From Favolaschia claudopus (Eukaryota; Basidiomycota; Agaricomycetes; Agaricales; Mycenaceae), in contig JAWWNJ010000010.1 in NCBI GenBank assembly GCA_037176885.1, positions 3,100,001 through 3,164,000 on the forward strand: a stretch of 64,000 nt of DNA, given 5' to 3'. Numbering within the stretch: position 1 is the stretch's first letter; the number at the start of each line of letters is the position of its first letter. The notes under the pieces are model-generated. The model was not told the DNA's origin. It ran no database searches and was given only the letters and a program-made list of their open reading frames with translations. Shown one piece after another: positions 1-64,000 of this stretch. The position numbers and the translations under genes are program-made.

Positions 1-69
1 CCCACGTTTCACACGACGCCGCCTCGCGACCTTTGTTTGCTCCAGCATGCTGGCATCCCCAACGTCGTA

Positions 70-418
70 TCAGTCCCGCCATTCATTTGGATTCTGCCTC
101 CATTCCGTTGCTGGCATCTTCGTTGTCTGCTGCTTTCCGGGACCCCTACGACGATGCAGCAGGATGTACCGCGGGATGAGCTGATGTGGGAGAAATAGAG
201 GTAGAGGTGGTGGGTCGAGGAGCGGGGATGGAAGGGGTGGAGGAACAGACAAATGCAGAGGTACGAAGATCGAGCTCAGTGTGCTGGCGGGCTTGGACCT
301 TCGTGACAGCCGCCTTTGCGTCCTTCTCAATCCCCTCTCGAGCGGAAATCTGGTCGGTGGCTCTCTGCACGTCGAAAGCGACTTCAGAAGATGACGAGCC
401 GCTGCTGCCTGCTCGCAT
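70..418 (-). CDS. Possible small hypothetical protein
   Basis: Weak candidate. From the ATG at 418 a 90-codon frame begins MRAGSSGSSSSEV and is followed by a charged, possibly helical stretch of about 30 residues, then a Ser/Thr/Pro-rich stretch. A GT-AG intron of about 40 nt (near 132-171) would splice it to a short tail ending at 70 in NEWRD. No family is recognised, there is no signal peptide, and overlapping frames on both strands are also open because the region is GC-rich. It may be the 5' part of a larger gene or noncoding. Confidence 0.2.
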
Positions 419-789
419 CGATCCGGCGCTGCCCTTTCCGTGTCAGCGGTCCACGGATAACTGCTATGGGAGTTGGCCTATCTTCGTCTTCCCTTTTCTC
501 GTGTCGTTGTGGGAGCGGTATGGGTGCCCCGATGCCTGTATGAAGATCTGGATGACCCGCTTCTCCGCCGCAGGCTAGGGCTTTGGAGTCTCACTCAGCT
601 TGCACTCTGCGTCGCATTTAAATTTCCTAGGCGTGGCGGCAGCGATGACGTGTCACAGCGCTTTGAGCTGTATTGGAGGTTAGCAGGATGGAGCGCGCGG
701 GTGCTAAGCGAACGTCTCGAGAAGCGTGTGCGGACTGGCTACAGCGCTGGGGACTCCTTGCGTGGTTAGATGTAGGCAAGCGTTCGCCG

Positions 790-1181
790 TGATGACGGCT
801 TCCCGTTTGGGCAATATCCGCTCAATAAGGAAGTACATCCGTACTTTCAAAGCTACGTCTTGTGTAGCTCGCTCTATGGACTCTCTCTTGTTTCTAATAC
901 CCTATGATCTACACATAAAACTCAATATGGAATTAACATCACTTGTTCAAACGACCACTGGTCCACAATACAATGCCAAGTTCAGTGCTGCTGCAAGGGA
1001 TGGAGTACATCTTTTGCACAACTGCAAATTCATTCAACTACGGGGAAGATGTGTCAGATTTAATAATTGATTCCCCTCAGATATGGTAATAACGAATAAC
1101 GCGAGGGGAGGCGAGTTAGTTGCAAAGTGAGCGGTGGCGAGCGCGTCTCGGACGTACTTCCAAAACGGGAAGCCGTCATCA
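790..1181. mobile_element. MITE-like element with 22-bp terminal inverted repeats
   Basis: Positions 790-811 begin TGATGACGGCTTCCCGTTT. The reverse complement of 1160-1181 begins with the same 19 bases, and the arms differ only slightly near position 20. The enclosed 392 bp has no coding capacity. GTAC-containing motifs occur inside both arms (near 835-855 and 1150-1158). No clean target duplication could be read, so the superfamily is undecided. Size, arms and lack of coding fit a non-autonomous DNA transposon. Confidence 0.5.
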
Positions 1182-1239
1182 TGCCGCCCTGTTCATCATT
1201 GATGGATGTCGCTCCTCAGCGTGACCCCTCGACAAATCC

Positions 1240-1291
1240 AAGACTTTATATACGTTTGAACGACTATCTTCCAAAGAGTATATAAAGTCTT
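1240..1291. repeat. 14-bp-arm hairpin sharing its loop motif with a second copy at 29.4 kb
   Basis: AAGACTTTATATAC (1240-1253) and its perfect complement (1278-1291) flank a 24-nt loop containing CGACTATC at 1261-1268. A related palindrome at 29428-29480 has the same octamer in its centre and the same GAGACTA motif just outside the right arm. Probably the end of a dispersed MITE family. Confidence 0.6.
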
Positions 1292-1664
1292 GTTACGAGA
1301 CTAGGTCAGATGCGCTGAAAGCTTCAGATGGCTTCATGGCTGCGAGTCGGCTTTCTTCGGCCGTCGGCCGATAATCGGACTTGCCTCGCTTTCACTTGAC
1401 TTTCATCGTTGCGGAATTTCGTTTATGAATGAATGGTCACTGGTGCTGCATGAAACAAAATATTGTGTTTCTCGCAAGGGTCGTGAATTCTTTTGCTTTC
1501 ACCCCTCATTTCATCAGTAATATTGTGATCGACTTTCGAACTACTTACTAGTAGTAGCTGTGCTTTGGGACACATCTACGAGTCTCCCTTTGGTCTCCCT
1601 AGAGTCTAACCAAGGGCCAATTTTTTCAAGCAATATCAGATACACTTATATTGATTCCGTTCAA

Positions 1665-2817
1665 CTACACGGTCGTGGCATAATCCGGCGGGGGCTCCTC
1701 AATCGTACCTCCTCCCCAGGGAGAATCCGAGCTCGCCTCCAGCATATTAATTCGCATTACCAGCATGCTGATATCCTCTCTCGCAGCGTGCAACTGGGCT
1801 TCCAAATCCGAAGGTGGATTTCTTGCCCTCGCTCTCGCAGATACTAAGCGCCAAAGTCGTTGCCTCGTCGACTGCGTGGCGCCAGTGTCTGAAAGTCTCC
1901 GAGTTTCCTGGTCCTCGAGTTCCGCAACTTTTTCCGTCACGGCTTGAAGCTCTGTTCGCAGAACCTCGCGAGCGAGCGTGCTGCCGCCGATGGAATGTGT
2001 GTCGGGATCGCTTCGCCCCTCAGGTGACTCATTAAGGAGAGTAAAAGGCGAGATCGTGCGAGCGAGATGCTCGAGACCAGATTCCCGACGCCGGCTGTTC
2101 CGCCGTCGCTGCATTCGTCGAATGTACCAGAATAGGGTGACGCCGGCACAACCAACGATACAGATAACCCAGATGGCAGTAAGAACGCCTCGCGCGATTG
2201 CTTCCGAGCTGCAAGCAGTGATTACTATGAAGTAAAATCTAAATTCGACAGGAGACGAAAGTACCTCGGTCCCTTTTTTCCGGATATCGGGGAAGTAGAT
2301 CTAGGATTAAATGGTTAGTTTGCTTTCAATCTACACTTGAAATCACTTACTGTTCCGAGTACGCAGCCCTCGTGCTCTGTTGGCTCGGTGAATTTGTAAT
2401 ACTCTGCTTCGGCGTATCTGGAGTAGAGGACAATCTGCACCGAAGATTGTGAACACTGAATAAGATAGGATCAGATTCTTGTAGGAGAAGGACGCACGAG
2501 CTTTCAGGAGCACTTGAGCTTGACCTGCCAGAGAAGCGAACGGAATCGACTGTGCTATTAACAAACGCGGGACAACCTGCATCTTCCCGGCTGGCAGAGA
2601 CAAGTGTCCCATTTGTCTATGACAGATAAAGGTTTCAGGAAGAATTGCGAACAGCCAGAGAGAGGAGGAGCAAATACTGATGAAATTTACATACCAGACC
2701 ATAATTGCACACTGTATTCTCGTTGTATAGACAACTTGTGGGGTCGATGTGGTCCCCCGAGTGTGCGGTTAAAAATAGACCGTCATTCGTCTGCGCCGGG
2801 CAAAAGATGTCCACCAT
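1665..2817 (-). CDS. Single-pass membrane protein, C-terminal PPxY (paralogue 1)
   Basis: Four exons close in frame to 322 aa: 2817-2695, 2616-2351, 2300-2265 and 2208-1665. The N-terminus (MVDIFCPAQTNDG) has no classical signal peptide. It leads a Cys-containing, Ser-rich ectodomain of about 140 residues. A hydrophobic segment near residues 147-170, followed by arginines, is the single membrane span. The cytoplasmic part has the motif DTHSIGGSTLAR, then a heptad-rich helix, and ends EEPPPDYATTV. PPDY fits the PPxY ligand of WW domains. Two more copies lie at 4015-5458 and 10641-11976, all in the same orientation, so this is a local tandem family. The family recurs in agaric genomes without an assigned function. 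A role as receptor or ubiquitin-ligase adaptor is inference only. Confidence 0.8.
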
Positions 2818-4014
2818 ATGGCATAAATACAGATGGACGAAGAGGGTGTTGCTTGAGTGAATAGAGGAGACAGAGAGATTCAGATACAGTGAGAGGCGTG
2901 ATTGAAAGTCTGGAATCAGGCTGAGCCTGTCAGTTGTATTCGAGACAAGGTACCAGCACTTGAAGATGAGGAAGCGGGGAAGTGAATGGGACGTCCGGTG
3001 ACAGCTAGAAATGTGAGCTATATATATGGAGCGGCAGCGCAGGAAATGCCGCTGGGGTCTTGACAGATGTATGATTGGTTTCGTACAGATATCTATGCTG
3101 TATCGCCTGGACCTGAATCACAAATGTTAAACGAAGCTGAAGACGAGTGGCTTTGAGCTGCAACTGCAAGACCACTGGATAGTCACAGTCATGATTCAGA
3201 TTCGCAATCCTTGAGTTAGATGTTTCAAAAACATATGGAATCGTTACAGCCATCTGCTGTGAAGATTTGACGATGCGTCAAGAGGCTGAGAATAAGCCTA
3301 AATCATGATAACGGTGGGAGAGGCTGTGACTGCGGGATTTGCGTGATTTCTCGGTGCAATTGATGCGTACTGGCGAGTGGCAAATCAGATCGTCAAACGT
3401 CTTGCAGCAGAAGAAGAGATAATCAGTAGCTGCGACGCGAAACATATTAGAGTCTTGAATGCAGAGTCGAGGTGCCAAAGGACGAAGATACAAGAAAGGA
3501 AAAGGGCAACGCGTTGAATTTTGATGTATTGCACAATTTGTAAGCCCGAATTCACAGAAACTATATTGAATATTATGATATGCTGCGATATATTGCAGGA
3601 CGGTCATAGCAGCAAGATGATAGCGAGAAGTTTGAGGTTCGCCAAGAATAAAATAAAATTCTGAATCAGATATTGATAACATTGTTTTTTGTAGGCGCCT
3701 GAGGCGCCAGTGCCACTTGATTCTTGAAGCTTCAAGTTCTTGCTTGCTCACATGTGGGTGGTTGTGTTCGCTCCGCAGCAAATTCGAGGATGAGCATGGA
3801 AGAGGAGCCTAGCGATGCCGATTGACAGCCTGAGTGGCCGTCGTCAAATTTGCGTCAAATCATGGTGAGTGTTCGAAGCAAGGGACCTGTGGTTGGCCGT
3901 GTTGATTGATCGGGTCCCTGTGCCGACAGCGGCATGTTGAATGATGCGGGTGGATCATCCTCGCGAGTTTGGATGTCAATGCACAGGAAAATGCAATTTG
4001 GTATGAGATAAAGA
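2818..4014. other. Intergenic region between TM-protein paralogues 1 and 2
   Basis: This stretch contains the likely promoter and 5' leader of the gene starting at 2817, including a short upstream reading frame whose ATG is at 2823. A 167-codon open frame on the minus strand (3278-3781) has AT-rich, unbiased codons and no recognisable domain. I treat it as chance. No RNA gene or repeat was seen. Confidence 0.4.
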
Positions 4015-5458
4015 CTACGACGCTGGCGGCATATAGTCCGGCGGAGGCCCTTCTATTCTAGTATTCTCCCCGGCGAATTCAGAATTCGCTTCCAGCACAT
4101 TCATTCGCGCAACGAGCATACTAATTTCCTCTCTTGCCGCTCTCAATTCAAGTTCCAAATCAGAATGGGATCTTCGCGTGGCTGACGCTAACCGCCAAAG
4201 TCGACGCCCTGTAAAATGCGGGCGGGCCTCCGATCGTCTTTCCTGTTCTTGGAGTTCAGAGAACTTCTCTGTAGCTGCTTGTAGTTCGGTTTGGAGGACC
4301 CGCCGAGCGAGCGTGCTGCCACCGATGGAATGTGTGTCCAGAGCATTTCGCTGCTGGTTGGATCGATTATTGGTGAGCAGAGTGAAAGGCGAGATCGTGT
4401 GGGCGCGAGGATGACGCCCGGGTTCTCGACGCCCGCTGTTTCGACGTCGCTTCACTCGCCGAAAGTACCAGACCAGGCCGCCAAAACCAATCACAATACC
4501 TGCAGCAATGGTGATTCCGGCAATTGTGGCTGACCTTCATGAAGCAGTCAATGAGAGTTAAGAAGGATTGTATTATTGAATAACAATGCGCACTTTAAAC
4601 CGTGGGCTTTCTGTGCATGCGAAGTTATGATTGGATTGCTGGTATTATTCATACCATCGGTAGTAGATCTACGATGAAATAAATTGATTGTGTTTGTGCC
4701 ATCTAAATTTTGTTGAAGACCTACGGTTGTCGATAGGTACTCGAAGTCGTCTGCGGCTGAGGATTCGTTGTGCCGGATGCGAGGGGGTGGTGACTAGTAA
4801 TACGTAGCAGCGCGATGAGACTGAACTGTCGTCGGGCGGGTTGGTGGGTATGATGGGTAAACTCGTAGGGCCAACGAAACTCTGCTTGAAGGACGCTCGT
4901 CTATGTTGGCGGGAAATGATGATCACGGTTTTAGTGCAGATGAGGATAACTCACGGCGAATTTGATGAAGTCGGCCTAGACAAGAGAATGGAAAGGGACT
5001 ATCATCAGCACATTGCATTATGAAAGCGGAAATTAGGGCAACTCACGGTCTATCGGACAAGAGATTGGAAAAAAAATCTATCATCAGCACTTGCACGAAA
5101 GGGCACACTAGGAAACTGACTTCGGAGACGACTCTGACGAGGGCGATCTAGACAAGAAAATGAGTTGAATTGTTATATACTAGCGCAATTTGTACAAAAG
5201 TTAAAATTTCACTTACATCCTGACAGCATCCAGTGGACAACTTCCGGAACTTTGAGTACCTGGACCAGTAATCAAGGAGCCATCGACCTATACGAATTCA
5301 TCCATGATAAAAGCATAATGCGTGAACCACAGGAAACATACGGAGGAATATTGGCACTGTGTTCCATCGGTGTATTCGCAGTCGATAACGCCGGAGCCTG
5401 GCCGGGCGTGCCCTGCTAACTTAGCATCACTGTATGTTATCTCGGAGGGACAGTCCAT
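4015..5458 (-). CDS. Single-pass membrane protein, C-terminal PPxY (paralogue 2)
   Basis: The start at 5458 (MDCPSEITYSDAKL) matches the Cys-Pro opening of paralogue 1. Exon 1 (5458-5342) ends in QCQYSS and exon 2 starts at 5287 (VDGSLITGPG). A series of very small exons follows between about 5240 and 4680, which I could not join uniquely. The last exon (about 4535-4015) carries the membrane span (ATIAGITIAAGIVIGF), the RRRNSGRRE stop-transfer region, the conserved DTHSIGGSTLARRV motif, the coiled coil with AAREEISMLVARMNVLE, and the tail EGPPPDYMPPAS with a PPxY motif. The last-exon frame is certain. The ectodomain exon chain is tentative because two mini-exon/intron units are tandemly duplicated there. 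Confidence 0.7.
4965..5167 (-). repeat. Tandem duplication of mini-exon plus intron units
   Basis: Two copies of a unit of about 75 bp lie at about 4971-5046 and 5047-5120, with a partial third up to 5167. Each contains GACAAGA(G/A)A near its start and TATCATCAGCAC later. Read on the minus strand, each contains a candidate branch point, a TCTTGTC-type acceptor and a short exon, so the unit is probably an exon-intron module duplicated within the ectodomain of the membrane-protein gene. Confidence 0.5.
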
Positions 5459-7440
5459 GGAAGAAGGATGTGCGAGTGAGCCCGAGCGAGTCTGAGGAGA
5501 GAGTATTCTACGGAATGGGGTGGAAAGAGGGGGGAAGGAGGGAGGAGCGGCAGCTCAAAGCTTGCGGTAACATTCTGGGTCCGACTGTTGCAATATCTTC
5601 CTTCGTTCCGTCCTGATAGATACTTGTGTGATTGATGGTGGGGTGATATGGAGGTGCGGTACTATGATTCCGAGTGGTATGAAATGGAGGAGCCTGTCGA
5701 AGAGGTAGGTTTAAATACCTTGAAGTACGAGACGATGTTGGCGATGTTTCATGACTGTTTCAGATTTCTTTTGCTTTTTCTTTCAGTAGGGGCGGAAAGC
5801 TTAGCTGGTGCGGTCGAGGCTCAGCTTCGATGAATCAGCGATCCTGGAGATCTTGTCGCACATCGGGAGGTGGGCGAGGCTATGGCAACCAGATTTTGGA
5901 TTTGGGTGGAGTTCCACATCGTAATCTGGTAAATGCAGCGTACGGGAACTGAGCGTCGAGCGATAGTGAGCTTTATGAATCATTTCATTTCATTTGATAG
6001 TACGTACCAGAATCGCGGATAAAGGCGTAGATTGACTGGCATTTTGAATCCAAAAGCTTCTGAAATCCGTCAGATTCCATTATAACCTGAACAAAATGTT
6101 GTTAGCAGGTTGTGAATGAGTAAGAATGATAGTGAACAGACGGTTGCTTTTGTGTCACGAATTTCTTTGCGTAGGACCGTTATTTGAAGTTCATTGCGGT
6201 AAAGGTAGAGAATCTATGGAGATCGAATTCACTATCAGAGAAAGGGCTTCCGCTGAATCCACTTCAATTCAGGCCTCGAGAATTTCGAGTCGTCTAGAAA
6301 ATTCAGAAACAATTCAGCGTGTACTTGAGTACGTCGGTATTATGCAAACAAGTAACAACATAGGTCGATAAATAGTCAGCGTTCCGAGCTCCCAGAGTTG
6401 TGGACAGGGTGTGTTTGAGGTGTAGCGCTTCGTGGCGAGGATTCAGGGATGGTGGCAGAGGCAAGGGGGTACTGAAACTGAAAAAAAAGACCTCATGCTG
6501 CTTTTTTTATTAGAGACCCTTCTCCGGGAACCACCCTACCACGTGACGTCCAAATAAGGAAGTTGCCATCAAATCTACCCATTTCTCGGTCACTTTTGAT
6601 CTGAACACTTGGGAACAGGTCCACAGAGGTTAGTATGAAGGAGAGCCCTCCTTTCCGACACTCAAATTGTGGCTCAAAAATTGAACATATGTTGAGTGTG
6701 CTGTTGCCAAACACAGCCAAGCTGATGGCTGATGGTTCCATATTGGGACGACTTGAGAAGAACGGCTTTGTTTTGACCGAAGAATGCTCAGAATTCATTG
6801 AAAATATCAGAAACAGCACATTCTACTCATTTTGAAGCCTCCCTGGGCCATCCCCCTGCAAAAACTGAAAGGTCATTATTTTTTTTTATCGCCCTCCTGG
6901 GCTGACCCACCCTCCCTAGCCGGTGTGCCGGCTTCTCCGGCCCGCACCCCCTTGGGCAGAGGAAGAAAGCAAGCGGCCGCTGCGGACCGGTCGCAGGGCT
7001 GATGTCAACAATGATTACTCCGCGTGGCTGTGTTTGCTTTCTGCGTCGTCGTCGCAGACGATGAGTTCGGGACGTTGGTCGCTGCCGCAACTGATACGAT
7101 CCATTCGAAGCTCTTTCTGTTAACCTGCAATCCTCGAAATCCCTAGAATGCTTTCAGTGGCAATGAATCTGGTTCCAGATCGGGGCTGGGAGTGACGAGC
7201 TCAAAACCAAGTGTATCAAGACCTACAGTGGTTGTTTTTGCATGGATTATATCTGCTCGGCGCTCCTCTATGCGTCAGAGAGTCTTGGTTTCATTTCGGG
7301 TCGACCCGGGAGAGGGTACTGTCCTAGAAAATGCTAGCTTGGCTACTTGGTGCAAGTGAGAATGAATACTGACTGAAGCAAGGGTGCTATGTAAGGTATG
7401 TGCTGCTTTCCTCGTTATGTTCACTATACTGATGAACCAC
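5459..7440. other. Intergenic DNA, no gene recognised
   Basis: AT-rich, with short open frames on both strands and no domain motifs. Homopolymer runs occur near 6480 and 6880, where the imperfectly repeated words CCTCCCTGGGCC and CCTCCTGGGCTGA flank a T-run. Nothing else is supportable. Confidence 0.4.
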
Positions 7441-10400
7441 CTATTCAGTCGCTAGGCCGCCGCCGTATGACTCAAAGGCTTACGGCCGTGGTTTTGCCCC
7501 ATACTGGACTACAGCACTAGTCCCCTTCCCTGCTGCTCGCACTCGAGCCAGATGTCCCGTGGTGGGAAGTCTAGGTCTTGCCGTTCCTATCCTAGACGCT
7601 GTTGGCATCTGCCCCTCTCTTCTACTGGGATGCCATCCGCCTTTCAGTCGTTGTGCATTCCAGGCTTCAGCCCATTCCGTTCCTCCGCCCTCCGCCTTCC
7701 TCCTTCCCCCCTTGTCCTTCACTACCGTCTGCGGACTACTATTCCAAACGCGTCACTTCGGTATCACCTTGCTGATCCTTTCTTTTCGCCTATCCCGGTG
7801 GTATGAACGTTTTCAGCGGCGGACGCGAGGCACTCTTGTCTTCCCGACACAAGGAGGGGTATACAAGGCAGGATTCGGACGGAGTGGGCCGCAGTGACTC
7901 GGCGTTAGGCCGACGATGCGCTGAGTACGCCCCCCGTGCGGAATGTGTACGCGTATCGGCAATGCCAGTCTCGCGATACCGAGTGTCGCGCTCTTCAGGA
8001 GGACAGGGCCGAGGGTGAGACGGGACAGGACGAGGACAAGGAGCTCCAAAGCTGGTCTTTACGTGCGCAAACCCGCCCAGCTGCTGAGGATGCGTGACGA
8101 GCCCTCCAACTCCACCATCTGCAGCAGCCGTACGCTGTACGCCGACGATGAAGAACAAGAAACGAAGACGGGCGAACGATACCCAGTATGTGCCGTCGCC
8201 CACACCTATGCCTGGGCTATTCGCGGTCTCCCCCCGTCGGCTTGCGTTCCCTCAATGTTCCCTCCCGGTTTTCTTTCACCCCCGCCTTCCCCTTCCACCT
8301 ATCGCCCTCCCGCTTCCTGCAGGCTCTTGCTATCTACAGGACGCCGCATCACACCATCATGTCGTCAGGAGGAGGAGTGTGTCGTGGTCTGGGTGGTGGA
8401 AGGAAGACGGGGTGGAAGCGGATGAAGACCGCGATACTTGCAGTTCCCAGGACCGAGCACCTTGCAGCCAGCAGCCGCCCAGGTGGACGTATTCACTCGC
8501 TCCTTCCCCGCGGCTGACCACCGTCCCAAGCTCTGCATTGCGGCTCCACGTCGCCCTCCTCCCGCTCTCGACGATATCCCACTTCTTCGCCTCTCCCTCC
8601 CCGTACGACCATGGCCGCCGCATCGCACGACGCTCTCGCGCCCCAGCATGTACCATCTACTCTACCTACCGGGCACGCTCGTCGTTCTTCACTTCCGAAG
8701 CCTCGCCGCTCGCCGTCGATCTTCAGCTGCGTTCGACGCCGCCCATACACCTATGCTTCTCCGCCGTACACAGCGTCCCCGCGACGCATCCGCGAGGAGA
8801 CCTCGCCGCCGAGGCTATCGATATGGCTTCACTCGCCAGCCGCGATACTGCACCCGCGCGTTCTCGGAGTGGGTCTTGAGCGTGCCGCCTCCAGCCGTGT
8901 TTGCGGTGTCGATTCATGCGTACCTAGCTCTCGAAGCGTTGCCTACTCTCAAAGCGTCTCCCATCGCGCGCACCGGCCGTTGATGAGCATCAGCGTGTCT
9001 GCTCTCTTTACAGACGACTCGCTGCTCCCGGTCTCCGTTTCCGGTCCTGAAGGAACGAATCGTCGGTTCTCAGCTGGATTCGACGCCGCAAATACGCCAA
9101 TGCCTCTCCGCAGTACACAGCGTCTCCAGGACGCATCTGCAGGGAAGCCTCGCCGCTGAAGCTACCCATACGGTTGCGAGCTTCGCTCGCTCGCTGCGAT
9201 ACCGTACCTGCGCGTGATGCAGAATTCTTGGAGTGGGTGCCGCCTCTAGCCATGCTCGCGGTGTCATTCCGAGTGGTCCCGGCCGCGCTCGCGCCCGTGT
9301 CTCCAGCGCTCGACGCCAAGGCGGCCTTCGCCTTCGCGGTGCAGCGACTTCGTACACCGGAGCTGCGGGGACGTGGACGGTGGCCCGTCGCTTCCTTCAT
9401 CGAGCCCCTCGGCTTCGTCATCTCATCATGAATCACAGCTTGCGGCTTGGATGGCGAAATCAGAAGGGACGATGATTCGACCGTTTGTGTCTCGGCCGAG
9501 GCGGAGCACGAGGGTATAGGAGGGTAGCGAGAGCGAAGGAGCGCCGGGGTGGAGCGAAGGGAGGTGGGGAGAATGAAGGGGCAGAATCAAAAATGTCCAT
9601 GCTATGCTGGTCGATGCGGGTTTGCGCTCTTATCTTCGTCTGCTTGCCCTCCTCAACCTCGGTGCTTGAACGGGAGTACTCGATCGTTCCTCCGACGACG
9701 CGTTTGCCGGAGGATTACTCGCCACTCGCGTTCTCGATTCTTATACGCCTCTCGCAGCGCGGTCGTGTCCTTGGCGCCACGTTCTCAGCACAGTGACTTC
9801 GTACACGAGAGTTACGGGGACGGATGCGCCGTGGTTTCCTTCCTCCGTAAAACTTCGTGCTCTTTCGATCTTCTTCCTCATCTCGTCATGCGCCTCATCT
9901 CGCGATTCGCAGCAGCTTGGCGTTTCGACGGCGAAGTTAGAGGGGGTGATGACTTCGGCTGCTTGTGTCTGACTGGCATGAGGCGGAGGAGGAGGGGACG
10001 TGGGAGGGTAGAGAGTGCGAGGAGGGTCGGCGTGGAGCCAAGGCAGGCGTGGAGAATGCGAGTGAGCTGACGACCAGGGGCAGAATCCAATATAACGCCC
10101 ATGGTGTGCTGCTTTCGGTGTCGATGCGGGGTTTTTACTCTTCTCTTTGCCCCCATCGTCAGACGTCTCGGTGATCCGAATTCGCTGTGTGTCTGTCTCT
10201 GTCTCGACCTCCTTCGTCAGCGGAGGCTCGTCGTCAAGTCGAAGCTCGCATTGTCGTGCGCCCTCTCACAGCCCGCGTGATTTTGGCAACAGCACACCAT
10301 TATCCACTTATCCCGCGCACTGCACCCGCCTTTCGGTGCTCCTCAGGCTCTCCAACCTCGACCCCATCCTGACTTGAATCTTCGCGATTCCTGACACTTC

Positions 10401-10640
10401 GCACCCATCGAGGTCACTGTGGCCGTCTGGATTTCGCTACCCCACCCCGGTATACGTTGGCCTGGCTTCATTATCGGCATGGGTATCGCCTCCGTCGTCC
10501 CTGTGCTTACCGCTGACTGCCTCGAGTGGATTGGATGTGAGGACGAGGGATTTTCTCGCTCGGCGTTTTTCGGCCGATGAACGGGATTCAAGACAAGACG
10601 TTTGCAGCTTTGACAAAGTTATAAATTTTAGACGAGTCAT
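7440..10640. repeat. GC-rich tract with decayed internal repeats
   Basis: Composition changes sharply to GC- and pyrimidine-rich. Blocks repeat with divergence. A block at about 8729-8905 (CGACGCCGC, ACACAGCGTC, GCATC, CTCGCCGC, CTCGGAGTGGG, TGCCGCCTC in order) recurs at about 9079-9260. A second block starting CTTCGTACAC and running to GTCGATGCGGG (about 9346-9620) recurs at about 9797-10130. Long open frames here, such as 8094-8879 on the plus strand, are Pro/Arg/Ser-rich and occur in several frames at once, as expected from base composition. It looks like a decayed tandem or transposon-derived repeat, not a gene. Confidence 0.5.
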
Positions 10641-11976
10641 TTAAACGTTAATTCCTCTTCCCGTATATTCCGGCGGAGGCTCTTCCCCGCCCCCTCTTCC
10701 CCACTCAAGCACAAGATCAGGGTTCGTCTCCATCTCGTTTATTCGTGCCACCAATATACCATTTTCCTCTCGTGCGGCTTGCAATTGAGCTTCGAGATCG
10801 ACGTTGGGATCAGGAGGTGAACTTCTGGGTCTCCTGTCCTGGTCTCCGAGTTCTGTCACCTTCTCCGTAGCCGCTTGAATCTCGGTTTGTAGAATTTGTC
10901 GCGCCAGGGTGCTTCCGTTTCGACCGACGGACGGTGGGTCAGGTGTGTACGGCGTGTCGTCTGGGGTCTGATTGCGGAATGTGGTAAATGGTGAGAGCGT
11001 GTTGGTGCGAGCGGCGCGCAAGTCTCGCTCTTGATCTGTGTTGGTCAAGTCGGCATTGTTGAGTCGCTGGCGTCGGCGGCGGATACAAAATAGTAGAGAC
11101 CCAAGGACGAGGAGGATTAGGATGGCTGCACAGACGACGATTCCTGCGATCGCTCCTGGTCTGGAGAAAGTCAGTGAGCACAGGGTTTCGCTTGAAATCA
11201 ACTTTGTTGTTTGAATGAGCTTACTGTAACGACCTCGTTTTTGCGTGGTTAAATGGGTTGGGACTTGGATTCGGAGGAGCTCTGGGTCGATATACGAGAT
11301 CAGGGGCTCAGGCTTGGGCTTGGGTATATCGAATTCATACCCTGGTGCACTGAGTGTCGGGACATCGGACGAACTCGCGCTGCTGCTTTCAAGTTGGCTT
11401 TGTGACACGGGAGATGAACTTGGGCTGCGTTGAGTTGAATTGTGATGGAGAAATGATCAGCAATGACTTCACTGGGGGCAGAGAGGGATAGACAGACCTT
11501 GAGCTTCGGTGATGGTTATGTGAATTTGCCGGTGGCGTAGACGCGGTCGCGGCTCTGCACATTGTAATGTATTAGATGAATCAGAGGTAACATATGTAAA
11601 AACACTTAGAGAAGGACGTACGAAGGAGGAGTTTCGGGGACTGAGACTGTTGGGAACGTTGGGAACGAGGGAAATGCGGGAAAGGTGGGAAATGTTGGGA
11701 AGGTGGGGAAGGAGAAGCTGCAAGATTTATTTTCAGTCCCCTATGTGATTTCACGAGGAGTAGGTAAATGAACTTACGCGTCTTCCCGAAGTGCCAGGGC
11801 AAGTTCAGTGGTTCGGGTGGAGTCTTGCGGAACGTTTGTAGGCGAAGCCTCGATCCAGATAGCCCGAAAAGTTGGAATTTAGCTGTAGGTGAGGAACCGA
11901 TACACATACCGTACTGGCAGAGTCTCGGCGAAGATTTTCCCTCGCTGTATTCATTGAAATTGTCGGGTTTTCTCAT
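10641..11976 (-). CDS. Single-pass membrane protein, C-terminal PPxY (paralogue 3)
   Basis: The last exon (about 11160-10641) is clear: membrane span GAIAGIVVCAAILILLVLGSL, basic CIRRRRQR stop-transfer, the GSTLARQILQTE motif, a coiled coil with AAREENGILVARI, and the tail EEPPPEYTGRGINV with PPxY. Upstream exons encode a Ser-rich stalk (for example about 11428-11230 and a short exon near 11555-11515) and an FPT/FPA/FPS repeat near 11640-11715. The splice joining the stalk to the membrane exon and the 5'-most exons could not be closed in frame by eye, so the 5' end at the ATG of 11976 is provisional. Compared with paralogues 1 and 2 it has a longer stalk. Confidence 0.65.
11645..11705 (-). 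repeat. 9-bp minisatellite encoding FPT-type repeats
   Basis: On the minus strand six units of the form TTYCCNNCN follow one another and read FPT-FPT-FPA-FPS-FPT-FPT in the frame that joins the neighbouring exons of paralogue 3. The unit length of 9 bp preserves the frame on expansion or loss, as is common in length-variable stalks of fungal surface proteins. Confidence 0.55.
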
Positions 11977-12878
11977 GAACTTGGGAATTGGGCGGAGTGA
12001 ATCTAGGTGGCGTTTGGAATGGCAGACGACCGAAGAAATAAGAGGTTCGCCCTATTTATGTGGGGAGCATGAGTATCTCAGGCTTGACAGATCGATGTTG
12101 AGTTGGTAACATATCATGGAGAATGTTATATTGATTTCGAAGCGGTGCGCGTGAGTGTCGCAGTTTAAGAAACGCCTGTATCCCTCGCGCGTTGTTAATA
12201 CGCGCTGCAGCCGACTAGCCAAGAATAGGGATTGGCCGAGGAGCAATTTTGTTGTTTCCCAGCGAAAAAAAAACCCCATTTGCCAATTTGTATCATAAGC
12301 ATTTCGCGTCGCTGCGCCATGTACACCACGATGGAGGCTGAGAGAGCAAGATCAGGAGCAGCGCATCAGACTGTTTCTTCAATGAAACTGTGATATGAGA
12401 TGATCTTCGTTGGATCTTCCCGAGATCTTGAAGACTTTCGGGACACTTCTGTGGCAACGAACAATTTAGCACTTTAGCCGGGTCCGAGTCGAATGAGCTC
12501 ATGGGAACGCCCTGGTCTGCTGGCACAAATATATCCAGCGGTCTCAGTCGCGGAAGTGAAACAAAGGGCCGAGCGGAGCGGAAGAAGCTCAGCAAAAGCT
12601 CAGTCCACGTTGTGGTTGAAAATTGATCGGTCTGATTCGGCTCGCCAGTACTCAAATTTACTTGAGCTCGGAGGGGCGAGGAATTGTCAGCGTTCTCGCG
12701 GTTCATTATGCCCACGATTGGAGCGAAATCTCGACAAACTTTGACGTAGATGGCGGGGAAGATGAGGATGGAACGTTGGTGCGCGTTCTGTTCAGACCTC
12801 GCTTGAAATGCTACTAAAAATTAGAGGATTGTCCAGTAGATGAAAGTAACCGCATATTGACCGCATAGGTAAATCGCT
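11977..12878. other. Intergenic DNA, no gene recognised
   Basis: A likely promoter for the gene to the left lies near 12050 (TAAATAG on the minus strand). A 140-codon minus-strand open frame (12293-12715) shows no motif and is probably chance. Confidence 0.4.
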
Positions 12879-14050
12879 TCACAGGGTGAAAACGTTGACG
12901 TGCTGCGGCGAGCAAATTGTCAGAACAAAAACCAAGTCGGGATATCCCAATATATATGTATGACTGACCTTCGGTGTGGCTCCGGTTACGTCTTCGTGAA
13001 TCCAATAACGAGTCGCTGCAAATTGAAGTGAATCCATCGTCAGCACACAAACAAAAAATGACTTGCTAAAAGGACTCGTTTCACATACCTTCGATCTCCG
13101 AGCTCCGTTTACGCGCCACAAAATCATCCGCTTCTGACCAATACCTCAACCCACCACGCGCCTCGGCCTCCCAATCCTCCCAACCGCAAGACACCGCAAG
13201 GACAACGCGCGGATCATAAATATGAGGCTGCTTCATCGCCTCGTAAGCCAGGGCATTTTCGTAGTCCCATTGAAATGACAAAATTTGAATGCGGGGACAT
13301 TCGGCCAGCGTCGCAAACAGGCCATCCTGTTCCGCTGTGCGCAAATATTCCTCCGGGATGCCCAAGTATGTGAGGTTGGGTAACCGGAGTAGTTTTTGAA
13401 TAAAAGCGCAGGAATTCGGGCGGAAATCGAAACACTCGAGATGAGTAAGGGTGTTGAAGAACGGGAGGGTCAAATCGATCGAGTTTTCCTCATCGATCAA
13501 GGTGTCGAAAAGAACTTCAAGGCTACAGCTCAGCCTCCGGAGATCGTGCATTCCCGTGAAGATAGGGATGAAGCGTGGGTTGAGGAAACCGTTCATGCAG
13601 CCGAAGTTGCGTACACCTGTGCAGAGAGATATAACTTGTTCAAGCTCGGAAAAGAGCCGATTGGGAACGCCGGTGCTGGAGTCGAGGGGGACGGCAATGT
13701 GATGGACGGCATTGCGGAAGAATTCGGGTGGTTTGCGGGAGATTGCGGATAGGAGGGCGAGCGCAATTGGTTCGGAATCGATGGCTAAAACTCTGTACAA
13801 GAGAGGCTCGATCCTGCAATTGGGAATAAGCAAGTGATTCAAACGGTAGAGCCTTGTGTGCGCCAGAGCTGAAAGCGACGCACCAAGCGTGAACGTGCCG
13901 GGCTACTCGAAGCATGGTTGGAGCGAAGGTGGGATACCTCAGTGCAGTGGTTTCGAAGATCTCTCGCTCGATTTCAGGCGGAAAGGGCGGTTCAGCCATT
14001 TTGAAGTGGTGGCAGGAAGAAAGAGACGGCGACGGTGATGTGGCTGACAT
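12879..14050 (-). CDS. F-box-like protein of the PPELER family, 320 aa
   Basis: Four exons close in frame: 14050-13884, 13813-13089, 13015-12969 and 12902-12879. The N-terminal block PPFPPEIEREIFETTA followed by LRVARHVHAWIEPLLYRVL is the signature of a large agaric family related to F-box proteins. The first intron splits the Trp codon of HAWIEP, exactly as in the homologue at 30533-31485. The rest resembles degenerate leucine-rich repeats (LTLPFFNTLTHLECFDF, LLRLPNLTYLGIPEEYL). The alternative start at 13999 also has a good context. The last two exons are very small (47 and 24 nt). Substrate recruitment for ubiquitination is the usual inference for this fold, but I see no full F-box consensus. 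Confidence 0.75.
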
Positions 14051-15360
14051 CTTTGAGGCTTTCCCGCGCCAAGTCCACAAGGCCCGCGAGGCCGGTGTCC
14101 TGCCAGATACAGGGATCTATGGGCCGTATTTATTCAGGGATCCGCAGCTACGCAAGTCGCCGACATTAAATCTGGATCCCATTCACAATAAGAACGAAAA
14201 TATGGAAAAAAAATCCAAAAAAACAAAACAACGATTAAAAACCACTACTTACCACTTCGATTACATTGCCACCCCGTTTCCGCAAATGCCCATGTGACAT
14301 CCTCTCCTCCATCTTGGAGCTTCAACCGCTGGATCGGCCCCTTGGCAGCAAGTCTTCGGATCCGATCTTCAGCGAGACAAGGCACTGGGATTGTTGACGA
14401 GAACCAATACAGTGTTGGAATAACATGCAGATCAGTTGAGTATCTCTAATGTTGAAATGGTGATCAACGAACTCGAGTTTAAACGCCAGCTTTTCAAAGC
14501 GTTGTGTTGCACTCGAAGCACTGAAGAAGCGATATTGGGTTGTAAATGTCCCTGATCTGGTGTGGCAATAGGCCGCTAGAAAGTTTTTAATTGTCGTCCG
14601 CAAAAAATATAGAGTCACAAGGTTCCGGAAGATATAGGCCAGTGGCAGACTCAGCAGACAGTGAATTCGATAATGGTGGTTGGGGTGGAAGCAGCTCCCG
14701 ACGGATCAAAGATTCTGGATCACGCGGGGGCTGACGTACCTATACGTAACGTGCGAACGTACTTTTTCCCCAACCAACCTTGCTACCACCACCAAACCAT
14801 GCCAGTGGTTGTTCCATCGCGCCTGAGCTCGCAGCTTTGTGTTTGAACATTGTGATACCCCCACCTACAATCCCATTCTTCGCCCATATGCGCCCTCTCG
14901 ACCATCGAATCTCTTGGCAAATTTTCCAAAAACCGAAGATTTACTTGACACTACAGTCGAATCCAAGTTGACTGCGCGCAATCCCGCTCATTGGCGGTTT
15001 CGCGTCGGTTTCCCCTCGTCGGTGTCTTTTCGCCGCGCCGTCTCAAGTCTCCCCGCAAACAATAAAAAAATGCGGGCCGACCAATGCCGCTCGGCGACGA
15101 AAAGAAAGATCCGCTCCTCTTGCATTGCTCCTCCCCTTCGACCCGGAACAACAAGAAGCACTTCCCCAGAGTAAATCGAATCCGGCCATTTGTCTCCGTG
15201 GAACCTCCCGGAACTTCCTCACTAAACATAGCATCACCCTCGTCATAAGATAGCTGTTAGCTCCACATCACGGTGAGACCCGGCCTGCAACGTTGCACAC
15301 CGCAGGCATGTAAAAACGGGCTGCCTCCGCCGCCGGGGCTTCATCTTTGCCAGCACATTC
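14051..15360. other. Intergenic DNA between divergently oriented genes
   Basis: Separates the minus-strand gene starting at 14050 from the plus-strand gene starting at 15361 and so contains both promoters. Open frames here (such as 14322-14618 minus) have no motifs. An A/T-rich patch lies at 14205-14245. Nothing else recognised. Confidence 0.4.
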
Positions 15361-16229
15361 ATGGCCACCGCTATCCTCGCGCCCGCTATTGGCTCCAGCG
15401 CTCTCCCCTCGACACCAGCGAACGAATGGGCTGCGAGTACGAACGGCGGTATTCTGGACGTACCGTATCAATATAATTCGAGCGCTTCCCTCCCCGCTTC
15501 CCTGAAAGACGATATCCGTCCCTCCGCTGTGACTCCGAATCCGAGTACGAACGCAATGTCGGCTCAGAATATCACCCTACATCTCCGTGCGTCCCCTTGA
15601 GTCGTAGATTTCATCCTGGTCACTAACACTGCCTTTTTTTTTATCGTATTTATTCAAATCCAGCGCATGCACAACACGCTCTTTCCCGTCCACCGCCCAT
15701 ATCCTATACCTCCCTTACCACGGACACCTCCTTGAGCAAACTCAGCACACAAGCGCAAGCCGGCTCCTGCCCGAATCTCTCTCCAGCGCAATCCGCCACC
15801 GCCCCTCTTAATCATGAAGCGCGGTGCCGATCCGCACCCCACCACCCCATCCCCCTTTCCGATAACTCGTCATCCGCGCACCAACAACCATCTTCATCCT
15901 CCCCGCCTCCCTCGGCATCCTCATCCGCAGTCGACATTTCGCCGACATCCACGTCGAAATTCGTGGAAGATTTCACCACGGACATCGACATCACCGCCTT
16001 CGGCGCCCCGGACGCGCTCACACCGCCTGCGCCGGAGGGCGTCATCGATGCTAATAAGTCGTCGTCCTCGTCAAGCAGATCGACGCCACCTCGCCGCCGA
16101 CGATCGTCTGGCTCCTCTGATAATTCCACGAGCAGCGGGGGTTCGGGATCGGACAATTCGTTGCCGAGGAGATTAGTTCATCGGTTGAAGGAGAAGATGC
16201 ATGGAGTGGGGCATCATGCGCAGGAGTAG
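15361..16229 (+). CDS. Ser-rich hypothetical protein, 263 aa
   Basis: Two exons, 15361-15586 and 15664-16229, join in frame. The first encodes MATAILAPAIGSSALPSTP. The body is low-complexity Ser/Pro, with an acidic patch (KFVEDFTTDIDITAFGAPD) near residues 155-175 and a second Ser/Arg-rich region. The C-terminus is a basic amphipathic segment, LPRRLVHRLKEKMHGVGHH. There is no signal peptide or membrane span. Function is unknown. The pattern suggests a largely disordered intracellular protein with a short C-terminal helix. Confidence 0.6.
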
Positions 16230-16782
16230 AAAGATATTGGAGGGAGGAAGTGTGACTGGATTTTTGGAATCGCTTGGAACTTGTCCGCTGTTTTCATGTT
16301 TTGTCTTGGATTTTTATTTTTTGTGTGATTGTTATACCTATCGTTAGTAGCTAAAGGGATGTAGTGGATGCTAAGGCCAATTTCATATGTCAATCTCAGC
16401 CAAATCTCAGCGCGTTTGCACCATAGAAGCTGTACACAGGGGCAAATGATGTCCTAATTATCTGTAAGGTATCATGGGGAAATTAATTGTGACTCGATAC
16501 ATTTTCTGAACCGCACTGACGGAGGGTGGAGCGGCCCACTTCGCTTTCAAACTCCTAGTCACTTATGAAATCTGGTTTTCTAAAGAAAATTTGAAATTCC
16601 GGCAGCGCCGGGCTAAGTCGTTCTTTCAAAGGAAGATTCGTATCGCACATTGGTGGATCGAGGCTAGAAAATATTCACATCCCAGATATCCAATAAATAA
16701 AATCAAACTGATCCACCAATCCAACGCCACCTAATTGCATCGCGTCTCGTACTTGCTTTGACCCATCCATCCGTCCATCCAT
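16230..16782. other. Intergenic DNA between convergent genes
   Basis: 3' flanks of the genes ending at 16229 (plus) and 16783 (minus). AT-rich, with no gene or repeat seen. Confidence 0.5.
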
Positions 16783-17940
16783 TCATTCCACTTTGAGTTT
16801 CCCAATCCACACCTCAATCAAGCCCCCATTCTTCTCCCTTGCAAGAGAAGGAAACGCCTCCCGTCTTTCGTCCAAAAGAGTTTTCTGTGTCGGAAACTTC
16901 CCCCGCACCTGCGGCTCCTTCCACTCCAATGGATCTAACACGAACTTGACACGACGAAGCGCCGGTAGTCTCTGGAGAACGCAAGTTTCGAACTCCCTCA
17001 TATCGTCGTCGCTAATTGACGGGTGGAGGATCCACGGGAACTCCAGTTCCTCTACCCCGTTATGGAGGGGCATGCGTTTCAGCATCGAAACTATGTGTCT
17101 GGAGATACCGGCCCGGATGGTGAGAGTTTTGAGGCAAGGAAAGTAGACAGCGATATCGAAAGTGGCCCATAGTTCCAACTCTGTTTCTGCGTCAACTGGT
17201 TAATTAGCTGTATCAGAAGGTCAGAAACACGCACCGAATGCGATCCCCATGTCAATTTGCCGGATCCGTGAGCCATGTTCCGTGAAGAAACGATGCAGAG
17301 TGGAGGGCGTTTGCAATTCCCAGCGTAAAATCTCCAGTGTGGTTAAATCGAGGACGTCGCTGATGAAGTCAGGCAGAACTTCGCCCTGCCAAGATAAGCT
17401 GAAGTCGCGGATCCTCGGGCACGAGAGAGGCAGTGCAGCTGAATCGCTCTCGTCGTGGTCGAGGCAGTGGAGTGCCACTGTGTCGATACCCGGGCTGCAC
17501 GCAGATACAATATGGCGCAAGGTTTTCTGGCCAGCGATAATGGTAAGAGTTCGCAGGGATGGAATGCGGACGAGGTGTTCAACGCGCTCATCCGGTCTGT
17601 TTCCATTTCCAGTAAGGGGATCATAGAGAAACAGATTGCGGAGGTTGGACCACGAAATGCCGGCCAGGATTTCGTAGCAGCGTAGATTGCCGCTGGAGAT
17701 TACCAATTTGCGGACGTAGGGAATGAGATGGGGCGAATCGCGGAGGATTGCGTCAAGACGAATGGCGCGAGTTGTGGAGGCGATGGAAAACTTGATGTCA
17801 TGGAAAAGACCTCTCTGTGCTGGGGAGGTAAAGCACTGACAAACGAGAGAGATTGCTTTGAGGTCTGTGTACTTGTCGACGAAGCCGATTATGACCTCCC
17901 AGAGTTCGGGGAGGGAGAGGCTGGGGATTGACACGGACAT
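16783..17940 (-). CDS. F-box protein with leucine-rich C-terminus, 369 aa
   Basis: Two exons, 17940-17235 and 17186-16783, close in frame across a 48-nt intron. Residues 8-50 (LSLPELWEVIIGFVDKYTD, then LKAISLVCQCFTSPAQRGLF) are a typical agaric F-box, the segment that binds Skp1 in an SCF ubiquitin ligase. The remainder shows irregular leucine-rich repeats (IPSLRTLTII, LTTLEILRWEL, FPCLKTLTIRAG), presumably the substrate side. Length and two-exon structure are normal for the family. Substrate unknown. Confidence 0.85.
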
Positions 17941-18584
17941 GGAAGTGACTTGCTAAGTTACAGAGCCGACTCAGCCGAGGGAAGTCATCACATGATGATC
18001 ACTCGCATCAGGTATCCGTGTTTCACGGCTTTCTCCGCAGCCTAAGACTCCGGTTCCTTCCAACCATCACCTCGAAATCACCGAACCAAACCAAAACAGG
18101 TTCTCTTGAGTCACTTCAAGTTTCCACCATCTTTCCACCGCCGAACATGAAGCGAGAATGCTTTCGGAAACGCAGCATTGCACTCCTGGTCGCCAAGGTC
18201 GCACTACTTAGTACTGATCCTCCAAGACGCTGACCACGGACCACGGCTACGGTCTACCATCTGCCCTTGCTGATAACAGTCCTCATACCGCGACGAATTG
18301 ACGACCTCAAGCTTCAAGTTCTTCAAGTTTTTTTACCGATGGAGTACCTGAAGAAATTGCCCCGCGCCGATTTCAATGACCGAGCAGCCGTAGTCGGCAC
18401 ACACGGTGTGCCAAATTTTTCCGCACATCCGCTCTTCCGTCTAAGCGCGAATTCCTTCGTAGAAACTTTCCGCGTCTTACTTATACTCAGTAGTTCATAT
18501 AGGCGCCGTGGATCCAGTATAGTTCTCTTCGATTCTCCTCTTCTCTTCCCTCTGACTGTTTCCTTGCCACAAACTTGGAGTTTC
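17941..18584. promoter_or_regulatory. Divergent intergenic region of F-box and SDR genes
   Basis: About 640 bp separate the starts of the minus-strand F-box gene (17940) and the plus-strand dehydrogenase (18585), so both promoters lie here. No canonical TATA box stands out. TTACTTATACTCAG about 105 bp upstream of the dehydrogenase ATG is a weak candidate. Confidence 0.35.
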
Positions 18585-19956
18585 ATGCAAAGCAAACGAA
18601 CTGTTCTCATTACAGGGTGCACCGACGGCAGTATCGGCGCTGCTCTCGCAAAGGAGTATCACTCTCGAGGTGAAAATTTTTCAATTCGGACCAATTTTTC
18701 CTTCATTCTCGGAATTCGATTCTGAAAAGACTTACATTGACATCTATGAAGGTCTTCTGGTCTTCGCATCATCGCGCCGAGTGGACACAATGAAAGAGTT
18801 GGCTTCACTCGGCATCGCAACTGTCGCCCTCGATGTGACGAACACCAACTCGATCCGGAGCGTCAGGGATATCATTTCTACGGAGACGGGTGGGAAGCTT
18901 GATATTTTGGTGAACAATGCGTGAGTCGCCCGTCGAGACCCGTACTTTAAAGTCAATTTAGCCGACGAAATACGATTCACAGTGGACAATGTAAGACACG
19001 CTGAACTCGTCGACATTTCTCTGAATCCAGCCAACACTCTTTTCCTTGTCTTCTCACAGTCTGGGAATCTCCCGCCATCGACGCCTCCATCCCTGCCACC
19101 CGCGCCCTCTTCGAACTCAACGTCTTCGCGCCCATGCAGATGGTACAAGAATTGTTCTCATTGCTGCAAGCTGGAATAAACCCATGCATCGTGAACATCG
19201 GGAGCGGGTCGGGGCTGTTGCCAATCCCGCTTCAGTCGGGGTATAATGCGAGCAAGGCGGCGTTGCATTCGTTTAGCGATACGTTGAGGGTGGAGGTGGA
19301 GCCATTTGGGTACGTCTCGATCTTTCAGTTCATTGAGTTCATGTTCAGAGGGGGAAACACTCGTCGCTTATTATTGTTCTAGTATCAAGGTCGTCACGGT
19401 ACGTGCAGGCTCTTCGATGTCAAAGACTTAGACTTATCTATTCTTCTCTTGACCAGGTAATCACCAACTCGGTCAAAAGCAACATCCGCGGAAACCCAAC
19501 CCATTTTCTTGACGACTCTTTGTACAAATCTTTGGAGAACGCGTTCAGCGCGCAGCACATCGAGACAGAAAGTACGTCTCACTTCTCCCTTGTTATTGGT
19601 TCCCAACTCCTCCGCTATCATAGTATCAAGTAAATCCATGTTGATTTTCTTTGCAGAAGCAGCCGAGCCCACAGATAAATACGCCCGTATGGTCGTCTCC
19701 GAAACAACTAAGTCTAACCCAAAGAATTGGATATGGGGCGGGACAATGTCAGGCATGACATGGTTTTTGCTTGCTTTCTTTCCGAGATGGGTCCCGGTGA
19801 GCTCGAGGCTTCGTGATGTATCTTTGATTCCGATATTGATGTATTTGCGCCGATCTTTTCCTGTTCCTCTAGGAAAAGGTCGTGGTGAATATGTACGGCT
19901 TCGATAAGTTCTCGGCGAAGGTCAAGAGGGAGAGGGCTGGTAAGGAGCGGAAATAG
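18585..19956 (+). CDS. Short-chain dehydrogenase/reductase, AYR1-like, 288 aa
   Basis: Eight exons close in frame: 18585-18669, 18752-18920, 18983-18990, 19060-19309, 19383-19398, 19457-19571, 19657-19796 and 19873-19956. A classical SDR Rossmann fold is shown by TGCTDGSIG (residues 10-18), DVTNTNSI, NNAG near 83-86, and catalytic YNASK with Tyr149 and Lys153. Length, the GCxxGxIG form of the nucleotide motif and KVVTVITNSVKSNI after the active site fit NADPH-dependent 1-acyldihydroxyacetone-phosphate reductases (yeast Ayr1 type), which act in glycerolipid synthesis. That substrate is inferred from family resemblance. Exon 3 is only 8 nt long but supplies the Gly of NNAG and restores the frame. 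Exon 5 is 16 nt. The start is the first in-frame ATG directly before the nucleotide-binding motif. Confidence 0.85.
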
Positions 19957-20182
19957 AATCATAAAAGCAATGTGGGTCCTAGGAGGATTCGTGATGGCGG
20001 GTCGATTCTCCGTTATAGTATTAATTCGTTTTTTTGTTTTTGAAAATTTCAAGAATCCAACGTCTGCAACTGTGAGCTAAGTAAGTTTAGATTCCAATTA
20101 TTCCACCCCCCAAAACCTCGGGACAACTGGGAGGAAAACCCGGTGCCTATCATTCCTCAATGAAGGCCCACAAAAAGGCCCT

Positions 20183-21625
20183 TCATGTCATATAACACCC
20201 CCACGCCAAACTATCTCGAAATGTATCCATGAACGATCCCATCAGCACTACAGCAGTACGTTAGCAACTTCGCATCCCTCCAGTGGAAAGTTAACGAGGA
20301 AAATAAAACCAACCTCGCATCGCCTGAGATTCCACTAAGTCGACCACATGGATATAGACAACACGAGGAAGATGATTGCGACTCCACGCAATGCTTAAGA
20401 ACCGATCACGGAGGGATTTAAGGACTTTCGCTTGATCCGAATCAGAATTGGCGGGGACGTCAGGGTAAAGTGTGTTTAGCGATCCCGGAGGGGCGGAGGC
20501 AGCTGTCAGTGTAAGTTTCCGTCGGAAGGTCGTGGGGATGTTCATGAGAATATGCTGTTGGCGTTCATTCATAAGACTATGAATCCCCGAAGCGAGGACT
20601 AGACAAAAAAACTGAGATGGAGACGTACGATATTGGTTTTGAAGAAAGCAGGGTTGTGGCAGATTTGATTGAAAAAATCGAAAGTCATCTTCATATTTGT
20701 CTAAGTGGGGCAATTGCAGTCATCGACAACAACAACCCCCACAATCGAAACAATACGCACCGCGCTGTCATACTCAAGCACATTGACCACGAATACAACG
20801 TCTCGAACATACGCAAAGATCGGAAGCCATTTGTGCGCCGAAATGAGGCTTTGTCGCGGACAGACGCAGGTAAGGGAGGTTGGACGTATCGTTGAGGCGA
20901 AGGGTACGTGAATGTCGACTTCCGCTAGCGGCTCGGATTCGAGTTGGCTGAAAAGGATGTCGAGATCGCTAGGTAGGTACTCGAGTTGAGTGATTTCTGG
21001 GGCTCGGGTGAGGAAATGTATCGTTCGTGCCTCTAACAGGAGGGGGGTGACGGTGAGTTGGGTATCGACCGCAGAGAACCAGTCTGCAAAGAGTCGCGCA
21101 GTTGTGGGGCATGGAAGAGAGGCTTGACTTGACGAAGAAACTTCCTGGATATATGCGAAGATTGGAGGCGGGTAGAACGATTCGTTGGGGAGGGCAGCAA
21201 ATAAGGTGCTGCCCAAGGCGAACCCGAAATTTCGATGAGGTTTTCTCACTTGATGCAAGTGAACCTTACCGAAAAGCATTGCTAAGATTGGCTTGAATTA
21301 TATTTATCCACTGAATCCGTTCTGTTTCTGTGTAGGGCTCGTATATCATTTTCAAATGACGCAGGAAGGTGGTCTACAGAACATCGTATGAGTAGTATTT
21401 TGGTTGAGAATGAGGCAGACAATCATGTTCGCATACCTTTCCGCTACCGGGAAGACCAAGAATCAGAATTGTTGTTGTCTTGCCCTGAGCCGTTTTCGCG
21501 TTTTCGAGGATTTCGTCAATTTGTGAAGATGCTGGAAAGTTAGGAGGACGAGTCAGCGGGCGATAGTCCCAGAGCTTCGGATACAGACTAGCAGCTCCGC
21601 TGGGTATTCGTGTTCTTTCCCCCAT
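20183..21625 (-). pseudogene. Degenerate G-alpha-like GTPase gene
   Basis: Recognisable G-alpha exons are: 21625-21437 (ending ILILGLPGSGK, a good P-loop), 21373-21270 (TTFLRHLKMIYEP and IQWINIIQANL, the helix following the P-loop), 21208-20761 (helical domain, then HKWLPIFAYVRDVVFVV), 20700-20629 (FFNQICHNPAFFKTNI), 20576-20314 and 20247-20183 (ending MDTFRDSLAWGCYMT). The switch II DVGGQ motif is replaced by VCPRQ and the guanine-specificity NKxD by NERQ. The join between the fourth and fifth exons cannot be made in frame with GT-AG boundaries, implying a one-base indel or a sequence error. Loss of two nucleotide-binding motifs suggests it no longer works as a GTPase, although it could be an expressed divergent paralogue of the gene at 42527. 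Confidence 0.65.
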
Positions 21626-22031
21626 CTTGTCACGGTTCCTTCGTTGGCAGTGAAGTACTGCAAACGCTCCATGTCATCGACCCGCTCACAGGGTATCAGG
21701 GCCTTACGGCTTACCGCTTATGAATGCGCGGTGAGTATCCTGGATTCACGAAATCACAACGCGATAGAAAGCTTTCGCGCTGAGTACCATGAAGGAGGAG
21801 GAAGAGATGGTCAACACTGCCACCCGCAGGTCTAACGAGCCGGCCGCGCCGACTTACGTACTTACTTTGACGGTCACAAATTTAAACGAGCTCAAAAGCT
21901 TGGCCTGTTGTCATTTTGTTCATTTCATTTTCGATCCGTACATGCGTAGCAAGCGAGACGGAAGGAAACCAACTCGATATACTCGTTCGTTTCATTCGAT
22001 TTCGTCATTCATTTTCATTTCCATCATCGTC
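21626..22031. other. Intergenic DNA
   Basis: Upstream flank of the G-alpha-like gene and downstream flank of the MFS gene, both on the minus strand. No gene recognised. Confidence 0.5.
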
Positions 22032-24229
22032 TCAAGGCGTATACCGGAAACCTACCAAGAGAGAAAAACAGAAAAACCCAGTCAGCCCTCAAACAAACGG
22101 AGACAAAAAGAAAGCACCCACCCTTCGCCAAATCATACTCCTCCACCACATTCAACACCACGTCCTTCGGCGGCTTCCCCCCCTCAACCCGATCCCGTCT
22201 CCGATTCTCCCACCGATACCACCCCGTCATACCCAGCGTCAACACGAAGCCGAAAGCCGAAAACGCCAGGTTGAGCGAACACCCCTTGACGAACCGCGGG
22301 CCTTCGGGGGTGGGGAACAAGAACGCCGCGAGGACGGAGAGGCATTGGCCTATTGCGTTGAGCATGCCGAGGGAGGTGGCGCGTTGGGATTGGGAGCCTG
22401 TGTTGCCTGATTGCCAGGACATTATTAGGGGGCTGGGAGATTGCGTTAGTATGCTGATGAGGAAGTAGGATTAGTAATGCGGTGCGGTGCGTACATGTTG
22501 GAATCTAAGAACACGCGTTTCAATAAATGATTGAGTTAAAGAGGAGGAAAGGAACTCACATCCGGCAGTGACGACGCAAATGCACCCGAAGTACCTCGCA
22601 TGCAACTGCGCATGAGTCGGATGTATGGGCGTGACGCTGAGGAGGATCGCCCAGCCGACGATGGAGATGCAGAAGACGCTGATGACGGGGATGCCTCGGG
22701 TTTGGTAGTGGTCGCTGTAGGAGGCGATGAGGAGCACTAGAGTTTGACAAGCCTGTCAGCAAGGCAGCAAAAAAGCAGACGGAGAGACGCACTGAATACG
22801 AGGGCAACGACGTATGGCGGAACTGGCGGACGAAAAGTGAGTATGAGTGCATGACAGAAAACAGAGAGAGGAGAGGGAGAGAAGAGCGCACCAGTGAAGA
22901 GTTGCGCATCGGCATTCGAATACCCAAGCCCTTTGACGATGGTCGGAAGGAACCCCGTCACGGATCCCAATCCCTGGAACAGAGAAACATCAGGAACATC
23001 AATTTCGCACCCAAGAAAAGAAATGAGGTGGGACGAGTGCGACGCAAGACTCACCAAATTCATACAACTATAGATAACCGCCACCACATACGTCTTCCAA
23101 TCCATCAACGCCCGCTTCACGCCCTTCCAATCCACCCCCGTGTGCCCCTCGCCCAGATTCTTCCTATTCAGGCGCGTCAGCGCGAGCGTGCGCTCTTCCT
23201 CGGTGAGGTATCTGGAAGTCTGCGGGCGCGAGGGGAGGAAGAGGAATACGACGACGGCGAGGAAGAAAGAGGGGAGGCCTTCGATGAGGAAGAGGATGCG
23301 CCATTGGATGATAGGGGAGTGTTGGATGCGGGCGACGCCGTAGCTTATGAGGCCGCCGAAGCTGGAGCAGACGTGTCAGTAATCATATATAGGAAAGTGA
23401 TAAGGCGAAGATAGATAGATAGACTCACGCCCCAGCCAACGCCCCAGCGCTGATGAATAGCCCAATCCGCTTCGAGAGCTCATGCGGGAGGTACCAGTAA
23501 GTGAAATACAGCGCCATGGCCTGCCCGAACATCGCCTCGCCGACACCGACGAACAGCCGGCAGACATAGAGCGCGGCGGGGGTGAAGGCGCCTGCTTGGC
23601 AGGTGGCGGCGATGCTCCAGATAAGGGCACCGAGGGAGATGGAGGTGGAGGGGAGGATGGCTTTGGCGAGGAGGGTGCCGGGGATGGAGAGGATGATGTA
23701 GGTGACTGATGAATGAATGTTCAAGGATGAGTGGGCCGTGAAGGGAGCGGAAGGTATGGCTTACTGTAGAAGCAGGATAGAGCGAGACTGTAGTTCGTGT
23801 CTGAGCCTCGCAGCACCGTCGCTTGGAGCCCTTGTAGTCGGGCGCTAAATGATGTTATGATCATTTCTCCGCCGTGAAAAAAAGTTGGCGAAAGATACTC
23901 ACTTTCCAAGATTACCGCGGTCGAGGTAGGCACTGAGATAAAGCAGAGCAGCGAGAGGGAGGATGATAACATCTACCGGATCTCAGCGAACAAACCCGTC
24001 CTCTCGTAAAAACGAATGTATACTCACCCAGCTTCAGCAAAAGCCTCCGCTCCGCCCTCTTCGTCTCCAAACGATGGTCGAGCCCCGTCGTGCTAGCCGC
24101 ATACGAAGTAGACCCCTTCTCTGTGTCGGTAGTGTTGGTGTACGTCTTCTGGATTGCACCACCACCACTTTCATGATCGTCGTGTTTGGTGTCCTCCACG
24201 AACCGTGCTTCGCGCTTCTCGGATTCCAT
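22032..24229 (-). CDS. MFS transporter, anion:cation symporter family (Dal5/Tna1-like), 521 aa
   Basis: Eleven exons close in frame: 24229-24028, 23972-23903, 23844-23765, 23705-23429, 23361-23055, 22973-22892, 22822-22793, 22736-22560, 22504-22495, 22432-22122 and 22051-22032. Motifs in order are LPLAALLYLSAYLDRGNLGN (first span), LYVCRLFVGVGEAMFGQAM (fourth-fifth span), YLPHELSKRIGLF, IQWRILFLIEGLPS, a central loop with SRYLTEEERTLALTRLNRKN, and the second half ending SGNTGSQSQRATSLGM. These define the allantoate/nicotinate permease branch of the major facilitator superfamily, proton-coupled importers of organic anions at the plasma membrane. The substrate cannot be told. Exon 9 is 10 nt. 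An upstream in-frame ATG at 24298 would add 23 residues; the 24229 start has the better family fit. Confidence 0.9.
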
Positions 24230-24684
24230 TTCCAGTGTGGGGAAGGGAAGAGGGAAGTGGGGAAGCCAGTAATCTCTCACCGTCGTCCATTTTTGCATGC
24301 ACGGGTGTTGTAAGATGCATCACCAGACATTTCGTCGGCTGCTCGGCTATCTGTTGGAGTTGTCTCGTGATACAGAAGCTAATTTTAGATCTGACGGCGT
24401 TGAAGTCTTGAAGACGCATACGCCTTCAGACAATATTGGGTAGCGCGCTGAGGAAGAGCGTGTCAGACCGACAACGGGCGGGATCGACCAGTGAATTAGG
24501 CGTCAAGTCACAAATCGCACCCGAAGGCGTTGTCTGTGGGTCTCGGTTCTGCGTGGGAATTCAGCCATGATGATCAGTCAATATTCGGCAATACCCGGAC
24601 AGCACTTGGCTTCTCCCATCACCTTCGCTATGAAATCTTCGCGATGAACACTGGCGTCCCTCTGCGTCGCCTTCTGTTACATGA
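24230..24684. other. 5' flank of the MFS gene up to the transposon insertion
   Basis: Promoter side of the minus-strand transporter gene. No other gene recognised. The target duplication ATGA of the adjacent element is at 24681-24684. Confidence 0.4.
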
Positions 24685-27418
24685 CACTGTGAAAAGTAAA
24701 AGCACTCAAATGTAGTGCCGGGCACTCATTTTCGAGATTTTACACTCAAATGTAGTGCTCTGGGAATGAGTGCTTTTTGGGGCACTTTTTATTAGTGCTT
24801 CAAAGCACTAATTCCCGAAGCACTTCATATCAGTGCTGGGGAGTAATTTCGAGCCGTATCGGCAAGGTGGGTTGCCAGAAGAATGCCGCTGTTCCGGCAT
24901 TCGACGGCATTTTAGCAATTGGATGTTCAATCGCGTCGTGGAGACTCACATTTTGGGAAGCTTACCTTGTGCTTGTACGGCCTGCTTACATATGACGATT
25001 TCCCGCCAAATTGGCTCAGAAAATGAGAAGAGTACCGTATCAGCAGTCTAAGCGTAAGGATTGGCGTGTCTCCGGGCAGCGTTTCAATTTGTTGAAAGTT
25101 GAAACCTGCCAGTGGCATCCTGATTCCTGGAAATTTACGCAGTTATGAAACAATGTAAGCTGCGTACTCGCAGGAGATCTAAGTGACCCACCCGCGCGGC
25201 GGACGAATAATTTTGAAATTTATCTGAATTTTTGGTATTTTTCGGCCGAGTTGTTTGAAACGCGACGCGTCAGTCATGTGATGTGTGACATCAGTGACAT
25301 GTAACACATCGCTCCTTTCCCTCTTCCTTCATCTTGCGGCTTGTCCCGCGGCTTCCCCTGCCTCTACGCGCCCGATGATGATACAGGACAACTCATACAT
25401 GCTATCGACACGTCTTACGCCGCTGAAACGTCCCGATAAGGCCCAAATTTCGGGCTCTGGGACTGATCACGTCTCCGACTGCCATCGCCATTTCGCGCCC
25501 GTAAGACGCGTCCACATGCCTCATGCGGGCGCTCTGACGACTGTGAAGCCTTTGAATGCTTGTGAGCTTGCCAGCTATTGCCTCCCTCTTCTCTTTGACT
25601 GACACAAGGGACACTGTATGACCATCGTTTGCATCGCTGATTCACGCGCTCCTCACCCTCTCGATACTTTGCAACTAGCTTCAAGACTTGATGGGAGATT
25701 ATGCAGAGGGACGCAGCTTAAGCGCCTCGACACTCCACAGCGTTCCGCGTCGTCAACCGCTCGTTTCCGCCATCTAGTTCCCAATCAACGCCAATCTTCG
25801 TAACACGCCACCGACCAGCTTATATGCTGATCAAAGGTGCGTGTTTCTTCTATTCTCACCCTCTCGTCGGTCGCATCCACCTCCCTTCAGCTCCATCTGC
25901 CCATCATGAAGCTCGGCGCCGAAACGCGTCTCCCCTCCTCGTTCCTCCTCCCTCTCCTACAGCTAACTTCGCCCGCACAGCCGCCACCTCCCCAACCCTG
26001 TTCCCGGTGTCTCGGTGACGAGTCCAGATGTCGCGAACGTGCGTCGGGTTTCACTTTCTTTTTCGTACTCGCGCTAATGTGATCTGCCCTCGGTCACCCT
26101 CTCCTTCCCTTACACCACCTCAGCAACCCGCACCTCCAGACGCTCTGTCCGGCCGCCGTCAACGTTTCCGCACCCGACGTAACTAATTGCCGTCCTCAAA
26201 CCCCACTGCCGCCCACCAAATTTCCTGACTTCGATATCCGCCTGCCCGTCGTTTTGACTTGGACCACGCGCCATATGAAACCCTCCTCACTTCCCTATAC
26301 TACCACCCCATCCACGCCGCCGACGAGGGTGCGTTGCTCCGCCTTTCCTGTTGGTATTCGCGCTCACGAGATACTTTCAGCGCAATTCCCTCACCTATCG
26401 CACGCTAGGTCCACGCTGTGCCGTTTGCGCGGCCGGCATCGACATGTGCGTACTAGCAGAGAAGTACATCAACGTACGTCTTCCTTTTCCTCTGTTTCCC
26501 GTGTGGTCTTTTCTTCTTCTTTTAGCCCCCATGCCTTCACGTTTCCCTCCCCCAAACTGCCTTGATCTTGACTTTCCGTCATATAGAACTGCTTGGCGCG
26601 TCTCAACCTGAAGTCCACCGTCATGTCGAAGGCAGAAACATGGCAAAAACATCAAAATCAGCATTTGTCGGCGTCGGTACATAGGATTTGGTCCAAGCCG
26701 AAGTCCTACGTTGACGTAGTGCTGATTTTCGGCATCTCCCCTAGGGTATCAGTGTCTGCAAAGCTAAGTTTCTCGTTTGTTGTATTTTGCAACGCAGCTT
26801 AGCCTTGCTTCAGTTCGCTGCTGTTGAAATAATTTCAACGCTGACGTCACTTGCGCGGCTACATGCCACAAAGTCGGCCACGGCGCTTGCATCATCAAGA
26901 CTTGTGTTTGTCGAATGTGAGATGCGCATATTCGTAAGTAAAAGTTCGCTTCCACCAGTGTCAGTATTCTGATGTATCTCTCAGAATTTTCCGCGACTTC
27001 GTCTCTTCATATGACGCTTTTCGCGGTTCAACGACTTGGTGAGTTGCTTATTATTTTGACTTGGGAATTCTGGACTCTGAGATGTACTGCGATAGATTAT
27101 GGGTACTTAGTATTGTGAGGAGGTGCGTTGGTGAGTGCTTCATACATTCTCAGGCTTCCCATGTATCGTAGTAGCTTGAATATACACAAATTACACGAGA
27201 ACTGAACCTGGGTGGTGGCGCTTGAGGAGAGTGTCCCAAGCACTCGGAATTAGTGCCGAGAAGCCCTGCAAATGAGTGCTTGGGCACTAGATAAGAGCGT
27301 AAAAACGAGCGCAAAGCACTATAAATTAGTGCCGATGGGCACTAACATGGAGTGCTTTAGGCACTAATTTTACCTTTAAAATGGGCACTCATTTGAGGTG
27401 CTTTTACTATTCACAGTG
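24685..27418. mobile_element. 2.7-kb DNA transposon with CACTG termini and AGTGC subterminal repeats
   Basis: The left end CACTGTGAAAAGTAAAAGCAC (24685 on) is matched by the inverted right end (to 27418), with one mismatch in the first 21 bases. The 4-bp word ATGA directly flanks both ends (24681-24684 and 27419-27422), consistent with a target-site duplication. The terminal 150-190 bp on each side are packed with GCACT/AGTGC in both orientations, about ten or more copies per end, like transposase-binding subterminal arrays of CACTA (EnSpm) elements, which also start with CACT(A/G). The 2.3-kb interior has only short open frames and no transposase motif, so it is non-autonomous or carries unrelated filler. 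CACTA elements usually make 3-bp duplications, so family assignment is tentative. Confidence 0.7.
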
Positions 27419-27704
27419 ATGAAGCACAATGCTCAAGTTTTGCTAGCTACTAACTCAGGTCTTTTACCGCTTGTCAGAGAGCCCCGTCTTGCTTTCTCCT
27501 GTCCGTGATTCTTTCACCCGTTTATTCGAACAGCTTTGCGGTATTCCATCGACAGTGTCAACATCCCTTGTCGACAAAGTCATGATAAAGGTCCCTTTTC
27601 TTGTGAGCCATTTTACTCCGCTGCAACTGGGACAAAGAATAGATTACAAAAGTCGACGATCCGATTCGTTTAAATCCGCTAGTTTTTTGTTTTTCCAACT
27701 TACC

Positions 27705-28975
27705 ATGAACCGTCATCTCGGACGCCCTACCCAGTGGCATGCGCGCACTCTCCATCCTCCTCCTCCGAAGCTCCACCCGCTCTCCTTCCCGAAAATTCTG
27801 CACAAATGCATCGCCTTGCTCGCCGACTCCACCCCCGACCTCTGCTCCTGCGCGCTGGTCGCCCGCTCCTGGGTTGGCCCGGCCCAGGGCTCCATGGGAT
27901 ACAAACTCCCACCTCCTCTCCTGCGAAAACCCCGCTAGGCACTTCCGCCGCGCCTTGACACTGCGAAACCCACACCTCGCCGCTCTCGTGCGGGAGCTCG
28001 CCTTTCGATGTCAAGGAAGGCAATCAACAAGATATGCGGCTTGCCTTTTACAGAGCGTTTGGATGCGGTGACAATCTACGTGATGGATGAGGACATGCTA
28101 TACTTGCTGCACGCGTTCAAGCGACTCGCTGGCTCCGCGAGGAACATCCGGTGCATTGAGTTGGTAATCCGCGTGGATTCGGATTCCCGGAAAATCGGAT
28201 GCTTTCCTGGGTGCTTGAAATATCTGGAGAGCTGCTTGCGGGTCGAGCACCTTTATCTTATCGCCGATGTCGATCTCGAGAAAAACGCTATGCATGTGTT
28301 GGCTGTTCAGGACGATACGCGGCCGCGTATTCCCCTGAAGTCTATCCGCCTAAAACTGCGCTCGCCTTCGAACTTCCTTGCGCAATATGCATTGAACGAA
28401 GAAGACTTTCGACCGTTTGATATCTCGCATATCACCGCTGTATCGGTCAACGATACCAGCTGCTTTCCGTGGCAAGCAGCGCCAAAGAACAAAATTTGGT
28501 TGCTCGACGTCGTGTTTCAGGTACGTCTCGCTTTTTCTTCTCTTCTTTCATCCTCCTCAACATACTGATCATGGGACATAAACGTGTAGTTTCACCCCCT
28601 CGATCTCTCGCCCTTCAAAAGTCTCATAATCCTTCGCATCGAAGTACCCAAAAGAATTCGCAGTCTCCTCCCATTGATTCATTCACTGGCCACCATCCCA
28701 TCACGTAACCGCATTTACATTATCCGGATTTACTTCGAACTCGAAGACGTCACTGAAGATCTCGAATTCAACCCCGATTTTTGCCACAGCTCGATCGCAC
28801 CTTGGCGGCTTCCCTGGCGTCACGGTCACACCACCGCGATCCACGAATTGCCTGGGAATTCGAATATCAATGGGGCAGGCCTGCTGAGATAGAGGATAGT
28901 CTGGCGCTGTTTTTCCCGAAATTTGGTTCGCAGGCAAATACGGTATGTCGTGATGTTTGTGTTTACTTAGAGTAG
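27705..28975 (+). pseudogene. Frameshifted F-box/LRR-like gene
   Basis: An F-box-like start (LSFPKILHKCIALLAD, then LCSCALVARSWVGPAQ) is in one frame. The continuation (CENPARHFRRALTLR, HLAALVRELAF) is in the next, and from about 28008 the frame returns for a long leucine-rich stretch (ELVIRVDSDSRKIG, LRVEHLYLIADVDL). A GT-AG intron after LLDVVFQ (donor at about 28520) joins cleanly to FHPLDLSPFKSLIIL. Near 28775 the frame changes once more to a C-terminus resembling other F-box proteins (EIEDSLALFFPKFG). Three frame changes with continuous family resemblance point to a pseudogene, or less likely to several assembly errors. It lies between the 24.7-kb transposon and a MITE. Confidence 0.6.
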
Positions 28976-28997
28976 AAGGGAAGGGACTGAGATTCCT

Positions 28998-29434
28998 AGT
29001 CTGAAACTACTGGCACCTGTCATCCAGGACCTCGGATTTTGATGTGACATGTCACACTTCTCACGTCCGGATTGGGATGCGAGACTTCGTTTAACCACCT
29101 TTTGTAGGTCTGTGCTCGTAACTGCAGCTCGGGCACGTCTGGATGGCTGAGTAAATGCAGTGGTCGCTTACCCTGAGAGCAGACATGCAAAAATGACGGA
29201 GTTTTCGACGAGCAATCAAAATTGGTTGAACCCACACCTGCTATCAATATTTGTGTACTGAGGCCATAAAAACTAGTCTTGGATGGTTTAGTAGTGCCCC
29301 TAAAAAGGTTTATGAATTCAAAATACCCGTAGGCCTGCGGCAATGGCAAAATCGTCCGGATTTGGGCGTGTGAATCTGCACGTGTGTCACGAAAATCCGA
29401 GGTCCTGGATGACAGGTGCCATCAAGTTCAGACT
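28998..29434. mobile_element. MITE with about 45-bp terminal inverted repeats
   Basis: AGTCTGAA at 28998 is followed, after a short variable patch, by TGGCACCTGTCATCCAGGAC and then CTCGGATTTT. The reverse complement from 29434 gives the same words in order, with only a few mismatches. The 437-bp interior has no coding. The right arm overlaps a palindrome (29428-29480) related to the one at 1240-1291. Confidence 0.65.
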
Positions 29435-29480
29435 CTATATAAAAAGATTTATCGACTATCATAAATCTTATAGAGTCTGA
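29428..29480. repeat. Compound hairpin, second copy of the CGACTATC palindrome
   Basis: Outer arms TCAGACTCTATA (29428-29439) and complement (29469-29480), inner arms AAGATTTAT and complement (29444-29452 and 29461-29469), loop CGACTATC at 29453-29460. Shares loop octamer and flanking GAGACTA with 1240-1291. Confidence 0.6.
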
Positions 29481-30532
29481 CTTGGTGAGACTATGAGATT
29501 CCTGCTTCACAGATTAGTTTCGTTGCTAGTTCGATGGATAGGCAGGATTTGTGGTGGACCTTAAAGGTATGTTCAAACTGCATTGATGGGTGTGTTCATT
29601 GCAGAAATTCACGCATTTTGCACAGAGGTTTGTTGCACTATTGAGAGGATGTGAGATTTCGCTGCCTGAACGTCTAAGTTAGTTACATGACAGCGCTGAA
29701 ACTGCCCCCTGTGGAATGTGATACATGGATATATCATTCCTTACCTTCAATCCGTACTCTGGACAGAAGAAGATACAATGTTGGCTCGGAAGGTGAAGCA
29801 CTCTGCCTCTGAAAAATTTGAAATCATATGCACGCAGCTGAACGGACACGCCTGACGCCGACCCCCGATCTACAAGATTGCACTGTTAGTTGTTATATGT
29901 GCGAATTCTTTCTTCTGGAAGATGTGCCATATGTCTAATCGAGTGCAATGAGGTCGAGTACTGCTGCTTCGTATGCTGCTCTGGGTATACGGTCTCGCTC
30001 GTCTTGCAACTACCTTACGAAGGAACTGGAAGCTTATTCCCTGTCTTTCTGTTGAAATTTGTTTCCTGCATCTCCAGACCAACTCCAGACTCAAGAGTCA
30101 AATTACAAGGAATTTCACCGCGCCAGCCTGAGCTTGCTGCCAAAGCGATTCGCAGAATATGCTTATATTCGGGTGGAGCGTAGAACCCAGGCTAACTCCG
30201 GAATTTGAGTAACGGCACTTGCTATGTGTAGTGAGCTTGATTGAACGAGTTTCGTCGGTGCATGGCGATGCAATCAACGAAGTCCAGTACTTTTCGATAG
30301 CTTTCAAGATTCGTGATTTCCAGCGCCAAATAACAGTACTGCATGAAAGAAGATGCGACTCGGCAGGTATGTAAAGACATTTGTTCATTGAAGACTGATC
30401 GTCTTTTGCCAATTCTCGACGTACAAGACCATCCATTGTTCGGCGGAAAAGCACGATACTCTGCAACGTCATGAGAATTAACCTCTGCAATCCCTCTGTT
30501 CACTCAAAATTCGCCCATCCTCGATCTACAGA

Positions 30533-31485
30533 TCATGTCAGTTCGAGCATTGTACTGCACATATAATCCTGCCTGAATATATCCGTATATCTGCGAATTG
30601 TTCCATCTATGCGCGCCCAGGTGTCTAGACCATCCGCCTCGTCGTATGCATCAAAGAGCGGTCTGCGATCAATCACAATTGAGAGACGAGAATCATTCAT
30701 CTCCTCTAGAACGGGGACTGGATCGTGCGTCAAGATGATGAGACAGTGCAAGTTTGCGCAGCCGAACAATAAGGCAGAGACTAATCTCGTCGAGGACCAG
30801 GTGCTGCACTTATAAAGTGCGAGGTGTGTCAGACGCGGAAGACCTTGGAGGTTGCGGAGCTGGCCCCAGTTTTCGTCGAGAATGCGGTTAGTTTCATTTA
30901 TATCGCCGAGGACGAGATGCGTGACGTTGTCGAATACTGAGAGACTGAGATTCGGCGTAGTGCCAATGAGGTCTAACAGCATGATGATACGCCATGGGCG
31001 CATGGTGGTCTTTGTAAGCAGTTCAAGAAGCTTGTGCTTCGCGATGTCGCCAAACAGCAAGAGCGTTTCAACGCCCGAGCAGGCTTGAAATACAAACTCT
31101 AGCTCGGTGTCCGACCACTCCCGCTTAGTGTATTGGCCAAAGAAGCCGTCGAGTTCGAAGGGAAAGACGCATAGATAGCGAACCGCTGCCGCGAAGAACT
31201 GGGCGGGCTTGGAATGGGTCTGGAGAGCGCGTAGAATCGCCGCACCGTGACCGGACTTCTTAGTGAGACTATCAAAAAAGACAGTTCTGTGGAGCCATGG
31301 CTCGATCCTTCCACCAAGATTCTCAGCTTGTAGGTCAGAATTTAGTGAATCGAGATAAATACCGACCAGATGAGCACCCTCTGGGCGACTAGTAAAAGGC
31401 GGGGAATTATTCCGGGGTAGAAATGAGCTGCGGTTTCGAAGATATAGCGCTCTAGCTCCGGGGGAAAGCAGGGAGAATCGGCCAT
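30533..31485 (-). CDS. F-box-like protein of the PPELER family, 297 aa
   Basis: Two exons, 31485-31367 and 31307-30533, close in frame over a 59-nt intron that splits the Trp codon of LIWIEPW, the same position as in the gene at 12879-14050. The start MADSPCFPPELERYIFETA is the family signature, followed by IPRLLLVAQRVLIWIEPWLH. The middle has leucine-rich strands (LSVFDNVTHLVLGDI, LQGLPRLTHLALYKCS). The C-terminus ends RRYTDIFRQDYMCSTM. A ubiquitin-ligase substrate adaptor role is possible but only inferred. Confidence 0.8.
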
Positions 31486-32921
31486 TTCAAGTATTCGACG
31501 TGGTGGTCAGGAGCAAAGAACCGGCACAGCCTTAGATCAATCCCTCCACCACCGGTGTTTGGCAGCGCTAGTTGCCACGTGTCTACCAAACAAACGGTTT
31601 GACCTCCAGCCTGAGCCACGACGATGTCAGGTCACAGACGGTTACAGCCGGAGACGCAGGGACCCCTGCATAGGCCTTTGGACTATCTAAGACACTCGAT
31701 ACTAAGCTTCTGTTTCTTGCGCTGGTGGCCCGGTTCTGGGCTTGGGCCGCATGGCCTTGTCATCGCTACCAAATCGCTACACTTGGAATTTTGACCTCAG
31801 CTGCTGATGCATTTACGGGTGTTGCATCTTTCATTCAGTGCTGTTTCGAGTATCGATGCTGATTATACCAGCACTATCAAGCTTACCCCAGATATTCTGC
31901 TACGTCTTATTCTCTTACCCCGAATCTTGGTCTGAATTGTCGCGTCCTATGGAGGGCTGCTGGGTATGGCTGAAAACTTGCTTTACGAAGCAACTTTCCA
32001 CGTACGCTCATCTCTTCATTTGAACGTCTTCTAAAACGCACACAGGACTCGATTTGCCGCATCCATACTATCGGTCCGTCGTTCAAAGTCGTCATCAAGT
32101 TGCAGGTACAATCGATAACTGCCCTGGGCGCGGGCGGCAGTCTCAACTTCAAAGTTAATGACGCGAGTCCGCGTCTCTGTCCTCCCTCAATGACGATAAC
32201 AAACCCGATGGCAACGCGTTGGCAACGCCGGCGCGTGATTCCGCTCCTTATCGTATGGTTGCTTCGTTTAACCCTTAATCAGGCTTGGTACCACCGTGGA
32301 GGTCACAGAGTTCAAGGAAAACCCACCGCGCACGTCATTCTCACTTCAGCTGAAGTTAGGCTTGACGCCAGAGTGCGGCGCTAATGGTCGGTTTCGCTAC
32401 AGGACATGATTGATGGTGGAGACGCACGATTGCTCCACCCCCCTGCGTGGACGTCACAGGGGTGCGAATGCCCCCTTTTTCGGTAAGTTTGTCCAGGATA
32501 AGTATTCGAATGTGGGTGTGCATCGCCTGACGTCTTCCGTGGAAGTTCTCTCGAGTTCAACGTTATTGTCACCGAGACGGTGCTCTTCAATAACCAATTC
32601 ACTCTGTACAAGGTGAGACACTTGCGCCAAAATAAGTAGGTTCTAATCAACCTCTGTCTTCTATTCCAGAAATATTTCGGCGACGAACTGATACAAAGAA
32701 AATCGATACCTAAGTGTCGTTCCGAGCGATGAATTACTCATTTTGCCGCCTCTTGCCCAATCCTAGGTCGCAACAATCTCTTAGGGTGAGGCGCGGCGAG
32801 TTTTGCTTGTAGGAGTCCAGGACTCGCCACAGATGATGGGCCTTTGAGTCCTTTGCTCGCGACTTATGACACCCTCGTCCGGAATCCGGATCGGTAGGGT
32901 GAGTGTTGGTTGTCTTCCGTG
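31486..32921. other. Intergenic region with unidentified coding-like fragments
   Basis: Short plus-strand segments have coding-like composition and usable splice sites: about 32044-32106 (ending FKVVIKLQ before a GT), about 32283-32400 (TTVEVTEFKENPPRTSF), about 32551-32610 (EFNVIVTETVLFNNQF before GTGAG) and about 32669-32730 (KYFGDELIQRKSIPK after CAG). The last two join in frame as an apparent splice. The first two cannot be joined without stops. I do not recognise the protein. It may be a decayed beta-rich protein gene. Confidence 0.25.
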
Positions 32922-33252
32922 AGGCCCCGGGAAGCTCCTGCAAAGGATGGTCCCGAAAATTCCGCGATTTTGGCCTCAAAAAGCCACTCGTTTTGGCGAA
33001 CTTTGGCCCAAAAAGCCACTTTTCGGACAGGGCTTGTGCGATTTGACCGGCTGTCCTCGGCGCCAATGATGCGATCAGAAAGGCTGATTTTGGTCGATTT
33101 TCCTTCGAATCTGGCCTAAAAAAGCCACTTTACGGACAGGGCTCGCGGATTTTGGGCCTCAAAAAGCCACTTTTCGGACAAGGGTTTCGCGAATTTTCGC
33201 CCTGAAAAAGCCACTTTTCGGGACCATCCTTTGCAGGAGCTTCCCGGGGCCT
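32922..33252. mobile_element. hAT-type MITE with 8-bp target duplication and internal tandem repeats
   Basis: The left arm starts AGGCCCCGGGAAGCTCCTGC and continues to about 32959. The right arm is its perfect complement over about 38 bp, ending at 33252. CTTCCGTG flanks both ends (32914-32921 and 33253-33260), an exact 8-bp target-site duplication of the kind made by hAT transposases. The 331-bp interior consists largely of repeats of AAAAAGCCACTTTTCGGACA, about five imperfect copies. No coding. Perfect arms and duplication suggest recent insertion. Confidence 0.85.
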
Positions 33253-33260
33253 CTTCCGTG

Positions 33261-35174
33261 CCGATGCTGACGTATGCCAGAAGGTTACGTTTTTCAACTG
33301 TTTCAACCGAAATACGACTTGAAAGGAAAACAAAAATGAAATAGCTGTAGTGCTGCTTCCCGCAGCCATGCTGTTTCCGGTATCAAAATGCGGTTGAGCT
33401 CCTTAGATTAGGTTTCTCCGAGCCTCGGGTCTGTTTGAAAGCCGGAACTGATCGCAGAGTTGGCTTCAGTCTTCTTAATATGCGGTTCCGCCCTTTGGGA
33501 CCAAGGGGAACTATTGCGGTTGCGAAAGCACACGCGGTTTTTAAAAACGTGCGGGTTCGGAAACAATACCCCGCCTTTATAACCCTCCACAACAGCATGG
33601 TTACTTCCCCGGAACCGAAAGAACAAGGAACGCACAAAAGAATTGGAAAATGATTACGAGACAGGTCAGGCTGTTAATCCAAGTCACAATACAAATACAT
33701 TGACTCACGATTATAGTTCACCGACATATGATCAGAAAATCTAGGCTGTAAAAGACATCGGTACGTGCGAAACATAGAGCAGATTCCCAATTCGGTTTCG
33801 GCCGACTCATCGATCACGATGCGAACGGGGTTTCGCAAGGCTAATGTCCGTCGAGGAGGACGGACTTAAACGACGGGGACACAACTGAATCAATGAATTC
33901 TGGGTGTTGTGACCGGAATCTAGACCGGAATTGCAGGTACCGGCTCACGATGGTGGGAAGATAGAGACGAGCTGAATGCTCAACTTTTGTTGCACCACTT
34001 TGACGTGGGGATTCCCGAGATTGACTTATGACGAGCAAACCCATATCGGGCGGGGAGCCCACAAAAGATTAAGGTGCGTGTTCGAAAAGGGTTTAGCGTA
34101 TTTCAACTCAATGCCCGAGCTCCCCATTGTGGCGTGGCTTCGCCGATCTTGCCTAAAACATATGTTTAAGCTTGGTGGTCCCATGATAGCTTATTTTTAA
34201 GCGATGTGATGCTTGTCCAGTGTCAGATAGTGCTGCACACTAGGACGAGAACCAATCCATTTGTGCGTGTAGCTTGTTTTCCTCACAAAACCCTCTTGCT
34301 CAACGACCGGAGGAAGTAAACCAGGAAATGTTTTGTTTGTGCCGAGAAGTTCGTGCCTGTCGATTCAATCAAATCGTGATGGGTTCGATTTCGGAGGTGA
34401 ATCCGGAAGCTAATCCAACCGCATGCTTCATCGCCCATTGGCCTAGTTAAAAGGGAAGAGCACCTAGAAAAGATGAAGTTGTTCACCCCGATGTGGAACG
34501 TCTGCTGCTCAAGCATTAACGGCCGAAAATGTCGGCACAAACTCAGGGGATATTTCTTCATTACATTTTCACAAGATATCAGCCAATTAATGATCATGCG
34601 GTCACGGACGACTCCGGATGATGCGCCTTTACCGAGCCTTGCGGTGATCAATTTCAGGGTCGGGCACCTTATTGTTCTCTTGTCTGACTCGAGCTGGGTT
34701 TGCTGACGATAGGTTCAAGTAACTGGAATTTCCCCGCACTCCAGCATCTGGGGAGGGCACTTCAACCTGAAACAATGACGCACCGGAGGCAAGTCAAATT
34801 TATCTCAGCGCAACCTCGCGTGGGAGGTTGAAACGCAGTTTCGGATTTAAGCTCCCCTTGGCAAAGGCACCTCGGATGTCATCCAGAAATACGTAACGAA
34901 AAGTCAGGTTGTTTTCCGTTTTTTAAAAGCCAGCTTGCCGAACTGTTAGTCTGGTTTGATCTCCCCCACCACCCCTCCTCCCCCCTACCTTTCCCTCCCT
35001 CCTCCCCTTCAAGGATCCCGCTGAGGTACGCGCTGTCGCCGCCGTCAACCGCGTTAGCTGTGTTCTTATGCGTGCTCTCAGTTTCTCGCGACCCTTCTCG
35101 GGCCCCTCCGCTTCTCCGACGGTCACTCCCACCTCTTGCGCATTGTTTCTCCCCCACTCGATTTTTCCGTCGCA
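33261..35174. other. Intergenic DNA, promoter side of the bHLH gene
   Basis: No gene recognised. Open frames such as 34283-34651 (minus) lack motifs. The final 250 bp before 35175 are strongly pyrimidine-rich on the plus strand, as is common directly upstream of fungal start codons. Confidence 0.4.
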
Positions 35175-36326
35175 ATGTCCATCGTTCGGGATCTCGTTCC
35201 CTCGTCTCCAGCGTCGTCTGATGGCTCTTCTGACACCGCGTCGACGAATCCCCCGCTTACCCCGGTGACTCCGGTATCTTCAACCCCCATCTTCATGAAC
35301 TTCACGGGGGAGAAGTCACGAAAAGTCGTTCCATTGCTTGGCAGCGGCGCAATTCGTTCAAAGAGCTCGCGTCGCGCGAACACCGCTGAGCAACGCGCCA
35401 CGCACAACGCCGTCGAGCGTCAGAGAAGGGAGACTTTGAATGGCAGATTCATGGTGCGCTCTCATCCTTCGTCATATCTCCATTTCATGTATTCATTCTT
35501 CCATCTATTTTGCGTCGCGTAGGACCTGGCCGCTCTCCTCAGCAACCTCTCGGCCATTCGTCGTCCCACCAAAAGTCAGATTGTCAACTCCTCCATCGCC
35601 CACCTCCGCGCTTCGGATCGTCAGCGCCAGGTGGCCGCCGGTCAGCTTCGTAGCCTTAAAGACGAGGCTGACGCTCTTCGACACGAGCTCAACGCCTGGC
35701 GCGCGCGGTCCGGAATGGCCCTCATCGAGGAGCCGACGCGTGACGAGACGTTTGGCATACTCCTCAGCGGCGAGCTCGAATTCGAGGATAGCGATATGCT
35801 CCCCGTGGCGGAGGAAGAGGAGATGGGGTCTGGTGAGGAACAGCCTCAGCAAAAGGCCGAGCCTGCGGCATCCTCCAGCCCGTCCTACTCCGAGGAGGAA
35901 TACACCAACGCTATGCTGCTTCAACAGCAGCAGCTCGTGCAAGCGCAGATGCTCGCCGCCCAACAAGCCCAGCGCCAACTCGCCGAGCTCGAAGCGATGC
36001 ACTCTCTGCACACCATCCCTCCCGACTGCAACTGCTCCTGCGACTCCCCCAGCTGCACATCCCCTTCCCCTCCTTTCTACGCGCTCCATTCCCCCGCCGC
36101 CCCTTTCGAAAATAATCCCGTTCCTTGCCAATGTGCCGAATGCACTCACCCTCCTCACCATCCCCATCGGGACCTCGACTGCGCGGAATGCCGTGAGCAC
36201 CGATCGCCGCATGTTCATGCAGGCCTTCAATGCCCAGAATGCGCTCAACACGACCAACGCCGAAGCCACCCGCATCCGGATCTCGTTGCGCTCTGGGCTG
36301 AACAACAACGGCGCGGACCTTGGTAG
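35175..36326 (+). CDS. bHLH transcription factor with Cys/His-rich tail, 360 aa
   Basis: Two exons, 35175-35453 and 35523-36326, join in frame over a 69-nt intron lying inside the helix-loop-helix. Residues about 72-125 read THNAVERQRRETLNGRF, then DLAALLSNLSAIRRPTKSQI and VNSSIAHLR. The basic region keeps the His/Asn-Glu-Arg-Arg pattern that contacts E-box DNA. A coiled-coil continuation (LRSLKDEADALRHELNAW) follows, then an acidic segment and a Gln-rich stretch. The C-terminal 80 residues are unusually rich in Cys and His pairs (DCNCSCDSPSC, CQCAECTHPPHH, DCAECREH, QCPECAQH) and might bind metal. Nuclear regulator; targets unknown. A long open frame on the opposite strand is a composition shadow. 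Confidence 0.85.
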
Positions 36327-36978
36327 CTTGCCTCCATCTGCGGGTTGTTTGTGGGTCGTGTTTTGGTCTTTGCTAAATGTTTCGTCGGCGCTGGTTGTGC
36401 TATACCCATCCGTGCTTGGTTGGTTGGTCGTCTTGGGATACTTTTGTTGTAAAGTAGTGTAGGTACGCAAAAAACATGTGCGCGTCGTTGTTGTTGAATG
36501 GAATTAGATTGCAAGTAGCGCGTGTAGGCGTCGTTATCGTTTTCCCTCGGAGTTCCTTGAGCTCGACTCCTGAAACGTTCGCTCACCTTTGTTCGCACAT
36601 GGCATCAAAGAAAAATGCCATATGCGGTACTCCGACGAAGGAGTTTTCGCATCTTTTCGACGCAGTCCTTCGGAGGATAGGTCCGTCGTAATCTCGACCG
36701 AGCGGAAAGTAGAGTGGATTCATCCGTTTTTACTTCCATTGATGTCGTCGGGGCTGACAGTCTGGATCCGAAACAACATTGTGAATTAGATGAGTCGTCT
36801 ATAAGAATGGTATAGCTGCAGGGGCAATGTAAGGATAATATGTTTTGATGTAAGTAGTCTATCAAGTGTATATAATTAGTAGCTCTAGAAGGGTAGGGTG
36901 TTAGTCGTAACGTAAATTAGCACAACTCATCTTATCCGTATCGCCCTCGCATTCTCAGCCCTCAGCCCTTGCTCAGCC
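36327..36978. other. Intergenic DNA between convergent genes
   Basis: 3' flanks of the bHLH (plus) and F-box (minus) genes. AT-rich toward 36800-36930. No gene seen. Confidence 0.5.
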
Positions 36979-38582
36979 CTACAAATAATACGACACGAAA
37001 AGCGTCGAATCGCGCTTGTGCAAACAAGCATGGCTGTACCCCGAAATCGCCAACCCAGAATCACGGTCCATTTCCAGCGCAAACCGGGGCATCTCGTCGC
37101 TCGCAATGTCGGGCGACGGTCGTCGAAGGTTCGACACCATAGTTTTATGCAGCGACCAATCGGTGCGATACCCTGCATAAGAGATGGGGCGGCGCGCGCT
37201 GTGGTGGATGACCGCGCCCGCGCGGGTGGCCGAGGTGCGTTCCCAGCCCTCCATTATCCTTCTCCTTCCGCTGTCGGATACGCGGAAACGGAAGCTTAGG
37301 AGCACTTCGAATATGGATGTCTTAGAGTGGTCCTGAGTCAGTCCGGCGTGGTATATGAGAAGTTTGTAGGAATCGTGTCGGAGGGGGGAGCGATACAGCA
37401 CGAAGACGGGATTCCATAGATTCTCCACCTGCCCTTGGATGGGGAGGTTGTTAATCTGTTCGAAGACGACTGGCTTGATGCCGCTGAAGCGGCAGTCGAA
37501 GCAGTTGTCGGGGTTCATGGAATTTATGGGCTGCCATAAACCCTTGAGATCCGCCAAAGCATAGATGAATATGGAGTCGGGATCGACGTTGCAGATGATG
37601 TGGCCGCACGGAAACGAAACGGACGGAAACTGCAGCATGACGAGTCAGCATTACTACGAAATAAATTTCAAACACAGCTGAAACATACGAAACCTCCGAT
37701 CGATGTTTCCGGGACTGAGTAACGAATGAGGATGTAGGTTCGCTGGCGCCAGTCGACGAGCAGGACGAATCGTTTCATGCTGAAATCAGGATTCGCAGTG
37801 AACACCCAAGTGACGGTGAGGGCGACGAAGTCACCACAAAGGGAGATCATTTGGCCGTCTACCCTCAGCTGCGCTTGGAGCTGAATTTGTGCAAGCTCGG
37901 TCGAGTTCCCGGTGTTCAAGCAGACATGGATGATGGAGATCTTTCCACTTGATCAATCGCAAGTCAGTATGTGAAGAGTTTGACGACGGTTAAGAGGTGT
38001 GAATTACCGAACAACGACACAGACTACGGCCGTATGGCCACCGTCGAGCATCTCGATAGCTCGGATTGGATACCGTGGGATGGGCATTTGCCAGATAGCC
38101 GTCGCAGCATAGATATCCCAGAGCTCGAGACAGTCGTCGCGCCTTCCGACGAAGATGTATCGCCCCCCGGAAAGCAGCTCCATAGAATCGGTTGAGAGAC
38201 ACGGATGAGATACCTGGATCTCCTGTGTCAGCGAAGGGCCGCTATCGGACTCTAGCCAGGTTGCTGGACCCAAGACAATTCTCTTCACAAGCGCGATGAG
38301 ATCTGGTACCGAATGGTCGACGAGTGGTTTCCCGTGCGGGATATCGACAAGGTTCCTAGAGACCAGCTCTTCGACCAGAGAAATCCAGAGCTGCTTTCGA
38401 AGAGACCATACACGAAGAGCTCGATTGACCTAGAGTCCAGATCAATTTTAGAATTTTTTTGAGGGCGCCGAAAAGAAAGCCCAGCCCTAACTGACCTCGC
38501 CCACGATTAGTACAGTTGAGACGTCACATGAGGTGAGTATGAGGAGTACGATATCCTCTCCCAGCTCCTCGAAAGTAACCAT
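36979..38582 (-). CDS. F-box protein with beta-rich C-terminal domain, 472 aa
   Basis: Four exons close in frame: 38582-38496, 38429-38008, 37947-37689 and 37629-36979. Residues 1-50 (FEELGEDIVLLILTSCDVST, then VNRALRVWSLRKQLW) form an F-box split by the first intron. The remaining 400 residues contain repeated beta-strand units with Gly-Gly turns (LLSGGRYIFVGRRDDCLELW, DIYAATAIWQMPI, MISLCGDFVALTVTW), like the degenerate WD/propeller domains found behind F-boxes in agarics. Expected to act as an SCF ubiquitin-ligase receptor. Substrate unknown. A short telomere-like repeat lies 49 bp upstream of its start codon. Confidence 0.85.
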
Positions 38583-39265
38583 GGTCGCCCCAGGTGACGG
38601 TCAAGAGCAAGAGGCAACGGCCGATCAAGACCCTAACCCTAACCCTAACCCCTAGTTCGAAGATCCGAGCATGTCGAACGAAAGGTGGCTGGTAAGTCAT
38701 GTCTCTCACACAGGATCAGAAATGTTTCTCTCTGACTATTCTTGCCCATCTTGCCCATTTTGAAGGACCTCACTGCAGGGCGTTAACTGAATATCCACAT
38801 AATGTTTGATGATTCGTAATTATCCAAGATTCCTCTGTCTTCTTCCTGTAAAATAACGCACGCAAACTTTCCCCAATAAATTTCGGGTATGATAATTAGG
38901 GTGTTGACAATATTAATAGGCAAACCGCTCCTTCAAGGTAGCTAGTAATTAAGTAATCAAGTCCGGTCTCGGAGCCTTCGAACGACTCCGACTCATGCTG
39001 GATTCAGACTTAGGCTAAGGCTCGTGTATAAGGACGAATCCTGGACTACCTTTTGATTTGCCCTCTCGCCTGCACCAGAGCCGATGAGTACTTTGGAAGA
39101 CACAGAGCGCGACAAAAGATATATATTAGATCATGTGATCGCGTCATTGATCTTGTGATCTGACCGTGACGTGACGTCATGCGGAGTTCAAACACGCGGA
39201 GCGCAACCTTGGCGCAGCCACTCTTCACCTCCTACCACCACCTCCCAACGCAAACCACGAAAGAA
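38583..39265. promoter_or_regulatory. Divergent promoter region of F-box and CFEM genes
   Basis: About 680 bp between the start codons at 38582 (minus) and 39266 (plus). Contains the (CCCTAA)3 tract at 38631-38652 and an overlapping TGACGT-type cluster near 39165-39180 (GTGACGTGACGTCATG), which resembles the palindromic site of bZIP factors. Confidence 0.35.
38631..38652. repeat. Interstitial telomere-type repeat (CCCTAA)3
   Basis: Three exact CCCTAA units followed by CCCC. TTAGGG is the telomere unit of most fungi. The tract is short and lies inside gene-rich DNA, so it is not a chromosome end. In fungi such telobox-like motifs also occur in promoters. Confidence 0.8.
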
Positions 39266-39958
39266 ATGTCTCATCTATCCATTTTCCTCGCCATCCTCCT
39301 CTTCACCTCGCCCGTGCTGGCCCAAATATCGAATCTCCCGGATTGTGCGCTCGGATGCGCACAACAGGCCGCGACGCAGCTCGGGTGCGATATGTGAGTA
39401 ATGAGCATTCTTCCTATTCCTCTTCCTACAGCATAAAAGAACGCGCGGCGCTCATGATCATCGCTGCGAAATAGCTCGGATACCGACTGTATCTGCAACA
39501 CTGCGACTTTCGCTCCGATCGTTGTGGACTGCTCGGGGACGGTATCTTGCTCGCCTGACATACAGGAACGCATCGGGGAGATTTTGAGCGATATGTGCGA
39601 TGCAGGTGCGTCTGTCTGTTCTGTCCTCGTGGTAATCACTTCGGAGTCTTGACGATGCTTTGTCGTTCTAGTGGCGTCTGGATCAGTTGCAGTGTCCGCC
39701 TCAAGCGGCGTGCAAAGCATCTCGACCGGCTCGAATTCCGATAGCGCCACTATCGTGCCGCCTCCTCTCAGCATTTCATCGTTGTCAACCGGCCCTGGCC
39801 CTGTTTCATCTCCTTCGGCAACCATCCCACCTCCCAGCTCCAGCAATCCCGCACCATCGAGCAGTCCCTCGACTGGAGCAGCTGCGAAGGGGAAAGTCGT
39901 GATTGCTGGAGGAACGGGCGGAGCGCTGTTTGCGATGATTGCGGCTTGGTTAATCTGA
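39266..39958 (+). CDS. CFEM-domain GPI-anchored surface protein, 181 aa
   Basis: Three exons, 39266-39393, 39475-39605 and 39672-39958, close in frame. Residues 1-19 (MSHLSIFLAILLFTSPVLA) are a signal peptide. Eight cysteines at 27, 31, 41, 48, 50, 62, 68 and 84 have the CFEM spacing, with Asp45 at the position used by heme-binding CFEM proteins. A Ser/Pro-rich linker follows. The C-terminus has a small-residue site (STGAAAKG) and a hydrophobic tail (ALFAMIAAWLI) typical of GPI attachment. Expected on the plasma membrane or cell wall. CFEM proteins act in heme/iron capture or in host interaction, and which applies here is not visible. Confidence 0.9.
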
Positions 39959-42526
39959 GCCTGGCCGCAAAGGCAAAGTCGTTGAAGACACGATGTTAAA
40001 CATGACTGCAGTGAACTTGCAGAGACGTTGAAGGACTATGAAATAATGTACTTATATTCTTCCTGTGTGTATTAATACAACCGATATCTTACATTGTTCC
40101 ACTTCAAGTTGCGCTGAACACCAATCGTCGAGCCGACGAGAAATCAATTTCCTGACTGGGTCTCAATCAGCCTCGGTCGTCTGACGGTCATAAGTACGGA
40201 TGTGGATGGGGACGTCGCGGCGTCTTCATTATTTCATTATATCCGCCCGGCTGGGAGAATCTGATTCCGAGTTGAGTTAGAACAGATGGCAGAAAGGGTG
40301 CCAGTGGGATTGTACTACTGTACAATTACGTTCAAATCGACATGGGGGGTGATGCGTGACGCGCCTGAACCAATTCGACATTTCGACAGAGGTCCTGGCG
40401 TGGCGTGACAGGGCGCAAATTTTCGACAACCCCCAGTCTCGTGAGGAGGAGCCTGGAAACATTTATAGTGAGTGAGTCTGGATTTTTTCCGTAAGGAATG
40501 GGAATGCGGTAGAGGCAGTTTATACCTTGAGCAAAACAACCGCATTTCAGGCCGAGATTTCGGTTGAAAATCACTCCAATTAGAGAATCTAGAAGAAATT
40601 GAACATAAGAAGTTGAGGAAGCACACCAGAGGGCCCATGCTACTAGGAAAGCGATTTTTCGAGCAAAATCCCCATTTTGGAGGAATTTTGCGAACCGAGC
40701 TGCCCATTCGACAATGGCCTGTGTGAGGCGTGACACAGCGCAAAAATTCGGTTCGACAGAGGTGGGTGTGACGCGTGATTAACGATTTGAACGTAATTGT
40801 ACAGTAGTAGAGGAAGACGTACCAGTGGAACATGAGCAGGATATTCGTAGGCATTATCACGGCGAAATCTATTCGACGAGACAGGGCAAATTCGACTCAT
40901 CTTCGAACGTGGAAGCATCAAGGGTGTAGTTAATGCGAGAGATGACTCGACTTGGTCAGTAGGGCGTCTCCGAGTCCGACACTGTCCTCGTCCCCGACAC
41001 GACTGAGGATATAGTAAGTATACAGAGTCATCAATTGCTTTACCTTTGATTCGGCTCCCCGTAGGTGAGGGAGTATACCGCCAAGGAAATATACCGCTTG
41101 TGCTGGGGTATGAGGTCGAGCTTGCGGAAAGTCGCCGACTCGGAGTCGCTAGCACCTTGAAAGAATTTACAGTAACGAAGAAAAAAAAGTCAAAACACAA
41201 GGTGGGCTGCCAGTGTTGAAGCCGGGTGGAAAGATTTTGCGCAGAAAATTGGGGAAAGGAAGATTTGACTGTTCCAGTTGCATATAATGAGCCAACCTTC
41301 TTCGTGGCATCGAGAGTATGAGCAGTGCCAACGCAACATCGTGGTGGTAAGGATCAAAGAACGCGTGTGACCGTTTTTGGTGATCTGGCAAGTTCTCACG
41401 CTGTCATGATCGCGATGTTCCCCTTTTTTCTTCCTCACCAGCACGACGCCCTCGCACCAGCTTGCACTGTTATTCTCGGGGCACCGAATTGGTTCTCTGC
41501 GCTGGAGCCGCCTCATGGCAGCTGAACGCTTCGGCCGTGTTTTTCAGATCGTTTTCCTCTGTGCTATGAGTACAGCAGTGAGAGCTGGTTCCCAAGGCTA
41601 AGCGCGTCGAACTCAACCCCTGTAACCAATCGGTGATCTGAGTCTCGGAAAAGAGACGGTATGCAGGCGAAAAAGAAAAAAGAATGGTCCGACTCTTTCC
41701 ATCCCTGCTCGATTCGCAGAGGTATCTAAATTTTATTGCGCCTGGTCTTCGAGCTCGTAAAGGACTTTTTCTTTCCTTTGCAGCTTCTGGCCGTCGGATT
41801 ATCCTGGCTCAATATTCAGCTCTTTATTCTCGGAAAATCACTTCGCCGGACTTGTGTCGACTCGCCGACAGGACATATTGATCGCCGTACCCCCACATCT
41901 ATCCTTTTTCGGAGCTGCTTCCCGCAGTTAATATAACCTCAGTAGGCTTTCTCTTCACACATTTCTCAGACACAAAACCGAAAGAATGCAGACGGCAAAG
42001 CGTATCGTCGCGGCAGCGTCCTCCGACGTCTCGCTTGTCCCACAGAAGCATCCAATATTGCCCGAATACCACTTCTGCCGGAAAATAGACTGTCCGGCGC
42101 GATTTCATTCCACCACGAGTTGACCGGTGGAAACCGTTGGATATACTCAGCCTCTACTGACTGCTCCACGTCCGAGCTGAATTTTGTCAATTGAAATTCA
42201 TTTTATCCACATTTTATATCGTTTTTTCATGAATTTTCGGACGTCGACTCACGAAGAAATCAAGCGTATTTTTGCGCTCCCCGCATGCGCCGTTCAGCAC
42301 GCAGTATGCCACCAATGTGGACGTCGTATTGCTGCGTCCGTTGTCACCACGGCGCACAGCCAAATGCGGGACTAACAGGATCCCTTCCCAATGGGGATCC
42401 ATCTTTGCTACGGCAAATTCGCATAATAGCGGCAAGCTCATATCATGCCCACCAACAAGTCACCCGTCAAACTCGTTACTCGTAGCTAATCATTTGCCTC
42501 CGTTCTGACTACCACCACCCACCCGC
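39959..42526. other. Intergenic DNA with a TA-flanked MITE
   Basis: Besides the MITE at 40318-40804 I see no supportable gene. Plus-strand frames at 41684-41936 and 42184-42508 lack motifs. The last 100 bp before 42527 are C/A-rich, as usual upstream of an ATG. Confidence 0.4.
40318..40804. mobile_element. MITE related to the Ulp1-transposase element
   Basis: CTGTACAATTACGTTCAAAT begins at 40318 and its complement ends at 40804. Both ends are flanked by TA, the Tc1/mariner-type target. The arms resemble those of the transposon at 51066-55719 (CTGTAC, then ATT, then CG and TCAA in the same register), and the subterminal word GTGACGCGTGA at 40767 recurs next to the right arm of that element at 55684. 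The 487-bp interior is noncoding. Most likely a non-autonomous derivative or relative mobilised by the same transposase family. Confidence 0.75.
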
Positions 42527-44883
42527 ATGCCTTCAGCGGACGTCGACCCCCTCGCTGCCGCGATTGCCCCGCCCAGAGACGAGTCCACCGACGAACGGCA
42601 GAGTAGAGTCCTTCGTGAGCAGGCGGCGAAGCAGGTCTCCGACGACATCGATGATATGCTCAGTCGAGAACGCCAGCAGGCGAAGCGGCAGCCAAAGCCA
42701 GTGAAGATTCTGCTTCTCGGTGCGCATTGTACTGCACTCGTGCATTGAATGTTGCCTGATTGTTCTCATTCAGGCCAAAGTGAATCAGGTATGGACCATG
42801 AGCATAAGGCTGCTGACTATGGAGAGGCTTGTTGACTCCCCGAAGGCAAATCAACGACTCTGAAAAGTGCGCTCATTCGCTCTAGCATAGTATAAGACTA
42901 ATTTTGGGACAGACTTCCAACTCATGTGTGAGCCAAAGGCAAGTTGCTTGGCTGGTCATGCAGGATTGGTCCTCTAATTAATCTCTCAGGCTTTCCGAAC
43001 TGAGCGAGCTTCCTGGCGCGCAATAATACAACTTAACGTGAAGACCGTTCGATTTCCTTTTTTCGCTATCCTAACTCATGGTTCATCAGGTCCTCCGCTC
43101 CGTACGCATTATCCTTGACGCCATCTCCCTCGCCTCAAGCAGCCCAGACCAACCAAGTCCGCGCTCGAGCTACTCCTCCCGCGACTCCCTCCGCCCCGAC
43201 CCCGACCTCCTTGCGCTCCGCATACATCTCTACCCCCTCCTCGAACTCCACGACACCCTCTCCCGCCGTCTCGCCACCCCTGACTCCTCATCCTCATCCT
43301 CCTCCGAAGACGCACCCACACCAAGCTCCCTCCGCCCCCCTCCCCTCCTCTCAATATTCCGCCGCCGCGCAGGCGGCAAGGAACTCGCGGTGAACTCCAA
43401 CGTCGCGTGGAAAACAGCGTTCATGCGGGACGGCTCGAATCGGGATAGCTTTTCCACGGACGATGTGGTGGACTGGGACGATGCGGAGGATCCGGGGGTG
43501 CTGTTACACGAACGGGCGGATGATCTCCGAAAGCTGTGGGCACATCCGACGGTTCATGCGATTTTGGAACGGCAGGGTATCCGGTTACAGGAGTCGGGAG
43601 GATTGTACGTTAATTTCTTCCCGTCTACTCTTACACGACTGACTGATCTAATCTCATCTTTCATGCCACAGTTTTCTAGATGAGTTGGACGTTGTGACCT
43701 CCCAGAGATACGTACCCACCGATGGTGCGTCTATTGCGCTCCCGCGCGTGATGAAATTGGTGCTTATCTTTCATAGACCACATTCTTCGTGCCCGACTCA
43801 AGACACTGGTACGCCATTCGAGCGGTTCTGATGCCTCGTGTTGAAGGGTTACAGGGAGTGGCTGAACATCGCATGATGCTTACGGATCCCAGTATGGCTC
43901 TATTCGAACCTATTTCGAGCCTTATCACTGACCGAGCCCATCCCCATAGACGGTAGCATAACCCGCGAATTCCGTATCTTCGACGTTGGCGGACAGCGGT
44001 CATTAGTGCGTTTCCGTCGCTTTGATTGAACCCTCTCAAACTCATTTGTTCCTCCTTCTTTAGCGCGGTAAGGAAATTTGGGATGCGCGTCGACATGACT
44101 CACGTCATCTTCAGCTAAATGGGCACCCTATTTCGATGATATGAACTGCATCATTTTCCTCGCTCCGATATCCGCCTTCGACCAGACGTTAGAAGAAGAG
44201 CCGGAGGTGAACCGACTGGTGCGCTCCATTCCTTCTATTCATAGTTCATTTTCGGATTGAAATAATGATTTCATATCCAGGCTGATTCTGTTGCGCTATG
44301 GACGTCCGTCGTATCCAATAAACTCCTCCAAGACACCAATTTCATCCTATTCCTCAACAAAATCGATATTCTACAAGCCAAGCTTACCTCGGGCATCCGA
44401 TTTGCTGACTTTGTCGCAAGCTACGGGCGGCGTCCGAACGACATGGATAGCACGACGCGGTGTAAGTCGTTCGGCCGCGGTGCATTTTTGACTTGAGTAC
44501 TGACAGCCTTTTTTAGATATGCGGAAACAATTCGGTGCGCGCGGTCCATGCTCCGAAATGACTGACAGGGTTTATATGGTGTGCTCTAGTTGCCATCTCG
44601 AAAGACGTATCACCCGTTCCCAGAGGATTATACTGTCATCTCACGAATGCGGTCGTAAGTTTTTCATTCTCCGTATGTCAGGCTATCAATATCAATATAA
44701 CGGTTTACAGGACACGAAATCAACGCAATATGTCCTTCTTGGGAGTGCGTCATCTTAATCCCGACACGTTTCCCTCTTCTCTGTCTTGGCTCAACGGCTA
44801 GTTGACTGACTGCCTGCTCGTATTATCTAGTCAAGGACATGCTCATGCAATCTCACCTCAAACAATCAGGACTGATTATATGA
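42527..44883 (+). CDS. G-protein alpha subunit-like GTPase, 484 aa, 17 exons
   Basis: Exons: 42527-42719, 42774-42788, 42846-42866, 42913-42938, 42990-43037, 43090-43604, 43672-43724, 43777-43808, 43855-43891, 43950-44005, 44064-44067, 44115-44218, 44281-44461, 44517-44534, 44590-44654, 44711-44744 and 44831-44883. The sum is divisible by three. All GTPase motifs are present: P-loop GQSESGKST (66-73), switch I with Arg297 and Thr300 (RARLKTLG), DVGGQ (325-329), NKID (394-397) and the C-terminus KDMLMQSHLKQSGLII. The helical domain holds a Ser/Pro-rich insert. There is no MGxxxS myristoylation start and no CaaX, so it belongs to the divergent agaric G-alpha family, not the canonical Gpa1-3 subunits. 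Exon 11 has only 4 nt, exons 2 and 3 have 15 and 21 nt and split the P-loop, and intron 4 has a GC donor. Confidence 0.93.
44064..44067 (+). other. 4-nt microexon of the G-alpha gene
   Basis: CGCG lies between a CTTTAG acceptor and a GTAAGG donor. Including it gives the unbroken reading QRSLRAKWAPYFDD, matching the conserved switch II helix. Leaving it out breaks the frame. Flanking introns are 58 and 47 nt. Confidence 0.85.
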
Positions 44884-45756
44884 GATCAAGAGAACCGTTT
44901 CGCGGGTACCCGCCATCACATCGCGCCCCGATTGACTCGGCTGCGCTATTTAATCGCAAAGCCCACCTGTTGTCGAGCACTTGCTACAGCCGACCAAGCG
45001 ATAATCAGCCTCGCAGAGACGTCCGGTGGTGACAGGTCGTTCAGCCTTGACGCTGATCCGCCGACGAGCGTATAATTGCTCGTTCCCCGGGATGGCCGAA
45101 ATCTAGCTGGCGGACGACGAACATGTTGGAGTAGCGTGATGTACGGCGGGGGTCCGGGACTTACATCTGTCAAATTGAGGGTCTAAATACGCCAGACCTC
45201 GGGAAGTGCGGGGTAAAATCCTATGTTCATGGGCGAAACTCGTAGCGGAACTGGCCCAGCTGAACAATTGACACGATCTTCGTATGCATTGGATAACCTA
45301 CAAATGATTTTCTGCCGAGCCTTACAATATAGATGAGATCGAGGTATTTCTTTGAACTATGATATCGGAACCTTTATCAAGGAGAACCCGGAGAAACCTG
45401 TCATCCGAAGATTGAACGGGACGTGATGGTTCCAAGAAACACACTGACAAGGTGACGAAGGAAAAAAAAAAAAGGTAATCATGATGGTTGGTATAATGCA
45501 GAGTTCGAATTCGAGAATACTTTGGGCGATTCAGATTCTCTTTGCAGACCATTCTGTGTTTGCATTTCGATTTTACTTGACCCGCTCTTGAGTTTTTGAA
45601 ATACCGCTCTATGTCCCAGTCACACCTATATTCAGAGGACGTGAGACATGGGCCTGGTCGAGCTGATGATTGACAGCGAGCACGACTTCAAGGAACTCTT
45701 GTCGATTACTCGAGTACACTGACGCCCCTTCCTTCCGCTCTCTCATTCCGCTCACC
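44884..45756. other. Intergenic DNA
   Basis: No gene recognised. An A-run lies at about 45461-45475. Promoter of the mannosyltransferase at the right end. Confidence 0.5.
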
Positions 45757-46915
45757 ATGTCTGTCTCGAAGAGATTTCTGGCGATATTGGTTGCAGCGAC
45801 GGCGATTCTTCTCTACCTCGTGCATTCGCACGAAACCATACTCGCCCTCACGCCTCAGGTCCCCGCCAAATTCGCGGATTCTCCACCATACACCGCCGCC
45901 ATAGTGTACCTCGTTTCCGTCATGCCAGGCCCACGAAGTCCAGAGAGACTCCTGCAGTCAATACCGCTCATGGAGAAAAATATTCCCTGGCGGTATCGGT
46001 GGCCTATCTTACTGCTTCACGCAGGAGCATACAGTGCCCTTGAGAGTCAGGAAGACTTTCTCGATCAGCTCCAAGAATCCGCGAACAAGCACGGCTTGAA
46101 ATCGGAGCAGATACAAAGTCTGCTGTCGCGTATCCAGTTCATTACAACGCACCACGAACTCCCAGAAGGAATTCCGATGGACGGCGTTGCTGACGGTCCA
46201 ATTTGGGGCGGAGAGTGGCCTGGTGAGTCCGTCAACACAAATGTTTTAAACGCACAGTTGAAAGGAACGTCGTTAATTGCAGCATACCACCACATGTGTG
46301 CCTTCTTCTCCTACAAAATCTTCTACCATCCAAGCATCCGGGATCTAACCTACTTTTTCCGCCTGGATGACGACTCGTACGTCAGGGAACCAGCATGTTT
46401 TGATCCCTTCGAATACATGCACATCAACAACAAATCCTATGCCTTCAGAGACGACCCACCCGACATGGGTTGGGTAACCGAAGGAATCTGGCCGTTTGTT
46501 AGCAATTATGCAGAGAGGCACCCGGTTGTGGAGAGCATGCTGCAGCATAATGGGCTGCAGTGGCCGCCGAATAGGAAATGGCGTCTGAAATTCGGTGAAG
46601 GCGTAAACTTCCCCTCGTACGAGACGAACTTTGATTTGGTCAAGGTGGAGCGATTTCGGACGCCCGAGATGACGGTGTTTTTGCATGAGCTTGCAAGTGA
46701 TCCCAAGAGGTTCTACTGGTATCGATGGGGTGCGTCTTGTTGTACTTTAGATCAACGAATAGCTGACAGCAGAGGCAGGAGATGCGCCTGTACGCTTCGC
46801 CCAGGTGAACATGTTTCTGAATGTTGAAAAAGAGGTGCATCGGATGTGTGAAATCCCATACGCGCACAAGGACAGGCCTTTCGATGACTGCGAATGCGTC
46901 CCTTTGCTTGCCTAG
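45757..46915 (+). CDS. Glycosyltransferase family 15 (Kre2/Mnt1-type) alpha-1,2-mannosyltransferase
   Basis: Two exons, 45757-46729 and 46779-46915, join in frame over a 49-nt intron to about 369 aa. The start has a good context (CACCATG) and begins a short cytosolic tail with a single signal-anchor span (residues 6-24), giving a type II Golgi enzyme. The core shows ENIP-type entry (MEKNIPWRYRWPILL), the metal/nucleotide region YFFRLDDDSYV (Asp204-206), GWVTEGIWPF and YETNFDLVKVERFR, and, after the intron, WGDAPVRFAQVNMFL with the conserved C-terminal Cys-containing end. GT15 enzymes extend O- and N-linked mannans using GDP-mannose. At residue 293 an Asp stands where the family nucleophile Glu is proposed in yeast Kre2, by my alignment from memory. 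An upstream in-frame ATG at 45670 is less likely. Confidence 0.88.
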
Positions 46916-47817
46916 ATGGACTGAATCTTCTGGGACAGCGGCAGAATAAAAGTTGCGGCGAGGGTACTTGATGTAAAACAGGATTTGGTTTGTTTGTACC
47001 ACAAGTAAGATCTAGAGGAAGCCTCAGCCTGAGCCTTGAGGAAGGTGACGCAACGAAAATGTAGGGACTCATCCTGACTCCGATTCCTGACTACTGAGCC
47101 ACCAAAGCGCAAGACAAGAGATCCGGGGTTGCGGTTTTGAGATATTCATTGATTTGTCCAAGAAGCCCTTGAACATTTAGCGAGTTTAGACCTTCCATTG
47201 GTTATTGTCACGGTGGTTGGAGACAAGGTGAACGTATTGTTTGGCTGACACGTGGCAAGGCTGTAGCCAGATATCGGCACCCTCCGGCGACTCGGTATCC
47301 GAAGAGCCGAAATCAAACATTACTGATTTGAAGTTGAATGAACTTTGAAGAGTTCAACCATTTAAGATGTTCGTCTCCTATGAACGAGTAGGCTAGGTAA
47401 GGCTGCCGGCCATTTTTCTTGAAATCCTCCTTCCCTGACACTCGCTTCGTCATAGTAGTAAGTCACGGTAGTACTATCACGTGATTCACGTCGAAGGGTC
47501 CACAGCACTGTGGTGACACTCAGGACAGCAGCCGTCCCACAACTCAAAGGTTCTATGCTGTTAGGGAATTGGAACAGGAGCCAGAAACACCGCCGCACAT
47601 CGCCAAGCTCTTGGCTATGCAAGTTCAAGTACAACATTGGATTATATTCTGACAAGAATCAAATTTCGAAATTTCGTTTTCCCCCTGACCATCCGTTCGA
47701 CAGACGTCAATCCGTCTCGCTGATTGATTCTCCTATTCCTGTATAAAATACTCACTAGAGCCGACAAAATCGATTTGTTAACGACACACCCTCCTTATCT
47801 TTTTCCGCTGCCAAACC
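46916..47817. other. Intergenic DNA
   Basis: No gene recognised. Pyrimidine-rich leader and a TATA-like box close to the right end. Confidence 0.5.
47742..47748 (+). promoter_or_regulatory. TATA-like box
   Basis: TATAAAA lies 76 bp upstream of the ATG at 47818, a plausible distance for a fungal promoter with a short leader. Confidence 0.4.
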
Positions 47818-48535
47818 ATGAAGTTTTCTTCCGCTCTCTCAATCGTTGTCTCAGTCGTCGGTGCGTCTTCAACTGTCCTCGTCTCGTCTCGATTCACTCA
47901 CGTAGTGCCTTCTAAAGGCGCCAACGCGGCCGTTACCCTCGTTCAACCCGTTCCCACAGACACCCCTGACATCTCCGGCAGTTTCTCCCTTCCCACCGAA
48001 ATCGACACGAGCTTCTCTGTAACCGCCACCGCTTCCGTCAGCGTCGGCGGCGTCGACTCATCTGACGGCGCGACGACTTACATCCTCCAACAAGTCGTGG
48101 GGATCAACGGGGAGACTGATACCTTCACTCGTGTGTTTATTCCTTCATTCGCTCATCCCATCCATCCATCCTCATCTCACTCGACGATTTCCAGAAACCA
48201 TCGTCCAAGGCGCCACCGTGTGGCGGAACGCAGAGCTGCACGAAACCTGCTCTTTGGATGGGAAGGGCCATGCGGATTGTATCATGGGCATTGAGAGTGT
48301 GTTCACGACGACATTCACTGGTACTGCCATCCCGATCTTCACCGTCGGTGCGGCTGCCGGTGGAGGAGGCGGTGGGTCTTCCGGAAACGGTAACAGTGGC
48401 GGAAATAGTAGCAGTGGGAATGGTTCGGGTAACACAGGAGGCGCCGCTTCTATGCACGGCAGCCCTGTTTCGTTGGCTTGGATGTTCGCTGCGTCGGTTG
48501 GGGCTATGGTTGCGGGCATGAGATTGGTCTTCTAA
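47818..48535 (+). CDS. Secreted Ser/Gly-rich GPI-anchored protein, about 202 aa
   Basis: Exons 47818-47860, 47906-48130 and 48195-48535. The first intron (45 nt) keeps the frame even if retained, so the N-terminus has two readings. Splicing gives a compact signal peptide MKFSSALSIVVSVV. The mature part has Thr/Val-rich strands (SVTATASVSVGG), a region with two cysteines (HETCSLDGKGHADC) and a strand ending TGTAIPIFTVG. A Gly/Ser/Asn spacer leads to a hydrophobic tail (LAWMFAASVGAMVAGM), consistent with GPI anchoring. A common small cell-surface protein type in agarics; function unknown. Confidence 0.8.
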
Positions 48536-48697
48536 GTGCCGCGCGGAATGATTTCGAGTTTTGCGTCGTATGATACGTGCCCTATAAAACTGGATTAGTA
48601 GTTTGTAATACCCAATTCGATGAATTCCCTGCAGTCCGAGGGGTGGAGTCCGTCTCATATTATTACAATATTACATCTACAATTACCCTTTGAGTAT

Positions 48698-50643
48698 TCA
48701 TGCAGCAGAAGAGTCAATCGGCAAAAAGACAATCTCTGACGGATTCGTCTCGGATCCCGATTCTGCGCTTTCAGCCATAATTGCTTTGATGTTCAAAAGC
48801 GTGCGGGAAGCTACGGTTGAATATACCCTGCTCGAGGCGATAGTTGGAGAATAATCCGAAGCAAGAAATTCAATTCGCTTACACGAGGGCGGGTCTGGAA
48901 TGAAGTAGAGTGATATGTTGAAATGCCAACGACTCAAATGAAAAGGAAACATACACGACAAGCAGCTGCTTCAACGTCTCCCTCCGCATCATCCAAATCA
49001 AAAGCGCCGCACCTGCCGCGGCTGCAGCCTCGTCAGCCTCTCTCCTCATACTGAACTTAAGTACACACCAAAGACAGCAAGAAACCACAATACTCCATCT
49101 CTCAAGAATAACTTCCACACCGACGTGTTGGTGTTGATCTCGGTAGAGCGTATAGTGAGCAGGCACTTGTACACCGTCATGGCGAACATGATGAATGTTA
49201 CGAGGAGGGGCGCGACAGCGTAGAGGGTGAGGAGGCGGGGGACGTCTAATATACGCATTTAATGAGTTCAGTTGGGGAAAGGGAAAGAATGAAGACCCGA
49301 AGGGAGACTTACTGTATGCATAGCACCCGCTTAACATAGGACTGTGTGAGGCGGGGGCTGAGGGTCAGATGAACGAGTTTCAGACAGCCTTCAAGGCGTA
49401 CCCTAAATGTACGTATTCTGCGCGAGTCAATTCACTGTCAGAAAAAATAGATAACATAAGAAACAGTGGCACGCGTGCCTTTCATTTGCGCGTATGCGAC
49501 GAAATCTACCGCGACCCTTGTGTGGGGGACAGATTCAGTTCGGCTGATGTGAGGGAGATAAGAAACCTACATCGTGGATATTTCCGCTGAATGACCGGTC
49601 AGAGTTGACATAGTATAGAGAGCCGGAAAGCGAACGCACCAATACCGAGAAGAAGGAATATCCAAATCAATGATGTGGGTCGGCCGTATAGGATCCATAC
49701 TCTGTGAGCGGGAGTCAATGCCAAATATGACCGGAATATGTTTGGTGAATACCTCAACTGCGAAGGTGGAGTCAATTTTGATTTCCACAATTACGATTGA
49801 GCGCGTTCACTTACCATCAGAACAAAATCGACAGTGCCGATTAAGACGGTGGATGTTATACCTTGAACCTAGAAAATAAGAGCAACGCGGGATGAATGTC
49901 GCGGTTCGGAGATCACGAGTAACTTACCTTCAGCCAATCGATACACCTTCCAACGAAAGGTAAGCTTCGAGCTAGATCAAGGTGCAGACATACGCCTAGA
50001 GAGAGAACCAAAGAGAACCAATCAGCACAAGCAGGGGAACTGAATTAAATTCAAGACGCACGTTGGCGGACGGTATTTCCCTGACGATGACTGGGCAAAT
50101 CGAGGATCATCGACGTCAGATTCGTCTGATCAAGCCACAATTCCTGAGGCGTGCGTACCGCTTGCATTGAGACTATCAGATCGTGAGTCAACCGGTAAGT
50201 TCTGGGGAACAATAGGATCGTTATACCTTATCGCGATCAGAGAGAAATAACGGTTCCATAGCTGTCCGTATGTGAGGGTGAGGTGTACAGTGTGGTGATA
50301 AGCACGCACATATATAATTTTTGCGAGCCTCCATCGACTGCTCCAAATTAATTCCAGCTAGGAAAACTCCTTCATCACACGTCGTACATGCGAGGATTGC
50401 GTAGCGTACTTCTCTGGGAAAACAGGCGACGTGGTCGTATCTGTTGGTTGTCTGTTTAGCCAAAGAGAATTCGAGTGGTTATTGCTGACCCACATTAGTA
50501 TAGAGACAGCGGCCGCTGAAGAGAACGATCTGTTATCCCTCAAAATAGAGCGGATGCCACTTCACACCTGCAAAGTACCCCGTCAACCTTGAGTCCATGA
50601 CAAGCTCGACGAGTTCCGAGTTCTCAATAACAGGACTGGTCAT
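48698..50643 (-). CDS. DUF6533-type multi-pass membrane protein
   Basis: The start at 50643 (MTSPVIENSELVELVMDS) leads through small exons to AAAVSILIYDHVACFPRE, the hallmark of the DUF6533 domain, then RWRLAKIIY and LWNRYFSLIAI. Later exons read CIDWLK, GITSTVLIGTVDFVLM, RVWILYGRPTSLIWIFLLL, PMLSGCYAY, VPRLLTLYAVAPLLVTFIMF and TSVWKLFLRDGVLWF, which are successive membrane spans and the typical C-terminal helix. The last exon ends at 48698 (SRVYSTVASRTLLNIK, IDSSAA). I could not fix every exon, notably between REV and RWRL and before the last exon. This is a seven-span-like family widespread in Agaricomycetes with no known function. Confidence 0.75.
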
Positions 50644-50948
50644 CTGCCGCAGAGGTGCGAAGACAAGGGAGGGAGCAAAGAGCGAGTGCGAGTGCGGTAT
50701 AGGCTCGATACAGCTTGTACTTCAATTTAATTTCCGACGCTGTGTATACCTGTGCGGGCGGCCTTGCCTCGAGGTCATATCAACAGCGGTAATGACATCG
50801 GCGCCATCTCCCGCCCTTCAAGATTTAAGTCAGTCATTCGAGAATTGAACTTTGAAAGCAATTTGAAAGAATTGGAGCCGAGAAGCCGCGATTCGAGCAT
50901 TATCGACGCGGTTAAGCAGCTGAGGACGGGTCAGTAGGCGAATAAAGT
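50644..50948. other. Intergenic DNA up to the copia LTR
   Basis: Promoter side of the DUF6533 gene. No gene recognised. Confidence 0.4.
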
Positions 50949-51065
50949 TGTTCTGTAAAGTAAGAACAAAAGGGTAAGAGCTCAGTCGGGACACGATAGG
51001 TGTAAACGACTGTATTGAGTCGGTACAATACCTAAAGTAAGAACAAAAGGGTAAGAGCTAGAGTA

Positions 51066-54000
51066 CTGTACTATTTCGGTCAATTCGCCCGGCCTGTGAC
51101 CTGTGACACCTTGAAACGAAATCCGAAGTTCGTCAATGGGCCGGACCGAGCGTGACACTCCAAAAATATTCGTCAATGCTCGAAAATACTAGCTACTCCC
51201 CTCAAACATGCTCAGAAACAGTGTACCAGTACATAGAAAGATAAAACAGGTGTAAACGGACAAACAGAGTCAAAAAATGTCCAGATAGAGCCAAAAGCAG
51301 TGTAAATCAATCAAATTATCTAAGCAATTTTCTGCGCACCTTCCCCGAGCACTCTCGCTGCGATGAGCAGTCGTCCAGGCGTTTTCACCATCCCGGATGG
51401 ACCGGAGAAGCTGTTCCTACCTCCAAAGAGTCTCCCAGTATCCAAACTCATCAAATTTACCCTCCCACCCCAGCGCAAATCCACCGTCTTTCCTGACGCC
51501 TCCGATTACCTTTCAGAAGACCTTCCTACCGTTGGGACGTTCAATGTTGCCGAAATTGTGATTCCACCGTCGATTGTCGTGAAGGACCTTGGCCGTGCAA
51601 TACTGGAGGACCCGGAAATGAAGTCAATTGTCCTCATTCATTCCCCGGCACATCGCGATAAAGCGGACCGCTATCCGCTCTGGCTAGCCACAATCTGGTC
51701 CATTCTTGAGCGTGTTCGCGAGGCAAAGAGTCTGTGGCGTGCTGCACTTGACCCCCTACATGAAGCACTCGAAAAGCCTGCGACCAGCAGTGACGCTGCT
51801 GCTAATATCCAAGCATCTCTTGCTGCGCTGGAAGTGCTACCATGGGATGGCGGGGTGGAGGGATTCAGAGCCGGAGGTGCTGTAGACGGACTTGCTCGAT
51901 GGTTCACGAAGGACTGGCTGCAAACTGACCACGAGGATCAAATGCTCGAGCTTTTGGCGGCTGACCTCGGAATTAGCGACGGAAGCACGAGCTGCATTCA
52001 AACAACCTACTTTGCGCAAGCTCTCGCCCTCGCATATGCAAATCCCACAACGTACCGAGCGGCTACTCAATTTGGATGGCTTCGACGACTTGGCATCGCA
52101 TTTGCGACAGGAAGTCGGCTCCGTCTAGGCACGATTGTCAATCAGAATGAAAACCATTGGGTTGCGCTCACTGTTGACTGCGAAAAGAAGATGGTCGGGT
52201 ATGGGGATGGATTTGGGGGGAAGGTGCCTGCGGGGCTTCGTAGACACCTTGATTGGTGGCTGTACGAGCATCTGGGAGCGAAGTTCAAGTGGATTGATGT
52301 ACCAGTGGCGAAGCAGAATGACGCGCACTCGTGCGGGATCCTCGCACATTCTGCCCTGGCGCATTGGTTTGATCCCGAGCGCTTCCCCCTTCCCGAATGT
52401 ACAGCTGCTTCCATGGTGGAAGAGCGTATCAAAATGTTTCTGCGCATCGTTAAGCGTCATCGGCAGAAGGTATGATTCACACTCACAAGATTTACCACCA
52501 ATAACTAATGTTGCGTAGAACGGTGGTAATTTTGCGGACGATGCCCGTGATTACGACTTCACATTTCGGCACTGGTTGGGCATGAACAGCCTTGCCAACG
52601 AGATAGATGTCGACGATGAGGTGGAGATTGAAGAGTACGCTCCAAGGACGGACTCACCTGTGGGTTCCGTCTACTCTGAATCCGCACCAGATGATTCAGA
52701 CTCCGGCTCGAGCAACGACTCCAGCTCGGATAGGTCTCCCTCCCCACTCCGTTCCCACCCCCCGCACTCGCACCATGTTCGTCTGTCATCACCGCAGGGC
52801 ACGTCTACGGTCCACAATCACAGTCAGCTCGACTCAGATTCGGGTGAAGAGGAATTTCCGCTCACAATTGCGACTCCCTCCCAGAGCCACGACGATATCC
52901 GGCCTATAACCCCGCCACCGCAAAAGCGAACTCACTCGGAGCGAGCGACGGACACACCGCATGCGAGCCCGGTTAAAAAGAAACTAAAAGAAAAAATTAG
53001 GAGCGCAACGAGCAGCGCGATGGGCATACTGAAAAAGGGCTCACCTTCTAAAGTGCCGGCGCTGTTTCGCATGTCTGGATGGGCAAAGGTGAAGGTGTTG
53101 ACGCAGCAGGAGAAGGAAGACGTATTTGCTGCGGAGGCGGATGAGCGCCGTGATAAAGCTGAAGAGCGTGCTATACGGGAGCGTCGTGAGAAGAGGGCAC
53201 AAGAGAAGAGGCGGAAGGATGGTCAGAATGAGCGGCAGCATCGATGCCGGGAGAAGAAGCGGCTGGCAAGGGAGCAGCTGAACGGGGGAGGAAAGAAGCG
53301 GAAGGTCAGTCCTAAATATCTGAGACGTATCGCAAAGCTAACTGACTGTTCTTAGGTGGATCTGCGATACCGGGAGACTGCTTCCCGTCACGAGATTGCG
53401 GAGGCGTCCCGCCCCGCTCGCGAAATCACTAAACGCATCAAAGAAAAAACTCGTCATCCTGCTGGCCGCAAAAAGAGAACAGGAGAGCGACGGGCCACGT
53501 ACATAAATTGGATGACACCGTTCGCCTGGTCTTCCATCACAGCGGCGCAGAGAAAAGTTGGGTGGGGTGCGACAGATATTGCGAGGGAGCTCCAGCGCGT
53601 CAATCACGATTTTTTCCAGCACTTGACGCCGTCGACGGTGAGGGGCTGGATTGAGAATGTCGGAGGCTTCAACCAGTGGAAGCCGAGTGTCCTTGCGCGC
53701 GCCGACACCGGCAACATTCCCGGCCACAATAAAGGGGGTCCACGCGGCATTCTGGTAAGAATAGTTGTTCGAGCACGAATGAGACTGATAGAAATTTGTA
53801 GAGCGCTCACCCGGAGATTGTTGAAGACATCATCGCACAGCTTACGGACTTGCGCGTGGCGGGTGCGCCTTTATCATTGGCGGTGGCGCGATGTCTCATC
53901 ATTGCAATCATCACTGAACGCGCACCGGAGCTCTTTGAGCATCGTTTCAAAGATGGGTCGTATTTCCGTGTCTCGGATTCGTTCTGCAGGAAGTTCCTGG

Positions 54001-55719
54001 ACAAAACATTAGCGTGGTCAATGCGAAAGGGTACAAAGGCCGCGCAGAAATTACCTGCTAACGCGGAGGAACAGTGTGAGAACGCGTTCCTCCGTCGCGC
54101 GTACCTGATCAAAGAGCATCGAATCCCTGCGGAGCTCGTCATTAACGCAGACCAGACTGGAGTGATCTATTTACCGGGATCGAAGATGACTTACGCACCT
54201 CGTGGGTCAAAGCAGGTTGCACTCGTCGGAAACGAGGAAAAGCGGGCATTTACCGCACTCCTCGCGGTGAATGCCGCTGGCGAACAGCTTCCGACGCAAT
54301 GCGTCTATGACGGGAAGTCACCGCGAAGTGTTCCCAAAGCTACGGCAACGAACCACAAGGCCGATTGCGATGCCGCGCAATTCCGTTTTGTCTTCTCCGG
54401 CAAAGTCCAGAATCACTGGTCATCTCAGAAGACGATGCGGGAGTGGATTGAAGACGTACTCATTCCGTTTCTCGACCGAATGAAGGCCGAGCACGGGTGG
54501 GACTCGCGGCGCGTCGCACTCCTCATCATTGATGTTTGGTCTGTTCACCGATCTGCCGCATTCTTGGACTACATGAAAGAGAATCACAAGAACATTATTG
54601 TCGACTTCGTTCCCGGCGGTTGCACCGGTGTGGGACAGCCTCTGGATGTGGGTATTAATCGGCCATTCAAACACGCTGTCAAGGTAGCTTACCATTCCTG
54701 GCTTGTCGACACTCTCCTGGAGCAACGTCGTAAAGGAGAAGGCTTGGATCTTGACACCTCGAAACCGGTATTGCGCGACGCGAGTGTTGGATGGATCTGG
54801 GAAGGATACAAAGCAACTCAGAACAAGGAACTGATTCTGAAGGTAGGGACATACCTCGGACAATTGCTCTACTCATACAAATCTCCCAGGCGTGGGCGAT
54901 GTGTCCGATTCGTGGTGGACTAAACCTTTCATATGAGTGCATGACCTCGCTCGACACTAACGATCGACTCGTCAACCTGCGACACGACAACCCCAAGCTG
55001 TGGGATGACTTACTAAACAAATCGACTCGCGACTACTGCCCGGGTGATGAGGAGGAGGTTGCTGAGGATATCGAGCCTCACGAGGATGAAGAACTCGGTG
55101 AAGACGACTCAGAGATCCCTACGCGCGAGGTTATCGATCACGTCGTCACGAAGAAAACACGGTCAAATCGGAAGCTTAAGACTCAGACGGACTCTGAGGC
55201 TGGACTCGGTTCGTTTGGAGAGGCTGACGATGCGGATGCTGAGGTTGTGTTGCCTGAGGAGGTGCCGGGTAAGCGCAAGCGCCGTGCGAACACTTTATAT
55301 GCTGGTTTTTGGAGACATGTCAATGCACAAGGCAAAGATACGGCGGAGCCGAAGGTGTAGATAATTCATGTACGAGGTAGTAGGAGGGCTGAGCAAGTTG
55401 TTGGGGAGAAAGAGATGGGAGCGGAAAGGACAGGCAGTGTGGGAGACGGAAGCAAAACACGAGTTTGCGCGATCACGTCAAAAATCGGCATGGCGTGTGA
55501 GCTGCGCGGGTTCCCGCGGAAATTGGTCCAACTGATGCGCGCGCTGAGCGCGCGCCGGAAAACGGGATTTTTTGGGCATTTTATTGAGAATTTTGAAAGC
55601 TTTTTGGGACTTTTTTGTCACATTCGTCAGAGCCGCCGGTGACCTGTGACAGGCGCGAAAATATTCGTCAATCCAGGGAGCTGTGACGCGTGACAGACGA
55701 ATTGACCGAAATAGTACAG
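51066..55719 (+). mobile_element. 4.65-kb TA-flanked DNA transposon encoding a Ulp1 protease-DDD transposase fusion
   Basis: CTGTACTATTTCGGTCAATT begins at 51066 and its exact complement ends at 55719. TA at 51064-51065 and 55720-55721 is the target duplication of the IS630-Tc1-mariner group. Subterminal words occur in direct orientation at both ends: TGACCTGTGACA and AAAATATTCGTCAAT (about 51104/51162 left, 55639/55658 right). The element holds one intact multi-exon gene (51363-55360), and 360 bp of noncoding DNA before the right arm. Near-perfect arms and an unbroken coding region suggest recent insertion into the copia LTR. Confidence 0.85.
51363..55360 (+). CDS. Ulp1-like cysteine protease fused to pogo/Tc1-type DDD transposase, 1267 aa
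   Basis: Five exons, 51363-52469, 52519-53304, 53356-53754, 53802-54842 and 54890-55360. All four introns (47-51 nt) are phase 0, so one continuous protein is predicted. Residues about 200-345 form a C48 (Ulp1/SENP) protease core: NENHWVAL with His265, YGDGFGG with Asp282, KQNDAHSCG with Gln318 and Cys324. Residues 370-630 are acidic, then highly charged and Arg/Lys-rich, probably nuclear-targeting. Residues about 660-760 hold a helix-turn-helix-like segment (GWGATDIARELQRV, LTPSTVRGWIENVG). The DDE_1-type catalytic domain has INADQTG (Asp881), LLIIDVWSVH (Asp1008) and GVGQPLDVGINRPFK (Asp1046), a DD37D spacing. An acidic C-tail ends near a basic KRKRRAN. The alternative that protease and transposase are separate genes is disfavoured by the in-frame joins and the lack of an intervening stop or promoter. 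Confidence 0.85.
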
Positions 55720-55917
55720 TACGATATAAGTAAGCCGTAGACTAGATAGAATGTAAGTAGCTCACCTCAGTCGGGACACGATAGGTGTAAACGACTGAGG
55801 TGCAGCATCGGATAGTAACCATCATATGTATGAGACAGAAAAGGAAATACGGAACACTACGGGTACCTGGGGAGCGTACCGGACGGGCCTACTACAACAC
55901 TCCCCCAGACCCGGCGG
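55361..55917. other. Transposon right flank plus remainder of the copia LTR
   Basis: Noncoding. Includes the subterminal repeats and right inverted repeat of the DNA transposon (to 55719) and the LTR segment with the hairpin at 55766-55797. Confidence 0.6.
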
Positions 55918-58212
55918 CTACGCGGAGAAACGAAGGTTGAGAAAGTCGAGATACTTGTAGTGGGCATCGCGGGGAAGAGGTTTGGTGAATAGATCGGCGG
56001 GATTTTCGTTGCCACGGATGAAATCAATCCTCACTTCCTTGTTCTGGACAAGTTCGCGAATGTAATGGTGGCGAACATCGATGTGCTTGACTTTACTGTG
56101 AGATTTGGTGGTCTTGGTTAAGTCCACAGCACCACGATTGTCGCAGAACAAGGTAATTGGAGATGGTGAGTCTTGTTTTACTTCCTCCATCCAGGCAGAG
56201 ATCCAGCGCGCCTGCTGCGCAGTGCGTGTGAGCGAGATGTATTCTGCCTCCACGGTGGATAGCGCAACGGTTGCCTGACGCTTAGAGGACCAGCAGACAG
56301 GTGCACCGGCCATGGTGAAGACATATCCAGAAGTTGAGCGGCGTGTGTCGACGCAGTTTGCATAGTCGGAATCACCGTATCCAAGAGGATTAAGGTCAGC
56401 GTCGCGTGAGTAGACGAGTGAGAAGTGGAGGGTGTTGCGGATGTATCCGAGGGTATGCATTAGCGCGCGCCAATGCTCAATGCCGGGATTTGTTTGGAAG
56501 CGGGAAAGAAGACTGACAGCGTAGGAAAGATCAGGCCTAGTTGCCAGCTGGCCCCACATCACCGACCCAAGCAAAACTCGGTACGGCTTCCCCACCATCT
56601 CAGCGCGTTCCTCGGGGGTCGAAGGACACATAGCAGATGTGAGAGAAATACCGACGGGAAGGGGTGTGGTGCGAAGTTGAATATTCTCCAGCTGGTGATC
56701 TGCTAACACTTTCTCGAAGTAGGCGCGCTGAGAAAGAGTGACAGTGCCTGCCTCCAGGTCCTGGTCGACGCGCATACCAAGCAAACGGTGAGTATGACCG
56801 ACGTCTTTGATGTCCCAGATTCCGGCTAACTCAGCCTTGCGCAGCTCCGCTTCTTCAAGAGACGAAGATGCACCCCAGACGTCGTCCGTGTAGGTGTCAG
56901 TCAGTGTATACCCGCCGTTTTTGGTGACCTTGACGCGTACACAAGGATCAGCTTTCGACGCTGCGTACCCCAGATCAGTGTAGGTTCCACCCAACGTTTC
57001 GGCCCAATCCCTTCCGCCTTGCATCGTGCCATAAATCGTCTTCTTCAAACGGCAAGCCCATCCCTCTTTTCCTTCCACCTCATAACCCCTCGGCTGCTCC
57101 ATGTAGATCTCCTCCTTCGTCTCACTGTTCAGGTAAGCTGCTTCAAAGTCGATCTGCCATAGATGAAGATTTTGTTTGGCAGTGATGGCAGCGGTCATGC
57201 GAATAGACTCGAGACGAGCAACAGCGGCCCACGTCTCCTCGTAGTCGATTCCATGCACCTGGGTAAACCCTTTTCCGACGAGACGAGCCTTGTCCCGAAG
57301 CCAATTACCAGCACCGTCTTTCTTCACATCATACACCCACTTGGACGCCATGACATTCGCTCCCGGAGGCGGACGCTGCAACTCCCACGTCCCTTTCTTC
57401 TCATGAAGAGCCATCTCAACATCCATTGCCGCAGTCCAGCGATCAGCGTCAAGCTTCATCGCTTCGCTGAAGTGTTTCGGCGCGTACAAACGGTCGGGAT
57501 TATACGACATCAAGGTGTGTGAGATGTGTTCATCAAGCTCCGAGTTCAGACTAACAATTTCATCCCAGGCTGCATTCGCTCTCGGCTTCGTTGATTTAGT
57601 TGCCCATTCCTCACGGTTAGCCCGCGCGGCGTCCTCCCGTGCAGCCGCCTCGCGTGATTCGGTGATACGAGTGGTCGCTGTTGTGGTGCGGGTGGAACGA
57701 CGAGGAGGTTCGGCAGCGGGCGGTGCAGGCTGTGGCATCGCCGGGGGAGCAGGTACGTTCAGAGGTTCGGCTGGCGCAGGTGCAGGCTCATCAACTGGCT
57801 CAGAGTCGTGTCCAGCCTCCGGACTGTTGCGCCGAGCACTGGCGGATGAAATCGGCTCCACGGGTACGTCGTCTTCTCTCTTCCTCGCATCCTCCTCCTC
57901 ATCCACAGTGCGGTTAGCCTTCCCCTCGTCAAACTCCACGTTACGGCTCTCAAATTGTTTCCCATGCTCGTCAAGCAAGATATAATTCCCCGCGCCGGTC
58001 GCGTATCCAATGAAAGTCGCGGGAATGGTACGGCTCTCTAACTTGCTCCCCCCATCCACACGCTGACCATTTATGATGTTGACCTTAGCACTACACTTCG
58101 CACCGAACACCCGCATGTGAGAAACGTCAACGGATCGACCATCAAACGCCTCCTGCGGGATACGTCTGGGATGACGGCGTGTCGGTGATAGGGCCGCTAT
58201 ACGGCTAGGCAT
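55918..58212 (-). CDS. Ty1/copia polyprotein fragment: integrase end, reverse transcriptase, RNase H
   Basis: Open for 764 codons from 58212 and in fact open a little further upstream, but lacking gag, protease and most of integrase. Order: integrase C-terminal region (DVSHMRVFGAKCSAKV and IGYATGAGNYILLDE), a Pro/Ala-rich linker, reverse transcriptase of the RVT_2 family (SKWVYDVKKDGAG, RLVGKGFTQVHGIDY, WQIDFEAAYLN, active-site YTDDVWG) and RNase H (GYGDSDYANCVDTRRSTSGY, STVEAEYISL, KHIDVRHHYIRE). It is intact to its stop codon. The 5' part is missing because gypsy sequence starts near 58220, so it cannot be autonomous. Confidence 0.92.
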   Translation of the reverse strand: MPSRIAALSPTRRHPRRIPQEAFDGRSVDVSHMRVFGAKCSAKVNIINGQRVDGGSKLESRTIPATFIGYATGAGNYILLDEHGKQFESRNVEFDEGKANRTVDEEEDARKREDDVPVEPISSASARRNSPEAGHDSEPVDEPAPAPAEPLNVPAPPAMPQPAPPAAEPPRRSTRTTTATTRITESREAAAREDAARANREEWATKSTKPRANAAWDEIVSLNSELDEHISHTLMSYNPDRLYAPKHFSEAMKLDADRWTAAMDVEMALHEKKGTWELQRPPPGANVMASKWVYDVKKDGAGNWLRDKARLVGKGFTQVHGIDYEETWAAVARLESIRMTAAITAKQNLHLWQIDFEAAYLNSETKEEIYMEQPRGYEVEGKEGWACRLKKTIYGTMQGGRDWAETLGGTYTDLGYAASKADPCVRVKVTKNGGYTLTDTYTDDVWGASSSLEEAELRKAELAGIWDIKDVGHTHRLLGMRVDQDLEAGTVTLSQRAYFEKVLADHQLENIQLRTTPLPVGISLTSAMCPSTPEERAEMVGKPYRVLLGSVMWGQLATRPDLSYAVSLLSRFQTNPGIEHWRALMHTLGYIRNTLHFSLVYSRDADLNPLGYGDSDYANCVDTRRSTSGYVFTMAGAPVCWSSKRQATVALSTVEAEYISLTRTAQQARWISAWMEEVKQDSPSPITLFCDNRGAVDLTKTTKSHSKVKHIDVRHHYIRELVQNKEVRIDFIRGNENPADLFTKPLPRDAHYKYLDFLNLRFSA

Positions 58213-60158
58213 GAAATGCTCGGAATTTATCGATTTTCGAGACCTATCAGCGGGAGAAGTGAGGTTAGGATAATAGAAGATATGCCCGTCCTCGCGGGCA
58301 GTATCTTATTGCTGTGGATAGCCGACAAGCTGGCGGGACACCAACGGGTAGCAGCGGCTTAGCGACGTTTCCCTAAACATGGGTGCGAGACTCTGCCGCT
58401 GACTATTTCTAAACTGCCGGGCCAAGGGACTTGGTGGGAAACTACTATCTCGAGGTGCTGGAGGCGACTAAGAGGAACTACCGACCTCCCTGAGGTTAGG
58501 CGCTCACCCGCCGACCAACATGAAGAAGATCTAGCGGGGGACCATACTGAGTTCAACTTCGAACTCAGGGCGGCCACTACTCTATCGACGAACAGGATCA
58601 CCGGCAGGCCCTAACCGAGCATGCCGGCTGATTACGGACAGCCGGGACTTAACCGACTGCCAGCGGGAGCACCGCGGAGCCAGCGGCTATCCAGCCAGCG
58701 GCTCTGTCAGAATGATGAGAAGGACATGGCGAGTTGCCGGGGGCATTTCCCGCTGATTGCGGACAACCCGAACGGCGAGTGGCGAGCCGCTAACGCGGCT
58801 CGGCTCTCCCTATTTTCCCTGGGACTTATACTGTTCTGAATATGGAGGAAGAGACGAACTTGACCGCTGTCGAGCCGTTGACTAACTACTCAGCGGGAAG
58901 CCTTTTCGACTTCAACTCGACCAGCGGCGGGACCATATTATGAAGGAGGAATTTCGTGTCCCCTCCCGGGGACATGGCAACCAGCACGCCATTGCACTGC
59001 AATAAGGCGCAATACCCACCCGCCCGCATGGACTTTCTCCGGGAGGCAGTCTTTTCACTCACGACTCGCAATCCTGAATATACCATTGGTTCCCAGCGGG
59101 CGCGGCATCAAACTTGGACAGTCTCTCATCATGATTTTATTTGGTTGTTTCTGCTCCCGCTGCATGTATTTAATCTCCCGGTGTACTTTTTGTTACTCAG
59201 TCAATTACCTACCCGTAGACAAGGGCAGTTTGTAGCGGACTCTAGAATTTGAATTGAAGCTTTGAAAGAGACTAGACTTGATATCTGAGAGAGACTCGAG
59301 TGATACGGAAAGACTTGTGGCATACCGAGCCGCCAGAACTTTGAGAGCCCCGCCAGCCTTTGAGCCCGCGCCCTCCTGAAATACGAAGCCCCGTCTCTTG
59401 CAGTTCCGCGGTATTCAAAGACCCCCGTTCGTGCTTGATTCCGCGCCGTCGACGCCCCGTGTGCCCTGCCGTTCCGCGGTATTCAAAGACCCCCGTTCGA
59501 GCTCGCCGCCGCGTAGTGGTGTAAGTGCCCCGGCCACTGTTAGTGTCCGCGCCATCGACGTAAGAGCCCCGCTCCTTGCCAGAGCCGCGCCAGTTGAATA
59601 AGAACCCCGTCCCGCTGAGCCGCGCCTTCTGCCCGCCGGTTGCCATCCAGAAAGCTTCTTCCCGGTTGACGATCCACTACCGGGCGACGCTTTTCTATTG
59701 GCACGGAGACCCTCCCCGCTAGACTCAGAATTTCTCATTTCGAAGTCTCAGAAAGAGTGACTCTTCGCTTCTCCCGCTGCGAATCGTTTGGCCCGCTACG
59801 TTCTCGCTAGACAATCTAGTAGTTCGTCCCGCTCAAACGTAGCGACCTTGATTGATTGAAGCTTGCCCAAGTATTCTGAGGGACGATACGTGCTCCCGCC
59901 ACCCCGAACACACACACACACACGTCGTATTGGATTAGATTTTGTGATTTTATATTTCGGTATATTTCACGCCTACACCTACACGCACCGTTTCATCTGG
60001 AGCCCACCGCGAGGGGTGACAGATTATTTGTGTCAAGTCGAAAGAAATCACTTGTGGACGCTGCTATAAACTAGCACGAACCATCCGCCGGTTGACTCGA
60101 GAATAGAATATACACCCGCCCGTTGAGCCGTTTAGCTCCAGGCCCGCGATAGAAGATT
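58213..60158 (+). mobile_element. Probable LTR and leader of a Ty3/gypsy element
   Basis: No credible gene. Sequence style changes at about 58220, exactly where the copia frame loses homology. The region runs without interruption into gypsy gag, so it most likely holds the 5' LTR and untranslated leader. TGAGGTTAGG is repeated (58259 and 58491), and ATAGAAGAT occurs near both 58271 and 60149. The words CAGCGGG/CCCGCTG recur throughout this stretch and the gypsy genes. LTR edges and primer-binding site could not be fixed. A short CA microsatellite lies at about 59909-59924. Confidence 0.55.
59340..59640. repeat. Degenerate tandem repeat of about 34 bp in the gypsy leader
   Basis: CCCCG and CCGCG alternate at intervals of about 17 bp over roughly 300 bp, giving a decayed unit of about 34 bp. 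Two longer copies of TTCCGCGGTATTCAAAGA lie at 59404-59421 and 59480-59497. Open frames across it are compositional. Confidence 0.55.
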
Positions 60159-60377
60159 TTGCCATTTAGTTTCGGAGGAGACGTGGCTTCAGAAGGACGA
60201 TCCGCTAGAGTACCACCACCAAAACCTCGATCTACCAACACTAGCCTACGCGCCGCTGCTGCTGCTCTCGATCTCGAACTTGCCGATTCTTCCCTCCCGC
60301 CTGTTGCTCTCGCCCGGGAAATCTATTCTCTGCGCGGACGATCCCAAGCACAAGCTTATCGTGCCCGCAGAGAATAG
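60159..60377 (+). pseudogene. N-terminal gag segment cut off by an in-frame TAG
   Basis: This 72-codon stretch (PPPKPRSTNTSLRAAAAALD, then LPPVALAREIYSLRGRSQ) lies in the same frame as the downstream gag and reads like the usual gag N-terminus of basidiomycete gypsy elements. It ends at a TAG (60375-60377) one codon before the next open stretch. It contains no ATG. Either the stop is a mutation, or it is read through, or translation starts later at 60538. Confidence 0.55.
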
Positions 60378-60380
60378 TCG

Positions 60381-62081
60381 TTGAGCCCCTCTGCTCCGCT
60401 GGAACAACAAACCCCGACTCAACCGCCCGGCACTAGACCTGTTACGCCCGACGGTGCAGCTACCCAGTCGTCAACGACTCTCTCGTCTGTCTCTTCACCA
60501 CTACTCCAAACTTCACCAACCCCTTCAAACAATCCAATGGCTGAAGACGGCAATAATACTGTCGCCCGAGGAAAGAAGCGCGCGCCGGAACCATGGGACA
60601 GGAACGCCCCGCTCTTCAAAGAAGATGAGCCGGAGGAACTCGTTCGTTTCCTGGACCATGTGGAGCGTATGATGGAATTAGATGAGACGCCGGCCGACAA
60701 GAAGAACGAGTTCGTCTGCCGCTACACCGCTCAAGCTACGGCTGAAGAGTGGCGGCAGTTCGACTCGTTCTCCAAGACGTTCGACGACTTTAAGAAAGAA
60801 ATCCTGGAAAATTACCCGTCAGTCGTCGACCAGAAGAAGGGCTCTGTGCAGAAATTGCACAAGCAGCTTCGTAAGTTCGCTGAAGAGGGGATTGACCGGG
60901 ATGATGAGGACGAGCTCCTGCGCCTCACGCGAACCATGAACGTCGAGGCGAACAAGCTTCTCGATTCGAACTTGATTTCGCACCGGGAAGCCCTCCCGAT
61001 GTTCTTCTCCAAATTGACTCGCGAGTTTAAAGAGCGAATCCTGGAGAATCTCGAGAGGAAACCTCCCGCTGAGGACGACGACGAGCCAGACGCCCGCTCA
61101 TGGACGCTGGCCGAAGTCATGAGTGAGGCCAAAAAGATCGCGAAACGTTCGACCGCCAACTCGGAGTTCTTTGGCACTTCTGATCGAGGTTACTCGAGCA
61201 AGTCAAAGAGCGCCAGCGGCTCTGGACGAGCGTCGAGCGGGCGGTCGATTCTCCCGAATCCGAACGTTGCGATTAAGAAAGAAGAAGAGGACCCTAACAA
61301 GGCCCTTCTTGAGACGATTAAGGTGTCGGTCGTCACTATGATGGAGCGGCTGGATAATCAGACCTCCCAATTAAAAGAGATCGACGCCGCGACCAAGAAG
61401 AAGATGGCTGAGTTAGAGTCCTTCTATAAGTCCCTACCGGGCAGAGTCCCAGGCGCCGCTGACTCCCAGTCTTACCCGCGATTGCCTACCGTGCAATTCA
61501 AAGGGAACCTGGCGGATCAGGGGTGTCTTTATTGCGACAAGTTTGGGCATTTTAGAGATAAGTGTCTCATCCGGCAAGCCCACATAGGGAGTGGAAAGAT
61601 GAAGGTCGTGGGGTTCAGAGACTGTTTCCCCGATGGGATACCTATCCCGAAAGACGGGCACAAGTCCAAGAAGCAGCAGGTAGAGGAGTACCGCCCGGCC
61701 GCCCAACCAACGGCCGCTGCGCAAAACTACCAGTCTGTCTTCGCTCAGCTCTCCGTTCTTGACATGGACGAGCAGGAGCTGGAAGCCGCGCAAGCCGCGT
61801 TCAGCCAGAACGAGGAATTCTACTATGACCCGAGAGAAGAAGAATTGGTTTCCTTGCGAGCTGAGCAAGTAAACCTCCAGCGGCAAGTGACGCAACTCCA
61901 GTCGCATGGTTCAGGGGGTGTTCAACCACCCCTTGTGGCTCATCAAAGCCAACCTCCCCCGCCGCAATTCGACGCCAACGCTGTTGCGATTCTACTGGCG
62001 GCTGTCTCAGCGAACTCTCGCTCTCCCAACGGGGCTGGTCCCTCCCGAACGGGGAACAGCGCCGAAGGAGAGCATTTTTAG
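60381..62081 (+). CDS. Ty3/gypsy Gag with CCHC zinc knuckle
   Basis: Open from just after the TAG at 60377. The first ATG is at 60538 (MAEDGNNTVARGKKR), giving about 514 aa. The capsid-like helical region (LFKEDEPEELVRFLDHVERM, CRYTAQATAEEWRQFDSF) is followed by a Ser-rich basic stretch and a coiled coil. A zinc knuckle of form CX2CX4HX4C follows (CLYCDKFGHFRDKC, cysteine codon at about 61524), which packages the element RNA. A second coiled coil (LVSLRAEQVNLQRQVTQLQ) is near the end. The stop TAG at 62079-62081 is preceded directly by a run of five T, and the protease frame is open across this point. Confidence 0.88.
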   Translation: MSPSAPLEQQTPTQPPGTRPVTPDGAATQSSTTLSSVSSPLLQTSPTPSNNPMAEDGNNTVARGKKRAPEPWDRNAPLFKEDEPEELVRFLDHVERMMELDETPADKKNEFVCRYTAQATAEEWRQFDSFSKTFDDFKKEILENYPSVVDQKKGSVQKLHKQLRKFAEEGIDRDDEDELLRLTRTMNVEANKLLDSNLISHREALPMFFSKLTREFKERILENLERKPPAEDDDEPDARSWTLAEVMSEAKKIAKRSTANSEFFGTSDRGYSSKSKSASGSGRASSGRSILPNPNVAIKKEEEDPNKALLETIKVSVVTMMERLDNQTSQLKEIDAATKKKMAELESFYKSLPGRVPGAADSQSYPRLPTVQFKGNLADQGCLYCDKFGHFRDKCLIRQAHIGSGKMKVVGFRDCFPDGIPIPKDGHKSKKQQVEEYRPAAQPTAAAQNYQSVFAQLSVLDMDEQELEAAQAAFSQNEEFYYDPREEELVSLRAEQVNLQRQVTQLQSHGSGGVQPPLVAHQSQPPPPQFDANAVAILLAAVSANSRSPNGAGPSRTGNSAEGEHF

Positions 62082-62167
62082 AGAGTTCGAGGAAGGGGGC
62101 AAAGGGGAAACCCAGTGCGGATAAGCCCCCGGAGAACAGACAAGTACGCCCGCCTGTAGGAAAGAAA

Positions 62168-63334
62168 ATGGAAGTTGTGATGCCGAAATTGCCCTACAAG
62201 CCGAGGACGCTGCGAAAGCCCGCTGTCGAAGCACAGCCGGCGATCGTTGAAACCAAGGAGAAAGGGCGGGAGGAGACAGAAGAACAAAATGGCGCTCAGC
62301 CGCCGGAGCTTCCGTATAGGAACGTTCCTCCGGTCAAGCCAGCCAAAAGGCCCAACGAACCTAGAGTTCGGCCGGCGGGAGATCCGCCGTTAGTGGCCAA
62401 CGAAAAGAACTACGAGTTGAAGGCGCCCGTAGAGGACCAGGACGATGAGGAGGTCGAATCCTTGATAAAGGAGATCTTCGGAAACCTGGAAATAGCTCTC
62501 CCGCTGGGGAGACTGTTCGCCCTCAGCCCGAAGTTGCTGCGCCAGGCTAAGGCGTTGCTCTCGAAGAAGAGGGTCTCGCCCGCTGTTCGAGTAACCCTAG
62601 AACAGTTGATTAGCCACGCAGAGAGAGAGTCCGACGAAGATGACGAGTCCTCCAGCGTAACCGTAGAGGACCTACCTTACGAGGTAATAGTTCAGGTCGC
62701 GACAGCGGCCGACGGACTTATGCCAGCGGGAGCCCTGATCACCGTCGACCCAGTAGTCCAATATTGGCAGTCGATAGTGGAGGGAGAGCCGGTAAGGGAT
62801 GTCTTCGTCGCCATCTCCGACAATGCTTCTGCCGGAGAATCAGCGGCCCTGAGAGTGGTCTTCCCGCTCATTCACGGCGCCGCTGAAGTTGAATGTATTC
62901 TGGACGGTGGATCGCAGATCGTGTCCATGGCCCTGTCGGTAGCCACCGAACTAGGAGTCAGCTGGGACCCAGATAACTGCATCCACATGATGAGCGCCAA
63001 CGGGCAAACCGAGAAGTCAGTCGGTCTGGCAAGGAACGTCCCCTTCAGGTTCGGTGACATGACGGTGTACCTTCAAGTGCATGTCATACAAAACCCGGCC
63101 TACAAGGTGCTGTTGGGGCGACCCTTCGAAATCCTGACCGCCAGCGGTATCAAAAATACCTCTGACGGGAACCAGTTCCTGACTTTGACCGACCCCTCCA
63201 CGCAGAAGCGGGTGGTCGTCCCTACCTTCCCCAGAGGCCAGCGGCGACAGGTGCGGCGCGTCCAGAACGACGCATCACCGGCTGAGCAGCCGAGCAGCCA
63301 AGAGGAGCAAAATTTTCAGAATTCGAGGAGTTGA
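62168..63334 (+). CDS. Ty3/gypsy protease reading frame
   Basis: 388 codons from its own ATG, although the frame is open further left into gag. The N-terminal half is charged and disordered. The C-terminal half holds a retropepsin-like fold: VECILDGGSQIVSMALSVA, with the catalytic Asp in DGGS in place of the usual DSG/DTG, then GVSWDPDNCIHMMSANG, KSVGLARNVPFRFGDMTVYL and YKVLLGRPFEILTASGI. It cleaves the Gag-Pol precursor. The frame is -1 relative to gag and +1 relative to the following pol frame. Confidence 0.88.
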   Translation: MEVVMPKLPYKPRTLRKPAVEAQPAIVETKEKGREETEEQNGAQPPELPYRNVPPVKPAKRPNEPRVRPAGDPPLVANEKNYELKAPVEDQDDEEVESLIKEIFGNLEIALPLGRLFALSPKLLRQAKALLSKKRVSPAVRVTLEQLISHAERESDEDDESSSVTVEDLPYEVIVQVATAADGLMPAGALITVDPVVQYWQSIVEGEPVRDVFVAISDNASAGESAALRVVFPLIHGAAEVECILDGGSQIVSMALSVATELGVSWDPDNCIHMMSANGQTEKSVGLARNVPFRFGDMTVYLQVHVIQNPAYKVLLGRPFEILTASGIKNTSDGNQFLTLTDPSTQKRVVVPTFPRGQRRQVRRVQNDASPAEQPSSQEEQNFQNSRS

Positions 63335-64000
63335 TTAACCATCGAGGAGAATTAGCGGTTCAGATAGAACTGGACGAGAATAATGTTCCTAGAATTTGGG
63401 CTTTGATGAAGTCTGGAGAAGAGGGATTTTCGATGGCCGAGACGAAAATGGCCTACCTGGCGGCTGCCATGCCAGAGATTGATGATGAACCCGCTGCTCA
63501 GTTATTCCAAGAATACAACGAGCAGCTGACAGGAGGAAAAGAAGTCGGCGAATCCTATGTGGCTATCGTAGCCAACATAACGGACAAAGTCAGAGAAAAA
63601 CTGAAGGATCCGGCCGCTGTGTTCATGACTGCCGGCATCGATATCGAGTCGGTTAGGCAAGAGCAATCCCGTCATTCAGCGGGGGAGCGCTGTCAGTGCT
63701 GTGACTACGCCGATTGGGTAGTACCCGGGTTTGAACACAATGAGACGAAAGTCGCTTTGATGGAGGAAATCATTCCCGAGGATCACCCGCCTGAAGTCGA
63801 GGTGAAGGAGGTGTTCTCGAAGAAGTATAAACCGGTAGCGCTAAAAGTAAAGCCGGTCCTCGAGCCGCTCCCTCCCGAGTTCAGGATAGAAAGGAATATC
63901 ATCGGGGATCCATTGCAGAACCTCGTCCCGCTAGACCCTCACCCGCCAGAATTCGTTCCCGTTGGGAGATACACTGCGGAGAGGAAGGCGGTTGTAGACG
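63304..64000 (+). CDS. Ty3/gypsy Pol, N-terminal part (cut by window end)
   Basis: Open in the -1 frame from before the slippery site to the end of the window. Contains EHNETKVALMEEIIPEDHPP, KEVFSKKYKPVALKVKPV and LPPEFRIERNIIGDPLQNLV, the segment that precedes reverse transcriptase in basidiomycete gypsy polyproteins. The RT, RNase H and integrase lie beyond the edge. No stop in about 230 codons. Confidence 0.85.
63310..63316 (+). promoter_or_regulatory. Programmed -1 frameshift site between protease and pol
   Basis: A AAT TTT in the protease frame is a canonical X XXY YYZ slippery heptamer. It lies 16 nt before the protease stop (63332-63334). A -1 slip enters the frame that reads FSEFEELINHRGELAVQ and stays open to the window edge. 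No obvious strong downstream stem was worked out. Confidence 0.7.

Follow-up and report, generated by a model that had tools for sequence, protein, structure and literature searches.

Results

Structure of the element and its gene

The window analysed here, a stretch of 64,000 nucleotides from Favolaschia claudopus, contains a transposon with a single gene of five exons, each of a length that is a multiple of 3, and four introns of 47–51 nt, all with GT..AG borders and in phase 0. The predicted product has 1267 aa. This structure had been proposed in a preliminary description of the sequence, and its coordinates, splice borders and protein length proved exact. The features are as follows.

40316..40806, forward strand: related non-autonomous element of 491 bp, with TA at its ends and perfect inverted repeats of 24 bp
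51064..55721, forward strand: complete transposon of 4658 bp, counting the TA on either side (from the inverted repeats, the C7 copy and the empty site)
51064..51087, forward strand: left terminal inverted repeat (TIR), 24 bp, perfect, with the target TA at its start
51093..51176, forward strand: left subterminal motifs, CCTGTGAC twice, GCGTGACA once and TTCGTCAA twice (words common to both ends)
51363..52469, forward strand: exon 1, N-terminal domain (residues 1–160) and C48 protease domain (161–369), from the fold model and PDB matches
51843..52469, forward strand: Ulp1/SENP-type protease domain, residues 161–369, modelled confidently from about 191 to 340
52155..52334, forward strand: catalytic residues His265 (52155–52157), Asp282 (52206–52208), Gln318 (52314–52316) and Cys324 (52332–52334)
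52470..52518, forward strand: intron 1, 49 nt, phase 0; the junction lies here in relatives' models too, apart from gaps of 1–2 residues
52519..53304, forward strand: exon 2, acidic and serine-rich linker and a basic stretch (long helix in the P0014 model)
53305..53355, forward strand: intron 2, 51 nt, phase 0 (splice-junction comparison with relatives)
53356..53754, forward strand: exon 3, the first of the transposase's helical regions, with a probable role in DNA binding (modelled as helices in P0014)
53755..53801, forward strand: intron 3, 47 nt, phase 0; relatives have an uninterrupted frame at about this position
53802..54842, forward strand: exon 4, with the second helical region and the catalytic core (Pfam DDE_1)
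54076..54889, forward strand: alternative intron of NCBI model P0001, with a cryptic GTGAG donor; the DDE core is removed
54843..54889, forward strand: intron 4, 47 nt, phase 0 (splice-junction comparison with relatives)
54890..55360, forward strand: exon 5, acidic C-terminal tail and stop
55622..55695, forward strand: right subterminal copies of the left motifs, oriented as on the left
55698..55721, reverse strand: right TIR, 24 bp, perfect, with the target TA at its end

The sequence KKRKV spans the end of exon 2, and we take it to be an NLS-like motif. The NCBI models of two copies, P0001 for the window locus and P0003, do not include the transposase core. Splicing of 54076..54889 yields P0001 exactly, and a donor homologous to that at 54076 fits P0003. 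In relatives, most of them metagenomic, the frame is uninterrupted at about the positions of introns 3 and 4.

Ends, copies and mobility

The 24-mer of the element end has 53 exact matches in the genome, with the two ends of one copy counted separately, compared to 0 for the same word read backward. A second insertion with full boundaries, located on C7, has ends identical to those of the window element (51064–55721), unrelated flanks and 99.4–99.7% identity. An empty site with a single TA is represented by three copies of a host repeat (L032, L033 and L034). Short copies have both ends and the TA at all 7 loci measured, 2 of which share flanks; 40 candidates were scored in the searches with the element ends. 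The repeated subterminal motifs may serve as transposase sites and are considered candidates for that role. The inverted repeats, the empty site and the second full-boundary copy were absent from the preliminary description.

In the same genome, the element at C183:76138-80709 has all five exons open, GT..AG at places matching the window introns, and both the protease tetrad and the transposase triad; its two ends agree at 22 of 24 bases. Many further copies are partial or broken, several of them with broken protease exons, and the copy counts derive from DNA searches, which are blind to distant copies. No DNA relatives were confirmed in the collections of viral contigs and genome contigs. A domesticated host gene, which would have a fixed position and no terminal repeats, was also considered and is rejected because of the TIRs, the empty site and the second insertion. 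Judged by its sequence, the element is a DNA transposon of the cut-and-paste type with a single gene for one predicted fusion protein, and we regard this identification as practically certain. From the N-terminus, the protein consists of a helical domain, the Ulp1/SENP-type cysteine protease, the linker that holds the basic stretch, further helical regions and finally the DD37D transposase of pogo type.

The protease domain

The four catalytic residues His265, Asp282, Gln318 and Cys324 stand in the translation where the preliminary description had placed them. Among the aligned proteins with a residue at the respective position, the window included, His is present in 10 of 10, Asp in 11 of 11, Gln in 9 of 9 and Cys in 9 of 9, while the residue that follows the catalytic Cys varies among G, A, C and P. 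The assignment to family C48 holds by way of the relatives but not by the window's own Pfam score: PF02902 gives 14.1 bits for the whole protein and 17.3 bits for exon 1, both below the cut-off of 20.7, and the call therefore relies on three relatives that exceed it (P0003 with 26.3, P0010 with 23.8 and P0014 with 31.5 bits), on a profile of 11 sequences that matches yeast Ulp1 with E = 3.3e-10, and on the fold. The Ulp1 fold of exon 1 is borne out by the fold model and PDB matches, and two tryptophans align with those of Ulp1. For the first 160 residues Pfam gives no match, and the fold search barely probed them.

Among the PDB fold matches a NEDD8 protease scores like the SUMO proteases, with ubiquitin-cleaving enzymes next. 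We consider it highly probable that the protease is catalytically active in living copies, and somewhat probable that its main substrate would be SUMO rather than ubiquitin or NEDD8.

The transposase and its DNA-binding region

The window protein matches Pfam DDE_1 with 48.5 bits against a cut-off of 22. The triad consists of D881 (54150), D1008 (54531) and D1046 (54645), with a D1008–D1046 spacing of 37 residues, in agreement with the DD37D signature reported earlier. The triad is present in 59 of the 61 hits that cover its region, and the spacing of 37 residues between D2 and D3 recurs in 56 of 60 alignments. The core has an RNase-H fold like that of mariner catalytic domains, a likeness seen by fold comparison only, as a sequence profile built from 32 proteins gave no convincing match in the PDB (best E = 0.055, a dynein subunit).

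Pogo transposases have helix-turn-helix (HTH) DNA-binding domains of the CENP-B/Tc5 type. For the HTH claimed in the preliminary description, the P0014 model shows helices, and no named HTH family of Pfam was found in the window protein. HTH_Tnp_Tc5 was matched by one of 32 proteins (E = 8e-5), and the assignment of exon 3 as HTH is best regarded as putative.

The fusion among relatives and selection on the protease

Both parts, protease and transposase, are present in 10 of 74 proteins, and the protease occurs in several genera. P0010, P0014 and P0061 join the protease to the full catalytic core. Of 14 transposase loci in a DNA search, 8 have exons of both parts, linked and in order, and the other 6 have no protease match. 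C122, the only one of those six that was read, is missing its 5' half, and its exon 4 is interrupted by a stop and a frameshift. C122 and C127, with a 98%-identical transposase and no protease match, had been considered as proof that the protease is dispensable; this was rejected, C122 being a broken copy. Seven longer transposase relatives (603–857 aa; P0016, P0035, P0055, P0056, P0063, P0071 and P0072) are without a protease by profile and are either unfused relatives or truncated models.

In a comparison with C240, which pairs two copies with open exon 1 and in which the C240 match to exon 4 is limited to its first 257 bases, dN/dS was 0.139 (0.094–0.201) for exon 1, 0.184 (0.107–0.297) for its C48 part and 0.337 for the linker exon (exon 2), the least constrained of exons 1–4. 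The two halves of the protein diverge together (Mantel rho 0.91, exact p = 0.0006, 7 proteins), as they do in a wider set covering 38 of the 45 pairs of 10 proteins (rho 0.64). As these comparisons indicate, the protease part is one that selection has kept intact. Purifying selection and the intact tetrad show the protease to matter, without thereby revealing which target is cleaved. The proposed single-protein fusion is thus supported by the profile, the fold model, the splice-junction comparison, independent copies and selection.

Discussion

The KDZ transposons of basidiomycetes are large elements that carry Ulp1-like peptidases as passengers in the same fungi, with a transposase that differs from that of the window. 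The element described here resembles the pogo superfamily (Fot/pogo/Tigger) in its DDE_1 domain above the cut-off, its TA target site duplication (TA, TAA or TAAA in pogo) and its short TIRs, and its DD37D spacing and 4.66 kb length lie within the DD29-56D and 1.2–5.2 kb given for pogo (PMC7386202). It differs in protein length, 1267 aa as opposed to the 300–977 aa reported there, and in its N-terminal Ulp1 protease; the text of that paper contains neither "protease" nor "peptidase" (PMC7386202).

The preliminary description knew of no Ulp1-like protease fused to a transposase of the Tc1/mariner group. Among the best-ranked titles and abstract openings of the open-licence literature, none describes a pogo–Ulp1 fusion; fusion as such is nevertheless known from Ginger1, which has a Ulp1 or OTU protease domain on the transposase's own protein (PMC2836005). 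Ginger1 belongs to another superfamily with an integrase-type transposase and a C-terminal protease (PMC2836005), and membership of the window element is rejected on its DDE_1/mariner-type catalytic domain and N-terminal protease. Plant MULEs with KIU/VANC-type Ulp1 genes are likewise DNA transposons with a Ulp1 domain, but they are of the Mutator superfamily and have it in one of the element's three genes (PMC13317346). Oomycete Cryptons also encode a C48 peptidase; they are, however, tyrosine recombinase elements, and the peptidase is an additional protein of some CryptonS (PMC3212892). In the text of a paper on TET/JBP in fungal transposons (PMC12730594), none of the terms protease, peptidase, mariner, pogo, Mycena and SUMO was found. 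Mobile elements of several unrelated types carry proteases of the Ulp1 type, whose role there is not settled (PMC13317346, PMC2836005).

It is probable, on balance, that the protease of the predicted fusion acts at the transposon ends in favour of expression or transposition. The DNA-binding part would bring the protease to the ends, where it would free chromatin, repair or silencing proteins, or the transposase itself, of SUMO or some other ubiquitin-like modifier, so that the element stays expressed or the transposition complex can form and finish. The chances that local deconjugation in favour of transposition is the selected function appear to us about even. The suggestion of the preliminary description, that the protease could counter SUMO-dependent silencing or regulate the transposase, is likewise an inference. 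As a precedent, the Ulp1 domain of plant MULEs is linked to anti-silencing via motifs in the element, and for VANC proteins in which a Ulp1 domain occurs (KIU) a link to hypomethylation of the elements that encode them is described, with the contribution of the domain itself given as unknown (PMC13317346). The SUMO control of HMGXB4 discussed below (PMC10138897) is a second precedent.

Separate protease and transposase transcripts, with the fused model an annotation artefact, would fit the absence of the DDE core from P0001 and P0003 and of the protease from the seven longer relatives. However, P0001 and P0003 still have the protease joined to the exons that precede the core, the complete fusion is present in P0010, P0014 and P0061, the window exons join in frame, the C183 copy has five open exons with matching GT..AG, and relatives have uninterrupted frames at about the positions of introns 3 and 4; two genes are very unlikely. 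Least credible of all is a protease captured by chance and drifting since. Broken protease exons in several copies would suit such a passenger, whereas the dN/dS of 0.14 between two copies with open exon 1, the tetrad kept in all covering rows and the occurrence in several genera speak against it. Proteases of the adenovirus type and related ones cut viral precursors, and the protease could similarly cut its own fusion between protease and transposase. The single precursor and the weakly constrained linker are in line with such self-cleavage, as is Gly-Gly (or Gly-Gly-Gly) beside the basic NLS-like stretch in 6 of 15 proteins (the window, P0002, P0004, P0005, P0070 and P0016). Against it, only one Gly stands at that stretch in P0003, P0014, P0028, P0035 and P0055, the search pattern did not reveal the stretch there in P0010, P0029, P0056 and P0061, and Ulp1-type enzymes recognise a folded modifier and no short motif. 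As the Gly-Gly motif is not universal, self-cleavage there is a minor and improbable rival.

The protease might instead edit the modification of the transposase or its partners and so set activity or stability, with no role in silencing. A target on the same chain favours this possibility, as does the joint divergence of the two halves, and SUMO control is known for a host factor of a Tc1/mariner element: SUMOylation of HMGXB4 lowers its support of Sleeping Beauty transposition (PMC10138897). Modification of the transposase is nonetheless an assumption, and sequence cannot separate such self-deSUMOylation from action at the ends; we hold it to be possible but rather unlikely. A bolder version of the action at the ends, which we consider speculative and unlikely, envisages an old pogo lineage across mushroom-forming fungi whose protease would be targeted by the DNA-binding domain to every full and short copy and strip silencing marks, with a coreless splice form of protease and DNA-binding domain, from the conserved cryptic GTGAG donor (Cys-Glu codons), acting as a dedicated anti-silencer or regulator.

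As the enzyme is on the transposase itself and the element is compact, has defined ends and is accompanied by numerous short copies and a second insertion nearly identical to it, the role of the protease is directly testable. With this element, the transposon group that includes Sleeping Beauty would gain a case of self-encoded control over protein modification, and the element may represent mobile DNA with a built-in tool against host controls.

The transposon and its copies

The predicted fusion gene (51363-55360) is flanked by perfect inverted repeats of 24 bp and lies within a transposon at 51064-55721 (+), in a window placed at C10:3100001-3164000 of the 264.6-Mb assembly (published genome size 265 Mbp, PMC10905254). 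A second copy on contig C7 (loci L024 and L025) matches the window at 51064-55721 only, with no match beyond, at 99.4-99.7% identity, and carries within exon 4 an interrupting insert of about 10.75 kb; the ends of this insert show a 4-bp overlap, as expected of a target duplication. The window copy lies within a repeat that we read as a copia LTR, given the adjoining pol frame. That repeat has many copies across the genome, and in three of them (L032, L033 and L034) the left flank, a single TA and the right flank follow one another uninterrupted. Together, the C7 copy and these single-TA sites show the element boundaries, the TA duplication and the transposition itself.

Features in the window around and related to the main element
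50956-51063 and 55722-58305, - strand: copia-type retrotransposon, pol frame 55918-58305; its presumed LTR is the insertion site of the main element
40316-40806: diverged non-autonomous relative, 491 bp, with its own 24-bp perfect inverted repeats and TA ends

Searched against the genome, the 24-mer end gives 53 exact matches, and the same sequence read backward gives none. Ten loci (L014-L023) are of a short type; the seven that were measured are 505-1038 bp long and have both ends and the TA, and two of these seven have common flanks. The terminal stretches of the 491-bp element resemble those of the main element. Subterminal motifs CCTGTGAC and TTCGTCAA are common to both ends of the main element, in identical orientation.

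Another complete element, with ends like those of the window element, occupies C183:76138-80709 (4572 bp). Its two ends agree at 22 of 24 bases, its five exons are all open, and both the protease tetrad and the transposase triad are present; protein identity to the window element is 60, 44, 68, 72 and 58% for exons 1 to 5, respectively. Three near-identical loci (99.2-99.8%; L026 and L027 on C117, L028 on C204) combine the left end of the main element with a protease exon of about 74-77% identity, and the transposase exons were not found there. Seven DDE_1 matches of equal score, with 412-aa open frames at separate places (L001-L007), are perhaps a recent burst of another DDE_1 family in this genome. 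At 60378-63999 of the window, the + strand has long frames that include a zinc-knuckle motif, CLYCDKFGHFRDKC, and probably belong to another LTR retrotransposon.

Gene structure and annotated models

The five exons and four phase-0 introns proposed in the preliminary description hold up: the exons join in frame to give 1267 residues, and all introns are GT..AG, of 47-51 nt and in phase 0. Alignments with relatives support introns 3 and 4. Extra residues occur at or near the intron 3 junction in 7 of 25 printed alignments (16-20 residues; 31 cover the junction) and at intron 4 likewise in 7 of 25 (15-22 residues; 26 cover it), and several of these inserts have V first and Q last, the expected product of read-through of a GT..CAG intron. 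Gap-free joins were seen in 12/31 alignments for intron 3 and 6/26 for intron 4; in P0052 gaps precede the junction, so that its place is loose. Introns 1 and 2 are located in poorly conserved stretches, with gap-free alignments in 0/7 (gaps of 1-2 residues) and 2/13 cases, respectively.

The annotated protein of the window locus, P0001 (R3P38DRAFT_3423853), matches the prediction over residues 1-856 at full identity; mRNA sequencing is reported as used for the annotation (PMC10905254). P0001 is reproduced exactly by joining a donor at 54076 to the acceptor of intron 4, which takes out 814 nt including the whole catalytic core. The corresponding joint of P0003 is reproduced from C183 DNA by using the donor at 79041 and an acceptor close by (804 nt). 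The two cryptic donors are homologous (GTGAG) and fit the two NCBI models without the transposase core. At both loci the DNA itself codes for an intact core. These models may reflect repeat masking in annotation or a genuine second form.

Conservation of the fusion

Both parts, called by profile and BLAST, are present in 10 of 74 proteins collected in three protein searches (P0001, P0002, P0003, P0010, P0014, P0028, P0029, P0061, P0068 and P0074, with the protease incomplete in P0028, P0068 and P0074, and P0001 being the window locus itself). The named sources are F. claudopus, Mycena pura, M. galopus, M. olivaceomarginata, Pholiota molesta, Blastosporella zonata and Tulasnella sp. 408. Among the remaining 64 proteins, 53 are below 550 aa and too short to judge. 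P0004 starts within the protease domain and P0005 just downstream of it, while P0006 and P0007 have protease-side matches and no transposase. The protease was not detected by profile in seven proteins of 603-857 aa (P0016, P0035, P0055, P0056, P0063, P0071 and P0072), which may either be relatives that lack the fusion or come from truncated gene models. Of 14 transposase loci within the F. claudopus genome, 8 have protease and transposase exons arranged in order (C10, C7, C240, C30, C3, C183, C13 and C349).

The two halves co-diverge, as expected from one old fusion. The Mantel rho, to which the three F. claudopus rows contribute, is 0.91 for seven proteins (exact p = 0.0006, 5040 permutations; P0028, P0068 and P0074 were omitted as too short). 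With all ten fused proteins it is 0.64, taken over those 38 of the 45 pairs that have at least 100 common columns per half.

Between the window and C240 copies, dN/dS is 0.139 for exon 1 (bootstrap 0.094-0.201), 0.184 for its C48 part (0.107-0.297), 0.337 for exon 2, 0.105 for exon 3, and 0.054 for exon 4 over 61 codons only; in exon 4 the C240 match covers bases 1-257 and no more, and that copy is therefore incomplete. For exon 1 against C30, where the matching stretch contains one in-frame stop, dN/dS is 0.095 at high dS (1.85); against C183 synonymous sites are saturated. Judged by the low dN/dS of exon 1, the protease is maintained by selection in this lineage, and on these comparisons it is not a passenger.

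Within exon 1, constraint is stronger on the N-terminal helical domain (residues 1-160, window 51363-51842), which has no Pfam match and a dN/dS of 0.094 against C240 (160 codons). Its first 86 residues also match P0007, a kinase-domain protein of Mycena pura. In the 1849-aa protein P0006 of Mycena sanguinolenta, the N-terminal domain and protease module (28% identity over 442 columns) precede a C-terminal part that has no Pfam match and differs from the fused transposase; the module may thus have been shared with another kind of element.

Possible function and relation to known systems

In the predicted fusion, one polypeptide combines a protease for ubiquitin-like modifiers with the part needed to locate the transposon ends. 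In plants, VANDAL elements carry VANC-type genes that include a Ulp1 domain, and these genes are associated, via element motifs, with hypomethylation of elements of the same kind; a review states the function of that domain as unknown (PMC13317346). In Sleeping Beauty, the host factor HMGXB4 supports transposition less when SUMOylated (PMC10138897). These two precedents make local deconjugation the most likely function. In the main rival readings, the protease would edit the transposase or cleave its own chain. For Ginger, the authors proposed a different role, in which the protease activates repair factors (PMC2836005).

Ginger1 also has Ulp1 fused to a transposase, but C-terminally and on an integrase-type enzyme (PMC2836005), and Ulp1-type proteases are carried by Cryptons (PMC3212892) and MULEs (PMC13317346). 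The word protease is absent from two surveys of pogo elements (PMC7325037, PMC7386202), and C48 and Ulp1 from a screen of fungal TE fusions (PMC10799480), by term searches of their text. The suggestion that Ulp1 had no known fusion to a Tc1/mariner-group transposase agrees with our literature searches, among whose listed papers no pogo or Tc1/mariner element with such a fused protease was found. The Ulp1-type module is known, and what appears to be new is its place on a transposase class without a record found, in a fused element that is well bounded and has relatives in several genera.
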